A DNA stretch of 64,000 nt from a bacterium (GTDB lineage: Bacteria > AUK180): the NCBI GenBank assembly GCA_023144005.1, contig JAGLGN010000022.1, forward strand, positions 73,003 through 137,002, given 5' to 3'. How positions within the stretch are numbered: the first letter of the stretch is position 1; the number at the start of each line of letters is the position of its first letter. This document shows, in pieces, positions 1 through 64,000 of the stretch. Position numbers and translations under genes: made by a program. The notes beneath the pieces are model-generated. The model did not search any database, was not told the DNA's origin, and saw only the letters and a program-made list of their open reading frames with translations.

Positions 1-423
1 GCCGGCGTGGTGATCGTATGGTTCCTTTCCAGCGTTCCTTTCGGAGTGGAATACGCCAGTGAGGAAAGCTTCCTGGGCGTGATCGGCCGGGCTATCGCCC
101 CGATCTTCCATCCTGCCGGCCTTGGTGATTGGAAGATAGTTGTCGCATTGATCTTCGGGATAATCGCAAAAGAAGAGGTCGTGGCTATTTTAGGGACATT
201 GCTTCCGACTGCCGGCCAAACGCTATCCGAAGCCCTTCATTTGTTTTTTACACCGGTGACCGCATTCGGGTTTATGATACTCACACTGGTGTATACCCCT
301 TGCTTTGCCACGCTTGGCGTAATGAAGAAAGAGATAGGGTTGAAATGGACGATGTTCAGCGTGTTCTATGGACTCCTTCTGGGCTGGGTATTGGCAACAT
401 TGATAAATATTATTTTCAGTTGA
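1..423 (+). CDS. feoB: Ferrous iron transporter FeoB, C-terminal fragment (cut by window start)
   Basis: This is the last 140 residues of FeoB, the GTP-driven inner-membrane Fe(II) importer. The reading frame is open from base 1, so the GTPase domain lies upstream of the window. The visible part carries the end of the membrane domain: a helix with IIAKEEVVAILGTL (the AKE segment typical of the second Gate region), then a helix with YTPCFATLGVMKKEIG, matching the conserved PC-x-AT...RRE segment, then a final helix. The stop is followed by a strong hairpin. Nothing unusual in the visible portion; family assignment is confident although only the end is seen. Confidence 0.9.
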   Translation, partial: AGVVIVWFLSSVPFGVEYASEESFLGVIGRAIAPIFHPAGLGDWKIVVALIFGIIAKEEVVAILGTLLPTAGQTLSEALHLFFTPVTAFGFMILTLVYTPCFATLGVMKKEIGLKWTMFSVFYGLLLGWVLATLINIIFS

Positions 424-439
424 GTTAGTGCTCTTATTT

Positions 440-466
440 ATGGATCAGAACACTGTTCTGATCCAT
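440..466 (+). terminator. Hairpin after feoB, possible terminator
   Basis: Near-perfect inverted repeat with 13-base arms (ATGGATCAGAACA and TGTTCTGATCCAT) around one central base, followed by CTTTTC, starting 16 bases after the feoB stop. It could end feoB transcription. The arms also match the end motif of the dispersed inverted-repeat element described at 49790-50063, so it may be two element ends in head-to-head contact rather than a dedicated terminator. Confidence 0.55.
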
Positions 467-925
467 CTTTTCATTATTAACATATGCTTTTTTCACATCA
501 TTTCATGATGTTCAAAAAGAAAGATAGTATATTATTTAATTGAGTTTTGATCCGTATTTGCTCTCATGTCATTTTTTGCGACGATACTCACCACGGCCAT
601 CATTCATTAAAATCCCAAAACTCGTTAGCTTTCGCTCACTCAGACAATTGGATATTTTCGGCTTCGCCACCATTCATTCATGCCGTTAAAAATGTCAATG
701 TCGCTTAAACGGTTCAAAACTCTTTTGGGTTGGTCGCCCGGCGCTGCCGGGCTCCCGGTGAACGGATGCGGGAAGGAAATAAAGAAATAGTTAACATATT
801 TATGAATTAGAACACTTGCTCCTTTCGGAACTCTCGGTTGGGCGCACGGCTGCGCCGTGCTCGAGTGTGGGGGAGAAACAGAGAAAAGAGAGTAGAAAAA
901 AACGAATAGAAGGAAAAGGAAAGAT
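462..925. repeat. Non-coding repeat, inverted partner of 56115-56475
   Basis: This stretch fills the gap between feoB and the acid phosphatase gene. Its left part (462-545) and right part (about 825-925) match the reverse complement of 56115-56475 in the same order. Shared blocks include CATTATTAACATATGCTTTT, GATGTTCAAAAAGAAA and the hairpin GCACGGCTGCGCCGTGC. The middle is more diverged. A copy of the TATTTATGAATTAGAACACT motif lies at 797-816. No convincing gene is present; the open frame on the minus strand here is translated repeat. Confidence 0.7.
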
Positions 926-927
926 AA

Positions 928-1071
928 GCACAGCCGTAACCTGAAAATCGCTATTTCGTTTAACACTTTAATTCTCCTGTTCCAATCATATCGTGCCGCA
1001 CCCCAATCAAGATAGGGGACATGACGTACGCCGCCGGCGTTCGTCTGTCCCGATGTAAAAGTTCCAAGCAA
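928..1071 (-). repeat. Dispersed repeat family B, full-length-like copy
   Basis: About 144 bases that, read on the minus strand, run from GGAACTTTTACATCGGGACA through GATATGATTGGAACAGGAGA to GGTTACGGCTGTGC. A second long copy lies at 16779-16916 and a partial one at 57470-57580. Truncated copies carrying only the GTAACCGGAAAATC end lie at about 35970, 48010, 50995, 56025 and 57240. Non-coding. Confidence 0.75.
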
Positions 1072-1109
1072 AGAGTTGACAGGAAGCGGAGCGTGTAAAC
1101 TCTTTGCCC

Positions 1110-1925
1110 CTAGAACCCCGTCATTACCTTCATGCGGGCTTCATGCTTCATCTCCGGAGTTGCGGAGAAACCCACTTCTTTATAAACCGGATTTTCCCAG
1201 TCCCCGTACATCGGATTGGGAAATACCAGGAATCGTGTCCCGAAAAGCTGCTGATTGTCCTTGACCAGCATTTTTCTTGCGGCAGCGTCTTTGTTTTCAA
1301 AGATATTCGTAAGATCGTTCAGATTGTCTCCCATGAGCAGTACGATCTCATGGTCTTTTTTAATAATATCTCGTCTGGGCTCTTTGCTTCTTTCCCGTGA
1401 TCTGGTCATCACATGTTCATCATCCGCAAAGGGAAAACCCTTATCCTGAAGATTCTTCACGGTGGCGGCTTTAAGGTGATCTTTTCTGTTCGTGACATAG
1501 AATACCACGCCGTCATTCGCTTCGATGTATTTACAGAATTCCAATGCCCCCGGCATTGCCAGAGCACGCGCGAAATTGCACCATTGATCCCATTGATCGG
1601 GGTAGCCGGAGCTTTGAATGATCATCTCGACCTGATAGGGAGTATTATCCAATACCGTTTCGTCTACATCAACAACTACCGCCAGCTTCTTGTTCCCTTC
1701 CCCGCATTTCTCCTTCTCCATATTGAATATCATTTTTCCCATGGCGAAGGTTTGATAGCATATTGCCGCATATTCTCCTGAGGTCTGCGTGTACATGACG
1801 GCCAATTCAGTCGGGTTCCCTTTAATAACAGTTGCATTATCTCTATTGTCGTAGGAGAATTTGCATCCTGCAAAGAGTATAATAATAAAAGCTGTGAGCG
1901 CAATGATCCGAAGATGTGTTTTCAT
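1110..1925 (-). CDS. Class C acid phosphatase lipoprotein, 5'-nucleotidase e(P4) family
   Basis: A 271-residue surface lipoprotein of the HAD-type class C acid phosphatase / lipoprotein e(P4) family, which removes phosphate from nucleotides and other monoesters outside the inner membrane, often for NAD or nucleotide scavenging. It has a signal peptide ending in FAGC (lipid-bearing Cys21). The HAD motif I sequence VVVDVDETVLDN (Asp86 nucleophile, Asp88) is intact. Later segments VVFYVTNRKD (motif II region) and LLMGDNLNDL (motif III/IV) complete the site. Length is near the family norm. The gene stands alone with its own promoter at 1945-1972 and ribosome site AGGAG seven bases before the ATG. 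Confident family call; physiological substrate unknown. Confidence 0.9.
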   Translation of the reverse strand: MKTHLRIIALTAFIIILFAGCKFSYDNRDNATVIKGNPTELAVMYTQTSGEYAAICYQTFAMGKMIFNMEKEKCGEGNKKLAVVVDVDETVLDNTPYQVEMIIQSSGYPDQWDQWCNFARALAMPGALEFCKYIEANDGVVFYVTNRKDHLKAATVKNLQDKGFPFADDEHVMTRSRERSKEPRRDIIKKDHEIVLLMGDNLNDLTNIFENKDAAARKMLVKDNQQLFGTRFLVFPNPMYGDWENPVYKEVGFSATPEMKHEARMKVMTGF

Positions 1926-1944
1926 GGTTGACTCCTGTATGGAG

Positions 1945-1972
1945 ATTATAACTTATTTCATTGAAAGTTCAA
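1945..1972 (-). promoter_or_regulatory. Promoter of acid phosphatase gene
   Basis: On the minus strand: TTGAAC, 16-base spacer, TATAAT. Transcription would begin roughly 15 bases before the AGGAG ribosome site of the phosphatase gene. Confidence 0.7.
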
Positions 1973-2004
1973 AAAAGAGTTTTAATCGTGTAACGATTAA
2001 AACG

Positions 2005-2150
2005 TGTGAAGTGTGAAGTGTGAGGTGGGCAAGTAGAAGGTGATAGGATGATAGGTTTGTAGGTGGAGAAATAGTGAAGAGAAAGAATAAGGGAAATTGT
2101 TATTTGATTTTCTTACGTTAAACATTACACATCACACGCGTTCTCCGCGT
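2005..2150. repeat. Short-period intergenic repeats
   Basis: Contains GTGTGAAGTGTGAAGTGTGAGG (minus-strand form of the CACTTCACACTTCACAC family), then GTGATAGGATGATAGGTTTG, which recurs in inverted orientation near 32660-32690 and in direct orientation at about 56570. It ends with a GC-rich block (CGCGTTCTCCGCG) resembling 32720-32742. Non-coding. Confidence 0.65.
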
Positions 2151-2202
2151 TTTGACTGGAAAAATATACAAGAAATTTGTATAATTCAGAATGGAGTTGA
2201 TT

Positions 2203-2790
2203 ATGAAAGAGAAACGCTCATTTATTTCTGCTGTAATTACCGGCTTACTGCTTCTTTTGTTCTTGCCTGCCTGCGTTGTCTCACAGCATCCGCTTTCACC
2301 GGTGGAAAAAGGCCGTACTCCGCATTGGTTCGAAGGCAGCTGGGAGCAGATCGACGGCGACGATGAAATAACTTTTTTAAGAGACAAGGCTTCCCGTACC
2401 TATACAATGATCACTTCAGACGGGAAGGATACCAATCTTTGTCATCTGACCAGAGTGAAAGGCGGCTATATCGTAAATATAAAATACGATATATCAGAGG
2501 AAAAAAAGTTAAAGGAATCTGATGCCTTTGCGGATCTTAAGAGTGTTTACTTCTTTCTCTACATAAAAAGGAAAGGCAAGAAATTATATATGCATAAATT
2601 GGAAACGAAGTACTTCGCCGACGCAATAAATGATAAGCGTTTGATAGGGGAAACTGAGGACAATGGAGAAGATGGCCTAGTAGTATTGAAGGATGTATCC
2701 GGGAATATGAAAAAAGAGATCAATAAATATATTAAAAAAGGGATCCCAAGTGAGAAAATAGATGTATATATGGAGTCGAAAAATGAATAA
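2203..2790 (+). CDS. Hypothetical lipoprotein
   Basis: A 195-residue predicted lipoprotein that I do not recognise. The N-terminus is a lipoprotein signal (hydrophobic stretch ending LPAC, Cys24). The mature part has GSWEQIDGDDEITFLRD and a mix of beta-like segments and lysine-rich stretches, resembling small ligand- or lipid-binding lipoproteins but without a diagnostic motif. I place the start at 2203 because GGAG lies seven bases upstream; an in-frame ATG at 2191 would overlap that ribosome site. TATAAT at 2180-2185 provides a -10 box. The last codons overlap the start of the uridine kinase gene, so the two are probably co-transcribed. Confidence 0.75.
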   Translation: MKEKRSFISAVITGLLLLLFLPACVVSQHPLSPVEKGRTPHWFEGSWEQIDGDDEITFLRDKASRTYTMITSDGKDTNLCHLTRVKGGYIVNIKYDISEEKKLKESDAFADLKSVYFFLYIKRKGKKLYMHKLETKYFADAINDKRLIGETEDNGEDGLVVLKDVSGNMKKEINKYIKKGIPSEKIDVYMESKNE

Positions 2791-3391
2791 GCCCTTTATT
2801 ATAGGTATCGCTGGCGGAACCGGCTCCGGGAAGACCACGGTTGCCCGCAAGATCCACGAGATCATGAAACAGAACATGGTCGTTATTTATCAGGATTCAT
2901 ATTACACCGATATGCGGGATATCCCTGTAGATGAAAGAAATTATGATCACCCGAATGCATTTGATACAGATCTTCTGATAACTCAGATAAAACAGTTAAA
3001 AAAGGGAGAGCCCATCGAGGTTCCCATATATGATTTTAAAACTCATAGCAGGAAAGAGAAGACCCAATCCCTGACGGTCGCGCCGGTCGTTGTTCTTGAA
3101 GGGATCCTCATCTTCCATTTCCCCGAACTTCGCGAACTGATGGATTTCAAGATCTATGTGGATACTCCGTCCGATATACGCCTTTCCAGAAGAATAACGA
3201 GAGATATCAAAGAAAGAGGCCGTGATATGGATTCGGTAATGAAACAGTATCTCTCAACTGTCAGGCCTATGCATATTGAATTTGTGTCGCCTTCAAAGAA
3301 ATTTGCCGATATAATCGTTCCTGAGGGCGGGTACAATGAGAGGGCGATCGATTTTATGGTCTCTTCGCTGAAACATAAATGGAATCTTTAG
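2783..3391 (+). CDS. udk: Uridine kinase
   Basis: A 202-residue uridine/cytidine kinase, which makes UMP or CMP from the nucleosides in pyrimidine salvage. Walker A is GGTGSGKTT at residues 11-19. DSYYTDM follows and carries the base-binding Asp-Tyr pair. Later segments NYDHPNAFDTDLL, VPIYDFKTHSR, VVVLEGILIF and RRITRDIKERGRD are all typical of Udk. Length matches the family (about 205-215). The ATG at 2783 overlaps the stop of the preceding lipoprotein gene and has GGAG eight bases upstream; a longer start at 2762 would add residues not found in the family. Nothing odd. Confidence 0.93.
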   Translation: MNKPFIIGIAGGTGSGKTTVARKIHEIMKQNMVVIYQDSYYTDMRDIPVDERNYDHPNAFDTDLLITQIKQLKKGEPIEVPIYDFKTHSRKEKTQSLTVAPVVVLEGILIFHFPELRELMDFKIYVDTPSDIRLSRRITRDIKERGRDMDSVMKQYLSTVRPMHIEFVSPSKKFADIIVPEGGYNERAIDFMVSSLKHKWNL

Positions 3392-3400
3392 GAGAAAACA

Positions 3401-3817
3401 ATGAGATATAAGAAGAAGGACGGAGCGATTGCTGCTATCTTCAATGACGGCGATGATCCTATCCGAGAATTGAATCGTATCGCAGAAGAAAGCGGTTCGA
3501 ATCTAAGCATTATATCCGCCGTGGGAATGATAGAGAACCCGGAACTTGGTTTCTTTAACGGAAAAAGTTATGAGAGAAAGATATTTCGCGGATGTTTTGA
3601 ATTGCTTGCTTATTCAGGCACTATTGTGAAGGGTGCCGAGGAGTATGCTGCGCATATTCATGCTATGATAGGAGATCATAAGCATAATGTCTACGGCGGA
3701 CATCTTTTCTCGGGGAAAGTAAAACTCATGCATGAGATAGTCCTGGAAATATTACCTATGGAATTTACCAAAACCAAGAGCGATAGTCAAACGGGGTTAA
3801 TGCTTTGGGATCTATAA
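3401..3817 (+). CDS. PPC (DUF296) domain protein
   Basis: A 138-residue single-domain protein of the PPC/DUF296 family. In plants the fold is fused to AT-hooks; in bacteria it occurs alone and its role is not established, although it forms trimers with a histidine metal site. The segment AHIHAMIGDHKHNVYGGHLFSG holds the clustered histidines and the GGHL motif of the family, and LSIISAVGMIENPELGFF matches the conserved first half. It lies nine bases after udk and its 3' end overlaps the next gene by 13 bases, suggesting one operon. Ribosome site AGGAG precedes the ATG. Confidence 0.85.
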   Translation: MRYKKKDGAIAAIFNDGDDPIRELNRIAEESGSNLSIISAVGMIENPELGFFNGKSYERKIFRGCFELLAYSGTIVKGAEEYAAHIHAMIGDHKHNVYGGHLFSGKVKLMHEIVLEILPMEFTKTKSDSQTGLMLWDL

Positions 3818-4776
3818 GGGCCGCAATTCTATTTTCCGGCGGCCTTGATTCCCTTTTGGCATACAGGATCGTTGAGAAACAGGGAGTAGAAGCAATAGCT
3901 ATCATTTTTGCTACCCCGTTTTTTCCACCGGACAAAGCAATCCATCTGGCAGAAGTAAACTCGCTGAAATTCAGAGTAATTGATATTTCCGATACCTACT
4001 TGAAAGAGGTGCTCATTTCCCCCGAACATGGCTACGGCAAGAGGGTTAATCCCTGTATTGACTGTCATCTGTTCATGATCCGGGCCGTGGGCCGTCTTAT
4101 AGACCGGGGAGAATTTGATTTTCTGGTCACCGGTGAAGTGGTCGGCCAACGGCCCATGTCTCAAACGATGAGAGCGATCAAGGATATCGGAGTAAAGAGC
4201 GGCTTTGAGGAGCTGGTCCTCCGCCCCTTATCCGCCAAACTTCTGGATGAGACTTTAGCGGAAAAGAACGGCTGGGTCAAAAGAGAAGATCTTTTTGCGA
4301 TAGAGGGGAGAAGCCGAGCTGTTCAAATAGAACTGGCAGATAAATACGGCCTCAAAAAATATTCTTCTCCAGCGGGCGGGTGTCTCTTGACCGATCCTGG
4401 ATTTTCCCGTCGGGCACGAGTAATATTGGATCATTTTACGCCACCTGAGGCAATTTATTTTGAAGCGGTGAAATGGGGTCGGATTTTCCATATAGGAACC
4501 TCTATTATTATTATCGGAAGGAATAAAAGCGACAATGATATGCTACGTTCATTAATTATCCCGGAAGCTGTGTTCTTTGAGACCATTAATGTGCCGGGTC
4601 CCGATGCTCTGCTTATCTCATATGAGGGCGAAGCCGATCCGAGTGCCTGTTTCCCGGTATTGGCTAGATACGCTGACGGGCCAACGGGTGCGGAGATAGT
4701 ACTGGAATACACTTATAATGGTGTTTCAAAGAAGGTGTCCGTGAAGAAAAAACCGATAGAAATAAACCCCATTTGA
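3805..4776 (+). CDS. PP-loop ATP pyrophosphatase, thiouridylase/ThiI-like
   Basis: A 323-residue protein of the adenine-nucleotide alpha-hydrolase (PP-loop) class related to MnmA/ThiI-type tRNA sulfur-transfer enzymes. The PP-loop is SGGLDSLLA near residue 12. NPCIDCHLFM has the CxxC pair, and TGEVVGQRPMSQ and SPAGGCLLTDPGF are conserved in this clade. The C-terminal third (about 230-323) looks like a separate domain, possibly related to the NFACT-R/DUF814 fold; I am unsure of that. It starts at a TTG at 3805 inside the end of the PPC gene; no in-frame ATG is available before the PP-loop. The likely role is tRNA thiolation or another ATP-dependent sulfur reaction; the exact product is unknown. 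Confidence 0.75.
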   Translation: MGSIRAAILFSGGLDSLLAYRIVEKQGVEAIAIIFATPFFPPDKAIHLAEVNSLKFRVIDISDTYLKEVLISPEHGYGKRVNPCIDCHLFMIRAVGRLIDRGEFDFLVTGEVVGQRPMSQTMRAIKDIGVKSGFEELVLRPLSAKLLDETLAEKNGWVKREDLFAIEGRSRAVQIELADKYGLKKYSSPAGGCLLTDPGFSRRARVILDHFTPPEAIYFEAVKWGRIFHIGTSIIIIGRNKSDNDMLRSLIIPEAVFFETINVPGPDALLISYEGEADPSACFPVLARYADGPTGAEIVLEYTYNGVSKKVSVKKKPIEINPI

Positions 4777-4801
4777 TATAGGGGTAATAAAAAGTTATAA
4801 T
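4773..4801 (+). promoter_or_regulatory. Promoter of the B12 uptake operon
   Basis: TTGATA, 17-base spacer, TATAAT, directly upstream of the cobalamin riboswitch. It overlaps the stop codon of the PP-loop gene. Confidence 0.75.
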
Positions 4802-4804
4802 CAG

Positions 4805-4960
4805 CAATGTTTTGATTTATTAGAAGCCGATGAAAGAGGAATGCGGTGAAAATCCGCAGCTGTCCCCGCAACTGTATGGGATACGAAACCTTCATACCAC
4901 CGGAAACGGGAAGGGAAGGTGTAGGCCAGATTCCCAAGCCAGGATATTCTGATTCGGCTA
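4805..4960 (+). promoter_or_regulatory. Cobalamin riboswitch
   Basis: Contains the canonical core AATGCGGTGAAAATCCGCAG followed by CTGTCCCCGCAACTGTA, then further paired segments, then AAGCCAGGATATTCT, the B12-box region. These are the most conserved parts of cobalamin riboswitches. It lies between a sigma-70-type promoter and the TonB-dependent receptor gene, so adenosylcobalamin or a related cobalamin should repress the downstream uptake genes. The 3' end is approximate; a ribosome site (GGAGG) follows at about 4970, consistent with control of translation. Confidence 0.93.
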
Positions 4961-4978
4961 TTACTGTACGGAGGATAC

Positions 4979-6727
4979 ATGAAAAAGGCATTTTTAATTG
5001 CTTTATTGTTTGTTTGCCTGATCTCTGGAGCATTTTCATTTGAGATTATTGTCTCTGATTCACGGACCGATTCTATTTCAAATAAGATCAGATGGCCGGA
5101 TGACCTGAAAGAGCTCGAGCCCGGGCTTGCCGGGTTGGATCCATCATTTTACGGTGAGGGAGGAGTTTTGTTTCTTTCCACTCCCGGACTTTCTTCGTCG
5201 CATACCTCGATTATTTTCAATTCATTGATAATTAATGATCCCGCAAACGGTACGGTAGACCTTTCGACCCTGCCCCCCTGGATGTTGGGGTTGGCGAAAA
5301 TAATTAAAGATGACACATCTTCCGCGGCCGGGTCTCAGGGCCTTGGAGGTGCGCTGATCCTTTCGGGAAGGTCTCCACGCCTTCCAGGTATTGAGATCTT
5401 CATGGATGTGAATTCCTTTCGACTTACATCTTATCTCCCTGCGCATACCGCATTGGGGACAGTCGTTTTCTGGTATTCCTTAAAAGAGGGCGGGGATAAT
5501 AGGGCCAATAGCGCCCATCTTACGCAAGATCTGTCCCTGACCTTTGATCTCAAGGGACCATTGTATGTAGGAGTTTCCAGCAATCGGACAGATATGGGCA
5601 CGCCCGGCCCTGTGCCGTCAGCCGAATATTATCAGGACGATTATACAGGGCCTACGTCACTTTATCCCGAAAATACATATTCAGGTGATGTCAACAGGAT
5701 CATTGTTTCTTATATGACAGAAACTTTCTCTTCGGACCTGCTCTTTGAAAGCAAATATCAGGAATACCTTTCATACTACTACGGCTCACCATATCTATCC
5801 GTTCTTGAGGATGATTTTATTAAATTTTCCATTGCGGGTGAATTGCAAAGCCAAGGCGATCTGGCTTTGAAGGGAAATTTCGCGGTGGATTCTCAGAATT
5901 ATAACGGCAAAAAGCATTCGGCGGCACATATGACGCTTAATACTGTTTCCTCGCTCACAGGTTTAGGGCTGATGGTGAAATCCGATCAGGAATTGATAAG
6001 AAACAGGAATCATATCTCATGGAAATTCTATTGGCAGCCCCAACTGGAGGATATCGATCTGAATGCGTCGTTATCCTATGGTATCAAATTGCCTTCATTG
6101 AATGATCTGTATTTTGATTACGGCGGCAATGAGCAGCTGCTTCCCGAAAGGGGATATTCATTATTTCTTTCTGCCTCTTATAAGGCATTTAATCTGGAGT
6201 ATAAATACCTTGACATAGACAAAATGATACGATGGGTCGAAACCGATCCAATTAATTATCTCTACTCCGCCGAGAATTCCGAGCGTATCAGTAATCATTC
6301 AGTGACCCTTGGCTTCCGGTATCAATTCAAAGATATCTGCATAGAGAATACCACGATATTAACGGCAGGCAAGCGTCATCAGGGAGATTTCGAAACAGTT
6401 AATGAGGACCTGTATCAGGGCCTCCTCAGGACACCGCTTTTCAAGAATGTTTCAAAAATAAGTTTTCACAGGGGGCGATTTTCGGCTATTCTGACGCATC
6501 TTTACAAAAGTAGTGAGACGAATATTTATTACAATTCCATGGAAAAGATCCTTCCCGCCATGGGTGTTTCGGATTTCAAGCTCTCTTATGATATCGGCCA
6601 CGGCGCAATCACTTTAGGCGTGAAAAATCTCTTTGATCTTAACGGAGCGATGGAATTCGGCGATTCGTTTTATGACGGGGACTATCCGATGAAACGCCGT
6701 ACTTTCTTTGCTGAGTTCTCATTATGA
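4979..6727 (+). CDS. btuB: TonB-dependent outer-membrane receptor, BtuB-like
   Basis: A 582-residue outer-membrane receptor, short for the family (about 600-700). It has a signal peptide (residues 1-21), a plug domain (about 30-130, including a GLGGALILSGR ending) and then a beta-barrel of alternating aromatic-rich strands ending KRRTFFAEFSL, where a terminal aromatic/Leu strand is expected. The cobalamin riboswitch directly upstream and the btuF-C-D genes downstream identify vitamin B12 or another corrinoid as the substrate. TonB/ExbB/ExbD are not in the window. The ATG at 4979 follows GGAGG by six bases. Its last four bases overlap the next gene. The barrel sequence is diverged, so the call rests on plug, ending and context. 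Confidence 0.85.
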   Translation: MKKAFLIALLFVCLISGAFSFEIIVSDSRTDSISNKIRWPDDLKELEPGLAGLDPSFYGEGGVLFLSTPGLSSSHTSIIFNSLIINDPANGTVDLSTLPPWMLGLAKIIKDDTSSAAGSQGLGGALILSGRSPRLPGIEIFMDVNSFRLTSYLPAHTALGTVVFWYSLKEGGDNRANSAHLTQDLSLTFDLKGPLYVGVSSNRTDMGTPGPVPSAEYYQDDYTGPTSLYPENTYSGDVNRIIVSYMTETFSSDLLFESKYQEYLSYYYGSPYLSVLEDDFIKFSIAGELQSQGDLALKGNFAVDSQNYNGKKHSAAHMTLNTVSSLTGLGLMVKSDQELIRNRNHISWKFYWQPQLEDIDLNASLSYGIKLPSLNDLYFDYGGNEQLLPERGYSLFLSASYKAFNLEYKYLDIDKMIRWVETDPINYLYSAENSERISNHSVTLGFRYQFKDICIENTTILTAGKRHQGDFETVNEDLYQGLLRTPLFKNVSKISFHRGRFSAILTHLYKSSETNIYYNSMEKILPAMGVSDFKLSYDIGHGAITLGVKNLFDLNGAMEFGDSFYDGDYPMKRRTFFAEFSL

Positions 6728-7497
6728 AAAAACTTGCGTTAATCTGTATTTTGATCTTCGGCGTTTTGGGGTATTCGAGTGGAATTGTATCACTTGCTCC
6801 GAATATTACAAGAATGCTCATTGACCTGGGATTAAAAGAACAGATCATAGGCACTGTATCCTCGGGAAACACCTTTGCCGCCAATGTCGGTACCTTTGCC
6901 ATTCCTGAACTGGAAGAGGTCCTTAGGCTGAAGCCCCGCTTGGTTTTCTATACGGGAATTATTCAAGAACCCTTAGGAAAAAAATTGAAGGACCTTGGCC
7001 TGGAAGGTAAACGCATATATATTTCCTCTGCCGAAGAATTGAGATCCGCCTATATGGAATTGGGATCGATCACAGATACTGAAACGAAAGCGCACCAGAT
7101 CATCCTTCAAATTGATCGAACGCTCTCGGCTTTTAAGATCGGCAGTCCGCTGAAGGTGATCCTTCTTCTCTGGTCGCGGCCGTATTACTCCTGCGGGCCG
7201 GAAACATTTATAGGTGAACTGATCTCTGTTTCCGGTATGGAGAATGTATCGCAAGTATCCAAAGGGCGCTATGCTATCATTTCCGCAGAGACATTGATAA
7301 GATCCCGTCCGGATATTATCATAATATGTGCTGAAGATCATGACGCGGTAAGAAATCTACTTCTGAAAGATCCGGTTATCAAGGGGAGCGGCTTGATCGA
7401 TAATCTCAGAATAATTGTTATAGAAGAAGCTGCGAAGGTGCTTCAGCCCTCGCTTGATGCGCTTGAGGTCTGGGAAAAGCTCTTGAATGAGATCTAA
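6724..7497 (+). CDS. btuF: Corrinoid ABC transporter substrate-binding protein, BtuF-like
   Basis: A 257-residue periplasmic binding protein of the helical-backbone metal/corrinoid type. It has a signal peptide (about 1-20), then VSLAPNITRMLIDLGLKEQIIGT, the hallmark opening of BtuF/FhuD-type proteins, then ELEEVLRLKPRLVFY and, in the second lobe, ETFIGELISVSGMENV and ISAETLIRSRPDIIII. It would hand corrinoid from the receptor to BtuC. The start overlaps the receptor stop (ATGA) and the end overlaps btuC by 11 bases, so translation is coupled. Slightly shorter than E. coli BtuF. Confident. Confidence 0.9.
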   Translation: MKKLALICILIFGVLGYSSGIVSLAPNITRMLIDLGLKEQIIGTVSSGNTFAANVGTFAIPELEEVLRLKPRLVFYTGIIQEPLGKKLKDLGLEGKRIYISSAEELRSAYMELGSITDTETKAHQIILQIDRTLSAFKIGSPLKVILLLWSRPYYSCGPETFIGELISVSGMENVSQVSKGRYAIISAETLIRSRPDIIIICAEDHDAVRNLLLKDPVIKGSGLIDNLRIIVIEEAAKVLQPSLDALEVWEKLLNEI

Positions 7498-8431
7498 TAT
7501 ATTCAGAATTCTCTTCTATCTTTGCTTTCTTGCTCTCATCCTCTTATGTCTTTTTTGGGGGCTCTCCGCCGGAGAAGGCTATATACTCCTTGCCGTGCGG
7601 CTCCCGAATCTTCTGGTCGCGCTTATTTCCGGCGCGTCATTAGGCCTTGCGGGGGCGTTGTCGCAGATGATCTTCAGAAATCCATTGGCGGATCCGTATA
7701 TATTGGGCGTCTCCGCCGGTTCATCGGCAGGTATCTCTCTTGCCTTCCTTACAGGCGCATATACGCTTTTAGGATATTTTTCTATATTCATTCTATCCTT
7801 TTCCGGCGGCATCTTCGCTCTTCTGGTAATATTTTCGGTCTATTCCGCTTCCCGTAGAAAGGATACGGTGATATTGCTTCTTTCCGGAGTGATCTTCGGC
7901 TACATAGCGGTGTCTCTTACCTCATTGATCCTGTCGAATCTGGAAGGCAATATTATTTTTTCCCTGACCGAGTGGCTCTTTGGAACCACCGCATTCTTTG
8001 ATATGACGATCATAGGTATCTTTGCCCTTCTTCTTTTAGTGGTGATCATTATATCCCTGATGCGGCATCGTTCATTGGACCGTATGTATCTTTCAGACAA
8101 GAAGATGCTTTCCCTGGGAGAGGACCCCATCGCCAATAGAAAATTCTTTTTCTTTCTCATAGCTCTGCTGGTTTCATTTTCGGTTTCCGTTACGGGGATC
8201 ATCGGCTTTTTGGGCTTGATCGCTCCCCATATCGCCCGTCGCCTGAAGGGATCAAATGCTAAGTCCATGATCCCGTTGTCTGCCATTACGGGAGCATTTC
8301 TTCTTACCGCCGCCCATTTGCTTTCACTGATAGTGAAGGGGATCAGAGTCCCTGTCGGTATAAGCATCTCGCTTATGGGGGGGATATATTTTATCATTCT
8401 GCTGAGGAGGGGATATGCTTCTGAGATTTGA
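7487..8431 (+). CDS. btuC: Corrinoid ABC transporter permease, BtuC/FecCD family
   Basis: A 314-residue FecCD-type permease with about nine or ten membrane helices. RLPNLLVALISGASLGLAGALSQMIFRNPLADPYILGVSAGSSAG is the family signature (given here by position, residues about 29-75, key residues R, P, G, NPLADP, GxSxG). The later segment FLGLIAPHIARRL is the cytoplasmic coupling loop that contacts the ATPase. It overlaps btuF at its start and btuD at its end (17 bases). It forms the membrane channel of the importer. Slightly shorter than typical (about 325-340), at the N-terminus. Confidence 0.92.
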   Translation: MRSNIFRILFYLCFLALILLCLFWGLSAGEGYILLAVRLPNLLVALISGASLGLAGALSQMIFRNPLADPYILGVSAGSSAGISLAFLTGAYTLLGYFSIFILSFSGGIFALLVIFSVYSASRRKDTVILLLSGVIFGYIAVSLTSLILSNLEGNIIFSLTEWLFGTTAFFDMTIIGIFALLLLVVIIISLMRHRSLDRMYLSDKKMLSLGEDPIANRKFFFFLIALLVSFSVSVTGIIGFLGLIAPHIARRLKGSNAKSMIPLSAITGAFLLTAAHLLSLIVKGIRVPVGISISLMGGIYFIILLRRGYASEI

Positions 8432-9083
8432 TAAGGTACATTTGAAGAGGGGCGGCTTTACTTTTTTTCTGGACAGAATATTCCCGGATTCAGGTATGAT
8501 CGGCTTAGCGGGTCCGAACGGCAGCGGGAAGAGTACTTTAATGGATCTCGCCACCTCCATCGTGAAGCCGTCTTCAGGTATAATTTATTACGATGAAGAT
8601 AAATTGAGTACCATTGCCACGAATTGTTTCCCCGATATTTTTTCCTGTATGTATGCCGGTGAAGAGCCCTTCGGCGGGTTTTCAGGCGCGAAATATATTG
8701 ATATTCTCTCCTCGATCCCCGAAGCTTCAGCCGCCGCGGCGGAAAGATTTCCCGTTATCCGGCCTTTTCTGCACCGTGATATCCGAGAATTGTCCCGTGG
8801 TCAATGGGTATCATTGCTTCTTTCCTCATTACTTATCGTTTCCAGCCGGATTTTATTTATCGACGAATACATGCTCTTTCTTGACCCCTATCACCGGGAA
8901 TTATGGACGGATCATCTGAAAGATCACGCAAAGACAGCGCCGGTATTCATTATCACACATGAAACAGGATTCCTTTATGAGAAATGCGATAATGTTCTTG
9001 GCCTGAAGAACGGCCGTGAGATGTTCTGGGAAAAAGCCTCCGCTCTTGACGGCTCAATACTCAAAGACCTCTATCACCCCTGA
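8415..9083 (+). CDS. btuD: Corrinoid ABC transporter ATPase, BtuD-like
   Basis: A 222-residue ABC ATPase paired with BtuC. Walker A is GPNGSGKST (residues 33-41), Walker B ends in FIDE (Asp150, Glu151) and the H-loop is THE (His182). The signature motif reads LSRGQ (126-130) instead of LSGGQ, with Arg for the first Gly. The protein is shorter than usual (about 250), with a compact N-terminal strand pair and C-terminus. Last gene of the riboswitch operon; the following gene has its own promoter. The altered signature may lower activity but the other catalytic residues are intact. Confidence 0.88.
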   Translation: MLLRFDKVHLKRGGFTFFLDRIFPDSGMIGLAGPNGSGKSTLMDLATSIVKPSSGIIYYDEDKLSTIATNCFPDIFSCMYAGEEPFGGFSGAKYIDILSSIPEASAAAAERFPVIRPFLHRDIRELSRGQWVSLLLSSLLIVSSRILFIDEYMLFLDPYHRELWTDHLKDHAKTAPVFIITHETGFLYEKCDNVLGLKNGREMFWEKASALDGSILKDLYHP

Positions 9084-9088
9084 AAACC

Positions 9089-9117
9089 TTGCGAAACTGA
9101 AAAAAATAGTGTAAAAT
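9089..9117 (+). promoter_or_regulatory. Promoter of the triple-BMC gene
   Basis: TTGCGA, 17-base spacer, TAAAAT, six bases after the btuD stop. Separates the BMC-gmk-coaBC transcription unit from the B12 operon. Confidence 0.6.
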
Positions 9118-9135
9118 GAAAAAGCGAGGTCTATT

Positions 9136-10002
9136 ATGGATAATAATGCGTTAGGATTCGTTGAAGCTAAGGGCATCACAGGTGTGGTCGAAGCCCAGGA
9201 CCGTCTTCCGAAAACAGGGAATATCCAATTTCTAAATCTTTTACCTATCGGCGGCGGTCATGTGATCACCGTATTTAAAGGCGGCTTGGCCGAATTGCAA
9301 TATGCCCTGGATTCAAATTATGATCCCGAGAAGAAGCATTCTTCAATATACATGGCAAAGGTTCTTGAGGGTCCCCATCCTGAGATCCTGGATATTGCCT
9401 CTGATAATGTTCCCGATAAGAGAGCTGCTCTACAGGGCTCTGCCATGACTATCATTGAAACGCGCGGCTATGTGTCAATGGTCATTGCCGCTGATACCGC
9501 ATTAAAGAGCGGTGATGTGTCCGTTTCCAATTGGCTTTCTATTGGCGGCGGCATTTCTGCTGTCGTTCTTCGTGGCGATGTTGCTTCATGCCGTTCCGCA
9601 ATGGAAAACGCTACCGCTGCGGTCGCTGAAGAGTACAGGTACGCATCGGTTATCATAGAGAATCCGCATGAGCAGATCGATCTCAAAACTCCCGTATTTT
9701 CATCAGTCAGATTAAAAAAGGGCTCAGGCAATTTCATCAAAGGTACTGCTACCGGGCTGGTGGAGACACGCTCATTCGCAGCATTGATATTTGGTCTGGA
9801 CCGCGGTCTGAAGTACGGCGATACGAAACTTTCATCTGTACATAAGGTCGGTTCAACATATATCTCAGGTGTCTTCAAGGGTGAGGTCTCCGAGATACAG
9901 TCCAGTGTCAAGGCCGCTTCGGAGGGAATCAATATGGTGAAATCCACCGAGGGTTCGCTGATCCTGCCCAATTCCCATGAGGATGTCCACAGGATAGTCT
10001 GA
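9136..10002 (+). CDS. Protein of three tandem BMC (microcompartment shell) domains
   Basis: A 288-residue protein made almost entirely of three BMC domains. Domain 1 is about residues 5-84 (opens ALGFVEAKGITGVVEAQD, has IGGGHVITVFKG, closes EGPHPE). Domain 2 is about 103-182 (AMTIIETRGYVSMVIAAD, IGGGISAVVLRGDVA, ENPHEQ). Domain 3 is about 205-284 (ATGLVETRSFAALIFGLD, VGSTYISGVFKGEVS, PNSHEDV). Linkers of about 20 residues join them. BMC-H shell proteins have one domain and form hexamers, and BMC-T have two and form trimers. Three in one chain would give a pseudohexamer as a dimer; that last step is my inference. No encapsulated-enzyme genes lie nearby. The gene ends in TGATG shared with gmk. 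No signal peptide. Ribosome site GCGAGG precedes the ATG. Confidence 0.85.
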   Translation: MDNNALGFVEAKGITGVVEAQDRLPKTGNIQFLNLLPIGGGHVITVFKGGLAELQYALDSNYDPEKKHSSIYMAKVLEGPHPEILDIASDNVPDKRAALQGSAMTIIETRGYVSMVIAADTALKSGDVSVSNWLSIGGGISAVVLRGDVASCRSAMENATAAVAEEYRYASVIIENPHEQIDLKTPVFSSVRLKKGSGNFIKGTATGLVETRSFAALIFGLDRGLKYGDTKLSSVHKVGSTYISGVFKGEVSEIQSSVKAASEGINMVKSTEGSLILPNSHEDVHRIV

Positions 10003-10628
10003 TGCTGCCGGAAAAAGAATATTCATATGAAGCAGGTTTTTTAGTCGTTCTGACCGCCCCGTCCGGTGCGGGTAAAACCACCATACGAGAGGGAGTTCTC
10101 AAATCCCATCCAGAAATAATGTATTCAATTTCGGCTACGACCCGTCCCAAGCGGGATGATGAGAGCGACGGACAGGACTATTTCTTTGTTTCCCAGGATA
10201 AATTTGTGGAAATGATAGAGAATGATGAAATGATCGAATGGGCAAAGGTGCATGATCATTATTACGGCACCCCAAAGAATTTCATTAAGGAAAATATACG
10301 GAAGGGTTTAATAATTATCATGGATATCGATGTTCAGGGCGGAGTGAATATCAAAAAGCGTTTTCCCGACGCTGTCTTCATCTTTGTACTACCTCCTTCT
10401 TTTGAGGAGCTGGGACAGCGGTTGATAGAAAGGGGTACCGATACCATGGAAACGATTAAATTACGGGTAGAGAACGCTCGTAAGGAGATCGGCCTCATGT
10501 ACAATTACAATTACATCATTGTGAACGATGATATTAATCTGGCGATCCTTGAAACGGAATCCATTATCATTGCCGAGAAGTGCCGTGTTTCAAGAAATGT
10601 TGACTTTTATAAAGAGTATTTGAAATGA
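10002..10628 (+). CDS. gmk: Guanylate kinase
   Basis: A 208-residue guanylate kinase (GMP + ATP to GDP + ADP). Walker A is APSGAGKTT (19-27), followed by SISATTRPKRDDESDGQDYFF (by key residues: S-x-TTR-P-R...E-DG-DYFF, the GMP-binding segment) and MIEWAKVHDHYYGTP. Length is standard. The ATG overlaps the stop of the triple-BMC gene in TGATG, so ribosomes probably re-initiate from that gene. It has no obvious strong ribosome site of its own, only CAGGATAG upstream. It overlaps coaBC by four bases. In many bacteria gmk is followed by rpoZ and coaBC; here rpoZ is missing from the slot. Confidence 0.95.
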   Translation: MLPEKEYSYEAGFLVVLTAPSGAGKTTIREGVLKSHPEIMYSISATTRPKRDDESDGQDYFFVSQDKFVEMIENDEMIEWAKVHDHYYGTPKNFIKENIRKGLIIIMDIDVQGGVNIKKRFPDAVFIFVLPPSFEELGQRLIERGTDTMETIKLRVENARKEIGLMYNYNYIIVNDDINLAILETESIIIAEKCRVSRNVDFYKEYLK

Positions 10629-11785
10629 AAATAGTAATTGGTATCACTGGCTCCATTGCTGCTTATAAAACCAATACAGTGATCCGTGATCTGGTGAAGA
10701 AGGGTCATTCGGTCGCGGTGATACTTACGGAGTCTGGAATGAAGTTCACATCCCTTCTAACCCTTAATACATTCGCAACAGAAGGTGTTTATACTGATAT
10801 ATTCGACGAAACTATTGAACAGCCAATTCACATCCGGCTTGCCGGATGGGCTGACCTGTTGTTGATCGCGCCCTGTTCGCTGAATACGATATCAAAGATG
10901 AGCTCCGGCATTGCGGACAACCTCTTATTGGCCACCTATTTTGCATTCAGAGGCCCGGTTATGATAGCTCCCGCTATGAATGACCGTATGTATGAAAATC
11001 AGGTGAATAGAAGAAATTTACAAAGAGTTATGAAAGACGGAGTGATCCAGATCCCGCCAAGATACGGGGATCTTGCTTCATATGATTCCGGACGCGGTCC
11101 TATGGCGCAGCCCGAAGTAATAGTTGAAGAAGTTGAAAATCATATGAATTACTCCTCCGATCTTGCTGGAAAGAAAGTCCTGATCACCGTTGGGGGGACG
11201 ATGGAAAATATCGATCCTGTCAGGGTCATATCCAACCTTTCCACAGGCAGTATGGGTTATGAGACCGCTTTGGCTTTTTATAGAAGGGGTGCTGAAGTCA
11301 CCTTGATCACATCCGTTGTCCGGCCCGTTCCTTCTGATATTGCGATCATCAAAGCGCTTTCTTGCGCGGATTTTTTCAAGGCGGTGAAGGCCGAGTTTAG
11401 TTCCACGGGTATCTTCATTTCCGCCGCGGCGATCTCTGACTTTATCCCTGTGGAAAATAAGCAGAAGATAAAGAAGAAAGATTTTACAGGGAAATTGGCC
11501 TTTAAAAAGGCGAACGACATACTCGCATGGGTATTGAAAAATCGTAAAAAGAGACAGAAGATCATCGGTTTTGCCGCCGAAACAGATCTTTCAAAGAATA
11601 ATATAGAAGAGAAGATGAGATCAAAAGAAGTGGATATCCTCTTTGTCAATCTTATTTCCAACCGATCGGGTTTTGGTGATAAGCCCGTTACCGGGAAGAT
11701 AATATCTGGAAAACGCATAATTGAGATGGAGGGGATTACTAAGGCAAAAGCGGGGCAATTGCTCTGTGACCTTGCGCAAGGATAA
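10625..11785 (+). CDS. coaBC: Phosphopantothenoylcysteine decarboxylase/synthase CoaBC
   Basis: A 386-residue bifunctional CoaBC for coenzyme A synthesis. It has an N-terminal FMN-dependent decarboxylase (CoaC, about 1-175) and a C-terminal ligase (CoaB, about 185-386). CoaC has GSIAAYK (9-15), the catalytic His69 in PIHIRLAGWAD and PAMN with Asn119. The usual LACGDxGxGRM loop reads LASYDSGRGPM (150-160), so the cysteine that reduces the aminoenethiol intermediate is Ser152. CoaB has SNLSTGSMG (usually SNRSSGKMG), AAAISDF and KIKKK, and ANDIL in place of NPDIL. It is therefore a diverged copy. It sits between gmk (four-base overlap) and rarA (two-base gap). Family certain; full decarboxylase activity is open to doubt. 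Confidence 0.88.
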   Translation: MKIVIGITGSIAAYKTNTVIRDLVKKGHSVAVILTESGMKFTSLLTLNTFATEGVYTDIFDETIEQPIHIRLAGWADLLLIAPCSLNTISKMSSGIADNLLLATYFAFRGPVMIAPAMNDRMYENQVNRRNLQRVMKDGVIQIPPRYGDLASYDSGRGPMAQPEVIVEEVENHMNYSSDLAGKKVLITVGGTMENIDPVRVISNLSTGSMGYETALAFYRRGAEVTLITSVVRPVPSDIAIIKALSCADFFKAVKAEFSSTGIFISAAAISDFIPVENKQKIKKKDFTGKLAFKKANDILAWVLKNRKKRQKIIGFAAETDLSKNNIEEKMRSKEVDILFVNLISNRSGFGDKPVTGKIISGKRIIEMEGITKAKAGQLLCDLAQG

Positions 11786-11787
11786 GA

Positions 11788-13080
11788 ATGGACCGCAATA
11801 AACCGCTTCCCGAGATCATGCGCCCATCAAGCCTTGATGAGGTAGTGGGGCAGGAACACCTGACATCAAAGGATTCACATTTTAGAAAGATGATCGAGAG
11901 CGGGGATTTCCAATCCTTTGTGATGTGGGGCCCTCCGGGAGTTGGAAAAACCACGATCGCACGCATCATCTCTTCCGATGAACATCTTGATTTTTATCAT
12001 TTTTCCGCGGTGTCAACAGGTATTCCCGGTCTGAGAAATATTTTAAAAGGTGCCGATTCTATCCTGAAAGCGCATAAGCGTTTAGTGGTATTTATTGACG
12101 AGATCCATCATTTCACAAAAACCCAGCAGGATTTTCTTCTTCCGTATCTTGAGGATGGAACGATCACTTTGATCGCCGCGACAACCGAGAACCCCTCATT
12201 CCAATTGAATAACGCTTTGCTTTCAAGGCTCAGCGTCTTTGTTCTGAACCCGCTTTCCAAGGAAGATATTCTTACAATCGTAGAGCGTGCGGTGCAGGGA
12301 ATAAAGAACTGGTCTTTAAAGGATATCACGGTAACCGAGGAAGCAATGAAGGAGCTGATCAATCTTTCAGGCAAGGATGCCAGGGTGTCATTAATGATCC
12401 TGGAGGGAGTTGTCCGCTCCACATCTGAAGAAAAAATTTCCGCGGAAATGATACAGGAAATGGTCAAAGCCACTACGCTGAGATACGATCGCCAGGGCGA
12501 AGAGCATTACAATCAGATCTCAGCTCTGCATAAATCCCTCAGGGGATCAGATGTTGACGCTTCCGTATATTGGGCCAAGAGAATTCTTATGTCGGGTGAG
12601 GACCCCCGTTTTTTACTGCGACGGCTCATAAGGTTCGCTTCGGAAGATGTAGGCTTGGCGGACCCGAATGCCTTGACTTTTGCTGCCGCTGCCAAGGAAT
12701 CATATCTCTTTCTGGGTATTCCCGAAGGAGAGCTTGCCATCCTTCAGCTCGTTATATACCTGGCGCTTTCCCCGAAGTCCAATTCGTCCTATATCACCGA
12801 GAAGAAAACCGCCAAGCTTATCAAAGACACTGGTTACCTTGAGGTTCCGCTGCATATAAGAAATGCCCCCACCGGATTGATGAAGGATTTGGGTTACGGC
12901 TCCAGCTATGAGTATTCTCATGAATTCCCTCAGGGCATCAACGGGCAGGAATACCTTCCGGATGAGATCTCAGGGAAAAGACTGTATGAACCCGGAAATC
13001 GTGGATTTGAAGAAAAATTATCTCGAAGAATACAAGAGATACGAAAAATAAAGGAGCGTCTGAAGAATGAAAAGAATTAA
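11788..13080 (+). CDS. rarA: Replication-associated recombination protein RarA (MgsA), AAA+ ATPase
   Basis: A 430-residue AAA+ ATPase of the RarA/MgsA/WRNIP1 family, related to clamp loaders and acting at stalled replication forks. It opens PLPEIMRPSSLDEVVGQEHL, with Walker A GPPGVGKTT (48-56), Walker B VVFIDEIHHF, sensor 1 TIAATTENPSF, and the C-terminal MgsA region with HKSLRGSDVDASVYW and EDVGLADPNAL. All are family hallmarks. Normal length. Start is two bases after coaBC, and the 3' end overlaps the next gene by 14 bases. No odd features. Confidence 0.95.
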   Translation: MDRNKPLPEIMRPSSLDEVVGQEHLTSKDSHFRKMIESGDFQSFVMWGPPGVGKTTIARIISSDEHLDFYHFSAVSTGIPGLRNILKGADSILKAHKRLVVFIDEIHHFTKTQQDFLLPYLEDGTITLIAATTENPSFQLNNALLSRLSVFVLNPLSKEDILTIVERAVQGIKNWSLKDITVTEEAMKELINLSGKDARVSLMILEGVVRSTSEEKISAEMIQEMVKATTLRYDRQGEEHYNQISALHKSLRGSDVDASVYWAKRILMSGEDPRFLLRRLIRFASEDVGLADPNALTFAAAAKESYLFLGIPEGELAILQLVIYLALSPKSNSSYITEKKTAKLIKDTGYLEVPLHIRNAPTGLMKDLGYGSSYEYSHEFPQGINGQEYLPDEISGKRLYEPGNRGFEEKLSRRIQEIRKIKERLKNEKN

Positions 13081-14554
13081 TGTCCTACTGTTTATATTTA
13101 TCTTTGCCGTCCTTTCCTTCGGCAGCGTGCTGAATATTTTTTATTCATATGATTGCGATCATTGCGAGATCCTCTTAAAGGGTGAACTTCAGGAATTGCT
13201 TCATGAATTCGATCCCGAATACCGATATTATGAGGTTACCAACAAGAAGAACATGGACATCCTTTATGAACTGGAAAGAGTAATTGACCGGACAGCGGAA
13301 GATTTCCCGGAGGTATTCATTGGTTCCGAGCTGTATTACGGAGAAGAGCTGGGATCGGATGAATTTATTGAACTCGTGGGAAGTTCTCCCTTAACACCTC
13401 CGGAACTTCAGGCGATCATGGATCGCGGGACCTTTACAAAAGAGCCTTCCTGGACGAAACCTTCCGATACTGCGGCAGCGGATACAGCAATAGCAAAGGT
13501 GTATATGGCATATTTCTATGCCCAGGGCTGTTCTCACTGCAGAAAGACAGATAAGATGCTTGAAGTGATGAAGCAGACCTATCCCCTTGAGGTGGATTAT
13601 TTCGAATTACCTGAGCATATTCTCCTTTTAGAGGCAATGGAAGAGCGCTTCGAGATACCCGAAAAGAACAGATTGGGTTATCCTAAAATATTTGTCCGCG
13701 ACCGTATATTTTTTGAGGATGAGGTTGAACCCGGTCCAATATCAGAATATATTGAAGCTCTCACAACAGAAACCACACCTTGGTGGCGGAATATTGATAC
13801 GCAAAAGGATGCCAAGAAAAATATCCTGAACCGTTTTGGAAAGTTCAGGCTGAGTGCAGTTATAATCGGTGGTCTTATAGATGGAATTAACCCTTGTGCC
13901 TTTACCACTATTTTGTTCTTCATCTCCTTTCTTACCTTGATAAAGCGCACAAAAAAAGAGGTTCTTATTACAGGGATATCCTTTTGCATCGCTATCTTCC
14001 TGTCATATCTGCTTATCGGCATCGGACTTGTCGCTGTTCTGCGGTCTCTGAATTTTATTGAGGTACTCTCAAAGATCCTTTATGTGGTTATGGGCATTAT
14101 TGTCCTGGTCTTCGCGGTGCTGTCTTTCTATGATTATTTCAAGTTCAAAGCCGGCAAAAGCGGTGAAGCCATCCTTCAGCTTCCGGACTACCTGAAGAAA
14201 AAAGCCCATAATATCATTAGAAAAGGAAAGAGCGCCAAGAATATCTGGATATCTGCATTTATAACGGGAATCTTGATATCACTTGTGGAGTTCGCATGTA
14301 CAGGGCAGGTATATCTGCCCACGATAACCTTCGTCATGAAGGTTCCTGAACTGAGAATTAGGGCATTTCTCTTTCTTGTCATATACAATCTCTTTTTTAT
14401 TCTTCCTCTGATCGTGGTTTTCCTTCTTGCATATCTGGGATTTTCCTCACAGACCTTCAATAATACTTATAAAAAATTGGGTCCTTCCGTTAAGGTAATT
14501 ACCGGCGTATTCTTCCTGATACTGGGCGGTATGCTTATATATCTTTCTCTATGA
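13067..14554 (+). CDS. Thioredoxin-like/CcdA-like membrane fusion protein
   Basis: A 495-residue exported membrane protein combining three parts. After a signal peptide (1-20), a first thioredoxin-like domain has CDHC (Cys30, Cys33). A second one has CSHC (about Cys155 and Cys158). From about residue 260, six or so helices resemble CcdA/DsbD electron-transfer domains, with paired cysteines in GINPCAFTTILFF (about 276) and EFACTGQVYLP (about 411). Reducing equivalents probably pass from the cytoplasm through the helices to the thioredoxin-like sites outside, as in DsbD. It overlaps rarA and is followed by a four-base overlap with the phosphoesterase gene. GGAG lies before the ATG. The exact partner is unknown. 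Confidence 0.8.
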   Translation: MKRINVLLFIFIFAVLSFGSVLNIFYSYDCDHCEILLKGELQELLHEFDPEYRYYEVTNKKNMDILYELERVIDRTAEDFPEVFIGSELYYGEELGSDEFIELVGSSPLTPPELQAIMDRGTFTKEPSWTKPSDTAAADTAIAKVYMAYFYAQGCSHCRKTDKMLEVMKQTYPLEVDYFELPEHILLLEAMEERFEIPEKNRLGYPKIFVRDRIFFEDEVEPGPISEYIEALTTETTPWWRNIDTQKDAKKNILNRFGKFRLSAVIIGGLIDGINPCAFTTILFFISFLTLIKRTKKEVLITGISFCIAIFLSYLLIGIGLVAVLRSLNFIEVLSKILYVVMGIIVLVFAVLSFYDYFKFKAGKSGEAILQLPDYLKKKAHNIIRKGKSAKNIWISAFITGILISLVEFACTGQVYLPTITFVMKVPELRIRAFLFLVIYNLFFILPLIVVFLLAYLGFSSQTFNNTYKKLGPSVKVITGVFFLILGGMLIYLSL

Positions 14555-15258
14555 TCGACATTACAGGCAAAAGAGCTTTAATCGTTTCCGATATACATTA
14601 CGGAATTAAAAATTCCCTTGGCAGTTCACGCTTCCTGCAATTTCTTGATGATCTTCCTGAATGTGACATTTTAATACTGCTCGGAGATATCTTTGATCTT
14701 CTTTTCAGCTCTGTTGAAAATAGGTTCGGCATCAATGGCCCCGTTCTGAAGCGTTTGTCCGCAATGAACATCCCCGTGTATTTTATTCCCGGCAACCATG
14801 ACTCCTGGGGATCTGAAGTTCTTGAGAAATATTCGATCCGGGAATGTCCCCGGGGTTTGGGTTTATCGCAGAACGGCAAGAGATTTTTTTTACATCACGG
14901 AGATGGCTTTAATCCTTCGGATATAGGCTACAGGGCATTAAAAGGCTTATTGCGCCAAAGGTTTTTGGTCCGGCTGGGGAGTTCGCTTGTATCACCGAGT
15001 GCCATTCTGAGATCAGCAATGTATGTTTCGCGAACATCTCCCCTGAAGGGGCACAGCATGCAGGAGGTAGATGCCATGGCCGCCACAGCTTTTCAACTGG
15101 CGGAGAAGTACCATCTCCACGGAATTATTCTGGGTCATTCCCATTTTCCAGAATTGAGGGTCCAAAAAGGTGTTGTGTACGCCAATTCAGGCGATTGGAT
15201 ACGGAATTTCTCATACCTTACCCTTGAGAAAGGCCTCGTTGAATTGCATTTCGCATAA
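14551..15258 (+). CDS. Calcineurin-like phosphoesterase, LpxH-like
   Basis: A 235-residue metallophosphoesterase. All five metal motifs are visible: SDIHYG (DxH), GDIFDLLF (GD), GNHDSW (GNHD), HHGDGF and GHSHFP (GHxH). The order, length and GDIFDL wording fit the LpxH/UDP-2,3-diacylglucosamine hydrolase family of lipid A synthesis, but other phosphoesterases of this type exist and there are no lpx neighbours. The ATG overlaps the previous stop (ATGA). The gene ends the operon; the next gene has its own promoter. Confidence 0.8.
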   Translation: MIDITGKRALIVSDIHYGIKNSLGSSRFLQFLDDLPECDILILLGDIFDLLFSSVENRFGINGPVLKRLSAMNIPVYFIPGNHDSWGSEVLEKYSIRECPRGLGLSQNGKRFFLHHGDGFNPSDIGYRALKGLLRQRFLVRLGSSLVSPSAILRSAMYVSRTSPLKGHSMQEVDAMAATAFQLAEKYHLHGIILGHSHFPELRVQKGVVYANSGDWIRNFSYLTLEKGLVELHFA

Positions 15259-15263
15259 TATAT

Positions 15264-15291
15264 TTGCAAACTTCCACGATTTTGTTATAAT
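15264..15291 (+). promoter_or_regulatory. Promoter of the PSP1 gene
   Basis: TTGCAA, 16-base spacer, TATAAT, 30 bases before the PSP1-domain gene and six bases after the phosphoesterase stop. Confidence 0.7.
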
Positions 15292-15321
15292 AACTTCAAG
15301 ATCAAATAAGGAAAAACGAAG

Positions 15322-16632
15322 ATGAAATTATATTTCGGCAGATGGAAAGGAACCTTTGACTTTGTTATGTTTTTTGCCAAGAGAGAGATCAATCTCAGGG
15401 AAAATGATGAAGTGCTGGTGAAAACATACGATGGGATTTGGGCAGCCACCGTTATCGATCACCCTTTGTATCTCGATCAAATACCAGACACCCCTGTCTT
15501 TCATGGATATATCGGCAATCAGGAAAAGAAGATCATAGAACACAATGTTGATATCGAAAGAGAAGCTCAGGAAAAGGTGATCGACTTTTTTGGAGAAAGG
15601 GATATCAAATTGCATATTACCGGCGCTGAATCCAACTTCAATAGGACAAAGCTCATCATCTACTATGAAAAGAAAGAGGATCTGCCGGATTTCGATATGT
15701 ACAGGGCTGATATCGAAGAGAGCCTGAAAGTGGATATAGAATTCGTGCCCAAGATAAAAACAAGTTGCTGCCTGACATTCCGCTTTACACAAGACTTCGC
15801 TTACGCGGATTGTACCAAGATATACCGGAAGGGTCAGAAGGTAGTTGTAAAGGCCGAAGATGGCCTTTGGATAGGGACTTTTCTCCAAAGCGGATGTTCT
15901 CACAAGGATACAAAGAAGAGAAATGAGGTCAGGGTTCTGGGTGTAGTTGACAAGGCCTTGGAGATAGTCATAGAGAAGGTCCGTGAAAACGAGATCAATG
16001 CTTACGAATCCTGCCGGGAGCTTGTTGAGCAGGATAAATTGAAGATGAATCTCCTCCGTGCGGAGTTCTCCTTATCCGAAAGAAAGGTCTTTTTCTACTA
16101 TACCGCCGAAGGCCGTGTGGATTTCAGAAATCTTGTGAAGCAATTGGCCGGGACATTGAAAAAACGCATCGAAATGCGTCAGATAGGAATAAGGGATGAA
16201 CTGCGGACCTTTCCCACTATCGGCATTTGCGGGCAGAAGACTTGCTGTTCCAGATTTCTGCATCGCTTTGACCCCGTGGTCTTGAAGATGGCGAAATTAC
16301 AGAATCTTGATATAAACACCGAGAAGATCACCGGCTTGTGCAATCGCCTTCTATGTTGTCTCAGGTACGAGTATCACAATTATTCCGATTTTATTGAGAA
16401 GATAAATACACTTCCTAAGAGATTCATGTTCAAGGGTGATAATAAGGAAGCTGAAGAGGTTGAGGTCGTCGGCTTTAATCCCATAAAGGAAACCGTAATC
16501 CTGAAAACCAGGTCAAATGTCCGTCAAAACGCTCCTTATGAAGACCTGAAAGCATCCTTGACCAAAGATAATGTCATCGATTCCCGCACTCCCATCGATG
16601 TTCCCAAAGACGATAATAGAAAAGAAAAATAG
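15322..16632 (+). CDS. Duplicated PSP1-domain protein (RicT/YaaT-like)
   Basis: A 436-residue cytoplasmic protein. RicT/YaaT homologues are about 270 residues and, in Bacillus, work with RlbA/RicA-RicF as Fe-S proteins affecting RNA processing. The C-terminal half (about 165-400) is a full RicT-like unit, with VVVKAEDGLWIGTF, then GIRDELRTFPTIG, ICGQKTCCSRFL and ITGLCNRLLCCLRYE, including the cysteine cluster. The N-terminal 130 residues repeat the PSP1 layout (VLVKTYDGIWAATV, then a KVIDFFGERDIKLHITGAE-type helix-strand, then a YRADIEESLKVDIEF segment) but lack the cysteines, so the domain appears to be duplicated. Ribosome site AAGGA. Alone in its transcription unit. Confidence 0.82.
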   Translation: MKLYFGRWKGTFDFVMFFAKREINLRENDEVLVKTYDGIWAATVIDHPLYLDQIPDTPVFHGYIGNQEKKIIEHNVDIEREAQEKVIDFFGERDIKLHITGAESNFNRTKLIIYYEKKEDLPDFDMYRADIEESLKVDIEFVPKIKTSCCLTFRFTQDFAYADCTKIYRKGQKVVVKAEDGLWIGTFLQSGCSHKDTKKRNEVRVLGVVDKALEIVIEKVRENEINAYESCRELVEQDKLKMNLLRAEFSLSERKVFFYYTAEGRVDFRNLVKQLAGTLKKRIEMRQIGIRDELRTFPTIGICGQKTCCSRFLHRFDPVVLKMAKLQNLDINTEKITGLCNRLLCCLRYEYHNYSDFIEKINTLPKRFMFKGDNKEAEEVEVVGFNPIKETVILKTRSNVRQNAPYEDLKASLTKDNVIDSRTPIDVPKDDNRKEK

Positions 16633-16778
16633 AGGTTCGAGGCTGGAGGTTGGAGATGGATTCTTCAGTCGCTAACGCTCTTTCAGAATGCCATTCAAAG
16701 AAGTGTGGAGAGTGGTTTCGTATGATTATAACGAGGCGAAGAGTGTACAATTGTTTCACAATTTTCAACTCTCCGCTT

Positions 16779-16916
16779 GGAACTTTTACATCGGGACAGA
16801 CGAACGCCTGCGGCGTACGACATGTCCCATATCTTGTTTGGGGTGCGGCGTGATATGATTGTGACAGGAAAATTAATGAGTTAATCGATATAACTATTTT
16901 TCGTTTACGGATGTGC
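16779..16916 (+). repeat. Dispersed repeat family B, long copy
   Basis: Plus-strand copy of the element at 928-1071. It shares GGAACTTTTACATCGGGACA, GTGCGGCGTGATATGATTG and the GTTTACGGATGTG end. It lies just before the 3' end of nadA. The open frame running through it is translated repeat, not a gene. Confidence 0.75.
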
Positions 16917-16931
16917 GTAACGTGTACCGCC

Positions 16932-17861
16932 TCAGGAATTTCCGTATTTGAACATATTTTCCAGAGACATCAAAGATCCTTCGATCATTTCTTCAGAAAG
17001 AATGACCTCCTTATGCATATTCTTCAAAGAAAGATATATATGCCTTAGGGTGAACATCTTCATATTTGAACATATTATTCTGGGTTGAGCTGGAAAAAAC
17101 TCCTTGTCAGGGAAATCTCTTCTTAAACGCAGGATCAATCCCTCTTCGGTGCCGATGATAAATTGCTTGAGTGGGCAATCGGCAACGAAATTGATCATAC
17201 CGCCCGTCCCCAACAGATGATCGGAAAGATCACACACTTCTTCGTTCGCTTCGGGATGCGTCAAAACGATGGCGTCCGGATACTCCTTTTTGATCCTTCT
17301 CAGATCCCTTGCTTTGATATACTCATGAACTCTGCAGAATCCGTTAAAAAGGATGAATTCCTTTTCAAGCACCTGATTTTTTACAAACCGGCCTAAGTTT
17401 ATATCGGGAAGGAATATGATCTTATTCGCGGGAAAATTTCTGGCCACGCTTACCGCATTGGCGGAAGTGCACACGGCATCAACTTCCATTTTGGTCTCAA
17501 CATTCGTATTGATATAGGCTATTACAGCCGCACCAGGATTCTGCTCCTTCAACTGCCGCACCTTCCGGGCATCGATCATATCCGCCATTGGGCATCTTGA
17601 ATCGGGTACCGGATGTAAAACTGTTTTTGAAGGGGCAAGGACTTTTGCGGATTCCGCCATGAACGAAACGCCGGCGAAAACGATCACATCTTCTTTGACC
17701 TCCGCCGCTTTCTCAGAGAGATCAAGTGAGTCTCCGAGTATATCAGCGATGAGCTGGATCTCCTCAGGCTGATAATTATGGGCAAGGATGACCGCATTAC
17801 GTTCTTTACGCAGGCGGTCTATTTCCTTAAGATAAAAACTATTGTCGCGATCTTCTTTCAT
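16932..17861 (-). CDS. nadA: Quinolinate synthase
   Basis: A 309-residue quinolinate synthase, which makes quinolinate from iminoaspartate and dihydroxyacetone phosphate for NAD, using a [4Fe-4S] cluster. AHNYQPEEIQ (active-site His/Tyr), GVSFMAESAK, CPMADMI, AVCTSANAV (Cys131, first ligand), GFCRVHEYI, THPE, IIGTEEGL and IICSNMK (Cys264, third ligand) are present. The middle ligand position, normally HPEC, is HPEA here (Ala205), with a cysteine five residues later (EEVC, Cys210) and GTGG where GSTS is usual. No nadB or nadC is nearby. The promoter at 17869-17897 puts the start of transcription at or next to the ATG, and no ribosome site is visible. Confidence 0.9.
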   Translation of the reverse strand: MKEDRDNSFYLKEIDRLRKERNAVILAHNYQPEEIQLIADILGDSLDLSEKAAEVKEDVIVFAGVSFMAESAKVLAPSKTVLHPVPDSRCPMADMIDARKVRQLKEQNPGAAVIAYINTNVETKMEVDAVCTSANAVSVARNFPANKIIFLPDINLGRFVKNQVLEKEFILFNGFCRVHEYIKARDLRRIKKEYPDAIVLTHPEANEEVCDLSDHLLGTGGMINFVADCPLKQFIIGTEEGLILRLRRDFPDKEFFPAQPRIICSNMKMFTLRHIYLSLKNMHKEVILSEEMIEGSLMSLENMFKYGNS

Positions 17862-17868
17862 ATGGAGT

Positions 17869-17897
17869 ATTATCGAAGAAAAAGCTTAAAAAGTCAA
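17869..17897 (-). promoter_or_regulatory. Promoter of nadA
   Basis: Minus strand: TTGACT, 17-base spacer, GATAAT. Only seven bases separate the -10 box from the nadA ATG, which predicts a leaderless message. Confidence 0.6.
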
Positions 17898-17918
17898 GGA
17901 AAATTTTAAGAAAACTAT

Positions 17919-18626
17919 CTACTTACTTCGTTTTTCCGCATATGCCAAGAGATTCTTGTCTAAAAAACGCGGGATGGAGCGGAACTGTATCTTGAAAAGT
18001 ATTGCTGATATGAGGAAATTGAGGCGTTCCGCAAACCACTTTTTTGAAAGAATGCCGTAAGAGGGTGCGAAAAGTTTGTAATTGCCTGAGAATGGAGATG
18101 CATCTAGAAGCTGCATTAAACTATATTCGGTATATCCTGTTTTGTGTGTGATATCGATATATCTTGAGTAGATACCCAGAAGTGATCCCATATTCGGCGT
18201 TCTGAAAATTGCCCGGCCATGGGTTTTTAAGCTGCCGAAAACCAGTTCTAAGAGTTCGGGTGCAAGATCTTCCTGAATATGTTCAAGAATGTCATAGGAA
18301 ATGATCAGATCGAAAGCATTCCTGTTCTTTCCGAGAAAATCAATGGCAGAATCCTTTTCCAGCCGTACGCTATCCGGTAGTGTCTTTTCTGCCGCTTCCA
18401 ATTGAGAGGAAGAGATATCTACGCCGGTAAGAGAGGTGAAACCCAGATAACAAAGGTATCGCAAAAGTATTCCCTGCCCGCATCCGAGATCCAGTATTTT
18501 TATGGAGCGGTCCAGATCCTTTAGGAACCAAAGCTCGCTTTTGTAGCTACTCCTTATGAATGTGCTTTTGCTTTCCCTATTAAGGCGCGAATAATGTTTT
18601 CCGTACAGATCATTGTTATTTTTCAT
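17919..18626 (-). CDS. Class I SAM-dependent methyltransferase
   Basis: A 235-residue Rossmann-fold methyltransferase. Motif I is ILDLGCGQGILLRYL, followed by LTGVDISSSQLEAA (motif post I), FDLIISYDILEHI (motif II region) and GRAIFRTPNM. The EHI and TPNMGSLLGIYSRYIDITHKTGYTE region (by position about 145-165) resembles methyltransferases acting on surface polysaccharide or quinone intermediates, but the substrate cannot be read from sequence. Own promoter at 18639-18667 and ribosome site AGGA. It lies upstream of nadA on the same strand with a 57-base gap holding the nadA promoter. Confidence 0.82.
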   Translation of the reverse strand: MKNNNDLYGKHYSRLNRESKSTFIRSSYKSELWFLKDLDRSIKILDLGCGQGILLRYLCYLGFTSLTGVDISSSQLEAAEKTLPDSVRLEKDSAIDFLGKNRNAFDLIISYDILEHIQEDLAPELLELVFGSLKTHGRAIFRTPNMGSLLGIYSRYIDITHKTGYTEYSLMQLLDASPFSGNYKLFAPSYGILSKKWFAERLNFLISAILFKIQFRSIPRFLDKNLLAYAEKRSK

Positions 18627-18638
18627 TTTATCCTGAAT

Positions 18639-18667
18639 ATTATCAAGGATTTTGCGGTAAATGTCAA
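18639..18667 (-). promoter_or_regulatory. Promoter of methyltransferase gene
   Basis: Minus strand: TTGACA, 17-base spacer, GATAAT, followed by AGGA ten bases before the ATG. Same -10 box as the nadA promoter. Confidence 0.7.
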
Positions 18668-18809
18668 GCTCCGGTCGGATCAGAAACTCATATGATGGCC
18701 CGGGAATGTGCTCCGTATTCTATTTCATGGAGAGATGTTTCCTCAAGTATTTAAGCATTGCTGGAATTTCTTGCCTCAATTGTGAATAGAAATAAGATAG
18801 TACGCAAGT

Positions 18810-18839
18810 TTGACAAAAATGCCGAATTTCTGATATAAT
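18810..18839 (+). promoter_or_regulatory. Promoter of hppA
   Basis: TTGACA, 18-base spacer, TATAAT: both boxes match consensus. It lies 28 bases before the hppA start, with ribosome site AAAGGAG between. Confidence 0.82.
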
Positions 18840-18867
18840 TAAGACGGTTCGAGACAAAGGAGAATAT

Positions 18868-21108
18868 ATGGATCCAAAGATTCTGTTCTATTTAGCACCG
18901 GTGGGTTCCGTTGTGGGACTCATTTTTGCGTATATTTTATATAGATTATTAATGAAGCAAGATCCCGGCGACAAGGATATGCAGCGCATCGCCGAACATG
19001 TTCAGCTCGGCGCCAAGGCATATCTTAAAAGCCAGTATAAGATCGTTGCCATTGTTTTTGCCATAGTTTTCGTGATATTTGCTGTTCTTGCATATATTCT
19101 TAAAGCCCAGAATCCATGGATCCCCTTTGCTTTTGTAACCGGAGGATTCTTCTCCGCATTATCAGGATACTTGGGTATGATGACGGCTACATATGCCTCT
19201 AATCGTACGGCTGCCGGTGCCAGGACATCATTGAACAAGGGCCTGCAGGTGGCATTCCGATCGGGTGCCGTTATGGGTCTTGTCGTGGTAGGGCTTGCAC
19301 TTCTGCATATCTCGATCTGGTTCGTGGTACTGAAAATATTTATCCCGGGCGGCGAACATCAATTGGCGATCATTACGACCACTATGCTTACCTTTGGAAT
19401 GGGAGCTTCTCTTCAGGCATTATTTGCCCGTGTTGGCGGCGGGATCTTTACTAAAGCCGCTGATGTCGGTGCCGACCTTGTTGGCAAAATAGAAGCCGGC
19501 ATCCCCGAGGATGACCCAAGGAATCCCGCTACGATCGCCGATAATGTGGGTGATAATGTGGGTGATGTCGCGGGAATGGGTGCCGATCTATATGAGTCAT
19601 ACACAGCTTCTATTCTTGCCTCCTGCGCCCTGGGTGTTGCGGCAGGATACGGCCTCGGAGGGGTTTTGGTACCCATGGTGATCGCGGGTATCGGTGTCCT
19701 GATATCCATTATCGGCATCTTCATGGTCAAGTCATCCGAGAGTGCGAGCCAGAAGGTTCTTCTGAAGGCACTTGGAAGGGGAGTGAATACAGCCACTATT
19801 TTAACCCTGATCGCCTCGTTCGGCGTACTTTATATGTTCAGGGATTCTTTCGGATCGAAATATCTGGGGATATTCTTTTCGCTGATCACGGGATTGTTGG
19901 CGGGATGGCTTATTGGAAAGGTTACCGAGTATTATACATCCCATGAATATTCTCCTACAAAGAACGTTGCGGATCAATCCGAAACAGGCGCGGCTACGGT
20001 GATCATTTCCGGTATTGCATTAGGTATGCAATCCACCGGTTATCCTGTTATCATAATTGCTGCGGGAATACTAATGGCATACGGATTCGCGGGCGGTTTC
20101 GGCTCCTCCGCGTATGCAATGAGCCAAGGCCTTTACGGTATCGGCCTCGCTGCCGTCGGCATGCTTTCTACTCTCGGAATAACGCTTGCAACGGACGCCT
20201 ATGGCCCCATTGCCGATAATGCAGGCGGCAATGCGGAAATGACACATCAGAAGCCGGAGGTCCGTAAGAGGACCGATGCCCTGGATGCTCTCGGCAATAC
20301 GACCGCAGCCACGGGAAAGGGCTTTGCTATCGGCTCTGCCGCCTTGACGGCGATGGCTCTCCTGGCTTCATATATCGAACAGATCAAAGCAGGATTTCTG
20401 CATATGCAGGGTAGGGCCGCGGAGATCATTATTGACGGCATTCCCAAATTAGTAGCTGAAACCACATTGCCCGATTGGGTAAGATATTATGATATTACGC
20501 TGATGAACCCGAGGGTTCTGGTCGGCATATTCCTTGGCTCGATGCTTACCTTTGTTTTTTGTTCGCTTACCATGAAGGGAGTCGGCAGAGCGGCAGGCAA
20601 AATGGTCGAAGAGGTCCGCAGGCAATTCAGGGACATCAAAGGCATACTGACAGGGGAAACGGAGCCCGATTACGCGAGATGCGTTGAGATCAGCACGATA
20701 AGCGCTCAAAAAGAAATGATATTCCCCTCCTTACTGGCGATACTGGTCCCTGTTGCTACCGGCTTGCTATTGGGAGTTCCCGGCGTGATGGGACTTCTTG
20801 TCGGAGGACTTTCTACGGGGTTTGTTACCGCGGTATTTTTGAACAATGCCGGCGGTGCCTGGGACAATGCCAAGAAATACATCGAAGAGGGCAATCTCGG
20901 CGGCAAGAAACTTGAGGACGGAAGTAAAAATCCAAGGCATGCTGCCGTAGTTATCGGTGATACCGTGGGTGACCCGTTCAAGGATACATCAGGACCTTCT
21001 CTTAATATCCTGATCAAATTGATGTCAATGGTCTCTGTCGTATTCGCCGCTTTCATCATTGCGTACGGGGATCTGCTTCAGAAATTGATAGTCCTGTTTA
21101 CTAAATAG
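18868..21108 (+). CDS. hppA: Membrane-bound ion-pumping pyrophosphatase
   Basis: A 746-residue membrane pyrophosphatase that couples PPi hydrolysis to H+ or Na+ export. It has about 16 membrane helices. The substrate motif region reads [20 protein letters not shown] and then [19 protein letters not shown]. Further conserved parts are [38 protein letters not shown] and [15 protein letters not shown], then [15 protein letters not shown]. The Ala in GNTTA (Lys in K+-independent enzymes) marks the K+-dependent subfamily. Whether it pumps Na+ or H+ cannot be settled by eye. Slightly longer than the bacterial average (about 670-700). Single-gene unit with a strong promoter; typical of energy-limited anaerobes. 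Confidence 0.95.
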
Positions 21109-21156
21109 TTTGCTCAAGGAAGGCAGTATTTCTCGCGAAATTTCAAGGTGATTTTC

Positions 21157-21184
21157 TTGAAAATACATTAAATAATGTTATAAT
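21157..21184 (+). promoter_or_regulatory. Promoter of glyA operon
   Basis: TTGAAA, 16-base spacer, TATAAT. The -35 box lies in the right arm of a seven-base inverted repeat (TTTCAAG at 21141, CTTGAAA at 21156), a possible repressor site. Confidence 0.7.
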
Positions 21185-21212
21185 AAACAATTATTATGAA
21201 ACGGAGGCCCTT

Positions 21213-22460
21213 ATGAACGAAGAACTGAAAAAAACAGACCCTCAGATCTATGAGACGGTATATGCTGAGACGAAGCGTCTGGCGTTCAATCTGGAACTTA
21301 TTGCTTCTGAGAATTTTGTTTCCGAGGCGGTTTTACAGGCCCAAGGCTCTATAATGACAAATAAATATGCAGAGGGATATCCCGGAAAAAGATATTACGG
21401 CGGTTGTGAATTCGTCGATGTTGCTGAGAACCTTGCCATTGAGAGAGCCAAAGAGCTTTTTGGCGCGGATCATGTCAATGTTCAGCCGCATTCCGGCTCT
21501 CAGGCAAATATGGCGGCGTATTTTACCCTTATCGAACCGGGTGATACGATCATGGGTCTCGACCTTTCACACGGTGGACACCTTACCCACGGCCATCCTT
21601 TGAGTTTTTCCGGTAAATATTACAATGTTGTTCCTTACGGGGTTTCCAAAGACACCGAAACCATTGATTACGATGAGGTATTGAGGATCGCGAAAGAGTC
21701 AAAGCCCAAGCTGATCATGACCGGCGCCTCTGCTTATCCGAGGACACTGGATTTTAAGAAATTCCGTGAAATAGCCGATGAGGTCGGTGCTTATCTCGTT
21801 GCGGATATCGCTCATATCGCCGGCCTGGTCGCAACGGGGCTTCACCAGTCCCCGATCCCTTATGCCGATATAGTTACCACTACTACACATAAAACGCTGC
21901 GTGGGCCCAGAGGCGGAATGGTCATGTGCAAAGAAGAACATCAGAAAGAACTTGACCGTATTGTGTTCCCCGGGATACAAGGCGGCCCGTTGATGCATGT
22001 TATCGCGGCTAAGGCCGTGGCCTTCAAAGAAGCATTGGATCCGTCTTTCAAGGAGTATCAGAAGAAGGTACTTGAGAATGCCAATGCCCTCGCAAATTCT
22101 CTGGAAGAAAAAGGCCTCAGGATCGTGGCGGGGGGCACTGATACGCATCTGATGCTTGTGGACCTCACTCCGATCGATCTTTCGGGAAAGAGAGGGGAGA
22201 AAGCCCTTGAAAAAGCCGCCATCACAGTAAATAAGAATACGATACCTTTTGATCCGCGTAAACCCTTTATTGCGTCGGGGATCAGATTGGGAACACCAGC
22301 GGTAACCACAAGAGAAATGGGGCCCGAAGAGATGAAAGAGATCGCTTCCCTGATATTCAGAGTGCTTGAAGACAGAAAGAATCCCGAGAATCTTGAAGCC
22401 GTTAAAAATGATGTTGAGGAGCTTTGCAAGAAGTTTCCCTTATATACAGGACGCATGTGA
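21213..22460 (+). CDS. glyA: Serine hydroxymethyltransferase
   Basis: A 415-residue PLP enzyme interconverting serine and glycine with tetrahydrofolate, the main source of one-carbon units. It opens with [20 protein letters not shown], then [34 protein letters not shown] and [12 protein letters not shown] follow, then [14 protein letters not shown] with the PLP-binding lysine, and finally [14 protein letters not shown]. All canonical and normal in length. Ribosome site CGGAGG. The stop overlaps acpS. The downstream threonine pathway (tdh-kbl, 4 kb away) also yields glycine, so the two may be metabolically linked. Confidence 0.97.
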
Positions 22461-22822
22461 AAGTGATCCCCGGTGTAGATATAGTTTCGGTCAAAAGGAT
22501 TAAAAAGGCCTTTAGCGACCCCTCTCGGCTGAAGCGAATGTTCACTCCCGCGGAGATCGAATATATACGCTCACACAAAGAGACTGCCAAGATCACCGCC
22601 GGGCGCTTCGCGGCGAAGGAGGCGATCTATAAATGCCTGTCACCGCTGGGGATCGAATTTGAATATGATCAGATCTCTGTCATAACGGACCGCGACAAAG
22701 GCCCAAAAGTGATCGCCGAGACCCCCGAGCTCAAAGAGAAGCTTTCGGGGAAAAAATTGAGCATCTCCATCTCACATGAAAATGAGTTTGCGGTGGCATT
22801 CTGTGTTTTATATGAAGAATAA
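22457..22822 (+). CDS. acpS: Holo-acyl-carrier-protein synthase
   Basis: A 121-residue phosphopantetheinyl transferase that activates acyl carrier protein. It opens [15 protein letters not shown] (the metal-binding Asp in GxDIV), has [12 protein letters not shown] (the WAAKEA-type motif) and ends with [12 protein letters not shown] (the SHd motif). I chose the GTG at 22457, which overlaps the glyA stop (GTGA), because it puts the protein start directly before the conserved VIPGVDIV. Earlier in-frame codons lie deep in glyA. Length is standard (about 120-125). The 3' end overlaps the next lipoprotein gene by 11 bases. Confidence 0.92.
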
Positions 22823-23141
22823 CATCATTGCGATCCTCATTCTGCTTCTGTCATCCCTCTTCTTTTCATGCGCCGGTAATATAGTGAAGCAGGAAAATAC
22901 ATATGCCATGAAAATGATGGGGAAGGGTATCCTGAAAGAAGCGGAATTTCGTTTCAGACAGCAGATCGCAGAAGATCCGGATAATTGGGCTGCTCATAAT
23001 AATCTCGGTGTATGTTTGGAAGAACAAGGATTCCATAAAGAGGCGCTGGCGGAGTATGAAACCGCGCTTTCCATTATCGGGGCAAACAAGGGCGTTGAAT
23101 ATAATTATAATAATTTACTGGAGGAGCTTGAGGATGAATAA
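22812..23141 (+). CDS. Small TPR lipoprotein
   Basis: A 109-residue lipoprotein: signal [20 protein letters not shown] with the lipidated Cys at position 20, then two tetratricopeptide repeats (about 30-95; the clearest is DNWAAHNNLGVCLEEQGFHKEALAEYETAL by position 55-85, key residues W-A-A-N-L-G-Y/F-A). Such small TPR lipoproteins usually act as scaffolds in envelope complexes. I place the start at 22812 because this gives a proper signal peptide; it overlaps acpS. It overlaps the next lipoprotein by eight bases and the three envelope genes 22812-26599 look like one unit. Confidence 0.8.
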   Translation: MKNNIIAILILLLSSLFFSCAGNIVKQENTYAMKMMGKGILKEAEFRFRQQIAEDPDNWAAHNNLGVCLEEQGFHKEALAEYETALSIIGANKGVEYNYNNLLEELEDE

Positions 23142-23811
23142 GGCTGCGAAGATACTTCTGATCCTTATGCTTTCTCTATTGGCATCCTGTTTTCATTATG
23201 TGAATTACAGTTTTAATAAAACCTCCGCTCCTGATAGAAACCCCGATTCAGTAGGTGAGATATTGATCTTGAAACCCCGCATTAATACCGACCTTGATGA
23301 TGATGCGGCAGATGAGTTGATAAGTGAAGATGTGATAGGAACCGCCGCCGACATTCTGGATGAACTTAAATTTCCTCACAAAAACGGTGAGTTGGGATTT
23401 ACGGTAAGCATGGAGAACAGGAAGAAAATGGACATGACCTGGGATGATATCACCGTGGAAAACGACCAGGCAAAGGGCAAATATCTCTTCACCCTGCTTG
23501 ATTTTAACACTACTCGAATTGCGGGATATGTTTATAAGAGAGTTTATGACCCTACATTCAATTCCTATTATTACCGTGAAGTCTTCGAAGAAAAAATGGT
23601 ATTCAATATTCGCGTTCAGATCTTCCTGCATGATTTTGATAAAAAGGAAACCGTTTTTGAAAAGAGTTTTTCAAATTCAGAGGAATTTTCAAAGGACACT
23701 CCTCCTGTGGAGGAATACATCATGAAACTTTATGGTGATTATCTGAAGAGTTCCTTTGATGAGTTCCGTCCCAAAAAATATAAAGTAAAGAGATACTTGA
23801 TTGGATATTAA
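23134..23811 (+). CDS. Hypothetical lipoprotein
   Basis: A 225-residue predicted lipoprotein (signal ending LLASC, Cys17). The mature part has a segment like VGEILILKPRINTDLDDDAADELISEDV (key: IxxLxPR...DxxAxxL), resembling outer-membrane proteins that assemble extracellular structures, then ARG-poor beta segments such as RIAGYVYKRVYDPTFNSYYYREVFEEKMVFNIRVQIFLHD (by position about 125-165). I cannot assign a family. ATG at 23134 chosen for the signal peptide and the GAGG seven to ten bases upstream. It overlaps the TPR lipoprotein before it and the giant barrel protein after it, so it probably works with them. Confidence 0.75.
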   Translation: MNKAAKILLILMLSLLASCFHYVNYSFNKTSAPDRNPDSVGEILILKPRINTDLDDDAADELISEDVIGTAADILDELKFPHKNGELGFTVSMENRKKMDMTWDDITVENDQAKGKYLFTLLDFNTTRIAGYVYKRVYDPTFNSYYYREVFEEKMVFNIRVQIFLHDFDKKETVFEKSFSNSEEFSKDTPPVEEYIMKLYGDYLKSSFDEFRPKKYKVKRYLIGY

Positions 23812-26599
23812 AAAAACTTTGACACTTATTTTGCTGGTACTCATAGCTGCAACGGTGTTTGGCTTCGGGAAGAATAAGATCCATTACAAGACATTTGACT
23901 GGTTCATCAAGGAATCCGAGCATTTCAAAGTGTATTACTACAATGCTGATGAAGTGAGATTGCTTGAGATCGTCGAAATGCTGGAGAGCGCTTATAAGAA
24001 TCATTCGGAGTACCTGCAGGTACAGCTGAAGGACAAAGCACCGGTAATACTTTATGAAACACATCGTGACTTTGAACAAACAAATATCATTTCAGGTTTT
24101 CTCCCTCCGCAGGTAGAAGGATTTTCCGAGCTGCTCATGAATCGCCTCGTAGTTCCCATAGATTCCCCCAATGATGAATTGGAAGCGTTGATATGGCACG
24201 AACTCACACATATTTTCCAATACAGGATCTTCCGCTCGTCCATACTCACCAAAGAACCGCCGATGTGGTTCATGGAGGGCCTTGCGGAGCATATGAGCAA
24301 TCGATGGGATATGAAAGGGGAAATGGTGCTTCGTGATGCTATAATGAACAATCATTTCTATACCCTTCAACAGATGGAGCATTTTTATTACACTCCCAAT
24401 GTCTACCAATGTTATAAAGAGAGCCAGTCATTCATCGATTGGTTCGTTGAGACATACGGTGTTGATAAATTGAGAAAAATGATAAGGTATCTTCGCAGGC
24501 CCGGGCAATTCAATTTAAATCAGGTCTTCAAGAAGACCGTCGGACTGTCCTACCGCCAGATAAATGACAAATGGTATGGAGACCTTAAAAAGAAATACTG
24601 GCCCACCATAAAGGAGCTTGAATCTCCCGATATAGATTACTCCCCGCCCATCTTTGAGGACATGTTCTATGATGAAACATGGCTTCAGCCGGTATTCTTT
24701 CCTTCAGGAGCAACTCTGGCCGGGATCACTACAAAGAACGGGAAACTGGATATCTACATTTTTTCAAGAGAAGATCAAGAATCTAAAAAGGACAATAAAT
24801 ACCATGAGAAGGTGATCAAGCGCCTGACACCCATGACAACAAATGCCTTTGAATATCTTATAGTAGAAGAGAACTCGCTTAATATCTCTCGCGATGGCCG
24901 TAAATTAGCGGTGTTTGCCCGTGACGGCAAATCCGATGTGCTCCTTATTTTCAATATCTTCAACAAGTCATTTAAGAAAATAAGATTTGAAAGTGTGCTT
25001 AAACCAAGGCACCCCTTCTTTATGGATTCTGATTCGATCTTTTTTACTGGCGAGCAGGATGGCGGCCGTGAAGTTTTCTTCTATGACATTGAAAGCGGCG
25101 GCCTGGAAAAGATCACGGATAAAAAGGGCTTTATCAATTTTGTGAACTACGATCATAATACCGGGTTGTTATATTACTCGAGACGTATCAGCGGCCTTGA
25201 CAAACTCTTTTCCTATGACCTTTCCAATGATGAGGAAACTCAGTTGACCTTCGGCCTCGGAAATGATGTTGAACCCTCTTTATCTCAAGACGGCACACGC
25301 ATTGTGTTTACATCCGACCGTGTGCATGATATCCCCAATCTTTTTATATACGATAATAAAACTCGGCTGTCCACTCAGATAACCAATACATTAGGCGGAA
25401 ACTTCATGGCGGCTTTCTCTCCCGACGGCAAGGATATCGCCTTTACTTCCTTCTACGACGGCGCGTATAAAACTTATGTCAAACCCATCAGTGCTTTAGG
25501 AGAGTTCTCGAAATTCAATGAAACTCCCCCCGAAGAGATAGAAAAGCCGACGACCGAAGAATTCCCGAATGTCAGTTTCTTAAAGAATGTCAAGAAATAT
25601 AATTTGCAATTGAAGGCGACCAATGTCTCTTCCTATATCACATATGAGAACGGCATTCTGGAGAATTACTCGAATATTACACTTTCAGATATGCTCGGTG
25701 ATCTGCGCATTGAGATCAATATTGATGCGATACGGCAGTTCAATAATTTTTATGCTTATGTCTTCATGCAGCGCTATCGTTTGAATTGGGGTGTGGTGAT
25801 CTTTAATCAGCGGGAAGATTACTACTTCTGGGATCCGGACTCTTTTGGCTCCAAGGGTCAATACGGCGCCGCCCTGATAGGCATTTATCCGCTTTCCAAA
25901 TACCGACGCCTCGAGGCGGAGGTACAATACGGTTTGAATTATTGGGACATCCTCTTTCAGAATCTCTACGGCTTCCCGGCGGAAAAACGGGTTTTGGCTA
26001 CTACACTTACATTCATCTCGGATACCACTACTCCGGGATTCTTCTCATATAACGGCGGTAACCGCTTCCTCTTGTCTTTTAGCAGAGGCTTCCCTCTCTC
26101 AGAGAATTATTATGATGTGATGAATGTACGCGCGGATTTTATGAAATACTGGAAGTTGACATTCCGCAGCACAATGGCGTTCCGTTTTTACGGATACTCG
26201 TCTTTCGGCGCGGATAAGGACTATGTTTACCTTGGCGGTATCGGTTCCATCCGCGGGTACTATCCGATGTCTATTTACGGCAATAACGCTTTCTTCGCCA
26301 ACCTTGAGCTGCGAATCCCCTTCATTGATATTATCAGATTCGCCGGTCTTTTTGACCTGTATTATATCCGTGGGCTTTTCTTTGTGGATGTGGGCGATGC
26401 CTGGCTCGGTGATTCTTTCCACGGCATTTCCGAGGAGAACGGACAGTACCGTTTTGATGATCTGCAGGGCTCGCTGGGCTTCGGCATTCGATTCCGCTGG
26501 GGATACTTCGACCTAATGTTCGATTTTGCCAAGAGATGGGACCTCTATAAGGTCTATCCTAAAACATACTTTCAGTTCAATATCGGTTCGGATTTTTAA
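23801..26599 (+). CDS. Outer-membrane metallopeptidase/beta-propeller/BamA-type barrel protein
   Basis: A 932-residue exported protein in three parts. After a signal peptide (1-23), a metallopeptidase-like domain (about 30-250) has HELTH at 133-137 and WFMEGLAEH with Glu159, the pattern of gluzincin zinc peptidases (MA-like). About 270-580 is a propeller of TolB/WD40-like blades (PSLSQDGTRIVFTSDR, AAFSPDGKDIAFTSF). About 600-932 is a barrel of the BamA/surface-antigen type, with GGIGSIRGYYPMSIYGNNAFFANLELRIPF (key: GG-x-RGY, N-x-E-R-P) and GLFFVDVGDAW, ending in a strand with terminal Phe (NIGSDF). It starts at TTG 23801, overlapping the lipoprotein gene. It may process or export proteins at the outer membrane; partner unknown. 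Confidence 0.85.
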   Translation: MDIKKTLTLILLVLIAATVFGFGKNKIHYKTFDWFIKESEHFKVYYYNADEVRLLEIVEMLESAYKNHSEYLQVQLKDKAPVILYETHRDFEQTNIISGFLPPQVEGFSELLMNRLVVPIDSPNDELEALIWHELTHIFQYRIFRSSILTKEPPMWFMEGLAEHMSNRWDMKGEMVLRDAIMNNHFYTLQQMEHFYYTPNVYQCYKESQSFIDWFVETYGVDKLRKMIRYLRRPGQFNLNQVFKKTVGLSYRQINDKWYGDLKKKYWPTIKELESPDIDYSPPIFEDMFYDETWLQPVFFPSGATLAGITTKNGKLDIYIFSREDQESKKDNKYHEKVIKRLTPMTTNAFEYLIVEENSLNISRDGRKLAVFARDGKSDVLLIFNIFNKSFKKIRFESVLKPRHPFFMDSDSIFFTGEQDGGREVFFYDIESGGLEKITDKKGFINFVNYDHNTGLLYYSRRISGLDKLFSYDLSNDEETQLTFGLGNDVEPSLSQDGTRIVFTSDRVHDIPNLFIYDNKTRLSTQITNTLGGNFMAAFSPDGKDIAFTSFYDGAYKTYVKPISALGEFSKFNETPPEEIEKPTTEEFPNVSFLKNVKKYNLQLKATNVSSYITYENGILENYSNITLSDMLGDLRIEINIDAIRQFNNFYAYVFMQRYRLNWGVVIFNQREDYYFWDPDSFGSKGQYGAALIGIYPLSKYRRLEAEVQYGLNYWDILFQNLYGFPAEKRVLATTLTFISDTTTPGFFSYNGGNRFLLSFSRGFPLSENYYDVMNVRADFMKYWKLTFRSTMAFRFYGYSSFGADKDYVYLGGIGSIRGYYPMSIYGNNAFFANLELRIPFIDIIRFAGLFDLYYIRGLFFVDVGDAWLGDSFHGISEENGQYRFDDLQGSLGFGIRFRWGYFDLMFDFAKRWDLYKVYPKTYFQFNIGSDF

Positions 26600-26620
26600 G
26601 AAGTTCCGTAAGCTTGGATA

Positions 26621-26646
26621 CGGCAGTTCGCTGCTGCGCTGTTTTT
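26621..26646 (+). terminator. Possible terminator after barrel protein gene
   Basis: Weak hairpin CGGCAG-TTCG-CTGCTG (one G-T pair) followed by CGCTGTTTTTT. Position between two transcription units fits, stem is short. Confidence 0.4.
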
Positions 26647-26718
26647 TAATAATGTAAACAACGGAAGGCCGCCGCTTTGGATTTTCAGGCAGCTTTCTGA
26701 TACTAATAGGTGTGAAAA

Positions 26719-27678
26719 ATGAAGAAGATCTTAGTAACCGGCGCTGTCGGTCAAATTGGTTCCGAACTCACAATGACGCTTAGAAAGCGTTATGGTGCGG
26801 AAAATGTTGTTGCAGCAGGCAGGAAGACAAAACCCTCTGCGGAATTGAGGGATTCCGGCCCATTTGAATTCATAGAAGTGACCGATTATGATGCGGTCAA
26901 TGCCGTGGTGAAAAAATACGATGTGGGAACCATATACCATCTTGCCGCCATTCTTTCCGCAGTTGGCGAGGCCAAGCCCCAATTGGCATGGAAGGTCAAT
27001 GTTGACGGTGTTATGGTGATGCTTGAGCTCTCAAGGGAATACGGATGTGCTCTGATGGTCCCAAGTTCTATCGGCGCCTTCGGACCTTCAACTCCGAAAG
27101 ACGGCACGCCTCAGGATACAATACAGCGCCCGACCTCAATGTATGGCGTTACAAAGGTTTCCGGCGAGATACTCTGTGACTATTATTACACAAAATACGG
27201 CGTGGATACCAGAGGATTGCGTTATCCCGGACTCATTTCTCATGTTGCCCTTCCAGGCGGCGGTACTACCGATTACGCCGTGGATATTTATTATAAGGCA
27301 TTGGAAGATAAGAAATATGAATGTTTCTTAAGCGAAGGCACGCGGATGGATATGATGTATATGCCCGATGCTATCGACGCTGCCATCGACCTAATGGAGG
27401 CTGATCCTTCAAATTTAGAACATAGGAACGCTTTCAATGTGACGGCGATGAATTTCACTCCGAAGGAGATCGCGCAAAGCGTCAAGAAGGTTATTCCAGA
27501 CTTTGAGATATCCTATAAAATTGACCCGGTGAGACAGGGTATCGCGGATTCATGGCCCAATTCCATGGACGATTCAGCTGCCAGAAAAGAATGGGGCTGG
27601 GATCCAAAGTTCGGCCTTGAAAAAATGACGGAAGATATGTTGAAAAATCTGTCAAAAAAATTGAATATCAATTATTAA
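26719..27678 (+). CDS. tdh: L-threonine 3-dehydrogenase, SDR type
   Basis: A 319-residue extended short-chain dehydrogenase that oxidises threonine to 2-amino-3-ketobutyrate with NAD+. The Rossmann motif is VTGAVGQIGSELT (GxxGxxG). IYHLAAILSAVGE, PSSIGAFGPSTP, SMYGVTKVSGE (YxxxK catalytic pair) and LRYPGLIS with PGGGTTDYA are characteristic of SDR-type threonine dehydrogenases and separate it from other epimerase-like proteins. The kbl gene directly downstream (nine-base gap) completes the pathway to glycine and acetyl-CoA. Weak promoter TTGGAT-16-GATACT at 26677-26704; ribosome site AGGTG. Confidence 0.93.
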   Translation: MKKILVTGAVGQIGSELTMTLRKRYGAENVVAAGRKTKPSAELRDSGPFEFIEVTDYDAVNAVVKKYDVGTIYHLAAILSAVGEAKPQLAWKVNVDGVMVMLELSREYGCALMVPSSIGAFGPSTPKDGTPQDTIQRPTSMYGVTKVSGEILCDYYYTKYGVDTRGLRYPGLISHVALPGGGTTDYAVDIYYKALEDKKYECFLSEGTRMDMMYMPDAIDAAIDLMEADPSNLEHRNAFNVTAMNFTPKEIAQSVKKVIPDFEISYKIDPVRQGIADSWPNSMDDSAARKEWGWDPKFGLEKMTEDMLKNLSKKLNINY

Positions 27679-27687
27679 GGAGGATTT

Positions 27688-28908
27688 ATGTCAACCGAAA
27701 AACTTTGTAAAATATTAAAAGCCCATGTTGATGGCCTGAAGTCAAAGGGTGTCAGCAAGGGTAATGAGATGGTCATCATGAAGACCATCCGTGCTGCAGG
27801 CAGCAAAGGCCCCAGATACCATATCCAGGGCTATGGCGAGAAGGAATTTTTAAAAATGAATTCAAATTCCTATTTGGGAATGTCATTACTTCCCGAAGTC
27901 ATTGAGGCGGAAGAGAAGGCCTCCCGTGATTTCGGTGTCGGCCCCGGCGCGGTACGATTTATCAGCGGAACCTATATAAATCACATTGAGCTGGAAAAGA
28001 AACTGGCCGAATTCCACAAAAGGGAGTCGGGCATGATCTTCTCCGCGGCTTATGTTACATCTATGAGCGTTATCGCCCCCCTGACCACAAAAGAAACGAT
28101 CGTCATCAGTGATGCATTGAATCATAATTGTATCATCAATGCCATGCGTATGTCCCGCCCGGCAGGCAAGGGCATATATAAGCATAATGATATGGAAGAT
28201 CTTGAAAACCATGTCAAGGACAGCATCGGCAAAGCGAAACGGCTTCTGGTCATTACCGACGGTATCTTCTCTATGAGAGGCGATCACGCACCTCTTGGCA
28301 AGCTTGTCGAGGTCTGCAAAAGATATGAAGATAAATTCGAAGAAGGCATCATTACGATCATCGACGATTCACACGGTGTCGGCGCTTTCGGAAGGACCGG
28401 CCGTGGAACAGAAGAATATACAGGCGCAAAAGTGGACCTGATCATCGGTACATTGGGAAAGGCCTTCGGCGTCAACGGCGGATATGTCGTCGGCGAAGAT
28501 GCGATCCTGAAATACTTCAGAGAAACCTCACCGATGTACATCTACTCCAATCCGATAACACCATCTGAGGCCGCAGCAGCCTTGAAAGTGCTTGAGCTTA
28601 CCGATAGTCCCGAAGGGATCAAAAGATTGGAATATTTGAGGAAACTTACAGCAAAATTCAGACAAGGATTGACTGACGCAGGCTTTGAGACCCTGGAAGG
28701 CGAACATCCGGTCGTTCCTCTGATGGTCAGAGATACACAGAAGACCTCAGATATCGTGTCTTTCCTGGTGGATAATGGCATTATAGCTACCGGCCTGAAC
28801 TTCCCCGTCGTTCCCAAGGGAGACGAGGAGATCAGATTCCAGATAGCCGCCGACCATACGGAAGAGGATATCAATTATGCTCTGGAGATCTTAGGTAAAT
28901 TCGAATAG
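27688..28908 (+). CDS. kbl: Glycine C-acetyltransferase (2-amino-3-ketobutyrate CoA ligase)
   Basis: A 406-residue PLP enzyme of the alpha-oxoamine synthase family. It splits 2-amino-3-ketobutyrate with CoA into glycine and acetyl-CoA. Visible are NSNSYLGMSLLPEV, GVGPGAVRFISGTYINHIELE, SDALNHNCIINAMRMS, ITDGIFSMRGDHAPL, IDDSHGVGAFGRTGRG and GTLGKAFGVNGGYV with the PLP lysine. Length is normal. The start follows AGGAGG by seven bases. It works with tdh in threonine catabolism, feeding glycine to glyA and acetyl-CoA to energy metabolism. AONS/KBL relatives share motifs, but the tdh neighbour settles the call. Confidence 0.94.
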   Translation: MSTEKLCKILKAHVDGLKSKGVSKGNEMVIMKTIRAAGSKGPRYHIQGYGEKEFLKMNSNSYLGMSLLPEVIEAEEKASRDFGVGPGAVRFISGTYINHIELEKKLAEFHKRESGMIFSAAYVTSMSVIAPLTTKETIVISDALNHNCIINAMRMSRPAGKGIYKHNDMEDLENHVKDSIGKAKRLLVITDGIFSMRGDHAPLGKLVEVCKRYEDKFEEGIITIIDDSHGVGAFGRTGRGTEEYTGAKVDLIIGTLGKAFGVNGGYVVGEDAILKYFRETSPMYIYSNPITPSEAAAALKVLELTDSPEGIKRLEYLRKLTAKFRQGLTDAGFETLEGEHPVVPLMVRDTQKTSDIVSFLVDNGIIATGLNFPVVPKGDEEIRFQIAADHTEEDINYALEILGKFE

Positions 28909-28911
28909 ATA

Positions 28912-28977
28912 AAATTGGGGACGGTGGTTCACAAAGTTAACAAATTCAAACATCGTCCCTGATTACCGTCCCCGATT
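28912..28977. repeat. REP-like palindromic element
   Basis: Inverted repeat with arms GGGGACGGT (28917) and ACCGTCCCC (28965) plus a matching ATT extension, with a second CGTCCC inside. GGGGACGGT-type ends are common in REP/BIME elements moved by Y1-family (RAYT) transposases. No transposase gene is in the window. Lies between kbl and the PAS gene. Confidence 0.65.
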
Positions 28978-28988
28978 AGGAGAGAGTT

Positions 28989-29318
28989 ATGGACTGGACA
29001 AGAGAGCTTGATGCTTCAATTACCGTATGTGATGCCGAGGGAAATATCGTATATATGAACGATAAAGCAAAGGCGACCTTCAAGAAATGGGGCGGTGATC
29101 TTGTGGGTAGTAATTTGAAGGATTGCCACAATCCCAATTCATGGGAGATCATAAAGAAATTAATAGCACATGATGAAAAGAATATTTACACAATGGAAAA
29201 AGAGGGGATAAAGAAATTGATCTACCAGGCACCATGGTATAATGACAAGAAGGTCGCGGGATTGGTCGAACTTTCTCTTGAGATACCTTTCGAAATGCAG
29301 CATCGTGTAAGGGATTAA
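28989..29318 (+). CDS. Single PAS-domain protein
   Basis: A 109-residue protein that is one PAS domain: TVCDAEGNIVYMNDKAKATFKKWGGDLVGSNLKDCHNP (key: D-x-G-x-I-x-Y-M-N-x-A, G-x-x-L) followed by the VAGLVELSLEIPF strand. It lacks any output domain, so it may be a stand-alone sensor or bind a partner. The GTNPNS-type region holds a Cys-His pair (DCHNPNSWEIIKKL), also common in short PAS proteins of anaerobes. Ribosome site GGAGAGAG. It is followed 37 bases later by a Cys-rich membrane protein gene that may be its partner. Confidence 0.8.
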   Translation: MDWTRELDASITVCDAEGNIVYMNDKAKATFKKWGGDLVGSNLKDCHNPNSWEIIKKLIAHDEKNIYTMEKEGIKKLIYQAPWYNDKKVAGLVELSLEIPFEMQHRVRD

Positions 29319-29355
29319 GAAGATTGGACCCGGTAATTGAATGGGGCAACAATAA

Positions 29356-29865
29356 ATGAATGAAGAAAAACAAATTTATGAGCAAGGCAAGGAATCGTTT
29401 CCTGCTTGGTGGATCATTTTAGAGAATCTTGGATTTCTATTGAACTGGGGGCTTGGTTTTATCATCCTGCTTCCTTTCAGGTTCAAAGGTCTCCCGGCAG
29501 CTTCATTGATCTATCTTGCAGTTTTGCTCACCTTTCAAATCCTTCTGAAAAAGCATAATTGTACTTCATGTTATTATTATGGAAAATGGTGTCATTTAGG
29601 ATGGGGCAAGTTTACATCGTGGTTTTTCACAAAGGATTCCGGCAAACCCGATCTCGGAATGAAATTAGCCATTTCTTATATCCTGCAACTTCCAGTGCTC
29701 CTTATCGCTGGCCTCATCGCGGGATTTTTATACGAATTCACTATACAATACATTATATTGCTTGCGATATTTGCTGTTCTGAATATTTCACAAGCACTGC
29801 TAAGAAAGCCCAGCTGCAAAAGATGTAAAGCCCGATTCGGCTGCAAGGGCAGTGCGGCACGCTAA
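29356..29865 (+). CDS. Cys-rich integral membrane protein, function unknown
   Basis: A 169-residue protein not recognised with certainty. It has about four membrane helices (two in 25-70, two in 110-150). Between helix 2 and 3 the cytoplasmic or periplasmic loop has NCTSCYYYGKWCHLGWGKFTSW (cysteines at CTSC and WC), and the C-terminus has KPSCKRCKARFGCKG. The two cysteine sets (three each) could bind a metal or Fe-S centre. No ribosome site is strong, but the frame is coherent and follows the PAS gene closely. The two may be a sensor-membrane pair; this is inference. Confidence 0.65.
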   Translation: MNEEKQIYEQGKESFPAWWIILENLGFLLNWGLGFIILLPFRFKGLPAASLIYLAVLLTFQILLKKHNCTSCYYYGKWCHLGWGKFTSWFFTKDSGKPDLGMKLAISYILQLPVLLIAGLIAGFLYEFTIQYIILLAIFAVLNISQALLRKPSCKRCKARFGCKGSAAR

Positions 29866-30101
29866 ACAAGGCAAATCAGGAGTTCACAGAGTCACAATTT
29901 TTAGGTTGAGAAAGAGGGAAGTAAGCAATAGCAAATTCAGAGGATAAATTACAATTTACATATCTCAGGAGAAGATATTTGAAAATCTCTGTCAAAACAA
30001 GTAAGATATTGTTGCTAGAGTGATATATGTTTCTCGTGCTCGCATCTTCCTGTGTGCATTGCGGCAGGGGAGCAGTGTCGTTATATAAAAGGAGGAAAAT
30101 T

Positions 30102-30758
30102 ATGGCATATCCGGAAGTTCCATGGATCGTAAAGGGTGAGAATCTATTGTTGGCGGCAAGCTATCTTATGCCGGTAAAATATATCGAAGCGCTTGTTCCC
30201 AGGCAATTCAAAATAGTCAGAGTTCTGCCAAATACGACATTAGGTGTTGTTACTTTCAATAAATTCGGGGAAGGTTCTGAACTCGAATATTTTGAGATCT
30301 ACTGTTCTCCGGCCCTTGTTTCTTATAAAGACCGAACAGGATTCTATATTAAACAGATGTTCGTTGATAATAAAAAGGCATTTATCGGAGTCAATGAAGC
30401 ATCGGGAATTGAAAAGGAAATGGCTGATTTTCACTGGGACAAGGATAGGAAGGAAATCTCAGTAGATCAAAAAGATCATAATATCTGCAAGATCAATTAC
30501 AAGGCGCTTGGTACTCCATTACTTAAAACAACATTGCACCCGAAGGGAATGGGAATGAATCCGGAGGCAATTATTAATTACAAGGGCATATTCCGCGGTA
30601 AACTCGGATTTGCGAAATTCAGGATAGAATCAGCTGATAACAGCAATATGAAATTATTCGTGAATAAAAAGCCGATATTGTCGGTGTGCCTGGATAAATG
30701 GGATGCCGAACTCCTTCATATCTTGAACAGGGAAGAATATAAAAGCAGTGAACAGTGA
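30102..30758 (+). CDS. Acetoacetate decarboxylase-like protein
   Basis: A 218-residue protein resembling the acetoacetate decarboxylase family. PWIVKGENLLLAASYLMPVKYIEALVP matches the family opening, and IKQMFVDNKKAFIGVNEASGIEKEMADFHW aligns with the family's VDxxxxxxGxxExxGxPKKLAxF region. The lysine in GIEKEMA takes the place of the first Lys of the PKK pair, the Schiff-base lysine in the true enzyme, but the surrounding residues differ (GIEKE, not GFPKK). It may be an aldolase-dehydratase-type relative rather than a decarboxylase. The ATG at 30102 follows a strong AAGGAGG; a longer upstream frame is not needed. Repeats flank its 3' end. Confidence 0.65.
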   Translation: MAYPEVPWIVKGENLLLAASYLMPVKYIEALVPRQFKIVRVLPNTTLGVVTFNKFGEGSELEYFEIYCSPALVSYKDRTGFYIKQMFVDNKKAFIGVNEASGIEKEMADFHWDKDRKEISVDQKDHNICKINYKALGTPLLKTTLHPKGMGMNPEAIINYKGIFRGKLGFAKFRIESADNSNMKLFVNKKPILSVCLDKWDAELLHILNREEYKSSEQ

Positions 30759-30825
30759 ATAGTGAACAATTAAGAAATGAACAATGTTCAATACAATTGA
30801 CAATGGACAATTAAAAATACGGGGT
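30745..30825. repeat. Short-period repeat (AACAATG type)
   Basis: Sequence of AGTGAACAGTGAATAGTGAA followed by CAATTAAGAAATGAACAATG and CAATTGACAATGGACAATT. The same words recur at about 37385, 56530 and 57180. Starts within the last codons of the preceding gene. Confidence 0.65.
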
Positions 30826-30875
30826 TATAGGAGAAAAAGCAACACCAGAGGAATTGAGAATAGGCATCAGAGCGA

Positions 30876-32552
30876 TCAACGATAGTAGCGGTTACAGGAA
30901 CAGTTCAGTCCAAGTTTATTAAATATGGCAGTAGCTCTTTTCAGGAAGGTTTCGGCACTTTTGACATTGTTGATCTCTTTTAGAAAGGATGCAAAATAGC
31001 AATATGCGTTTGCCACAAGGTATCGATCTTTCACTTGCCGGAATAGCTCGATAGACTTTCTGTACAAAATCTTAATATCACCCTTTTTAATAGCGTCCTT
31101 GTAGGAATGTTTCAGCTTCTCTGTCTCAATGCGTGCTTGCAGCAGAACCGCCTCACCCTGTAAACGCTTAAAATTATGGTCCTTTGATTGTTTCAGCGCC
31201 ATATATGTGTCTATCGACAACTTTTTCAGGAGTGGTTCGCGGCGATTATTCGTGAGTCGGAGTTCCTTCAATCCCAATTTCATACAAGCGATACTTACCA
31301 TTATTGGAATGTCGGCAGTATTCAATTCTTGTGCGATTTCTTCTGCTTCGGAAAGGAATGAGCGTGCCGTGCTGAGTTCTTGCTTTTCTATATGCAATTC
31401 CCCAAGGCGGATAAGTATTTCCGCTCCCAGCCCCGGCTTTTTCATTTCCCGGGTCATACTCAGCGCCTTTGATAAGTTGTCTTCGGCTTTTTTATACTTC
31501 GCCATCATAAGATATAGGTAACCGATGCCAAATTGATTGATGCCAACACCGTATTTATCACCCAATTCTTCACATATTTTCATCGACTTGGAATAATAGC
31601 TTAGACCCGCTCTATGATCTTGAAGTATTTTATATTGAATGGCAGTATTATGTGTGCTCATTGCCAGACCTCTTTTGTCACCTATCTTCAAGAAGATCTC
31701 CGCCGCTTTCTTATAATGGGCCGCTGCTTTTTTCGGATCATTCTGATTGCGGCAGATCCCTCCAAGATTATGATACACCATTGCCTGACCCTGCAAACCC
31801 TCGGAATTCTTGAAAATCTTCAGAGCTTTCAGGAAGTACTCTGTAGCTGTTTCGACTTGTCCCAATTGCTTATTGGAGAAGCCGAGATTGATATAATTGT
31901 ATGCAATTGCCTGAATATCACCGGTTTTCATCTGTATCTCAAGTGCATTCTTATAATACCGGATAGCCGTTTTATAATCGTTTTGATTCTGATGACTGAA
32001 ACCGATATTCAAAATAATTAGGGACAGCTCATTCTGAAGATCGAGTCTTCTATAAATGGCTCGTGCTTTTTTATAGTATTTCAGGGCTTTTATATTTTCA
32101 CCGAGAATACAGTGCACGCGGCCGATATTGTTCAGATTCGACGCTTGTCCCTCATAATCCTTTATATCTCCTTGGATTTCTAAGGATTCCTCATAATATT
32201 TCAGCGCTTTCGAATAGTCCGAAAATGCCCTGTGAGCGTAACCGATATTAGCCAGGCAAGACGCTATGCCTTTCCGATCTCTCAGTTTCCTAAAAATTAC
32301 CAATGCTTTTTCCGCCTCAACCATCATTTCCCGATAATTGCTTGAAGAGAAGTAGATGCTGCTGAGCGAGGATATACAATCAGCCGTAAGCTTGTTGTTT
32401 TTCACTTTCTCAGCTGCCGCTACTGCTCGCTTGATATCATCTAATGCCTCGCCGGTCCTTCCTGTGAGGTCAAAAACCTTTGCCCTGCTGTTCAAGGCAT
32501 TTACGAAAAGTTTAATGTCCGGCGCTCGATCTTTATCTATTTCCATCATCAT
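30876..32552 (-). CDS. TPR-repeat protein
   Basis: A 558-residue cytoplasmic protein almost wholly of TPR repeats in the 40-residue style of LGN/Rapsyn-like arrays: repeated blocks with A-x-x-L-x-N-I-G-x-x-x-x, such as ASCLANIGYAHRAFSDYSKALKYYEESLEI (key residues N-I-G-A-Y-A-L-Y-Y-S-L-I). About ten repeats cover residues 15-420, and a helical tail follows. No enzymatic domain or export signal. It resembles the C-terminal half of the cyclase at 38877 and the protein at 48176, so all three may be parts of one signalling family. Promoter at 32588-32615. The start codon region has three ATGs in a row. Confidence 0.85.
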   Translation of the reverse strand: MMMEIDKDRAPDIKLFVNALNSRAKVFDLTGRTGEALDDIKRAVAAAEKVKNNKLTADCISSLSSIYFSSSNYREMMVEAEKALVIFRKLRDRKGIASCLANIGYAHRAFSDYSKALKYYEESLEIQGDIKDYEGQASNLNNIGRVHCILGENIKALKYYKKARAIYRRLDLQNELSLIILNIGFSHQNQNDYKTAIRYYKNALEIQMKTGDIQAIAYNYINLGFSNKQLGQVETATEYFLKALKIFKNSEGLQGQAMVYHNLGGICRNQNDPKKAAAHYKKAAEIFLKIGDKRGLAMSTHNTAIQYKILQDHRAGLSYYSKSMKICEELGDKYGVGINQFGIGYLYLMMAKYKKAEDNLSKALSMTREMKKPGLGAEILIRLGELHIEKQELSTARSFLSEAEEIAQELNTADIPIMVSIACMKLGLKELRLTNNRREPLLKKLSIDTYMALKQSKDHNFKRLQGEAVLLQARIETEKLKHSYKDAIKKGDIKILYRKSIELFRQVKDRYLVANAYCYFASFLKEINNVKSAETFLKRATAIFNKLGLNCSCNRYYR

Positions 32553-32587
32553 GAGTATTTACGAAAAGTCATTACCCTTCCTGCAAT

Positions 32588-32615
32588 ATTCTATCAAATA
32601 TTCTCTTTCTGTCAA
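32588..32615 (-). promoter_or_regulatory. Promoter of TPR gene
   Basis: Minus strand: TTGACA, 16-base spacer, TAGAAT, 36 bases before the start codon. Confidence 0.7.
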
Positions 32616-32654
32616 AAAAACGCTCTAAAGAAGCTTGTTCTAAGTTCGCAAGGG

Positions 32655-32745
32655 CTCACCTACAAACCTATCACCTTATCATCCTACAACCAGGCGATCT
32701 ATTCATTGACCTTGAACAATGTTCTCCGCGTCACACGCGGAGGGC
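32655..32745. repeat. Dispersed short repeat and GC hairpin
   Basis: ACCTACAAACCTATCACC (inverted match to 2040-2075) followed by CTCCGCG-TCACA-CGCGGAG, a seven-base-pair hairpin at 32724-32742 similar to the GC block near 2137. Lies just upstream of the tetR promoter. Confidence 0.6.
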
Positions 32746-32747
32746 AG

Positions 32748-32776
32748 TTGACAGCGCTGAATAAATATGTTATGAT
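32748..32776 (+). promoter_or_regulatory. Promoter of tetR-type gene
   Basis: TTGACA, 17-base spacer, TATGAT: five or six matches in each box and ideal spacing. Confidence 0.8.
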
Positions 32777-32796
32777 GTTAGTGAGTGATAACTAAC
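32777..32796 (+). promoter_or_regulatory. Probable TetR operator
   Basis: Imperfect palindrome GTTAGTGAGTGATAACTAAC directly after the -10 box and before the GGAGGA ribosome site. Half-sites match at seven of ten positions, with perfect GTTAGT/ACTAAC ends. Position fits autorepression by the regulator encoded downstream. Confidence 0.6.
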
Positions 32797-32805
32797 GGAG
32801 GAACA

Positions 32806-33390
32806 ATGGAGCTGACCGCAAGACAAAATGAAATAGTTGACAAGGTATTAGAGATAATGGCAAAGGGTGGTATTCAATCCGTAACTACGCGGAATATCGC
32901 TGAAGCCGTAGGTGTGAGTGAGCCTGCGCTGTACAGGCACTTCAAGGATAAGCAAGAGATACTTTTAGCGCTTTTGGACAGGTTCATGGATATCGAAAAA
33001 GAAATAATAGGCGACCAGGACTCACAAAGCTGTGAGCAGGGCAGATGTGCGATCCGCCAGATCTTCGGTGGCCATATAGAGCTTTTTTACGGGCAGCCGC
33101 ATCTCGCATCGCTGATCTTCTCCGAGGAATTATTTCTGAACAATGAGGTTCTCTTGAAAAAAATGCTGGAGGTAATGGATTTCATCAAGGACGGCCTTTT
33201 GAAGATACTTAAGAGGGGAGTTGCCGCAGGGCATATCCGTGATGATATTCCGATAGAGCATATTGTACATATTTACCTGGGATCTTTACGGCTCTTAGTG
33301 ACAAGATGGCACCTCTCGGGATACAAATTCGACCTTAGAGAGGCGGGCAATCAATTCTGGATGTCATTCATTAAATTGATATTTGCTTAG
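32806..33390 (+). CDS. TetR-family transcriptional regulator
   Basis: A 194-residue regulator. The N-terminal helix-turn-helix reads ILEIMAKGGIQSVTTRNIAEAVGVSEPALYRHFKDKQEIL (key: G-x-x-x-T-x-x-I-A-x-x-x-G-V-S-x-x-x-L-Y-x-H-F-x-K), typical of TetR. The C-terminal ligand/dimer domain is diverged, with no clear ligand. The start at 32806 follows GGAGGA by five bases; an in-frame upstream ATG at 32785 lies inside the putative operator and is less likely. Adjacent genes are on the opposite strand, so its targets are unclear, but its own promoter is likely one of them. Confidence 0.92.
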   Translation: MELTARQNEIVDKVLEIMAKGGIQSVTTRNIAEAVGVSEPALYRHFKDKQEILLALLDRFMDIEKEIIGDQDSQSCEQGRCAIRQIFGGHIELFYGQPHLASLIFSEELFLNNEVLLKKMLEVMDFIKDGLLKILKRGVAAGHIRDDIPIEHIVHIYLGSLRLLVTRWHLSGYKFDLREAGNQFWMSFIKLIFA

Positions 33391-33410
33391 TATTTATTAA
33401 TCAGAACACT
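33391..33410. repeat. Copy of the TIR motif between convergent genes
   Basis: TATTTATTAATCAGAACACT, matching the ends of the 274-bp inverted-repeat element. It sits between the tetR stop and the stop of the minus-strand gene, whose stop codon it overlaps. Confidence 0.6.
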
Positions 33411-35205
33411 ACTTGAAGAGATCCTTCAACCCTTCGTCCAATGCCTCTTTTTTAAGTGTCTCCATATAGGCACTCGCTTTGTTCTCAATGTCCGTGGAGA
33501 TATTATCTAAAACTTCCTGTCTTTTAGAAACATCGATTATGCTCTTGAGCGGTTCCGCGGTCTTTCCCAGAAGATCATAGCTTTCAGGGATATTTTTCTC
33601 ATACCAGTCATTGAAAAGACCTTCGGCATAGGTTGCCGCTTCTTTCTTTTTATTTTCAAATTCCTTCTTTATACTTTCTCCGATCTTTGTATCAAGATCG
33701 CTGTTCGCCTTGATATTCCACTTGTCATTTTCATTCTTTGCGGATGTTTTCAGATAAAAGGAATCGATCTTGCTCACAGTATTGTAGATGGCGCCGCCGC
33801 CGGAAAAAGTCACATCATGCAGGTCGGCTTCAAGGGATATACCCTTTTCGATCGCGAATGAGTACTTCAGTTTGTAATTGACCAGGCCGCTCTTCAGGGT
33901 AATAACATTCAGGTCGATATCACTTACAGCGAAATTCTTGGCATTGATCTCTCCATAAAAATTCTCGTCATCCCAATAGGTGTTTATATTGATCTCATAA
34001 TCCGCGTCCTTTCCTTTCAGCAGCACTTCCGACAGGTCGTTGATCTCCTGATTAGACGAGGTTATATTACTCAGCTCTCCCGTGAAATTGATACTCTCCG
34101 TAATTATTTCAACACCTCCCTTTCTTATCCAGAAGTCCGGCGCGGCTGATTCCAAAAGAAAGGCAAAATCAGTGGAATTATCTTCTTTTTCCTTCTCCTC
34201 CTTTTCATCCTTGGCCTTGAAATATTTCTTTCTGAAGGCATTGAATTTTTCATAGAGGGCATAGAATCTCTCATATTTTCCAATGAGTTCCTTCGCCGCG
34301 AATACCTTGGATAAAGAGGGGACTTGGTCCATGAAAAATCCCATATCGTTCATAATGATGGTTTTATAATTGTTCTTTATATTCAACACATATTCTTCCA
34401 TCCCTTCTTTTGTTTTGACGACCGATTGCTTTGTTGAATTTGCTCTCTTTACAATTTCATTTATATCGTTTTTTAATGAAACGATCTCCTTTCTCTTCTG
34501 ATCGATCTCTTGGATCAGTACGAGTATTTTTTTGGCATCCTTCGCATTATAGGCATCATCGATCCTTTTCCCGAGGTCTTTGAGCTCTTTCTGCAGAGTA
34601 TCTATTTGTGCGATGGGTTTTTCGGAATCGGCTTTGATTCCCTTGATATCTTCGTTGATCTGCTTGATCTCTTCTTTAAATACCAGGATCTCCGCTTCTT
34701 TTTTGCCGATGTATTCACCCCATATTTTTATGATCTGTGCTTTCAGATCTTCCTTTGCCTTTTCTGTCTTTGCTTCCCGTATTTCTTCCTTTGCTTCCTT
34801 CTCTTCTTTTCTGTCAGCAAGGATCTTTTGATACTCGTCGAGCTTGTCTTCCGGTATCTTTTCGTCAAACGCCAGAGAGAAACTCAGGTCATTCAAAACG
34901 AATGAGCGTCTGATAAAATGGTTGAACGATATCTCTGCATTTATTTCTTTTGCCACGAAAGAGTACTCGACGGCATTCTTGTCAACTACCGCTATTCTAC
35001 TTATTTTTACATTCAGGGGAGTCCAGTATACAAGGGAGACTTCCACAGGTGCGTCAAAGGCCAATTCAAGGCCGCTTTCTATGCTTTTACGCAGAAGATA
35101 GGATGTCTTCCCATAGGCAAAAACCAGCCCGAGCACAACCAATATCAATAAGAACAATTTGAACCATCTGATCTGTGATGCGGCTTTTTTGGTTTTCATA
35201 TCCAC
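33409..35205 (-). CDS. TIGR03545-family membrane-anchored protein
   Basis: A 598-residue protein matching the TIGR03545 family, an uncharacterised group known only from bacteria with an outer membrane, usually encoded next to TIGR03546, as here (two-base gap). One N-terminal helix (about 13-30) anchors it. It then has an AsmA/DUF748-like beta-rich N-terminal region, a long Lys/Glu-rich coiled coil (about 115-270) with heptads such as EKAKEDLKAQIIKIWGEYIGKKEAEILVFKEEIKQI, and a beta-rich C-terminal region. It may be an envelope scaffold or lipid-handling protein; function is not known. Confidence 0.82.
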   Translation of the reverse strand: MDMKTKKAASQIRWFKLFLLILVVLGLVFAYGKTSYLLRKSIESGLELAFDAPVEVSLVYWTPLNVKISRIAVVDKNAVEYSFVAKEINAEISFNHFIRRSFVLNDLSFSLAFDEKIPEDKLDEYQKILADRKEEKEAKEEIREAKTEKAKEDLKAQIIKIWGEYIGKKEAEILVFKEEIKQINEDIKGIKADSEKPIAQIDTLQKELKDLGKRIDDAYNAKDAKKILVLIQEIDQKRKEIVSLKNDINEIVKRANSTKQSVVKTKEGMEEYVLNIKNNYKTIIMNDMGFFMDQVPSLSKVFAAKELIGKYERFYALYEKFNAFRKKYFKAKDEKEEKEKEDNSTDFAFLLESAAPDFWIRKGGVEIITESINFTGELSNITSSNQEINDLSEVLLKGKDADYEININTYWDDENFYGEINAKNFAVSDIDLNVITLKSGLVNYKLKYSFAIEKGISLEADLHDVTFSGGGAIYNTVSKIDSFYLKTSAKNENDKWNIKANSDLDTKIGESIKKEFENKKKEAATYAEGLFNDWYEKNIPESYDLLGKTAEPLKSIIDVSKRQEVLDNISTDIENKASAYMETLKKEALDEGLKDLFK

Positions 35206-35207
35206 CT

Positions 35208-35732
35208 CTACTGCACTTCGAGATTCGACCCAAGCTTTGCTATCTTGGATATGATCGAGAGCTTCATAAACGCTTTGTAGAATTTGCTATCAATTATTTT
35301 GGGCTGGAGTTTTTCCCTATAAAGCTTCACCAGCCATTTAAAGAGAAAATAGAAAAGCAATAGTCCCGGTATGAAGATCACGGTGAAGCCGATAACTACA
35401 CTATTATAAAATTTTGTCATATACCATACCGGATCATTGTAGAGCGTTGTCCATAGTTCTTGAAGGCCTGAACCCGATAGAAGAACTGTGCCCACCTTAT
35501 CCGCCAGAGGGTGGAGGAATGGCGGAATAAAGACGAACAAGATCAAAAACGATGTATAAGCCGGCAGATTTATCTTGAACACAAAAAGGATCAGAAGTAA
35601 GAGGGCAAGCCATTGTATCGTGCCTGCCGGGTATTGGCCCATCAGTAATCCCAAAGAAAACCCCAATGCTAGCGCGGAAGGGGATGTATTCGAATTCAAC
35701 GCTTTGAAAAATTTCAATATGAGCTTCAGCAT
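35208..35732 (-). CDS. TIGR03546-family membrane protein
   Basis: A 174-residue membrane protein of the TIGR03546 family (related to DUF2062). Visible are ALGFSLGLLMGQYPAGTIQWLALLLLILFVFKINLPAY (key: G-x-x-G-x-x-P, the membrane core), then PFLHPLADKVGTVLL and helix pairs near 65-90 and 105-130. It is probably four-helix. It is translated first, and TIGR03545 follows two bases later. The function of the pair is unknown; being restricted to bacteria with outer membranes suggests an envelope job. Confidence 0.82.
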   Translation of the reverse strand: MLKLILKFFKALNSNTSPSALALGFSLGLLMGQYPAGTIQWLALLLLILFVFKINLPAYTSFLILFVFIPPFLHPLADKVGTVLLSGSGLQELWTTLYNDPVWYMTKFYNSVVIGFTVIFIPGLLLFYFLFKWLVKLYREKLQPKIIDSKFYKAFMKLSIISKIAKLGSNLEVQ

Positions 35733-35849
35733 AATTACTCCTTTACGGGAGGTCGTTCGGGAGCTAAGGATTCTCTCTTATTCCTTTGCTTCCCGGATTC
35801 CTCCGATGGCAGAATTATACCATAAGCGAAGCGAGAATCAAAGAACTGT

Positions 35850-36030
35850 AAAAAGTGGACCCAGGGCCCAGTGACCCTGTGGAACACGCTTCGCAGTGCA
35901 CCCAGGTACAAGTAGACCCAGTGGAACAGAGGGGAAGGGATAAGGCACAAGTGTGTAAGGGAAGGGGAAACACACCCGTAACCGGAAAATCATTTAGATA
36001 AGAATTTTTTGTGTTCCATCCTTTAATTGT
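35850..36030. repeat. Composite dispersed repeat (families F and B)
   Basis: Contains AAAGTGGACCCAGGGCCCAG, then GTACAAGTAGACCCAGTGGA, then the GTAACCGGAAAATC end of family B. The same F-plus-B order is found at 50930-51030 and 55950-56090. Non-coding gap after the TIGR03546 gene. Confidence 0.7.
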
Positions 36031-36044
36031 TCATTGTACTTATC

Positions 36045-36195
36045 CACTTTACACTTCAGACTTCACACTTCAGACTTGCTGAGCAAGCTCAGCATTGCTT
36101 GTGCACTTGTCCCCTGTCCCTTGTCAATTGTATTTCCCCACTTTACACTTCACACTTCACACGTTACACGCCGTTCACCGCAGGCGGACGGTTGA
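36045..36195. repeat. CACTTCAGACTTCACAC-type short-period repeat
   Basis: Runs of ACTTTACACTTCAGACTTCA and ACTTCACACTTCACACGTT, with similar runs at 2010, 57300, 57410 and 57610. Lies just before the EVE-domain gene. Confidence 0.65.
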
Positions 36196-36243
36196 TTATT
36201 TGTAATTATGTATTGAATGAAGTATAATTGCCATGGTGGTATT

Positions 36244-37353
36244 ATGTTAAGAAATTATTGGTTGGACGTATTTACTGGTAAAACTTGGGAGGAATTCCTG
36301 AGAAATGGCGCTAATGTTGCCGGTTTTAGATTGCCCAGAAGAAATTATGCGAAACGCATCAGGCCCGGTGATCATTTGCTCTGCTACATTTCCGGTATTT
36401 CACGAATAATCGGAATTGTGGAAGTTCTTTCAAAGATGTATATCGATGAAACCCCGATCTGGTCGGATTCGGTATTCCCGGTCAGATTTAAAGTAAAACT
36501 TATTTACAAGCTCATGCCGGAGGCCGCTGTTCCGATAGAAACCTTGAAAGATGAATTAACCATTTTTAAGCATTTGGCCACACCCAATGGATGGACCGCT
36601 TATTTCAGGGGATCTCCCAGCCAATTCAATGATGCGGATGGGAAGAAAATGTTGCTGGCTGTCAAAAGCGCTTTTGAAAAGCCGATAAAACGGAAGTTCG
36701 ATAAGGAGCAGTATAAGAAAAGCACGAAGCAATATGATTCAAAGAAGGACAGTTATACACTTCCGACCGAGGAAACCGTTCCGAAAAAGAAGACCGTTAA
36801 GACACCGCAGAAGAGTAGTAATATATCTCACGAAGAAATGCAAATATTGCTTATAAATCTGGGAGCAAAACTCGGCCTGAAGGTATGGGTCCCTTTGGAA
36901 GATAGAAACAAGTCATTTAAGGGAAAGGCATTAAGCTCCGTACTCAATTTGCTTGATGAATTGCCGATCAATTTCGATGAAGTTACAAACAGGGCGATCG
37001 AGCTCATTGATATTATCTGGCTGAAAGATGATTCTATTGTGGCGGCATTTGAAGTAGAGAATACTCCCGCGATCTACTCCGGCCTGCTGAGAATGTCCGA
37101 TCTGATCAGTATGCAGCCGAATATTGATATCAATTTATTTATAGTCGCTCCCGGTGAAAGCTATGACAGCGTTCTTTGTGAGATAAATCGGCCCACATTT
37201 TCCAAACTCAAGATACCGCTCAAGAAGGCCTGTAGATTTATTTCTTATTCAAAACTGCAGAATGAGATAAAAGCGCTCGGCAAAAAGATCTCTATGATCA
37301 AGTACGAAGGATTCCTTGACTTTATCGCGGATAGTTGCGAGATGGATGACTGA
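36244..37353 (+). CDS. EVE-domain protein with PD-(D/E)XK-like nuclease domain
   Basis: A 369-residue two-domain protein. The N-terminal part (about 1-140) is an EVE domain (PUA-like fold that can read modified bases), with YWLDVFTGKTWEEF, then RIRPGDHLLCYISGISRIIGIVEV. A charged linker (about 145-205) follows. The C-terminal part has IELIDIIWLKDDSIVAAFEVENTPAIYSGLLRMSDL (key: D-x-x-W, F-E-V-E-N-T, S-G-L-x-R-x-x-D-L), a restriction-endonuclease-like motif. This suggests a type IV, modification-dependent restriction enzyme. I prefer ATG 36244 (GGTGG five bases upstream) over the in-frame ATG at 36217. It stands alone between repeat-rich gaps on both sides, which suggests transfer. Confidence 0.8.
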   Translation: MLRNYWLDVFTGKTWEEFLRNGANVAGFRLPRRNYAKRIRPGDHLLCYISGISRIIGIVEVLSKMYIDETPIWSDSVFPVRFKVKLIYKLMPEAAVPIETLKDELTIFKHLATPNGWTAYFRGSPSQFNDADGKKMLLAVKSAFEKPIKRKFDKEQYKKSTKQYDSKKDSYTLPTEETVPKKKTVKTPQKSSNISHEEMQILLINLGAKLGLKVWVPLEDRNKSFKGKALSSVLNLLDELPINFDEVTNRAIELIDIIWLKDDSIVAAFEVENTPAIYSGLLRMSDLISMQPNIDINLFIVAPGESYDSVLCEINRPTFSKLKIPLKKACRFISYSKLQNEIKALGKKISMIKYEGFLDFIADSCEMDD

Positions 37354-37379
37354 TCGTTCGTGCGGCGAACGAAGTACGA

Positions 37380-37425
37380 CTTACAAACAATTAACAATTG
37401 AAAATGGACAATTGACAATTAGGAG
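37380..37425. repeat. AACAATTGAAAATGGACAATT repeat
   Basis: TTAACAATTGAAAATGGACA and ACAATTGACAATTAGG, of the same family as at 30745, 56530 and 57180. Directly follows the EVE gene. Confidence 0.6.
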
Positions 37426-37517
37426 ATAGAATACAAAGAAATTCTCATCTCAAAAGATCTCTCTCAACCTGTGACATTGAACTTGCGAACTTGTGAACTC
37501 TCCCTACGCCGCGTTGA

Positions 37518-38621
37518 TTATAGGGTTTGCTCCGCCGCTTTTTTATATTCGTTCACGAGGGAGTCGATCAATTCTTTTACAGAAACTATCTTTTTTATCC
37601 TGAACGCATTTGCACCGGCAAACGCGAAACCGTCCTTGAAAATACCCTTTTTCGCATTATGTAACGCCTTAGCAATGCAGTAGGGTACTTCTTTGAAGTT
37701 ACATGTTTCAAGGCATTTCACCGGACAGGTTACCGGAGAGTTCCGCCCATGTTCAACATCATCAAGAAATTGATTTTTTATTGCTCTGCCGGGAAGGCCC
37801 ACAGGGCTGTTAATTATGGTGAGATCCTCTTCTTTGCAGTTGATATAGGCTTTTTTGAATTCGGGCGAGGCATCGCATTCATCGGTCGCAACGAATCTGC
37901 TTCCCATTTGAACCCCGTCAGCACCGGCTTTGATAAATTTGAAAATATCCTCACCTGAGAAAATTCCGCCTGCCACGATCACAGCGATCCTCTGTTTAAG
38001 CTGTTCTCCGTAGTTCTTTACTATCGGAAGTATTTTTTCAAGAAGTGTTTCAAGTTTGTTTTCCGGTTTTTCCAGATCCTCTCTTTTGAAACCGAGATGT
38101 CCGCCAGCCAAAGGCCCTTCGATGACCAATCCGTCAGGCAGCCGGTTATATTTCTTTGCCCAGTATCGGAGTATGACAGATGCCGCTTTTGGGGATGATA
38201 CGATCGGCAAAAATGCTATGGGGCCTTTTTCAGATCTTGCGGAAAGAATGCTTTCGGGAATATCAAGAAACAGTCCTGCTCCCACTAATATCATATCAAC
38301 TTTTTCTTCAACCGAAATACGAAGATGTTCTGTGAAATCGGTAAGAGCCCGCATGATGTTGATCCCGATAATGCCGTTGGAATTGCCCTTGGCTTTTCTG
38401 ATCTCATCTCTCATAAGTTGCGGGTCACGCCCTTTGTTGTTGAAAGGGTCATCCCAATCCATATTCATACCCACGGAAGATAATATTCCTACCGCGCCTG
38501 TGTTGGCTACGGCGGAAGCGAGATTTGCCATTGAGATGCCCAGGCCCATACCGCCTTGAATAATAGGTAAGCGTGAAACAAGATTTCCGATCTTTAACTT
38601 TGGTAATTCGAATGCGCACAT
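37518..38621 (-). CDS. Nitronate monooxygenase / 2-nitropropane dioxygenase family flavoprotein
   Basis: A 367-residue FMN-binding TIM-barrel protein of the NMO/FabK-like family. It opens LPIIQGGMGLGISMANLASAVANTGAVGILSS (key: Q-G-G-M, A-N-x-G-x-x-G), has the GPLAGGHLGF segment, then VIVAGGIFSGEDIFKFIKAGADGVQMGSRF (key: AGGI, G-A-x-G-V-Q-M-G-x-R-F), the flavin phosphate site. Near the C-terminus is a cysteine cluster, CPVKCLETCNFKEVPYC, possibly an Fe-S or zinc site, seen in a subset of the family. It may be an enoyl reductase-like or nitro-compound oxidoreductase; substrate unknown. Promoter at 38729-38757. Confidence 0.85.
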   Translation of the reverse strand: MCAFELPKLKIGNLVSRLPIIQGGMGLGISMANLASAVANTGAVGILSSVGMNMDWDDPFNNKGRDPQLMRDEIRKAKGNSNGIIGINIMRALTDFTEHLRISVEEKVDMILVGAGLFLDIPESILSARSEKGPIAFLPIVSSPKAASVILRYWAKKYNRLPDGLVIEGPLAGGHLGFKREDLEKPENKLETLLEKILPIVKNYGEQLKQRIAVIVAGGIFSGEDIFKFIKAGADGVQMGSRFVATDECDASPEFKKAYINCKEEDLTIINSPVGLPGRAIKNQFLDDVEHGRNSPVTCPVKCLETCNFKEVPYCIAKALHNAKKGIFKDGFAFAGANAFRIKKIVSVKELIDSLVNEYKKAAEQTL

Positions 38622-38728
38622 AATTGTTAATCCTTTTCTTTGAACATTTTCATTGAATGTATTACAATATTTCCGATCACTGCGTTCCTTGTTTCAACAC
38701 TTCTTTCAAAAATAGTTCAACAGGATTG

Positions 38729-38757
38729 ACTATACCTTATAATGATCGATTTGTCAA
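38729..38757 (-). promoter_or_regulatory. Promoter of the NMO-like gene
   Basis: Minus strand: TTGACA, 17-base spacer, TATAGT. The message would carry an untranslated leader of about 100 bases. Confidence 0.75.
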
Positions 38758-38826
38758 TAATAACTGTATTTGACGCGCCCTTTGACCTTAATGACTTGAT
38801 CTTCAACTATCTTCATTACCACGAAG

Positions 38827-38854
38827 TTGAAATAATAGTGAAATAGGATATACT
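38827..38854 (+). promoter_or_regulatory. Promoter of the cyclase gene
   Basis: TTGAAA, 16-base spacer, TATACT, 22 bases before the ATG at 38877. A ten-base palindrome ACTTTAAAGT begins at 38852. Confidence 0.7.
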
Positions 38855-38876
38855 TTAAAGTATCGCGAGGTGTTTG

Positions 38877-41800
38877 ATGAGTACTACGGAATTTCGCCCC
38901 TTCCTCCCATTCAGTTTCAAGATAAGCCGCCAACTTCTTGAAGATGCTCAAGGATCACTGCTCTTCGCTGATATCTCAGGTTTTACCAGGATGAGCGAGC
39001 GCTTGGCAAGGCACGGCCATGCCGGAACAGAAACTCTTACCAATATCCTGAACGGGTATTTTGATAAAATGATAGGTATTGTCAGAAAGCATCAAGGCAG
39101 GGTTCTGAGATTTACCGGTGATGCGGTCCTGGTCTATTTCCAGGCGGATGATATTGCTCTGAAGGCTGCGGAAGAAATGATGAACGGAATGAAGGAATTC
39201 AAAGATATCCAAACCGACCATGGGAAATTCAGTCTTCATATGAAAACCATAATCTCAACGGGAAAATGGCACGAATTCTTTCTTGGAAATTCACAAAGGC
39301 AGGAACTTTTCATGTGCGGCAAATTGATAAAAAAGCTTGCCGCGGAAGAGGATATCGCAAAAAGGGGCGAGATCCGGATCATCCGGGATAACGAAAAACA
39401 GAAGCCTATTCAAGGCTTTGACCGGCTCGACATCCCTTCTCCGAAAGCACTTCTTCCCGAAGGCGTTGAGAAGATCATCAGTAAGGGACTTTACGGCGAG
39501 AACAGATCCGTCGCTTGCGGATTCTTGAAGATCTCGGGATATGATGAGTCCTCCCCTGATTTTCAATATCTTAATACTATTTTTAATATTGTTTTGGACA
39601 AGGTTCACCGCTACGGAGGAACCGTTCAGCTCATAGATAATATCACATCTCATGGTTTCAAGTTGATGATACTCTTTGGTGCTCCCATCGCGATAGAAGG
39701 CATGGTGAAACGCTCTGTTCTCAGCCTGATGGAGATCACAAAGGAGCTGAAGAAACTTGCCGATATTAAATTTCAGGCGGGTATGGACCAGGGGTATGTA
39801 TATGCCGGGATCATAGGTAATGAATGGAGGCGTATATATACCGTTATAGGAGATACCGTGAACACTGCGGCAAGATTGATGGGCTCTGCCGGCGATGGCG
39901 AACTCATCATCTCCGAGAACATGCGCCGCATTCTGAAGAAGGATTTTGATTTCATCGCCCACGATCCGGTTAAGGTCAAGGGCAAGCGCCGCAATCTCAA
40001 GAGATTTTCTCCTGTGAAAAAGCAGGATCTTCAGCAGGAAAGATCGGAATTTGTCGGAAGGAAAAGTGAGATAGATTCCCTGGTGGGATTCCTCACCTCC
40101 AAGGGCGATATTGCTGTCATAAATGGAGAAGCGGGAATAGGAAAAACGGCCATCGCAACAGAATATGCCGCAATAATGAAGGAAAAGGGATACAATATAC
40201 TATGGGGAAGTACAAATGACCTTCGGCCGTCTTATTACACTATTACTTCGATCTTAGTCAAGAATTCAGGAATAAACGAATACGATCCCCCTTCACTAAA
40301 AAAACAGAAATTCAAGGAACATATTTTTAAATTAATAAGAAAGAAAAGAAAAGGTGTGAAGAGCCACCCGCTTTATTCAAAAATAACCTTACTTGGTGAG
40401 ATCTTTCTTGGGCTGAATTATCCTAAGTCCACATTCCGAAACCTTCCGAATAATTTAAAAGCGGATAATCTCTTAAATGCTCTTGAAGAGTATTTTACCG
40501 TTTTCAGGAAATCCTTCCTTCTTGTTCTGGAAGACCTTCATTTCGCTTCAGCGGAGGAGGTTTCCCTACTTGAAAAACTTTCTGCTAAGATCATAAGAAA
40601 TTCGGAGATAGCGGGAAAGATACTTGTGATCAAGCGGCCGCGCTTGGCGCAATTCTACATCCCTGAAGATATCAGAGGTATTGCTTTGAATATCACCGGC
40701 CTGGAAAGATCAGATGTGAAACAGTTCATTGTCAAGATGCTGAAAAATCACCCGTTAAGCGGAAAATTGACAACATATATAATTGCCAAAACCGAGGGCA
40801 ATCCATTCTATCTCGATCAGTATCTGCAGTATTTGAAGGAGAAGGGATATATTCAGCTTAAGAATGAAAAATGGGTTACCTCAAAGGAATTCTCGATCGA
40901 TTCCCTGCCTGAAAATGTTTTCTCAATGATAATGGCCAGGATTGACCGTCTTGGCGAAAAGACCAAGGAAAGTTTGCGAATAGCCAGCGTAGTAGGATTA
41001 GAGTTTAAGAAGGATGTGGTGGAAAGCATACTTAGGGCTCCCGTTAACTCTGCTTTGCTGCAAAGCCTGGATGAAAAACTGACCTATATGAAGAGCATTA
41101 TTGAACTGGAGTACATTTTTTCACACGCTATAATCAGGGATGTCATATATGATTCTATTCTGAAAAGGAAGCGTACTAACATTCATAAAGAAATTGCAGA
41201 AATCCTTCTTGAGAAATCTCCTGCTGAAGCCGAAGTATCGGAACTTGCAGCCTATCACTTCTTAAGGGCTGATGAATTTGAGAAGGCGCTGCAATACTCT
41301 TTGATGGCTGCCGAATATGCTAAGCAAAGCTTTCGAAATGATGATGCCCTCGGTCATTTCGCTGATGCGGAAAATCTGGTGAAAAGAAAATTCCCTGACA
41401 AGCTTGATGAGATGTTCCGGATAAAGACCCAAAAAGGAGAATTATTGTCCCTGCGTTCGCTCGCCGACGCTGCGGAGAGATCATATAAGGAGGCTCTGGC
41501 ATTGGCTAAGGGGCTCAAGGATACAAGAAAAGTGCTGGCTTCCTGCTTTAACCTGATCATGTTCAATATTAATCAGGGTAAGTACAAAGAAGGATTGAAA
41601 ATATGCGTTGAGGCGAAGAAATATATAAATGGAAAAGAAGACAAAATGCTGAAAGCCAGGATCTTCGTGAGTGAGGCTCAGTTATACTACTTCACCGATC
41701 AATATGATAAGCAGTTTGAATCTCTGGATATCGTTGAGGGGCTTATTGATATGAATTCCCCTTCACTTGTACTCTGCACCTACATTTCAAATAGGGGGAT

Positions 41801-43232
41801 GTATCTGGAGAACCTCGGGAAATTGCGGGAATCCAAAGAGGCATATCAGACCGCCCTGATCATTGCGAGGAAGCTAAACTCAATGAATAATGTCGGCTCA
41901 AATTTATCAAATATCGGAGTCATTCATTGCAAGATGGGTGAGATGGAAAAGGGGATGGAGCACTTTCAAAATGCTTTGAAAATATTCCGCCGAATAGGTG
42001 ATAATCGTTTTCAGGCAATGGTGCTCAATAATATCGGGCTGATACACAGTAATTGCGGTAACTTGAAAAAGTCCATGGAGGTTCAATTGCAGGCCTACCG
42101 CCTGCGGAGAAAATCCAATGATAAATACAGTTTGGCGATGAGTTTGTATAATCTTGCGGATCTCAATAATTCATTGGGAAACTACACTAAGGCCAAGGAG
42201 CAATTTGAAAGATCACTAATATTATGTGAGGAGATCGGCCATAAATACGGCATTAATTATATCTATATGAATATGGGAGCTCTGGAATTTCATCTGGGGC
42301 ATACTGAAAAAGGGATCGAATATTATCACAAAGCACTTGAACTTAACAGTGAGCTTGGCAATGAATCGGGAATCGGAACATGCTACGGAGGATTGGGTGA
42401 GATATATTGGGAGCTCGAGGAGCTTCGTGAAGCAGAGGATTTTTATTCTAAGCAGGTCGAGATCGATAAGAAGATCGGTAAGAAATTTGATATTCTGATC
42501 GGTTCTCACCGTCTGGCGGTAGTAACATTTTTTCAGGGTAGGGTGGAAGAAGCTCTGGCCTTTATTAATGCCGCATTGGATAGATCCTCGGGGACGAAAT
42601 CTCCGACATTCTACATTACTGCTTTGCTTTCAAAGGCCGAGATGATTTCTTACCTGGGTGATCACTCGAAGGCGAGGAATCTATATGAAGAAGCTCTTTC
42701 CATAGCAAGAGAGAATAACCTGGATCGGTCGATCTCCTTAATACAAGTCCTACTTCTTGAAGAAACGTTCTTTAGCAATAAGGAATCAGAGATCGAAAAG
42801 CTAAAAACTCTGGTCTTCAGATCCCGCAGGATCTCATATCAAAGATACAGGTCTATCGGAAGGTATTGGGAGCATAGGGGAGAATTCAAAAAGGCGATAA
42901 TGTATTTTAATAAAGCCCTCTCTGAAAAGGGCCTTAAGTTATATCGGAAAAGGACAGATATCGAGCTGTGCCTTGCCGGTGTGTGTTTGAAGAGCAAAGA
43001 TAGAAGAGGTACCCGTACGCATATTTCAAAAGCGGGAAAATATACGGAGAAATACGAGCTCAACCTGAATCAATGGACCATTCTGGCGTATAAATACTTT
43101 CTGGATGGAAAATCGGAGAGTTTATCCGCTGCGGAGAATGCCTTTAAAGATCACCTTAAGAATATCCCGGGCAAATATCAGAATTATTTAAAAAAGAAAT
43201 TCAAGAGTCTTTGCGAAGGAAGGATTACTTAA
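38877..43232 (+). CDS. Soluble adenylyl-cyclase-like protein: two cyclase domains, AAA-type ATPase, TPR array
   Basis: A 1451-residue cytoplasmic signalling protein with the layout of mammalian soluble adenylyl cyclase. Class III cyclase domain 1 (about 25-160) has LLFADISGFT and GDAVLVYF with the metal aspartates, but its product-site motif is degenerate (FMCGKLIKKLAAEED). Domain 2 (about 200-380) lacks the metal Asp (FLKISGYD) but keeps the transition-state IGDTVNTAARL. So one composite site from both domains is likely. An ATPase of the STAND/NACHT-like kind follows (Walker A NGEAGIGKTA, about 416-425), then about twelve TPR repeats (about 800-1400). It probably makes cAMP in response to a ligand on the TPR part. 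ATG at 38877 has GCGAGG seven bases upstream. Confidence 0.85.
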   Translation: MSTTEFRPFLPFSFKISRQLLEDAQGSLLFADISGFTRMSERLARHGHAGTETLTNILNGYFDKMIGIVRKHQGRVLRFTGDAVLVYFQADDIALKAAEEMMNGMKEFKDIQTDHGKFSLHMKTIISTGKWHEFFLGNSQRQELFMCGKLIKKLAAEEDIAKRGEIRIIRDNEKQKPIQGFDRLDIPSPKALLPEGVEKIISKGLYGENRSVACGFLKISGYDESSPDFQYLNTIFNIVLDKVHRYGGTVQLIDNITSHGFKLMILFGAPIAIEGMVKRSVLSLMEITKELKKLADIKFQAGMDQGYVYAGIIGNEWRRIYTVIGDTVNTAARLMGSAGDGELIISENMRRILKKDFDFIAHDPVKVKGKRRNLKRFSPVKKQDLQQERSEFVGRKSEIDSLVGFLTSKGDIAVINGEAGIGKTAIATEYAAIMKEKGYNILWGSTNDLRPSYYTITSILVKNSGINEYDPPSLKKQKFKEHIFKLIRKKRKGVKSHPLYSKITLLGEIFLGLNYPKSTFRNLPNNLKADNLLNALEEYFTVFRKSFLLVLEDLHFASAEEVSLLEKLSAKIIRNSEIAGKILVIKRPRLAQFYIPEDIRGIALNITGLERSDVKQFIVKMLKNHPLSGKLTTYIIAKTEGNPFYLDQYLQYLKEKGYIQLKNEKWVTSKEFSIDSLPENVFSMIMARIDRLGEKTKESLRIASVVGLEFKKDVVESILRAPVNSALLQSLDEKLTYMKSIIELEYIFSHAIIRDVIYDSILKRKRTNIHKEIAEILLEKSPAEAEVSELAAYHFLRADEFEKALQYSLMAAEYAKQSFRNDDALGHFADAENLVKRKFPDKLDEMFRIKTQKGELLSLRSLADAAERSYKEALALAKGLKDTRKVLASCFNLIMFNINQGKYKEGLKICVEAKKYINGKEDKMLKARIFVSEAQLYYFTDQYDKQFESLDIVEGLIDMNSPSLVLCTYISNRGMYLENLGKLRESKEAYQTALIIARKLNSMNNVGSNLSNIGVIHCKMGEMEKGMEHFQNALKIFRRIGDNRFQAMVLNNIGLIHSNCGNLKKSMEVQLQAYRLRRKSNDKYSLAMSLYNLADLNNSLGNYTKAKEQFERSLILCEEIGHKYGINYIYMNMGALEFHLGHTEKGIEYYHKALELNSELGNESGIGTCYGGLGEIYWELEELREAEDFYSKQVEIDKKIGKKFDILIGSHRLAVVTFFQGRVEEALAFINAALDRSSGTKSPTFYITALLSKAEMISYLGDHSKARNLYEEALSIARENNLDRSISLIQVLLLEETFFSNKESEIEKLKTLVFRSRRISYQRYRSIGRYWEHRGEFKKAIMYFNKALSEKGLKLYRKRTDIELCLAGVCLKSKDRRGTRTHISKAGKYTEKYELNLNQWTILAYKYFLDGKSESLSAAENAFKDHLKNIPGKYQNYLKKKFKSLCEGRIT

Positions 43233-43248
43233 CAAGGCATTCTTCTGC

Positions 43249-44283
43249 CTATTTTGATTGATTATCCAATAGTGATCTGACATGCTCCTTAAGATGCTTT
43301 GAAAAAGATAGGTTTCCTTGTACATTCGGATGAAAAGTTGCATCCAACTCCCCTGGTTTGGGAATATGCAATGTAGATGTTATTCCGTTATCTTCGGCGA
43401 TTTTTGAAAGTCGTGTGAATTGTTCATGAAAATGTTCTTTTTTTCCAAAAGCGCCATCAGAGCTCATAAGAAAATTACCAAGGAATACTATGCTGACATT
43501 AAAATCTTTCCTGAAATGATCTAGGAGAAAGGAGAATCGCCTACCTGCTTCGTTGAATTGCTTGGGATTATCACAGAAAAATCTGTATGATCCTTCTCCT
43601 TGAGAGTCTCTGTCGAATATTTCGTCCTTTGTTCTTCTATCAAGGTTCCAAGTGTACAACAGATTTGCAAGGGGAGAAGAGATCGCAAGCCTCGGCATGA
43701 TCTCTTTGACCGGTTCGATGATCTTGTAGTTGTTCCCTCCATCTGTCAGTGTAATTGTAGGCAGATATCCGCTTCCGTCCAAGAGTTGAAGAGTGTCGTT
43801 GCCAAGAAAAAACACAATGATAATATTTGAACCTCTCAGAATGCCGGCGGTTCTGGCGATTTGATAGTATTGTGCGGGTGAAGCTCCCGTAACTCCCATA
43901 TTGTAAAGGTAGATGTCGCCACTGTCTCTGTTTACAATTGATGTTGCAAGGTCCTTATCTGCCACAAAACAGTCCAATTGAGAATCCCCGAGAACGAAAA
44001 AAGGTATTTCACCTTCAATGCTCCGGAGATTCCTGTTTCCGTAAGGGCCCGTTCGGACAGTAGCCTCTTTTGCGTCTTTATTGTAATTTCGGTTGTGCTT
44101 CAATCCTGCGATCTTATCGTTTACATAAAGGCCATAACCGTCATCCCCTCTGTTGAAACCGCTTGCAGCCCAGCGGATCCGTAATTGCATATCCATGGCG
44201 AGAGTAATGAGAATTATTAGGAAAAACAGGAAGAGAGGAATTTTGATCAGAATAGTGCTTAGGATTTTTCTTTTACTCTTCAT
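43249..44283 (-). CDS. Membrane-anchored SGNH-type hydrolase-like protein
   Basis: A 344-residue protein with one N-terminal helix (about 12-30) and an SGNH/GDSL-like domain outside. Block I is FFVLGDSQLDCF (GDS), the block III region is FFLGNDTL (G-x-N/D), and block V is DATFHPNVQGNLSFSKHL (D-x-x-H). SGNH proteins of this shape are often esterases or acyltransferase partners for cell-surface polysaccharides. Exact substrate unknown. The gene is convergent with the cyclase gene (16-base gap) and precedes the lipid kinase in the opposite order, 59 bases apart. Confidence 0.75.
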   Translation of the reverse strand: MKSKRKILSTILIKIPLFLFFLIILITLAMDMQLRIRWAASGFNRGDDGYGLYVNDKIAGLKHNRNYNKDAKEATVRTGPYGNRNLRSIEGEIPFFVLGDSQLDCFVADKDLATSIVNRDSGDIYLYNMGVTGASPAQYYQIARTAGILRGSNIIIVFFLGNDTLQLLDGSGYLPTITLTDGGNNYKIIEPVKEIMPRLAISSPLANLLYTWNLDRRTKDEIFDRDSQGEGSYRFFCDNPKQFNEAGRRFSFLLDHFRKDFNVSIVFLGNFLMSSDGAFGKKEHFHEQFTRLSKIAEDNGITSTLHIPKPGELDATFHPNVQGNLSFSKHLKEHVRSLLDNQSK

Positions 44284-44342
44284 ATCGATAGTTTAATGTA
44301 TTGCAGGGCAAAAAATAGATATTTGAAATCTCGATAACCAGA

Positions 44343-45248
44343 TCATTTTACCGGGGGAACTATGGGAGCAAGGATGCTTAAATAATGCGGAATAATGGAA
44401 ATGTCCAGCCTCTTGGCGCAGAAGAGCTCTCCGTCACGCTGAAAATCTGTGAATTTATCGCTGAGGATCGAAATATTCTTTCCTTTATACTGCTTGACAT
44501 GTTTTTTTATCTTCATGTGCTGACCGATATAGAGAAGCGGAAATAGAGTAAATAACTTGAATTTCGACATACCGTGTATCACTATGACATTCAACAATCC
44601 GTCATCAAGCACTGAATCGGGTGAGATCATCATTCCATTGCCGAAAAACCTGCCATTGGCAACGGCGATTATACTGGTCTGCTCGAATTTATGCCTCTGT
44701 CCGTCGACTGATAGGATCAGGTCTTTATATTCATGATACTTGAGTGCGTGATAGAATCCCGAGGCATAACCATGTTTCCCCTCAAGAAGACGGATTACAT
44801 CCGCGTCGATACCGCACCCCATAACATTCAAAAAACTAAAATCATTTACCTTTCCGATATCGATCGGCCGCGCCACATAGCTCTTCATTTTCTTCAGGCA
44901 CTTGAACGGATTCTTCTCCAGCTTCAATCCCAAAACGAAATCATTTCCGGAGCCCGCCGGGATAAGCCCCAGATCCACATGAACTCCTGTCATGCCGTGA
45001 ATAACTTCATTATGCGTTCCGTCTCCCCCTACCGACACAATGGTTTTTACCCCGTCCTTGATCGCTTCTTTGGTAAGCTTCGTGGCGTGTTGAGGTCCAT
45101 TAGTTATCTCGATACGGTCCAGGACATCTTCAAAATGCTCATGTATCAGATCTATGAATTTCTTAAGTTTAGCGGGTTTTTTAATTCTTCCCGCATGCGG
45201 ATTAATGATAAATCTCCAGGATCTTGGAAGCCCGGATCGCTTATTCAA
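44343..45248 (-). CDS. Diacylglycerol/lipid kinase family protein
   Basis: A 301-residue protein of the DagK/YegS lipid kinase family. INPHAGR at the start, SVGGDGTHNEVIHGM (nucleotide loop GGDGT-NEV), PAGSGNDFVLGL and, in the C-terminal domain, DDGLLNVIVI and ISILSDKFTDFQRDGEL (key: Q-x-D-G-E) are all present. It may phosphorylate diacylglycerol or another lipid at the inner membrane. Length is normal. No ribosome site is strong. It is upstream of the SGNH hydrolase on the same strand. Confidence 0.9.
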   Translation of the reverse strand: MNKRSGLPRSWRFIINPHAGRIKKPAKLKKFIDLIHEHFEDVLDRIEITNGPQHATKLTKEAIKDGVKTIVSVGGDGTHNEVIHGMTGVHVDLGLIPAGSGNDFVLGLKLEKNPFKCLKKMKSYVARPIDIGKVNDFSFLNVMGCGIDADVIRLLEGKHGYASGFYHALKYHEYKDLILSVDGQRHKFEQTSIIAVANGRFFGNGMMISPDSVLDDGLLNVIVIHGMSKFKLFTLFPLLYIGQHMKIKKHVKQYKGKNISILSDKFTDFQRDGELFCAKRLDISIIPHYLSILAPIVPPVK

Positions 45249-45395
45249 TTGTTAAATCTCCCCTTTATCGTTATTCTAAGATAATTTTGATTGAATGTCA
45301 AAATATTTATATCATATCTCTCAATCACTCGCTCACTCACTTGAATAGCGCCTGTGATTTTGGCATACTACAGTATAACAGTATCGGAGGGTTGG

Positions 45396-46034
45396 ATGAA
45401 GAAGTGGATTTGCATTTCCCTTTTACTTATTACGGGCTTTCTTTTTAACGGATTTTGCGCAGAAACCATTGAAATTGAAATAACAGAAGTTCCCTATGTG
45501 CAGCCGTATGCGTTTTTAGGGATCACCTTTGAAACGGGCGGGCAGCGCAGTGTCGGATTGACAGCTGATGCGGATTCTCAGATCGATCCAAAGGAGATGA
45601 ACTTCTCCATCTGGATGATGTCGGCCAGGCATAATCAGGACTTTCAATTTCAAACGCACCTTGGCTATCGGGGAATAGACATCACAGAGCTTCAGGTAGA
45701 AAATCTTGCAAGCATATCAGGATTTGAGATCTTCCTGGGCGGAAGATTCTTCCCGAGATATCCTACATTTTCACTGAGCAGACTACCGGTTCGCCTTACC
45801 CTTTCTGTGCTGGGAGGCCTTTCGATGCTCGGTAATAATTTCAACTTTGGAATGATTATAAGCGCTGGCCTTATCATCACTTCGGGGGACAGCCCTACCG
45901 GGATAACCATGGAAATCGGCTACCGGCCCGGTAATACATATATACATGAACCCGATTATTCATCCTCAAATCAGATATCCCTTACGATAGAAGCGTCATG
46001 GATATTCAGGATAGGATTTCTTTTTGCTCCTTAG
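45396..46034 (+). CDS. Predicted outer-membrane beta-barrel protein
   Basis: A 212-residue exported protein. Signal peptide about 1-21 (ending FNGFCA), then a beta-rich mature part with alternating aromatic/hydrophobic strands such as YAFLGITFETG, FQTHLGYRGIDI, RLTLSVLGGLSML and FGMIISAGLIITSG, ending with WIFRIGFLFAP, consistent with a small outer-membrane barrel of about eight strands. I do not recognise a family. The ATG at 45396 follows GGAGG by five bases. Stands alone, divergent from the lipid kinase gene. Confidence 0.75.
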   Translation: MKKWICISLLLITGFLFNGFCAETIEIEITEVPYVQPYAFLGITFETGGQRSVGLTADADSQIDPKEMNFSIWMMSARHNQDFQFQTHLGYRGIDITELQVENLASISGFEIFLGGRFFPRYPTFSLSRLPVRLTLSVLGGLSMLGNNFNFGMIISAGLIITSGDSPTGITMEIGYRPGNTYIHEPDYSSSNQISLTIEASWIFRIGFLFAP

Positions 46035-46165
46035 CATTGGGGCCGGTGGTAGACAAAGTAGACATTTGCTTCTGATGTAAAGGTGTGAAACCGCGATTAT
46101 TTCTTAATTGCGGGTCCGCTATTGTTGAATTTCAGCCTCAAATCCTTTCATTTTACCTCAATAGA

Positions 46166-46174
46166 TGCTATAAT
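46166..46174 (+). promoter_or_regulatory. Extended -10 promoter of DEAD-box gene
   Basis: TGCTATAAT: a TGn extension before a perfect -10 box, with no good -35 box. The predicted untranslated leader is about 38 bases, ending in AGGAA nine bases before the ATG. Confidence 0.6.
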
Positions 46175-46218
46175 GTCGCGTTATCTATTGAATTTCAATC
46201 GGTAAACAGGAAATAAAT

Positions 46219-47916
46219 ATGACAGATCTAAATCAATTTGAAGCCCTCGGACTCGACGAAAGGTCCTTGATGGCACTTGACAAAAAGGGGTTCGAAGAAC
46301 CCACACCAATTCAAAAAGAAGTAATACCAATACTTTTAAAAAATGAGGTCGATGTTATCGGCCAAGCGATGACAGGAACAGGGAAAACAGCCGCATTCGG
46401 GCTCCCCATCATTGAGAATCTTGATATGGGGGTTACTCATGTTCAAGCGATCATTCTTACTCCGACAAGGGAGCTCGCGATACAAGTTGCGGAAGAGATA
46501 TACTCCCTTAGAGGCGGCCGCAGATTCAAGGTACTTCCCATATACGGCGGACAGAGCATTTCGGGACAGCTCAGAAGACTCAAGAGCGGTGTTGAGATAG
46601 TAGTCGGCACGCCCGGCAGGGTACTGGATCATATCGGAAGAAAAACATTGGACCTCAGCAAGATATCATTTCTTGTTCTGGACGAGGCTGATGAAATGCT
46701 CAATATGGGATTTATAGACGATATCGAGACCATCATTGAAGCTACGAACGATACCAAGAGAGTTGCGCTGTTCTCCGCTACAATGCCCGCCAGGATCAGG
46801 CAATTGTCAAAGAAATATATGGGAGAGACAAAACTGATAAGAGTTGAAAACAAGCAGCTGACAACAGATCTTACCGAGCAGATATATTTCGAGGTGAATA
46901 AAAGGGATAAACTGGAAGCGCTCTGCAGGATCATAGACCTTGAGAATGAATTCTACGGGTTGATCTTCTGCAGGACCAAGGTGGCGGTTGATGAGCTTGC
47001 GAATAGATTGATCGACAGAGGCTACAATGCCGATGGGCTGCACGGAGATATTTCACAGCAGATGCGGATAAGGATCCTGGATAAATTTAAAGAAAAACGC
47101 ACCATGATCCTGGTGGCAACGGATGTAGCGGCCAGAGGGCTGGATGTACAGGACTTGAGTCATGTTATTAATTATTCCCTTCCTCAGGACCCCCTGTCGT
47201 ATATTCACAGGATAGGAAGGACCGGCAGGGCCGGCAAGACAGGAACCGCCATAACATTTATTACCCCGGATGAATACAGGAAATTATCCTATATTAAGAG
47301 AGAGGCCAAGACAGATATTCAAAAAGGTACGCTTCCTGAAGTCGAAGAGATAATCGATCTTAAGAGAAACAATATTATTACAAAGATCGATGCGGCGGTT
47401 AAGGAAGAAACCGGCATATTGTATAAGAAAATGGCACAGCAGCTTCTTCAGGAGAATTATCCGGAAGATGTCATCGCGGCTATTATTAAAATGACATACT
47501 CGGATGAGCTTGACGCAAGCAATTACACTAAGATGAGGGCCGGGAGAAAGGACCGCGGTATAGAGGGAGAAGGCAAGACGAGAGTTTTTGTCTCACTTGG
47601 AAAAAAAGATGGCTATACACCGAAAAAAGTAGTGGAATTCATCAAAAATTCAATAAAGATCAAAGACCGTTTTATCGACGATGTTACCGTAATGACAGAT
47701 TTTTCCTTTGTAACACTTCCTTATCAGGATGCCGAAGAGATCATTGCCCTCTTCAAGAAGAAAGCCAAGGGAAAACTTCCGCTTATCACGAAGGCGAATA
47801 AGCCTTCAGGCGGCGGCAACTCCAGAAAGAACTTCAAAGGCAAGAAAAGCTACAAAGGAAAACGCGAAGGTAAAAGGAGCTTTAAGGGCAGGCCCGCGAG
47901 AAAGCGAGACAAATAG
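46219..47916 (+). CDS. DEAD-box ATP-dependent RNA helicase
   Basis: A 565-residue RNA helicase of the DeaD/CsdA type. Motifs in order: Q motif (FEEPTPIQKEVIP), I (AMTGTGKTAAF), Ia (PTRELA), Ib (GTPGR), II (DEAD), III (SAT), then GLIFCRTK (IV), ATDVAARGLDV (V) and HRIGRTGRAGKTG (VI). Residues about 450-530 form a DbpA-like RNA-binding domain (GRKDRGIEGEGKTRVFVSLGKKDGYTPKKVVEFI, by key residues). The last 45 residues are Lys/Arg/Gly/Ser-rich, a non-specific RNA-binding tail. Likely role in ribosome assembly or mRNA turnover, often cold-induced. Single-gene unit. Confidence 0.95.
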   Translation: MTDLNQFEALGLDERSLMALDKKGFEEPTPIQKEVIPILLKNEVDVIGQAMTGTGKTAAFGLPIIENLDMGVTHVQAIILTPTRELAIQVAEEIYSLRGGRRFKVLPIYGGQSISGQLRRLKSGVEIVVGTPGRVLDHIGRKTLDLSKISFLVLDEADEMLNMGFIDDIETIIEATNDTKRVALFSATMPARIRQLSKKYMGETKLIRVENKQLTTDLTEQIYFEVNKRDKLEALCRIIDLENEFYGLIFCRTKVAVDELANRLIDRGYNADGLHGDISQQMRIRILDKFKEKRTMILVATDVAARGLDVQDLSHVINYSLPQDPLSYIHRIGRTGRAGKTGTAITFITPDEYRKLSYIKREAKTDIQKGTLPEVEEIIDLKRNNIITKIDAAVKEETGILYKKMAQQLLQENYPEDVIAAIIKMTYSDELDASNYTKMRAGRKDRGIEGEGKTRVFVSLGKKDGYTPKKVVEFIKNSIKIKDRFIDDVTVMTDFSFVTLPYQDAEEIIALFKKKAKGKLPLITKANKPSGGGNSRKNFKGKKSYKGKREGKRSFKGRPARKRDK

Positions 47917-47929
47917 AGAAGATTGTTCA

Positions 47930-48060
47930 AAAGTTGAAATGTTCAAAAGTTCCAGGTTATGCTTCGCAGATCACAAGGAACAAGTGCACAAGTGTGTAAG
48001 GGAAAAGGAAATACATCCGTAACCGGAAAATCATTATTTCGTTTACCCCATTAATTTACT
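47930..48060. repeat. Composite dispersed repeat (families G and B)
   Basis: GATTGTTCAAAAGTTGAAAT and TTCAAAAGTTCC, also seen at 57130, then CACAAGTGTGTAAGGGAAAA leading into the GTAACCGGAAAATC end of family B. Confidence 0.7.
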
Positions 48061-48083
48061 CTCGCAAGAAACATCTGAAAAAT

Positions 48084-48112
48084 TTGACATAATCGCATCC
48101 TTCGCTTACAAT
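48084..48112 (+). promoter_or_regulatory. Promoter of second TPR gene
   Basis: TTGACA, 17-base spacer, TACAAT. It lies just upstream of a minus-strand copy of the TIR motif (48127-48147) that falls in the leader. Confidence 0.75.
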
Positions 48113-48175
48113 ATCCATAAGTGATTAGTGCTCTGATTCACAAATACGATGACTGGGACTATGGAATACTGAAAT

Positions 48176-49714
48176 ATGGATATGAAAACAGCATTAGATA
48201 AAAAATCATTAGACGATTTGATGTTCAGGGCAGTGATCGGAAAAACGGCGATCGAGTCAGTAATTGGGAAACCGCAGGATGCTTTGGCATCTATTTCCAA
48301 AGGGATTAAGTTTTCGCAAAAGATAAATGCCCGGAAAAAAGAAGCGGATTGTCTCATTTCGCAGAGCTCGGTCTGGAAATCAATAGCAAAATACAAAAAT
48401 ATGCAAAAATCAGCACATACTGCGATGAAGATATTTTCTGATCTTAACGATATTGTTGGCAAGGCCAATTGTATCAAAGATCTCGGCTATGCGGAAAGCA
48501 GATTAGGCAATTTCCATGATTGCCTTGAGCACTACAAGGAAGCATTGAAATTATTGGACACTTGTGATGCAGAAGAGGGCAAAAGTAGTCTGCTAAATAG
48601 TATGGGTCTGACAGAGGCGCATCTGGGGCATTATGAAGAATCCATGAAATGCTTTAGACAGGCATTGAAAATTGCTCAGGATATGAATGGTCGGCTGCTG
48701 GAATCTAATATCATCTGCAATATGGCTGATGTTGAATACAAGATGGGGAATTATTCCGGGTCACTTGAACTCTTCAGGAGCGTTCTTCCTGCGATTAAAG
48801 AAATGGGAGATGTTAAAAGCCTTGCGACATCTTTAAACGAGATAGGCCTGATCGAGATCAAGAGGGAGAACTTTTCTGCCGCCCTGAAGTATTTGGAGAA
48901 GGCCCTGCGCCTTCGTGTTGATTCAGGAGATATTGAAGGTGAGGGGATAAGCGTCAATTCAATCGGATTTATCTACTTCAACAAATGTGATTATACAAAA
49001 GCCAGAAAATATTTTACGCGGTCTTTGAAGATCAGGGAAGAGATCGGTAATTTGATCGGACAGGCATACAGTTTACATAATCTTGGTTCAATTGACGATG
49101 TTTTCGGTGATTATAACCAGGCAAAGAGCAGAAAAAAACGATCTTATGTGATCTTTAAGCAGATAGGCAATCCATCAGGTGAATCGCACACACTGAACAG
49201 CTTGGGCGTATTGGAGATGGATTGGGGTAATTATGCCTCGGCTGAAAGATATTTCAGAAAATCATTGGCCCTCGCGAGGAAACTGGGAATTAAAGATCTG
49301 CAGCGCCGTACCCTTCTAAATATTTCTGAGCTGTATCTTCTCATGTTCGATCCGGTGAAAGCAAAGGTAGAGTTGGAACAGGTGGAGCTACTTACGAAAG
49401 AAGTAAATTCTAAAATGGCAGCCTTGGCTTATGCGATGCTTTCTATTCGATTAGAAGTATTTGCGCAAGGGTTGAATTCGAAGATTTCAAAGGAATTCAA
49501 TGAAGTAATATCAGAATTCGACTCGCTCGGAAAACCGCTTTTGACCGGTGCGGCTCATTATAACCTGGCCTGGGCTGCTTTCAATTCTCAGGCGGGATCT
49601 TCCCAGAGAGGGGATCTCTATCGGATATCATTACAGAAAGCAGAAAAGATTTTCAAACGGATAAAAGCGAAAAAGTGGCTGGATAAGCTTGCCGCAATCC
49701 GATTAGTGGATTAA
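48176..49714 (+). CDS. TPR-repeat protein
   Basis: A 512-residue protein of TPR repeats (about ten from residue 20 to 400, with blocks of N-x-x-G-x-x-x-x-x-x-G-x-Y-x-x-A), similar in style to 30876-32552 and to the C-terminal half of the cyclase. No enzymatic domain. The start is uncertain: ATG 48176 and ATG 48182 are close together and no strong ribosome site is visible. A TIR motif lies in the leader. Downstream is the 274-bp repeat element. Function unknown, possibly a scaffold in the same signalling pathway as the cyclase. Confidence 0.82.
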   Translation: MDMKTALDKKSLDDLMFRAVIGKTAIESVIGKPQDALASISKGIKFSQKINARKKEADCLISQSSVWKSIAKYKNMQKSAHTAMKIFSDLNDIVGKANCIKDLGYAESRLGNFHDCLEHYKEALKLLDTCDAEEGKSSLLNSMGLTEAHLGHYEESMKCFRQALKIAQDMNGRLLESNIICNMADVEYKMGNYSGSLELFRSVLPAIKEMGDVKSLATSLNEIGLIEIKRENFSAALKYLEKALRLRVDSGDIEGEGISVNSIGFIYFNKCDYTKARKYFTRSLKIREEIGNLIGQAYSLHNLGSIDDVFGDYNQAKSRKKRSYVIFKQIGNPSGESHTLNSLGVLEMDWGNYASAERYFRKSLALARKLGIKDLQRRTLLNISELYLLMFDPVKAKVELEQVELLTKEVNSKMAALAYAMLSIRLEVFAQGLNSKISKEFNEVISEFDSLGKPLLTGAAHYNLAWAAFNSQAGSSQRGDLYRISLQKAEKIFKRIKAKKWLDKLAAIRLVD

Positions 49715-49789
49715 TTCAGGCGTGATATTTTTGAAAATATTTGGAAAATGTGATACCATTTGCCGGGAATATACAGGCCCGTAGATTTT

Positions 49790-50063
49790 AGTGTGCTGTT
49801 TTATAATGACATTGACCCTGGAATATTTAGTTTTGAGTCAATTCCAATGAACGATGAGTGCGGCGTACCCTTGGTGGTCCGTGAGCGAAGAGAGAGGAAG
49901 AAATTGACCAAAGATGATATTCCCTTCGGGCAGATGCTCTTTTTCTGTCTTCGGCGTTGCTCGTCCCTTACATACCGCGCTGGGTATGCGACGGTCCTTG
50001 CGCCTTGAATACGGAATAAAAATAGCATCAGCCATTGTTAATGTATTTATGAAACAGAACACT
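49790..50063. mobile_element. 274-bp inverted-repeat (MITE-like) element, copy 1
   Basis: Terminal inverted repeats read about AGTGTGCTGTTTTATAATGA at the left and, on the other strand, AGTGTTCTGTTTCATAAATA at the right. The interior also pairs with itself (GTGCGGCGTACCC near the left, GGGTATGCGACG near the right). A second copy of the same length lies at 51170-51443. No coding potential for a transposase. No target-site duplication could be seen with confidence. The ribosome site of the next gene lies 15 bases after its right end. Confidence 0.7.
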
Positions 50064-50084
50064 TAGTACCCATAGGAGGAAATG

Positions 50085-50891
50085 ATGAGAAAAACTTTTA
50101 CTTATCTGCTTATAGCAATGTTCTTATGCGCATCATTGGGATTTGCTGAAAGCGTTTCACTTGATATGGATGTTGACGATTCAAGTGTGGGGGTCAAGAT
50201 AAATATCGATGAAGATGTCAACCTCGATGGTGACAGCACTGTCAAAACGACGGTCAAAAGCACTATTTCAGAGGAGACAAATGATTTTAAGCTGATCTAT
50301 GAGAAAACCAAGAATGGAGCAACAACTTTAAAGATACTGGCACCCGAGAATGCAACTGCACAGATATTCACGGAAAGCAAGATCAAATTTCATTCAGCAA
50401 AAATACCTACCGTCAAATCGTTGCCCGGTGGAAAATATTACATCATCAAGATCACCAACGGGGACAAGAAGTTCATCAAGAAATTCGAAGCCAAGAAAGG
50501 CATGGCAGCCAAATTGTGGGTCAAATCCTTGGGCGGTAAGCCGGCCGATGTTTCGGTAAAAGTTTCAGTGAAAGAAGAAATAAAGGTTCAGTCCGTTTCA
50601 GATTGTGAAATGGATTCCTCGGATTTTGACGAATTGCTTTCTCAACTCGTGAGTGAGGATTTCAGCGATGACAAGAAAAGTATTCTCCAGACCGCTGTGA
50701 AGGGCAATTGTTTTTCGATACATCAGGTAAAGCTCCTGCTTCTTTCATTTGATTTTGAGGATGACAGGATCGAAGTCGCAAAACTTCTTTATCCTACCAT
50801 ATCCAATAAGTCCCAACTATTCAAGATATATACCGTCTTTGAATTCTCATCGTCAAAGGATGAGTTCAAGGAATGGTTGAAAGAACAGTAA
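50085..50891 (+). CDS. Secreted DUF4476-domain protein
   Basis: A 268-residue exported protein. Signal peptide about 1-21 (ending LGFAE), then a beta-rich middle part with many Asp/Lys. The C-terminal 90 residues carry the DUF4476 pattern: C-x-x-M-D-S-S-D-F-D-E-L, then FSDDKKSILQTAVKGNCFS and SFDFEDDRIEVAKLLYPTI, then a Y-x-V-x-x-F-x-F ending. Other members of this family are secreted and of unknown function. I take ATG 50085 (second of ATGATG) as it is five bases after AGGAGG; 50082 would be too close. Placed right after a copy of the inverted-repeat element. Confidence 0.82.
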   Translation: MRKTFTYLLIAMFLCASLGFAESVSLDMDVDDSSVGVKINIDEDVNLDGDSTVKTTVKSTISEETNDFKLIYEKTKNGATTLKILAPENATAQIFTESKIKFHSAKIPTVKSLPGGKYYIIKITNGDKKFIKKFEAKKGMAAKLWVKSLGGKPADVSVKVSVKEEIKVQSVSDCEMDSSDFDELLSQLVSEDFSDDKKSILQTAVKGNCFSIHQVKLLLLSFDFEDDRIEVAKLLYPTISNKSQLFKIYTVFEFSSSKDEFKEWLKEQ

Positions 50892-50894
50892 AGA

Positions 50895-51035
50895 TAGAGG
50901 TTAGAGGTTTTGCTTCGCAGAGCACAAGTGACGCGCTGCGCAGTGGACCCAGGTACAAGTGGACCCAGTGGAACAGAGGGTAAGGAAAAATGAAACACAT
51001 CCGTAACCGAAAAACCTTTATTTCGTTCCTTTGAT
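50895..51035. repeat. Composite dispersed repeat (families F and B)
   Basis: AGATAGAGGTTAGAGGTTTT, then GCAGTGGACCCAGGTACAAG and GTGGACCCAGTGGAACAGAG, then CATCCGTAACCGAAAAACC. Same order as 35850-36030 and 55948-56095. Confidence 0.7.
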
Positions 51036-51169
51036 TAAAACCATCCGCAAAAATATAGAAACCCGGAACTATCAGCCTACGGGACGGCAGGTTGAATATT
51101 TTAACTTAATACCTCCGATTTAGACAAATAAGTTGGTTGAAAAATTCACCACCTCCGTCCCTGGAGAAT

Positions 51170-51443
51170 GGTGTTCTGAGTCCTAAATACGATAACAATG
51201 GATTACTTAGATTTGAGCCAATTCCAACGAACAATGAGTGCGGCGTACCCTTGGTGGTACGCTAGCGAAGAGAGAGGAAGAAATTGACCAAAGATGAGAT
51301 TACCCTTCGGGCTGAAGCTCTTTCTATGTCTTCTGCGTTGCTCATCGCTCACAGACCGCGCTGGGTATGCAGCGTTCCTCGCGCCTTGAATACGGAGCAA
51401 AAGAGCATCAGCCATTGTCATCTTATTTATGACTCAGATCACC
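51170..51443. mobile_element. 274-bp inverted-repeat (MITE-like) element, copy 2
   Basis: Same length as copy 1, about 80-85 percent alike by eye. Terminal repeats GGTGTTCTGAGTCCTAAATA and, from the other end, GGTGATCTGAGTCATAAATA agree at 28 of the first 32 bases (counted over a longer stretch). The interior starts AACGAACAATGAGTGCGGCG. It has stop codons in all long frames, so it is non-coding. The AT-rich gap on its left (51036-51169) shows nothing else. Confidence 0.72.
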
Positions 51444-51684
51444 TGGGTGGGTGGAGGGAGAATGGGTGTAGAACCAAACGGAAACGTTCTCCACACCTCT
51501 TCGAATGTTATTGTAATTTCTCTGTCATCCCGATGCTACGCAGCAGACTTCATCTTCTCTTGATACTATTTCTCCTTACTGAGTTTGTGACTTCAGGATC
51601 CCCAATTACATCGGGGTTCGGGAATCTATCTGGATCTCAAACTTGCGATATTCACCTTTTCAACCACCGGCCCCATAACATAAT
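51444..51684. other. Gap with no recognisable gene
   Basis: About 240 bases with one TCATCCCGATGCTACGCAGC block and a CCCAATTACATCGGGGTTCG inverted segment, resembling the CCCGATAACGGG sequence near 56497. No frame looks like a gene. Confidence 0.5.
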
Positions 51685-51712
51685 TTGGGAAAACAGGAAA
51701 AAATTGTATAAT
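51685..51712 (+). promoter_or_regulatory. Promoter of the LptF-like operon
   Basis: TTGGGA, 16-base spacer, TATAAT. A 14-base perfect palindrome GCCCGCATGCGGGC follows at 51726-51739, in the leader, as a possible operator. Confidence 0.65.
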
Positions 51713-51759
51713 ACATTCCGGAAAGGCCCGCATGCGGGCAAGCAGCATGAAGGAGAAAT

Positions 51760-51819
51760 ATGATCCCTGTTTCCGTAAAAAAAGTCGCTGAGACGAACTC
51801 CGAGATGATTTTGGTGTGA
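51760..51819 (+). CDS. Candidate 19-residue leader peptide
   Basis: An ATG directly after a strong AAGGAG ribosome site begins a 19-codon frame (MIPVSVKKVAETNSEMILV) that ends 13 bases before the TTG of the LptF-like gene. It could be a leader peptide, a small protein, or a chance frame. Nothing in it indicates a function. Confidence 0.4.
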   Translation: MIPVSVKKVAETNSEMILV

Positions 51820-51832
51820 GGGAAGGAACATC

Positions 51833-52915
51833 TTGAAGATAATCGAGCGCTATCTGATTTCCCAAAGCCTCAAGACCTTTGCCTTCGGCTTGGCCTTGTT
51901 TTCTACAGTTCTGATCATTTCAAAGGTTCAGGAACTCCTCTCTCTTATTCTGAACAAGGGCATCAGTCCGTATATTATTCTGAAACTGCTTTTTTTTCTA
52001 ATGCCTGCCCTTTTGTCCATTGCCATACCGATGTCCTTTATCCTTGGAGTGATACTCTCAATCGGGAGATTGACCGAGGGCAAAGAGATCCTTGCGATGA
52101 AGACGATGGGTATAGGGAAATGGCAGATCATCAAGCCCTATTTTGCCTTTTCTTTGCTTCTGATCATCTTCAATATGCTCTTTAATGTATTTCTCGTACC
52201 TGAATCCAATAAGATGTATGTGAAAACGCTTTTCAATACCATGACCAAGAAGGTACAGCTGATAATCAATGAGAAGGAATTCAATACGATCGGAAGAAAT
52301 GTTGTCCTCTACACCGAGGAATATGACCGCCATAATAATGACCTCAAGGGTGTAAATTTGAGATTGAAGGAAAATGATGGAACTCTCTTTCTTTTTGCGA
52401 AAAAAGGAAAATTCTACTCTGATCCCGATAATTATCAATACAGTTTTATCATGCAGAACGGCAGCTTCTCAAAGGAATTGAGAACGGGGAGTTTTTTCAA
52501 GGGAGAATATGATGAATTATCGGTGAATCTGGATCTCTCCTCATCGATCAATAATAATGAGATAACCAATTTCGATAGAAGAAGTCTTGGCTTGAAGGAG
52601 CTGAGGAAAAGGATATCAATGGAGAGTAGCCCTATGATGAAGAGGAAACTTCAAGTGGAGCTGTATAAAAAATTCTCTCTTCCCTTGGCGATCTTAAGCC
52701 TCTTCGGGCTTTCTTTCTATCTTGCTCTGGAAATAAAGGTCGGCAGCCGCGCCATCGGAATATTTGCGAGCATTGTTCTGATCTTCGGTTACTATCTCGT
52801 AATGCTTGTCGGCTTCAGTTTTGGAGAGAAGGGGACCCTGCCGCCGCTTTTGGCCGCCAATCTACCCAATATCATATTTGGAGTTCCTTCCATCTGGGGG
52901 TTATTCAGATCATGA
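51833..52915 (+). CDS. LptF/LptG (YjgP/YjgQ) family permease
   Basis: A 360-residue inner-membrane protein of the LptF/LptG family, which with LptB2 pulls lipopolysaccharide from the inner membrane. It has ERYLISQSLKTFAFGL and a first helix set, PMSFILGVILSIGRLTEGKEILAMKTMGIGKWQI (key: P-x-S-x-L-x-x-x-L-x-x-x-x-R-L-x-x-x-x-E), a periplasmic beta-jellyroll (about 130-250), and two helices at the end (about 285-355). It starts at a TTG eight bases after GGAAGGAA. Only one such gene is present, where LptF and LptG normally pair. The ATGA overlap with the ABC ATPase gene suggests a joint complex. Confidence 0.88.
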   Translation: MKIIERYLISQSLKTFAFGLALFSTVLIISKVQELLSLILNKGISPYIILKLLFFLMPALLSIAIPMSFILGVILSIGRLTEGKEILAMKTMGIGKWQIIKPYFAFSLLLIIFNMLFNVFLVPESNKMYVKTLFNTMTKKVQLIINEKEFNTIGRNVVLYTEEYDRHNNDLKGVNLRLKENDGTLFLFAKKGKFYSDPDNYQYSFIMQNGSFSKELRTGSFFKGEYDELSVNLDLSSSINNNEITNFDRRSLGLKELRKRISMESSPMMKRKLQVELYKKFSLPLAILSLFGLSFYLALEIKVGSRAIGIFASIVLIFGYYLVMLVGFSFGEKGTLPPLLAANLPNIIFGVPSIWGLFRS

Positions 52916-53745
52916 TCAAGATCAAAGATCTCCAAAAAACATATGTGATACATAAGCTTTTTGACGGTTTTAATATTGTCGGAAAAAAGAAGGTTCCCGC
53001 ATTGAATGGTATTGATCTTGAGATAAAGAAAGGGATGATCACGGGACTTGTAGGGCCAAACGGAGCGGGTAAGACCACGCTAATGAAAATTCTTGCCGGC
53101 ATCCTAATCGCCGATGAAGGCAGCATAGAATATTTAGGTAGAGATGTAGTCAATACCCCTGATATATTGAACGATATAACCGGATGGGTGAATGGCGAGG
53201 AGCGCAGTTTCTACTGGAGATTGACACTGATGGAAAATCTCCGTTTCTTCATGGCTTTGTTCTTGGACGAATGGCGGGACAGTGATCTTGAGGACATGTT
53301 GAAGGTACTTGGCCTGGAAGAGTTCAAGAATCGCGCGTTCCGAATGCTCTCTTCCGGGATGAAAGCCAGAGCCCAATTGGCGAGAGCTCTGCTGAAACAG
53401 CCGAAAATATTGATATTGGATGAACCTTTTACAAATATTGACCAAAGTTCACGTAAGGTGATCAAGGAATTTTTAAAGAAATGGGTATTGGAGGAGGATA
53501 GAGCTATCCTTATCTCTTCCCATCATATCGAAGAATTAGAGGATTGGCTGGATAACAGGTATTCTCTTAAGGATGGAAGAAATACGGAAAATACTAAGAC
53601 CGTAATGAAAGGTGTTGAAGTGCTCTTTGCGGACGGAACCAAGGAAACCATAGATATGGGCCGGATCTCCCGGGCTTTTGGCAGATCGGATGAGATCAGG
53701 AAATGCAAATTAATAAAAGAGGATGTGCTTGATGAGAATGTTTAA
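52912..53745 (+). CDS. ABC transporter ATP-binding protein
   Basis: A 277-residue ABC ATPase. Walker A is GPNGAGKTT, the signature is MLSSGMKARAQLARAL (LSSGM in place of LSGGQ), Walker B is ILILDEPFTNID, and the switch is SSHHIEEL. The C-terminal 40 residues after the ATPase core (about 235-277) hold EVLFADGTKETID, a small extra domain. The next gene is an ABC-2 permease, so the pair forms a complete exporter. Overlaps the LptF-like gene by four bases and the permease by 14. Confidence 0.92.
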   Translation: MIKIKDLQKTYVIHKLFDGFNIVGKKKVPALNGIDLEIKKGMITGLVGPNGAGKTTLMKILAGILIADEGSIEYLGRDVVNTPDILNDITGWVNGEERSFYWRLTLMENLRFFMALFLDEWRDSDLEDMLKVLGLEEFKNRAFRMLSSGMKARAQLARALLKQPKILILDEPFTNIDQSSRKVIKEFLKKWVLEEDRAILISSHHIEELEDWLDNRYSLKDGRNTENTKTVMKGVEVLFADGTKETIDMGRISRAFGRSDEIRKCKLIKEDVLDENV

Positions 53746-54535
53746 GATACTTCCATTTATTAAGCGGGACCTGAAAACCTTCACTTCTTACCCTGTGTCA
53801 ATGATCTTTTCTTCGCTCTCTGTTTTTCTCACCCTGTTCATCTTTTACTTTCTTTCAAAAGCCATAACCGTTGGTGAGTCAATCCTGGCTTATGCTCCTG
53901 ATTATTTTTCCTTTGTGATAATCGGCATCGCGTTCTCCTCTGCGGTATCCACAGGATTGAACACCATTTCCGCTTCGGTCAGAACGGAACAATCGCGCGG
54001 GACCTTTGAGATGTTGTTAAGCGGAAGGATAACAACCGTAGAGCTGCTGGCGGGATTTCTGACATTTGACACGATCTTTGAAATAGTAAGGATAATTATT
54101 ATCTTGACCCTCGCTGCTTTTTTCTTCGGATTAAAGCTGGACTTGTCCCATTGCTGGGTGTCCGCGGTTTTCCTTATATTCACCTTCTTATCTTTTCTCT
54201 CCTTCGGGATCATTTCAGCGGGTGTGATCATTATAACAAAGCGTGGCGATCCGGTCTCATTTTTTATTAATCAGGCCAATATCCTCTTTTCCGGCGTGTA
54301 TTTCCCTTATGAGAATCTCCCTTCCTGGCTGCGTCCGATATCGTATCTATTCCCCACAACATATGCCTTGAAAGGGATAAGGATGAATCTTCTTATGGGT
54401 GCTCCCATAGGTGAAGTGTATAGGGAGCTTCTTATTCTGGTTGGGCTGACCTTGGTCATGCTTCCCCTTTCGATCGCATTTTTTCAAGCGGCTTTGAATA
54501 GGAGCAGAAGATGGGGAACATTAAGTACCTACTGA
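53732..54535 (+). CDS. ABC-2 type transporter permease
   Basis: A 267-residue membrane protein of the ABC-2 family with six helices. FKILPFIKRDLKTFTSYPVSMIFS at the start, then SFVIIGIAFSSAVSTGLN, RTEQSRGTFEMLLSGRI (coupling-helix region, EQ-x-x-GT-x-E), GDPVSFFINQANILFSGVYFP and YLFPTTYALKGIRMNLL (key: P-x-T-x-A-x-x-x-x-R) are typical of polysaccharide or drug exporters. The start at 53732 (MRMFK) has GAGG eight bases upstream; an earlier ATG at 53723 is too close. It overlaps the DUF4159 gene by 25 bases. Substrate unknown. Confidence 0.88.
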   Translation: MRMFKILPFIKRDLKTFTSYPVSMIFSSLSVFLTLFIFYFLSKAITVGESILAYAPDYFSFVIIGIAFSSAVSTGLNTISASVRTEQSRGTFEMLLSGRITTVELLAGFLTFDTIFEIVRIIIILTLAAFFFGLKLDLSHCWVSAVFLIFTFLSFLSFGIISAGVIIITKRGDPVSFFINQANILFSGVYFPYENLPSWLRPISYLFPTTYALKGIRMNLLMGAPIGEVYRELLILVGLTLVMLPLSIAFFQAALNRSRRWGTLSTY

Positions 54536-55167
54536 TATTGTTCCTTATTTGTTCAACGATCGCTTCCCAGGAAATTTCTGTGGCGAGGATCAAATACAAT
54601 GGAGGCGGTGACTGGTATAACGGGCGTACAGAACTTCCCAATCTTCTTAGCAGGTTTTCTTCCGAGCTCAATGTGAAAACAGCGCAGAGCGAGATCGTGC
54701 TGGAAGCTTCTTCTACTGATATATTTGATTTTCCGATGCTTTTCATTACCGGCCACGGAAGGGTAATATTTTCGCAGAAGGAAAGATTGAATCTTCGCAA
54801 ATATTGCCGTCGCGGCGGATTACTATACATAGACGATGATTTCGGAATGGATAAATTTATCAGAGAGGAGCTCAAGAAAATATTCCCCGGAAGGGCTCTT
54901 GTTCCGTTAAATCCAGATTTTCCGCTTTTTGGCCTCTGGTTCGTTTTTCCCGAAGGTCTTCCTCAGATCCATATTCATGAGGATTCTCCACCGGAAGCCT
55001 GGGGGATATTTGACGATAGCGGCAATCTTATGGTACTATACACTTACAACTCCAATATCTCAGACGGTTGGGATTCTCCGGGTGTACACCCAGAGGATAC
55101 TCCCGAGATAAGGGAGACAGCTTTAAGAATGGGCGTAAATATTTTACTTTATGCAATATTGTATTAG
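54511..55167 (+). CDS. DUF4159-domain exported protein
   Basis: A 218-residue exported protein. Signal peptide about 1-19, then a DUF4159 domain: SVARIKYNGGGDWYNGRTELPNLLSRFSSELNV (key: R-x-K-Y-x-G-G-D-W-Y, L-P-N-L-L), FPMLFITGHG and LRKYCRRGGLLYIDDDFG, SPPEAWGIFDDSGNLMVLYTYN and RMGVNILLYAI. The family is uncharacterised, sometimes near MoxR/BatA-like genes. Here it is the last gene of the LptF-ABC operon, so it probably helps the transporter on the periplasmic side; that is inference. Confidence 0.82.
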   Translation: MGNIKYLLILFLICSTIASQEISVARIKYNGGGDWYNGRTELPNLLSRFSSELNVKTAQSEIVLEASSTDIFDFPMLFITGHGRVIFSQKERLNLRKYCRRGGLLYIDDDFGMDKFIREELKKIFPGRALVPLNPDFPLFGLWFVFPEGLPQIHIHEDSPPEAWGIFDDSGNLMVLYTYNSNISDGWDSPGVHPEDTPEIRETALRMGVNILLYAILY

Positions 55168-55197
55168 TGTATCAGCACACTCGTATTAGGAGATAAT

Positions 55198-55947
55198 ATG
55201 AAGAAAAGAAAACTTGCACTGTTTGCCTTGCTATCTGTTCTCGTGGTGTTTCTGGCTTGTGGGGATGAAGAAGGATTTCAGCCCAAGAAAGTGAAACTGG
55301 ATACACCGGAAGCGAAGTTGAGCTATGCGGTAGGTATTGATCTTGCTCAGAATTTTGAGAATCTGGATATGAATATTGACCCAGAGGTCTTTGTTTCAGC
55401 GTACCTGACACAGGCCAAGGGCGAGGAGACCCAGATGACGCAGGAAGAAGCTTCCAAGGTATTAATGGACTTCAGAGAAGCGCAGATGATCGAACAAATG
55501 GATCCTGAGCGCAAAGCCCAATTCCTTGCGGATAAACAGAAACGAGAAGAAGAAGGCGCGAAGAACCAGCTCGCCGGCGAGGAATTTCTTAAAGAGAACG
55601 CCAAGAAGGAAGGCATCGTATCTTTGAAAAGCGGCCTCCAGTACAAGGTGCTGAAAGAGGGTACAGGTGCGACGCCCACATTAGAGTCCAAGGTAAGATT
55701 TCACTATCGCGGGACCTTCATAGACGGTACTCAATTTGAAAGCTCTTATGATAAAGGCCAACCTCTTTCATATCCTGTGAAGAACCTTGTTAAGGGCTGG
55801 CAGGAAGCATTGACGATGATGAAAGAAGGCGGCAAGTGGCAAATATATATTCCCTCTAATCTTGGCTACGGAGAAAGGGGAAAAGGATCGATCGGACCGA
55901 ATCTGACCCTTATTTTTGATATCGAACTTTTGAAGATAGAAGAATAA
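55198..55947 (+). CDS. FKBP-type peptidyl-prolyl isomerase lipoprotein
   Basis: A 249-residue lipoprotein (signal ending FLAC, about Cys21) of the FkpA/Mip type. An N-terminal helical part (about 38-130, SYAVGIDLAQNFEN, EASKVLMDFREAQMIEQ) acts as the dimer and chaperone arm. The C-terminal FKBP domain (about 145-249) has KSGLQYKVLKEGTGATP, VRFHYRGTFIDGTQFESSYDKGQPLSY, VKGWQEALTMMKEGGKWQIYIPSNLGYGERG and LIFDIELL, with the aromatic pocket residues. It helps fold envelope proteins. AGGAG precedes the ATG by seven bases. Separate from the operon before it by 30 bases. Confidence 0.95.
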   Translation: MKKRKLALFALLSVLVVFLACGDEEGFQPKKVKLDTPEAKLSYAVGIDLAQNFENLDMNIDPEVFVSAYLTQAKGEETQMTQEEASKVLMDFREAQMIEQMDPERKAQFLADKQKREEEGAKNQLAGEEFLKENAKKEGIVSLKSGLQYKVLKEGTGATPTLESKVRFHYRGTFIDGTQFESSYDKGQPLSYPVKNLVKGWQEALTMMKEGGKWQIYIPSNLGYGERGKGSIGPNLTLIFDIELLKIEE

Positions 55948-56100
55948 CGCTACGCAGTGGACCCAGGTACAAGTGGACCCAGTGGAACATGCTACGCAGT
56001 GCACAAGTGGGTAAGGGAAAAGGAAACACACCTGTAACCTGAAAATTATTAAGATAAGAATTTCTTTGTGTTCGATCTTATAATTGTCAATTGTGGTTCT
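55948..56100. repeat. Composite dispersed repeat (families F and B)
   Basis: GCAGTGGACCCAGGTACAAG twice over, TACGCAGTGCACAAGTGGGT, then GGAAACACACCTGTAACCTG and a GATAAGAATTTCTTTGTG tail, like 35850-36030. Non-coding. Confidence 0.7.
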
Positions 56101-56114
56101 TCTCTCAAAAAGTT

Positions 56115-56475
56115 GGTCTTTTTTTCTCCTTCTACTCGCTTTTTTCTATTTTCCTTTCTCTGCTTTGTCCTCTCCCACTCACTCGAGCACGGCGCAGCCG
56201 TGCGCCCAACGGAGAGTTCCGAAAGGAGGGAACAATCGTTAGAGCTTTTAGATGCGGGAACGAATGTTCGAGGAAAAATGACATGCTGTCTGAGAGAGGA
56301 AGCCTCCGAACGAGTTCATGCATTTTAATGAGTGCATGCTTCGGTCCGAAGGAAAAAGCGAAAAGAAAAGAGAGCACATTTCGGAACAATAATATACTAT
56401 TTTTCTTTTTGAACATCATTTAATGATGTGAGAAAAGCATATGTTAATAATGAAAAGATGTATTTCCGATCCACG
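56115..56475. repeat. Non-coding repeat, inverted partner of 462-925
   Basis: Reverse-complement match to the gap after feoB: AACATCATTTAATGATGTGA, AAAAGCATATGTTAATAATG and, at the other end, GAGCACGGCGCAGCCGTGC. The frames that cross it are translated repeat. Confidence 0.7.
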
Positions 56476-56609
56476 ATGTAATCGTGGTTCCCAAGGTCAC
56501 AAGCCCGATAACGGGAATGACAGAATACAGTGAACAATTAAGAAATGAACAATGAACAATGTAGAAATGGGTGATAGGATGATAAGGTGCTAGGTTTAAG
56601 TATTATGAA
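56476..56609. repeat. Short-period repeats before minus-strand gene
   Basis: CCCGATAACGGGAATGACAG, then GTGAACAATTAAGAAATGAA, then GTGATAGGATGATAAGGTGC. All three words recur elsewhere in gaps of this window. Confidence 0.6.
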
Positions 56610-57008
56610 TTAGATCTGGGGTACGCCCATCTTTGAAGCGTATTCCAGGACTTTCTTTCCGTAGGAGATATGGAATTCCATCGATGTATTGAAATGGAGA
56701 GAGATCTCAGCTTCCCCGGGAAGCGCTTCGTAGCTGTGAAAATGCAGATCAATTGAGTGACCGGCCAATCTTCGGGAAACATACTTTTTAAAATCCTCAT
56801 CCCAGAGCATTTTCAATACGATGAAGGTTATCAAACTCTTCTCTTGCGTGGTTACATTCCCTTCAGCGTCCATTTGAAACGGATGCAGGATGTCGATCCC
56901 TGAAAAAAGATCGAGCTTCAATGAAATACCGCCCATCTTGATCAGAAGAATATCTTTCTCTATCTCCAATTGAAGTCCATAAGGTGAAATTCTTTCCGGT
57001 GCTTTCAT
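56610..57008 (-). CDS. Hypothetical protein, unrecognised
   Basis: A 132-residue protein with no signal peptide or clear motif. It reads GLQLEIEKDILLIKMGGISLKLDLFSGIDI and HFNTSMEFHISYGKKVLEYASKMG with alternating hydrophobic residues, suggesting a beta-rich fold, and a conserved-looking W-D-E-D-F-K-K-Y centre. It is isolated between repeats on both sides, and its start lacks a ribosome site, so it may be a diverged or decaying gene. I cannot assign a role; PilZ- or SHOCT-like folds were considered and are not supported. Confidence 0.55.
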   Translation of the reverse strand: MKAPERISPYGLQLEIEKDILLIKMGGISLKLDLFSGIDILHPFQMDAEGNVTTQEKSLITFIVLKMLWDEDFKKYVSRRLAGHSIDLHFHSYEALPGEAEISLHFNTSMEFHISYGKKVLEYASKMGVPQI

Positions 57009-57124
57009 GCATTTTTATGAGCAAAGAATATGCCAGTTGTCATTGCCCCAACATGAATGGATATACAAAAGCCGCGATCTCGGCACAATTAATAAAACAT
57101 GGAAAGAGTGCATAATTTTACAGC
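57009..57124. other. Gap upstream of hypothetical gene
   Basis: About 115 bases containing the upstream region of the minus-strand gene. No promoter consensus, gene or repeat is convincing. Confidence 0.4.
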
Positions 57125-57660
57125 GAAGTGTAAAAAGATTGTTCAAAAGTTGAAAGGTTCAAAAGTTCAAAGTTGATAAATACAATGAACAATTGAGAAA
57201 TGAACAATGAACAATTAGAGAATTAGGAAAAGGAAACACATCCGTAACCGGAAAATCGTTTGAGATAAGAATTTCTTGTATTACTCTTCAATTCTTCATT
57301 TTCCCACTTTACACTTCAGATTTCACACTTCGCTCATAGCGAGAACGATCATGTCATGCAGAGCGAAGCGTGGCATCCAGTTTTTTTCATCTTGTCTTTC
57401 TACCTACTTTACACTTCAAACTTCACACATCACACTTCCTTCTACACTTGTACCTGGGTCCACTGGTCCCCTGCGAAGCTTGTCCCATATCTTAATTCGC
57501 TCCGGCGCGATATGATTGTAACAGGAGAATTAATGGGTTAAGCGAAATATTGTTTTTCCGGTTACGGGTGTGGATATTGCCTTATTCTCCATTTCTTTAT
57601 TGTATTATCCCACTTTACACTTCACACTTCACACTTCTTAATGCCTCGCACTTCGTACTC
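57125..57660. repeat. Cluster of dispersed intergenic repeats before the pilin gene
   Basis: In order: TTCAAAAGTTGAAAGGTTCA (family G), AACAATTGAGAAATGAACAA (D), the GTAACCGGAAAATC end (B), ACTTTACACTTCAGATTTCA (C), ACTTTACACTTCAAACTTCA (C), GTACCTGGGTCCACTGG (F, inverted), a partial long B copy in plus orientation (57470-57580), and ACTTTACACTTCACACTTCA (C). All families of the window meet here. Non-coding. Confidence 0.7.
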
Positions 57661-57664
57661 CACT

Positions 57665-57701
57665 CCCCCATTTGTCAAATTGAAAATTTGACAAATGGGG
57701 G
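57665..57701. promoter_or_regulatory. 17-base perfect inverted repeat over the pilin promoter
   Basis: Left arm CCCCCATTTGTCAAATT (57665-57681) and right arm AATTTGACAAATGGGGG (57685-57701) are exact reverse complements with a GAA loop. The right arm contains the -35 box TTGACA. It could be an operator or a hairpin left by a repeat element. Confidence 0.75.
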
Positions 57702-57716
57702 ATTAACAGCTATACT
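57688..57716 (+). promoter_or_regulatory. Promoter of the pilin gene
   Basis: TTGACA, 17-base spacer, TATACT. The -35 box is inside the inverted repeat; GGGAGGTGA at 57732 is the ribosome site. Confidence 0.82.
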
Positions 57717-57745
57717 ATAGTAGAAAATCACGGGAGGTGATCTTT

Positions 57746-58195
57746 ATGAAGAAAAAAGGTTTTACACTTATCGAGCTTATGATCGTTGTCGCGATCATCG
57801 GTATCCTGGCCGCCGTTGCAATTCCTAACATGGTTTATACCAAGAAGAAAGCAAAACTTTCTGCTTGTATTTCAAACCTGAAGGCGATCGGCAATGCACT
57901 CGACATGTATGCGAGTGACAACAACGACCACTTTGTTGATGATTCTGGTACTACCAGCCCGGCAGCAGACGGTGATACACTCATGGCCCTTGGTTATACC
58001 AAGAATGAGATCACTTGTCCCGTTACATCAGTGGATTATGTATATGATGGCTCTTGGACCGACGACATCTACACAGTAGTATGTCCGAACCCGGCGTCGC
58101 ATTTTTACAATCCTCAGGATCAGCTTACCTCACTTTATTTTAAAGCAGAGGCAGGTATCATTTCACTTGACAAGGATGGTAACGTGCTGGACTAA
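57746..58195 (+). CDS. Type IV prepilin
   Basis: A 149-residue type IV pilin. A short leader MKKKG is cut before Phe (G^FTLIELMIVVAIIGILAAVAIP, N-terminal helix; Glu at +5 present). The globular domain (about 30-149) has cysteines in SACISNL, ITCPVTS and VVCPNPA. Small size fits a type IVa major pilin or pseudopilin. ATG at 57746 has the strong GGGAGGTGA ribosome site eight bases upstream. It is followed by a strong terminator, so it is its own unit with high expression likely. It heads the pilus locus. Confidence 0.92.
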   Translation: MKKKGFTLIELMIVVAIIGILAAVAIPNMVYTKKKAKLSACISNLKAIGNALDMYASDNNDHFVDDSGTTSPAADGDTLMALGYTKNEITCPVTSVDYVYDGSWTDDIYTVVCPNPASHFYNPQDQLTSLYFKAEAGIISLDKDGNVLD

Positions 58196-58223
58196 GCTTT
58201 TAGCTTAATCTTTTGTATGTTTT

Positions 58224-58253
58224 GGGGGAGTTTCGGCTCCCCCTTTTTTTTTT
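58224..58253 (+). terminator. Rho-independent terminator after pilin gene
   Basis: Stem GGGGGAG / CTCCCCC with loop TTTCGG and ten T residues. One of the clearest terminators in the window. Confidence 0.9.
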
Positions 58254-58264
58254 ATGGGAGCTAC

Positions 58265-59038
58265 ATGGAAGCGATAATGATCTTATACTTTTTCCTTATT
58301 GGCCTTGCCTTAGGCAGCTTTACGAATGTTCTGATCTTTCGGCTGCCAGCTTCTATTTCTATCGTTTTTCCTCCCTCGGCCTGCCCGAAATGCAGCGCAC
58401 GCATTAAGTGGTATGACAATATTCCGCTGCTCTCCTGGATCATCCTCCGTGGAAGATGCAGGAGCTGCTCCACGGCAATTTCCCCCGAATACCCCATTGT
58501 AGAAACAATTAGCGGTGTGATAGCAGTGCTTCTGTATTTAAAGTACGGTATAAAGGGAGAAACGTTCATTCACCTCCTTTTGCTGCCTGTTTTTCTCTCG
58601 ATTGTTCTCATAGATTTCAAGACAATGTTCATTCACGATAGTGAGCTGATCGCTTCAGCGGCGATCGCTATAGTTTATTTTATATTGGTGTGGATCAGGG
58701 GAAATGCTATTCCTTTGAAGAATATTTATTCCGCTTTGATCCTCTTAGGTATCTTTTTTCTCATCTACTTTCTCGGTAAGATCATTTACAAGAAAGAGGC
58801 CTTTGGATCGGGAGATGTTCTATTAGCCCCTGTCATTGGGATATTCCTGCCAATGGAGCATCTTTTTACATATATGATCGTTGCTACTGTAAGTGCTGCG
58901 ATATACGGTGTAACAGTAAGGATATTACACAAGAAGGAAAGTGTCCCTTTCGGACCCTTCATGATAGGGGCGTTCTACCTGGTCATTTTCATGGGTACAG
59001 AATTGGCGAAAATGTTTATACCTTTGGATAAATATTGA
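58265..59038 (+). CDS. pilD: Prepilin peptidase (leader peptidase/methyltransferase)
   Basis: A 257-residue membrane aspartic protease that cleaves and methylates prepilins. GSFTNVLIFRLP is the N-terminal loop. CPKCSARIKWYDNIPLLSWIILRGRCRSC has the four cysteines of the zinc-type site. IDFKTMFIHD (first catalytic Asp) and GSGDVLLAP (GxGD, second Asp) are intact. Eight or so helices. The start at 58265 has GGGAG five bases upstream; an earlier in-frame start would begin in the terminator. Partner of the pilin gene upstream. Confidence 0.93.
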   Translation: MEAIMILYFFLIGLALGSFTNVLIFRLPASISIVFPPSACPKCSARIKWYDNIPLLSWIILRGRCRSCSTAISPEYPIVETISGVIAVLLYLKYGIKGETFIHLLLLPVFLSIVLIDFKTMFIHDSELIASAAIAIVYFILVWIRGNAIPLKNIYSALILLGIFFLIYFLGKIIYKKEAFGSGDVLLAPVIGIFLPMEHLFTYMIVATVSAAIYGVTVRILHKKESVPFGPFMIGAFYLVIFMGTELAKMFIPLDKY

Positions 59039-59063
59039 CATTTTCGCATTTTTATGGTAACAT
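59035..59063 (+). promoter_or_regulatory. Promoter of the pilM operon
   Basis: TTGACA, 17-base spacer, TAACAT. The -35 box overlaps the pilD stop codon. Confidence 0.7.
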
Positions 59064-59082
59064 CTAAAAAATGGAGGTCGGT

Positions 59083-60270
59083 ATGTTTTTAGACTCTTTG
59101 ATTAATCCGGAAAAACCCACCATAGCCTTGGATATAGGCTCAAAATTTGCAAAAGTGGTAACTCTGAAGAAAATCTCCAACCAAATAAATGTCATTGATT
59201 TCAACAGTGTGGAATTCCCTCAATCTATTGAGGATTATATTTCATCGCTGGGCAGTGGTGAAAAGCAGAGTGAAGAAGGCGGCAATGAAGAGTTCAAGGA
59301 TCAGATCGCACAATTGATCAAGGGACTCATTGCAAAGACCAGCACTAGCGGAAAGAAGGTAGTTACCGCCATCAATTCCCGTTTCCTGGTCACCAGGATA
59401 ATAAATGTGAGCGGTGCGCCTGATTCTACCGAGTTCAACATGGCTTTGAACAAGGCCTTGGAGGAGAACTTCTCAAATTATCAGAAGAACACCATTCAGA
59501 TCTCGCATGAGATATTAAAGGTCGGTGATGATGAGATACCCTCAACCGTTCTGATCTCGGCCGCGAAGAATGAGGCGATAGATTTCTACAAGGATATTTT
59601 AGGAAAGATCGGCCTGAAGGTCACCATTCTTGACGGTGTACCCTTTGCCCTTTATAATATTTTCGAATATCTTATAGAACAGGACGATGTTCTGAAAAAT
59701 TTACCCCAAGAGGAAAAGAATTTCCTGCATATTGATATTGGATACTCCAATTTTAATATTATCGGGGTCAAGGCCGGGCTGCCGATACATTTCAGAGGTA
59801 CGTTCAATTTCTGTGACCGTTCGATAATCGAGACCATTAAAAAGAACGAAGGCCTCTCGGAAGAAGAGATATATCAAAACAAATATAATAAATTTGAAGA
59901 AGTTCTCAATGTCAAGGAAGACGATGAGAGCGGAAATCAATTCAAAATGGAAGTGTATAACAAATACTACAAGAATTATTTTGCTGGACAGACTGCAGAT
60001 CTGATCAAGGATATTGAGGATGCTATCTCTCAGATGGACCTCAGTAAGGATCAGATAAAAAAGATCTCTTTTTCCGGCGGTGGAACCTTTTTCCCATTGC
60101 TGGTCGAGTTTGTGGTCTCGAAATTCAAGAAGGATAATGAGAATCTCAAGGTAGAGCTTCTCAATCCCTTCTTCAAAATGGCTGCCCGCGATGCTAAACA
60201 AGTACAGGAACTTGGCAGAAAGCATATCCTGTACTGCACCGCCACCGGCCTCGCATTAAGGACACTTTAG
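59083..60270 (+). CDS. pilM: Type IV pilus assembly protein PilM
   Basis: A 395-residue actin-like ATPase on the cytoplasmic side of the pilus machine. PTIALDIGSKFAKVVTL (phosphate 1 site), FLHIDIGYSNFNIIGVKAG (phosphate 2) and KISFSGGGTFFPLLVEFV (adenosine site) follow the FtsA/PilM pattern. Length is longer than typical (about 350), with an insert near 270-310. The start at 59083 has GGAGG six bases upstream. It binds the N-terminal tail of PilN, encoded 14 bases later. Confidence 0.92.
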   Translation: MFLDSLINPEKPTIALDIGSKFAKVVTLKKISNQINVIDFNSVEFPQSIEDYISSLGSGEKQSEEGGNEEFKDQIAQLIKGLIAKTSTSGKKVVTAINSRFLVTRIINVSGAPDSTEFNMALNKALEENFSNYQKNTIQISHEILKVGDDEIPSTVLISAAKNEAIDFYKDILGKIGLKVTILDGVPFALYNIFEYLIEQDDVLKNLPQEEKNFLHIDIGYSNFNIIGVKAGLPIHFRGTFNFCDRSIIETIKKNEGLSEEEIYQNKYNKFEEVLNVKEDDESGNQFKMEVYNKYYKNYFAGQTADLIKDIEDAISQMDLSKDQIKKISFSGGGTFFPLLVEFVVSKFKKDNENLKVELLNPFFKMAARDAKQVQELGRKHILYCTATGLALRTL

Positions 60271-60284
60271 GAAGGAGTGGGATT

Positions 60285-60839
60285 ATGTTAAATATCAATT
60301 ACATACCCGAAAAGAAGAAAGCGGTCAAATTGGAGCTCGATTATTTTTATTGGGGCTTCTGGGCGATTATCCTCTTTATAATCGTTTTTTCATGGCACGC
60401 GATACTTCAAGGTAAGATAAAAAAGCTTGAAACTGAGATCAGCAATAAAAAGGCCGCGGTGGCTAAGAATGACACTCTTCTGAAGACTATTGACAAACTT
60501 CAGAAGCAGCGTCTGGACCTTCAGAAGAAGAAAGAGATCATTGACCAGCTGGACTTCAACCGGCAGAAGTGGGTTAAAGTACTGGACAATGTCTGTGATA
60601 TCATACCTCCGCAGGTCTGGTTGACGAAATTCAACGGACAGGGCCTGAATCTTGGAATAAGCGGTTACGGCTTGACCATCCTCTACATCAACGACTTTAT
60701 TAAATCATTGAAGGAGCAGGAAGACCTGATAGCGGTTGTAACATTGAAGGCCATCTCTGCGGGTAAGGTCCCGGAGATCTCTCAACCCATATACAAGTAC
60801 GATATTGCGATAACGCTCAAGAACGAGGTTAAAAAATGA
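60285..60839 (+). CDS. pilN: Type IV pilus assembly protein PilN
   Basis: A 184-residue inner-membrane protein. The N-terminal tail MLNINYIPEKKK (INxLP-like, binds PilM) precedes one helix (about 24-44), a coiled coil (about 48-90) and a ferredoxin-like domain (about 100-180; VWLTKFNGQGLNLGISGYG). It pairs with PilO. Ribosome site AAGGAGTGGG. Overlaps the next gene by four bases. Confidence 0.9.
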   Translation: MLNINYIPEKKKAVKLELDYFYWGFWAIILFIIVFSWHAILQGKIKKLETEISNKKAAVAKNDTLLKTIDKLQKQRLDLQKKKEIIDQLDFNRQKWVKVLDNVCDIIPPQVWLTKFNGQGLNLGISGYGLTILYINDFIKSLKEQEDLIAVVTLKAISAGKVPEISQPIYKYDIAITLKNEVKK

Positions 60840-62110
60840 AAACAAATAAAATTCTCGTCTTTCTCATTGCTTTTCTCATTCTGACAACCTCCGTATCTGC
60901 TCAGAATGATGTGAAGTTCAGGAGAAAATCAGGAAGATTACTTATCACATTGGATGTGGTTAATTACCCGATCAAGAAGTTATTGAAGATGATCGCTGAA
61001 GAGAGAAAGATGGACCTGATCTTCTCCGCTGATGTCCGAGGCAATTTTACCGGAAGATTCATAGATGTGTCTGCGGAGTACGTTATGGGGAAGATACTTA
61101 AGTCAAATCAACTCGATTTCGAGAAGCTGGGCAATATTTACAGGATCGATACGATCGGAAATTTAGATTCATACAGACAGAAGATGTTCAAGATAAAAGC
61201 CGCCAGCGAAAAGGCGGAACCTCTTGAAACCCGTGTGATCAGAGTTAACTATGTCGATCTCGGTTCCCTACAGGGCAATCTTACTAAACTCCTCTCAGAC
61301 AGAGGTTCGATCGTTCCTGATGAGAGAACAAAGAAACTTATCGTTACCGATATCAAAGAGAAGTTCCCGATAATTTATAGATTCGTTCAGGCGATCGATA
61401 TTCCGACAAAGCAGGTGCTGATCAAGGTTAAATTTGTTCAGATCAGCCACACCGACCTGCAGAATATTGAATTCTACTGGACTGCCGACAACTTCGGGTC
61501 TTCCAGTCAGACCAAGATGTCCGCCGGATCATATACCGGCTCATCCAATGAATACCCATCACCCGGCGCCGGCCTTTTAAGGACTGGCGTAGTGAAGAAT
61601 TATATGGAACTTGAGGGTGTTCTGAATATGCTGGCCTCTGAAAATAAGGCCGTTGTCCGGTCACATCCTCAGATCCTGGCATTGAATAATGAACAAGCTA
61701 CCATCAATATCGGAAATAAGATCCCTTTAAGAATGGTCGATGAAGCCGGCAACCTTACCACTCAGCTTACTTATGTGGGAACACAGATCAAGGTGACCCC
61801 GCAGGTTACGGCAAACAATTCGATCATCCTCCAGATCCATCCCGAGGTATCTTCGATCGCAGGCCAATTCGGTTCAGGAGTTCTGATCGATACTAATCAG
61901 ATCGATACATCAGTTGTTTTGAAAAATAAGCAGACCGCTGTTATCGGCGGCCTTGTAAAGGAAGAGACAACTGAAAACAAAGGCGGTGTACCCTTCCTTT
62001 CAGATATTCCCTTTATCGGAGCCCTGTTCCGAAGCAAGGAGAAATCCAAAACAAGGATCGAGATACTTATCTTGGTTACACCGATAATTCAGGAGACCGA
62101 CAATGAATAA
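60836..62110 (+). CDS. pilQ: Type IV pilus secretin
   Basis: A 424-residue outer-membrane secretin, shorter than most PilQ (about 600-700) because the AMIN domains are missing. It has a signal peptide (about 1-21), an STN/N0-type domain (about 35-100), an N1-like domain (about 130-185, ETRVIRVNYVDLG, RTKKLIVTDI) and the secretin core (about 190-424) with VRSHPQILALNNEQATINIGNKIPL, VTPQVTANNSIILQIHPEVSS and IGGLVKEETTENKGGVPFLSDIPFIGALF. It lies between pilN and pilO, not at the end of the operon as usual. Overlaps pilO by eight bases. Confidence 0.92.
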   Translation: MKTNKILVFLIAFLILTTSVSAQNDVKFRRKSGRLLITLDVVNYPIKKLLKMIAEERKMDLIFSADVRGNFTGRFIDVSAEYVMGKILKSNQLDFEKLGNIYRIDTIGNLDSYRQKMFKIKAASEKAEPLETRVIRVNYVDLGSLQGNLTKLLSDRGSIVPDERTKKLIVTDIKEKFPIIYRFVQAIDIPTKQVLIKVKFVQISHTDLQNIEFYWTADNFGSSSQTKMSAGSYTGSSNEYPSPGAGLLRTGVVKNYMELEGVLNMLASENKAVVRSHPQILALNNEQATINIGNKIPLRMVDEAGNLTTQLTYVGTQIKVTPQVTANNSIILQIHPEVSSIAGQFGSGVLIDTNQIDTSVVLKNKQTAVIGGLVKEETTENKGGVPFLSDIPFIGALFRSKEKSKTRIEILILVTPIIQETDNE

Positions 62111-62675
62111 GCAAACAAGAAATATTCTAGTGTTTATCGCGATCTTTGTTGTGCTTGCCGGTGGATTTTATTATTTGTCATTTAAATCCGCCTCGGAAGA
62201 GATCGCGGGAAAGAATAAAAAGATCAGAGAACTCGATGCCAAATTGGCAAAGGCGGATGAATACCGCCAGAAGATAGCTCTTCTTTCGCAGGAGATCGAT
62301 GACCTTGAGCTGGCATTAAAATTTGCCAAAGAAAAACTACCTTCTCAGGAAGAGATCACCTTGCTCATAGATGATGTTAATAAACTGGGGACTGTTGAAT
62401 CGAATATATCGATCACGGAATTTACTCCGCAAAAGCAGATACCCCGAGAGATCTACTATGAGAAACCCTACTCAATGAGAATCGTCGGCAGCTTTCATCA
62501 GATCGCCACCTTCTTTAACAAGATAGGCAATCTCAATAGAATAATTAATGTGGAAAACCTCTCCCTCTCACTGGGAAAGAACAATTATGAGGTAGCTACT
62601 TTCACATTGAAAACATATATCTATAATGAGGGCAAAGCCGCAGGACCTGCCGCGGCAAAGAGGAGAGGCAGATGA
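62103..62675 (+). CDS. pilO: Type IV pilus assembly protein PilO
   Basis: A 190-residue inner-membrane protein. One helix (about 8-27), a coiled coil (about 33-80) and a ferredoxin-like domain (about 90-180) with EEITLLIDDVNKLGTVESNISITEF, YSMRIVGSFHQIATFFNKIGNLNRIINVENL (key: P-x-x-x-x-V-G-x-F-H-x-x-x-F-F-x-x-I-x-x-L-x-R-I). It forms heterodimers with PilN. Starts inside the secretin stop region and overlaps pilP by four bases. Confidence 0.92.
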   Translation: MNKQTRNILVFIAIFVVLAGGFYYLSFKSASEEIAGKNKKIRELDAKLAKADEYRQKIALLSQEIDDLELALKFAKEKLPSQEEITLLIDDVNKLGTVESNISITEFTPQKQIPREIYYEKPYSMRIVGSFHQIATFFNKIGNLNRIINVENLSLSLGKNNYEVATFTLKTYIYNEGKAAGPAAAKRRGR

Positions 62676-63127
62676 AAAGGTCAATAGTATTTTCATTGGT
62701 CTTGGTGATGCTGTTCACGCTTATGTTGTCTTGCGGCGGTGGAAAGAAGGCCGATGATGATGCCAAGCCCCGAACAGGCCGAACTCAGAAGGTGGAAGTC
62801 GAAGATGTTCCACAGGAAGAAACCCTGGAAGGAGAATCAAAATATGTCTATGAGCCACGCAGCAGAAGAGACCCCTTTAAACCGGTTCTTAATTTCAAAT
62901 CAAAGATAGACATTGAAAAGATCAAACTTGTGGGTTTTGTGAAAAACAGTAAAAAAAATATTAAAGCCATCGTTGAAGATGAAACAGGTAACTCCTATTA
63001 TTTAAGTGAGGGAGATTTCCTGGGGGAAGCAAAAGTAGTTTCTCTTGATCTAAACGAACGGAAGTTGATCTTTGAGATACAGAAGGATTATTATGTTATC
63101 AAAAAGACGCTTCGGCTGGAGGAATAA
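62672..63127 (+). CDS. pilP: Type IV pilus lipoprotein PilP
   Basis: A 151-residue lipoprotein (signal ending LMLSC, Cys21). After an acidic linker comes YEPRSRRDPFKPVL (the RDPF hallmark of PilP), then KIKLVGFVKNSKKNIKAIVEDETGNSYYLSEGDFLGEAKVVSLDLNERKLIFEI (by position about 90-145), a small beta domain that contacts the secretin. It connects PilN/PilO to the secretin. Overlaps pilO and is followed two bases later by another pilus-locus gene. Confidence 0.9.
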   Translation: MKRSIVFSLVLVMLFTLMLSCGGGKKADDDAKPRTGRTQKVEVEDVPQEETLEGESKYVYEPRSRRDPFKPVLNFKSKIDIEKIKLVGFVKNSKKNIKAIVEDETGNSYYLSEGDFLGEAKVVSLDLNERKLIFEIQKDYYVIKKTLRLEE

Positions 63128-63129
63128 CA

Positions 63130-64000
63130 ATGAATAAAAGAGCAATAGTATTTTTGTTTTTAATCCTCTTCATCCCCGCCATAGCAGCTAATCCTATTTT
63201 AAATTCCAATTTTGAATTGATTGATGGGAATGGGAAATTAACCATAGAGACGGAGGGTGCGGTCAATTATGAACTCTATCCTTTGAACAATGTTTCCATA
63301 ATAGTTTTCAAACCCGCCGTGGTCGGTGATCCAATAAATCTGGATGGTGACGGAACCCTGGTTAAATCTATCAGTATCCTTCAATTATCGGAAGATCCTG
63401 AAAGTATTGGCGGGATCATAATTATGCATGACACTCCCCTTACCTTTATTCCGGGAAGTGACGGTGTTACGATTGTTCCCGGAGCGGAAGAGTACGAACC
63501 TCAGCCGGATAATGTTCCCGATATTTCCAAGGAGAGATATCAGAATAGACTGTTCGAATTGGCTGAGGAATTATTTGCCGTAGAGAAATATGACGAAGCT
63601 ACGGTAATGTATAATTCTATCTATGCCGGCGAATTTTATGTTCCGCTTTATGTAGTGAATCAGGTCCGCTCAGAACTCAATATGGAGCCCGTTGAAGCGC
63701 CTGTTCTTCTTGCATCAGCCGAAGAAGCGGTTGAGGAAGAAGCTGTCGAAGAGGCCGTTGAAGAAGAGCCGGAAGAGGAGTTCATCGAAGAAGAACCCTT
63801 GGAAGAAGAAGCTGTCGAAGAGGCCGTTGAAGAAGAGCCGGAAGAGGAATTTGTCGAAGAAGAGGCCATTGAAGAAGAGGCTGTCGAAGTCGTGGTCGAG
63901 GAACCCGTCGAAGAAGAATTTATCGAAGAAGAACCTGTAGAGGTAGTAGTCGAGGAGCCCGTCGAAGAGGTTATCGAAGAAGAGCCTGTAGAAGTCGTGG
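63130..64000 (+). CDS. Exported protein with acidic repeat tail (continues past window end)
   Basis: An open frame starting two bases after pilP and running off the window, at least 290 residues. Signal peptide about 1-20 (ending AIAA), then a beta-rich N-terminal domain (about 22-130: ANPILNSNFELID, NNVSIIVFKPAVVG), then helices like a TPR unit (RYQNRLFELAEELFAVEKYDEATVMYNSIYAG, about 137-168), then from about residue 195 an almost pure Glu/Val/Pro/Ala tail with repeated EEEAVEEAVEEEPEEE units. The overlap with pilP context suggests a pilus accessory or secretin partner such as a FimV/TsaP-like protein, but no known family is recognised. Confidence 0.7.
   Translation, partial: MNKRAIVFLFLILFIPAIAANPILNSNFELIDGNGKLTIETEGAVNYELYPLNNVSIIVFKPAVVGDPINLDGDGTLVKSISILQLSEDPESIGGIIIMHDTPLTFIPGSDGVTIVPGAEEYEPQPDNVPDISKERYQNRLFELAEELFAVEKYDEATVMYNSIYAGEFYVPLYVVNQVRSELNMEPVEAPVLLASAEEAVEEEAVEEAVEEEPEEEFIEEEPLEEEAVEEAVEEEPEEEFVEEEAIEEEAVEVVVEEPVEEEFIEEEPVEVVVEEPVEEVIEEEPVEVV
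63736..63870 (+). repeat. 69-bp tandem coding repeat
   Basis: The block beginning GAAGAAGCTGTCGAAGAGGC at 63736 repeats at 63805, offset 69 bases (23 codons), with about 44 bases identical. It encodes the Glu-rich tail. Confidence 0.7.

What the first reader, a model, noticed from the sequence alone, without database searches (positions are those of the whole stretch)
9136..10002. Stand-alone protein of three tandem BMC shell domains
Seen: three BMC domains (about residues 5-84, 103-182, 205-284), each opening with a V-E-A/T-K/R-G or VETR-type segment and closing with a P-H-E/D segment, in one 288-residue chain. Known: shell proteins have one (BMC-H, hexamer) or two (BMC-T, trimer) domains. 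Inference: three per chain would form a pseudohexamer from two copies, an architecture I do not know to be described. There are no aldehyde dehydrogenase, diol dehydratase, pentameric vertex (BMC-P) or other microcompartment genes anywhere in the window. It may be a regulator or a non-shell use of the fold.
Basis: partly seen in the sequence, partly recalled or inferred. Interest (0 to 1): 0.88.

Follow-up and report, generated by a model that had tools for sequence, protein, structure and literature searches.

The report
Three-domain microcompartment shell tile
A bacterial protein fuses three copies of the building block of bacterial organelle shells, so that two copies instead of the usual six or three should make one hexagonal shell tile; the same chain occurs in at least three unrelated bacterial lineages and seems not to have been described.

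Summary
The 288-residue chain (9136-10002, +) has three full BMC (PF00936) domains at the stated residues. It is not an artefact: orthologues exist in three other genomes of its family, and clear homologues in Candidatus Sumerlaeota and in a third, unnamed family. The three domains correspond one to one between lineages (26 of 27 in a leave-group-out test), so this is an old three-part protein. AlphaFold models of two divergent members (pTM 0.85 and 0.81) place neighbouring domains like the two halves of a solved BMC-T subunit. One chain is therefore half a disc and two copies should close a pseudohexamer. The lysine that joins hexamers in sheets is kept in all three domains, and the three pore loops differ. 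In three Sumerlaeota genomes it is the only BMC-domain protein found, beside three vertex (BMC-P) genes, so facets may be built from it alone. The published shell-protein catalogues I read list six classes, none with three domains. Function and dimer are inferred, not shown.

The parts
9136..10002 (+). Triple-BMC shell protein gene, 288 aa
   Evidence: dN/dS 0.017 against the same-genus genome, lowest of 15 genes compared
9145..9387 (+). BMC domain 1 (residues 4-84); edge lysine K26; pore loop PIGGGH
9442..9678 (+). BMC domain 2 (residues 103-181); edge lysine K124; pore loop SIGGGI
9679..9747 (+). Low-confidence linker between domains 2 and 3 (residues 182-204; pLDDT below 50 at 189-197)
9748..9987 (+). 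BMC domain 3 (residues 205-284); edge lysine K226; pore loop KVGSTY
10002..10628 (+). Guanylate kinase gene (gmk), start overlaps the triple-BMC stop; same neighbour in all four family genomes that carry the triple
10625..11785 (+). coaBC (DFP flavoprotein), conserved second neighbour
8415..9083 (+). ABC ATPase of a FecCD/BtuCD-type uptake operon ending just upstream; not conserved next to the triple outside the genus

Best explanation
It is a facet (tile) protein of a bacterial microcompartment shell, encoded at a satellite site away from the main shell and enzyme locus. Each chain folds into three BMC wedges side by side around a 180-degree arc. Two chains close into a six-domain disc with two-fold symmetry, which has the size of a BMC-H hexamer or BMC-T trimer and tiles with them through the conserved edge lysine of each domain. 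Its pore is lined by three different loops, each present twice, so the fusion fixes the order and ratio of three different subunits that otherwise assort freely, and sets a pore different from that of the main hexamer. In the window's organism it would be a minor tile that tunes what passes the shell of the SPU-type (deoxyribose or ribose phosphate) compartment. Shown: three domains, conservation, domain-for-domain homology, co-occurrence with shell genes. Predicted: half-disc geometry. Inferred: dimerisation, incorporation in the shell, effect on permeability.
For: Three PF00936 domains. SPU-like locus in the same genome: PTAC, BMC-H, BMC-P, AldDh, RnfC-like, BMC-T, RpiB, BMC-P, with a third BMC-P elsewhere; the locus is kept in all family members. 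f134 genome G178 also pairs a triple with PTAC/BMC-H/BMC-P/AldDh/RpiB. Two AlphaFold models: domains 2-3 of the window protein fit BMC-T 5dii_D (Z 21.4, 2.2 A over 186 residues), domains 1-2 fit BMC-T 3nwg (Z 17.6, 2.9 A over 176); domains 1-2 of the Sumerlaeota protein fit BMC-T 5dii_B (Z 22.5, 2.0 A over 181). Edge lysine present in 27 of 27 triple domains examined. Strong purifying selection, dN/dS 0.017. Only BMC-domain protein in G098, G099, G125, which have three BMC-P and one PduL-type PTAC each.
Against: No dimer was modelled and no experiment exists. AlphaFold knows BMC-T structures, so the domain arrangement may partly be memory. The PRPH motif is degenerate in the window family (EGPH, ENPH, PNSH). 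G002, 96% complete and with the same SPU locus, lacks the triple, so it is dispensable for having that compartment. The neighbours gmk and coaBC give no functional hint.
Confidence: 0.75

Rival explanations
1. A variant of the known BMC-T class: domains 1-2 act as an ordinary BMC-T trimer and domain 3 is an extra, exposed module (binding cargo, cytoskeleton or another tile) rather than part of the disc.
For: The best whole-chain PDB sequence match after the synthetic tandem is BMC-T 3nwg over residues 5-181; the linker between domains 2 and 3 is long and of low confidence; domain 3 lies on the longest branches in the window family.
Against: In the window model domains 2-3 pack like the halves of BMC-T at least as well as domains 1-2 do. 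Domain 3 keeps edge lysine and pore loop. The domains group with BMC-H, not with the BMC-T domain 1 and 2 clades.
Confidence: 0.12
2. A non-shell use of the fold: a soluble regulator or metabolite-binding protein tied to nucleotide or CoA metabolism (gmk, coaBC), no longer part of a shell.
For: Always far from the main shell locus; in the window family always directly upstream of gmk and coaBC.
Against: Neighbours differ in every other lineage: MnmA and phosphatidylserine decarboxylase in f134, a DUF374 protein and an FtsA-like protein in G118. In three genomes it is the only BMC-domain protein beside three BMC-P. Hexamer-edge residues are kept.
Confidence: 0.08
3. An adaptor or seed tile that joins unlike tiles (for example beside BMC-P or at facet edges) because its six edges are not equivalent, so it controls shell size more than permeability.
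For: Three different edges repeated twice; degenerate PRPH motifs differ between domains; low copy as one satellite gene.
Against: No direct evidence; triple-only genomes imply it can also be the bulk tile.
Confidence: 0.2

Closest known systems
BMC-T (two fused PF00936 domains, trimeric pseudohexamer; e.g. PDB 3nwg, 5dih, PduT 3pac)
   Same: Fused BMC domains in one chain; adjacent domains predicted to pack as in BMC-T
   Different: Three domains, hence two chains per disc instead of three; domains group with BMC-H, not with BMC-T halves
BMC-H (single PF00936 domain, hexamer; PduA, EutM, CcmK)
   Same: Each domain is BMC-H-like by profile and tree, with edge lysine and pore loop
   Different: Three unlike domains joined covalently in fixed order
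Synthetic tandem BMC-H fusion of Haliangium ochraceum shells (PDB 6ner)
   Same: Best PDB sequence match (E=1.1e-20); engineered BMC-H concatenation
   Different: Engineered, two identical domains; here natural, three distinct domains
Hetero-hexamers of BMC-H paralogues (CcmK3/CcmK4; CsoS1A/B, PMC11606499)
   Same: Different BMC-H subunits in one disc
   Different: There the ratio is set by expression and affinity; here it is fixed by the chain
Satellite shell genes and FRAG or SPU microcompartments (PMC8217296)
   Same: Shell gene far from the main locus, BMC-P triplet, SPU enzymes
   Different: The catalogue's six shell classes include no three-domain protein

Membership tests
BMC-domain (PF00936) protein family | Significant PF00936 match and BMC fold | tested here: met
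   three stretches over cut-off; fold
BMC-T shell protein class | Exactly two PF00936 domains per chain | tested here: not met
   Three domains in this chain and its homologues
BMC-T shell protein class | Trimer forming a pseudohexamer | not testable with these tools
   No complex prediction; six-domain closure with three domains would need two chains
BMC-H shell protein class | Exactly one PF00936 domain per chain, homohexamer | tested here: not met
Microcompartment shell facet protein (any class) | Conserved edge lysine used for tile-tile contacts | tested here: met
   Present in all three domains of all nine triples examined
Microcompartment shell facet protein (any class) | PRPH motif near the C-terminal edge | tested here: inconclusive
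   Kept in domain 3 of Sumerlaeota and f134, degenerate in the window family
Microcompartment shell facet protein (any class) | Co-occurs with BMC-P and cargo enzymes in the genome | tested here: met
Microcompartment shell facet protein (any class) | Physical presence in an assembled shell | not testable with these tools
   needs purification or imaging
Satellite locus gene of an SPU-type microcompartment | Shell gene distal to a main locus with AldDh, PTAC, RpiB, BMC-H and BMC-P | tested here: met
   Main locus on G000:C33; triple on C15
SPU-type microcompartment | DeoC-type aldolase PF01791 | not tested
   RpiB (PF02502) found; DeoC not searched genome-wide for lack of searches

The most novel reading that the evidence does not exclude
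A third fusion class of shell tiles ('two-chain pseudohexamer') exists in nature, and in some Sumerlaeota it is the only facet protein, so that a whole polyhedral shell is built from two-fold symmetric dimers of one chain plus pentamers. Facets would then not need any six-fold or three-fold symmetric building block.
Probability: 0.35. Interest if true: 0.85.

Novelty: new variant of a known kind. Interest (0 to 1): 0.74.

Why it matters
Shell tiles are classed by domains per chain: one (six chains) or two (three chains). A natural three-domain chain (two chains) completes the series of divisors of six and fixes the order of three different subunits around one pore. That gives a direct, single-gene test of how mixed pores and unequal edges affect shell permeability and shape, a natural counterpart of engineered concatemers, and a simple shell-building part. 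If it is the sole facet protein in some species, current rules for what a minimal shell needs must be widened.

Tried and rejected
Assembly or frame artefact: rejected, intact frames in independent genomes. Recent duplication within the gene: rejected, domains are 22-30% identical to each other but up to 60% to the same-numbered domain in relatives. Independent fusions in each lineage: unlikely, leave-group-out matching 26 of 27 and domain-1 clade at 99% bootstrap; an earlier tree without the bridging family f134 had pulled the window's three long branches together. Derivation from BMC-T: not supported by the trees. Functional link to gmk/coaBC: not seen outside the family. Conserved neighbour genes around the Sumerlaeota triples: none. 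Papers: three-domain phrases gave nothing relevant; the library lacks most subscription journals. G002's missing triple: position upstream of gmk holds an IS200-like transposase gene. Plasmid search gave only ordinary BMC-H/BMC-T matches among those shown.

Full report
Observation. The ORF at 9136-10002 (+) encodes 288 residues. Pfam finds one family, BMC (PF00936), E=2.3e-41, with three separate stretches; a genome search scores each of them over the family cut-off (64.3, 47.1 and 37.6 bits). The closest PDB sequences are an engineered tandem BMC-H (6ner), BMC-T 3nwg over residues 5-181, and many BMC-H.

The genome does have a microcompartment. The window is part of contig C15 of a 2.67 Mb, 96% complete genome. 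On contig C33 the same genome has PTAC, BMC-H, BMC-P, aldehyde dehydrogenase, an RnfC-like protein, a BMC-T, RpiB and a second BMC-P in one run (L037); a third BMC-P is alone on contig C2. PTAC, AldDh and RpiB with these shell genes match the published SPU (sugar phosphate utilisation) type, which is thought to use products of DNA breakdown (PMC8217296); a secreted endonuclease I gene lies just beyond the locus. DeoC was not searched. The triple is therefore a satellite shell gene in the sense of that paper.

Conservation. Within the family (f1) the triple is present in G001 (99.7%), G003 (52%) and G004 (44%), always directly before gmk and coaBC. G002 has the SPU locus and gmk-coaBC-rarA but no triple; the gene upstream of its gmk is an IS200-like transposase. 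Against G001 the triple has dN/dS 0.017, the lowest of 15 genes compared.

Distribution. A scan of named genomes found three-domain chains in Candidatus Sumerlaeota (L049, L050). Searching 40 genomes of that phylum gave five intact chains (G098, G099, G125, G118, G101) and one that is cut by contig ends (G100). A search of 386 genomes, mostly one per family, gave only the four f1 genomes and two of another family, f134 (G178, G315). So it is rare but occurs in three lineages.

One old protein, not three fusions. Profiles of domain 1, 2 and 3 were built from two lineages and used to score the third: the same-numbered domain won in 26 of 27 cases. In a maximum-likelihood tree all domain-1 sequences form one clade (bootstrap 99); domain 3 of f1 and f134 group (92). 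Verrucomicrobial Opitutales and G105/G120 have separate, closely spaced BMC-H genes, near PTAC and AldDh where the surroundings were read. The first of these is sister to the domain-1 clade (90), and another carries the KVGSAL pore loop typical of domain 3. The simplest reading is that a trio of BMC-H paralogues that shared a disc was fused; which trio was the source is not resolved, and domain 2 has no clear single-gene sister.

Structure. AlphaFold models without templates from six-sequence alignments gave pLDDT 84.7 and pTM 0.85 for the window protein, 80.7 and 0.81 for the Sumerlaeota protein. In the window model, domains 2-3 superpose on BMC-T 5dii_D (Z 21.4, 2.2 A, 186 residues) and domains 1-2 on BMC-T 3nwg (Z 17.6, 2.9 A, 176 residues). 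In the Sumerlaeota model, domains 1-2 superpose on 5dii_B (Z 22.5, 2.0 A, 181 residues). Two successive BMC-T-like steps around the six-fold axis make a half disc. That two copies close the disc follows from this geometry but was not modelled, and AlphaFold may lean on BMC-T structures it was trained on.

Sequence signs of a tile. The lysine at the hexamer edge is present in all 27 triple domains (K26, K124, K226 here). The pore loops differ by domain: PIGGGH, SIGGGI and KVGSTY in the window protein; NISGSF, TIGGGY and KVGSAM in f134; DINGGY, WIGVGY and KVGSAL in G098. The PRPH motif is kept in domain 3 of the other lineages and degenerate in f1.

Alone in some genomes. In G098, G099 and G125 the triple's three domains are the only PF00936 matches in the genome, while each has three BMC-P and one PduL-type PTAC. 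G118 and G101 have BMC-H and BMC-T besides. These are draft genomes of unstated completeness and G098 and G099 are close relatives, so absence is suggestive only.

Mechanism. I take it as a facet tile: two chains per disc, three different pore loops each twice, fixed order. In f1 and f134 it sits beside ordinary BMC-H and/or BMC-T (G315 shows only a BMC-T) and probably tunes permeability or edges; in some Sumerlaeota it may be the main tile. Known hetero-hexamers such as CcmK3/K4 and CsoS1A/B (PMC11606499) show that mixed discs occur.

What is known. The 2021 catalogue of more than 40,000 shell genes, the 2014 taxonomy and BMC Caller describe BMC-H, permuted BMC-H, three BMC-T kinds and BMC-P, with no three-domain class in the main text; phrase searches found none. 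Subscription papers and supplements were not readable, so 'undescribed' is provisional.

Noticed in passing
L037:6350-7708 (G000:C33): A secreted endonuclease I with a fibronectin domain and Por-type C-terminal sorting signal lies just beyond the SPU-type locus, which fits use of extracellular DNA.
   Followed up: no
L136:10017-10337 (G000:C2:48037-48291): Third BMC-P is a lone satellite gene overlapping the start of a YmdB-like phosphodiesterase gene, followed by an IPP transferase and a GTPase.
   Followed up: partly
L051, L060 (Opitutales), L129 (G120), L105/L123 (G105): Closely spaced BMC-H genes with clearly different pore loops (e.g. QIGGGY, SVGSGL, KVGSAL in L060), near PTAC, AldDh and BMC-P in L051, L060 and L129; candidates for natural mixed hexamers.
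   Followed up: partly
L011/L166 (G053), L165 (G237): Two BMC-H-like domains in one chain (open frames of 315 and 280 aa); in the G053 chain both domains fall outside the BMC-T clades of the tree, perhaps independent tandem BMC-H fusions.
   Followed up: no
4979-9083: Uptake operon upstream of the triple: a Pfam-negative protein resembling an outer-membrane receptor, a periplasmic binding protein, a FecCD permease and an ABC ATPase, possibly cobalamin or siderophore uptake.
   Followed up: no
L168:567-1463 (G002): IS200-like transposase gene directly upstream of gmk where relatives have the triple; G005 has YicC there, the probable ancestral neighbour.
   Followed up: partly
9136-10002: Synonymous divergence of the triple (dS 0.09) is lower than that of its direct neighbours (0.21 and 0.31) in the same-genus comparison, perhaps because of high expression.
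   Followed up: no
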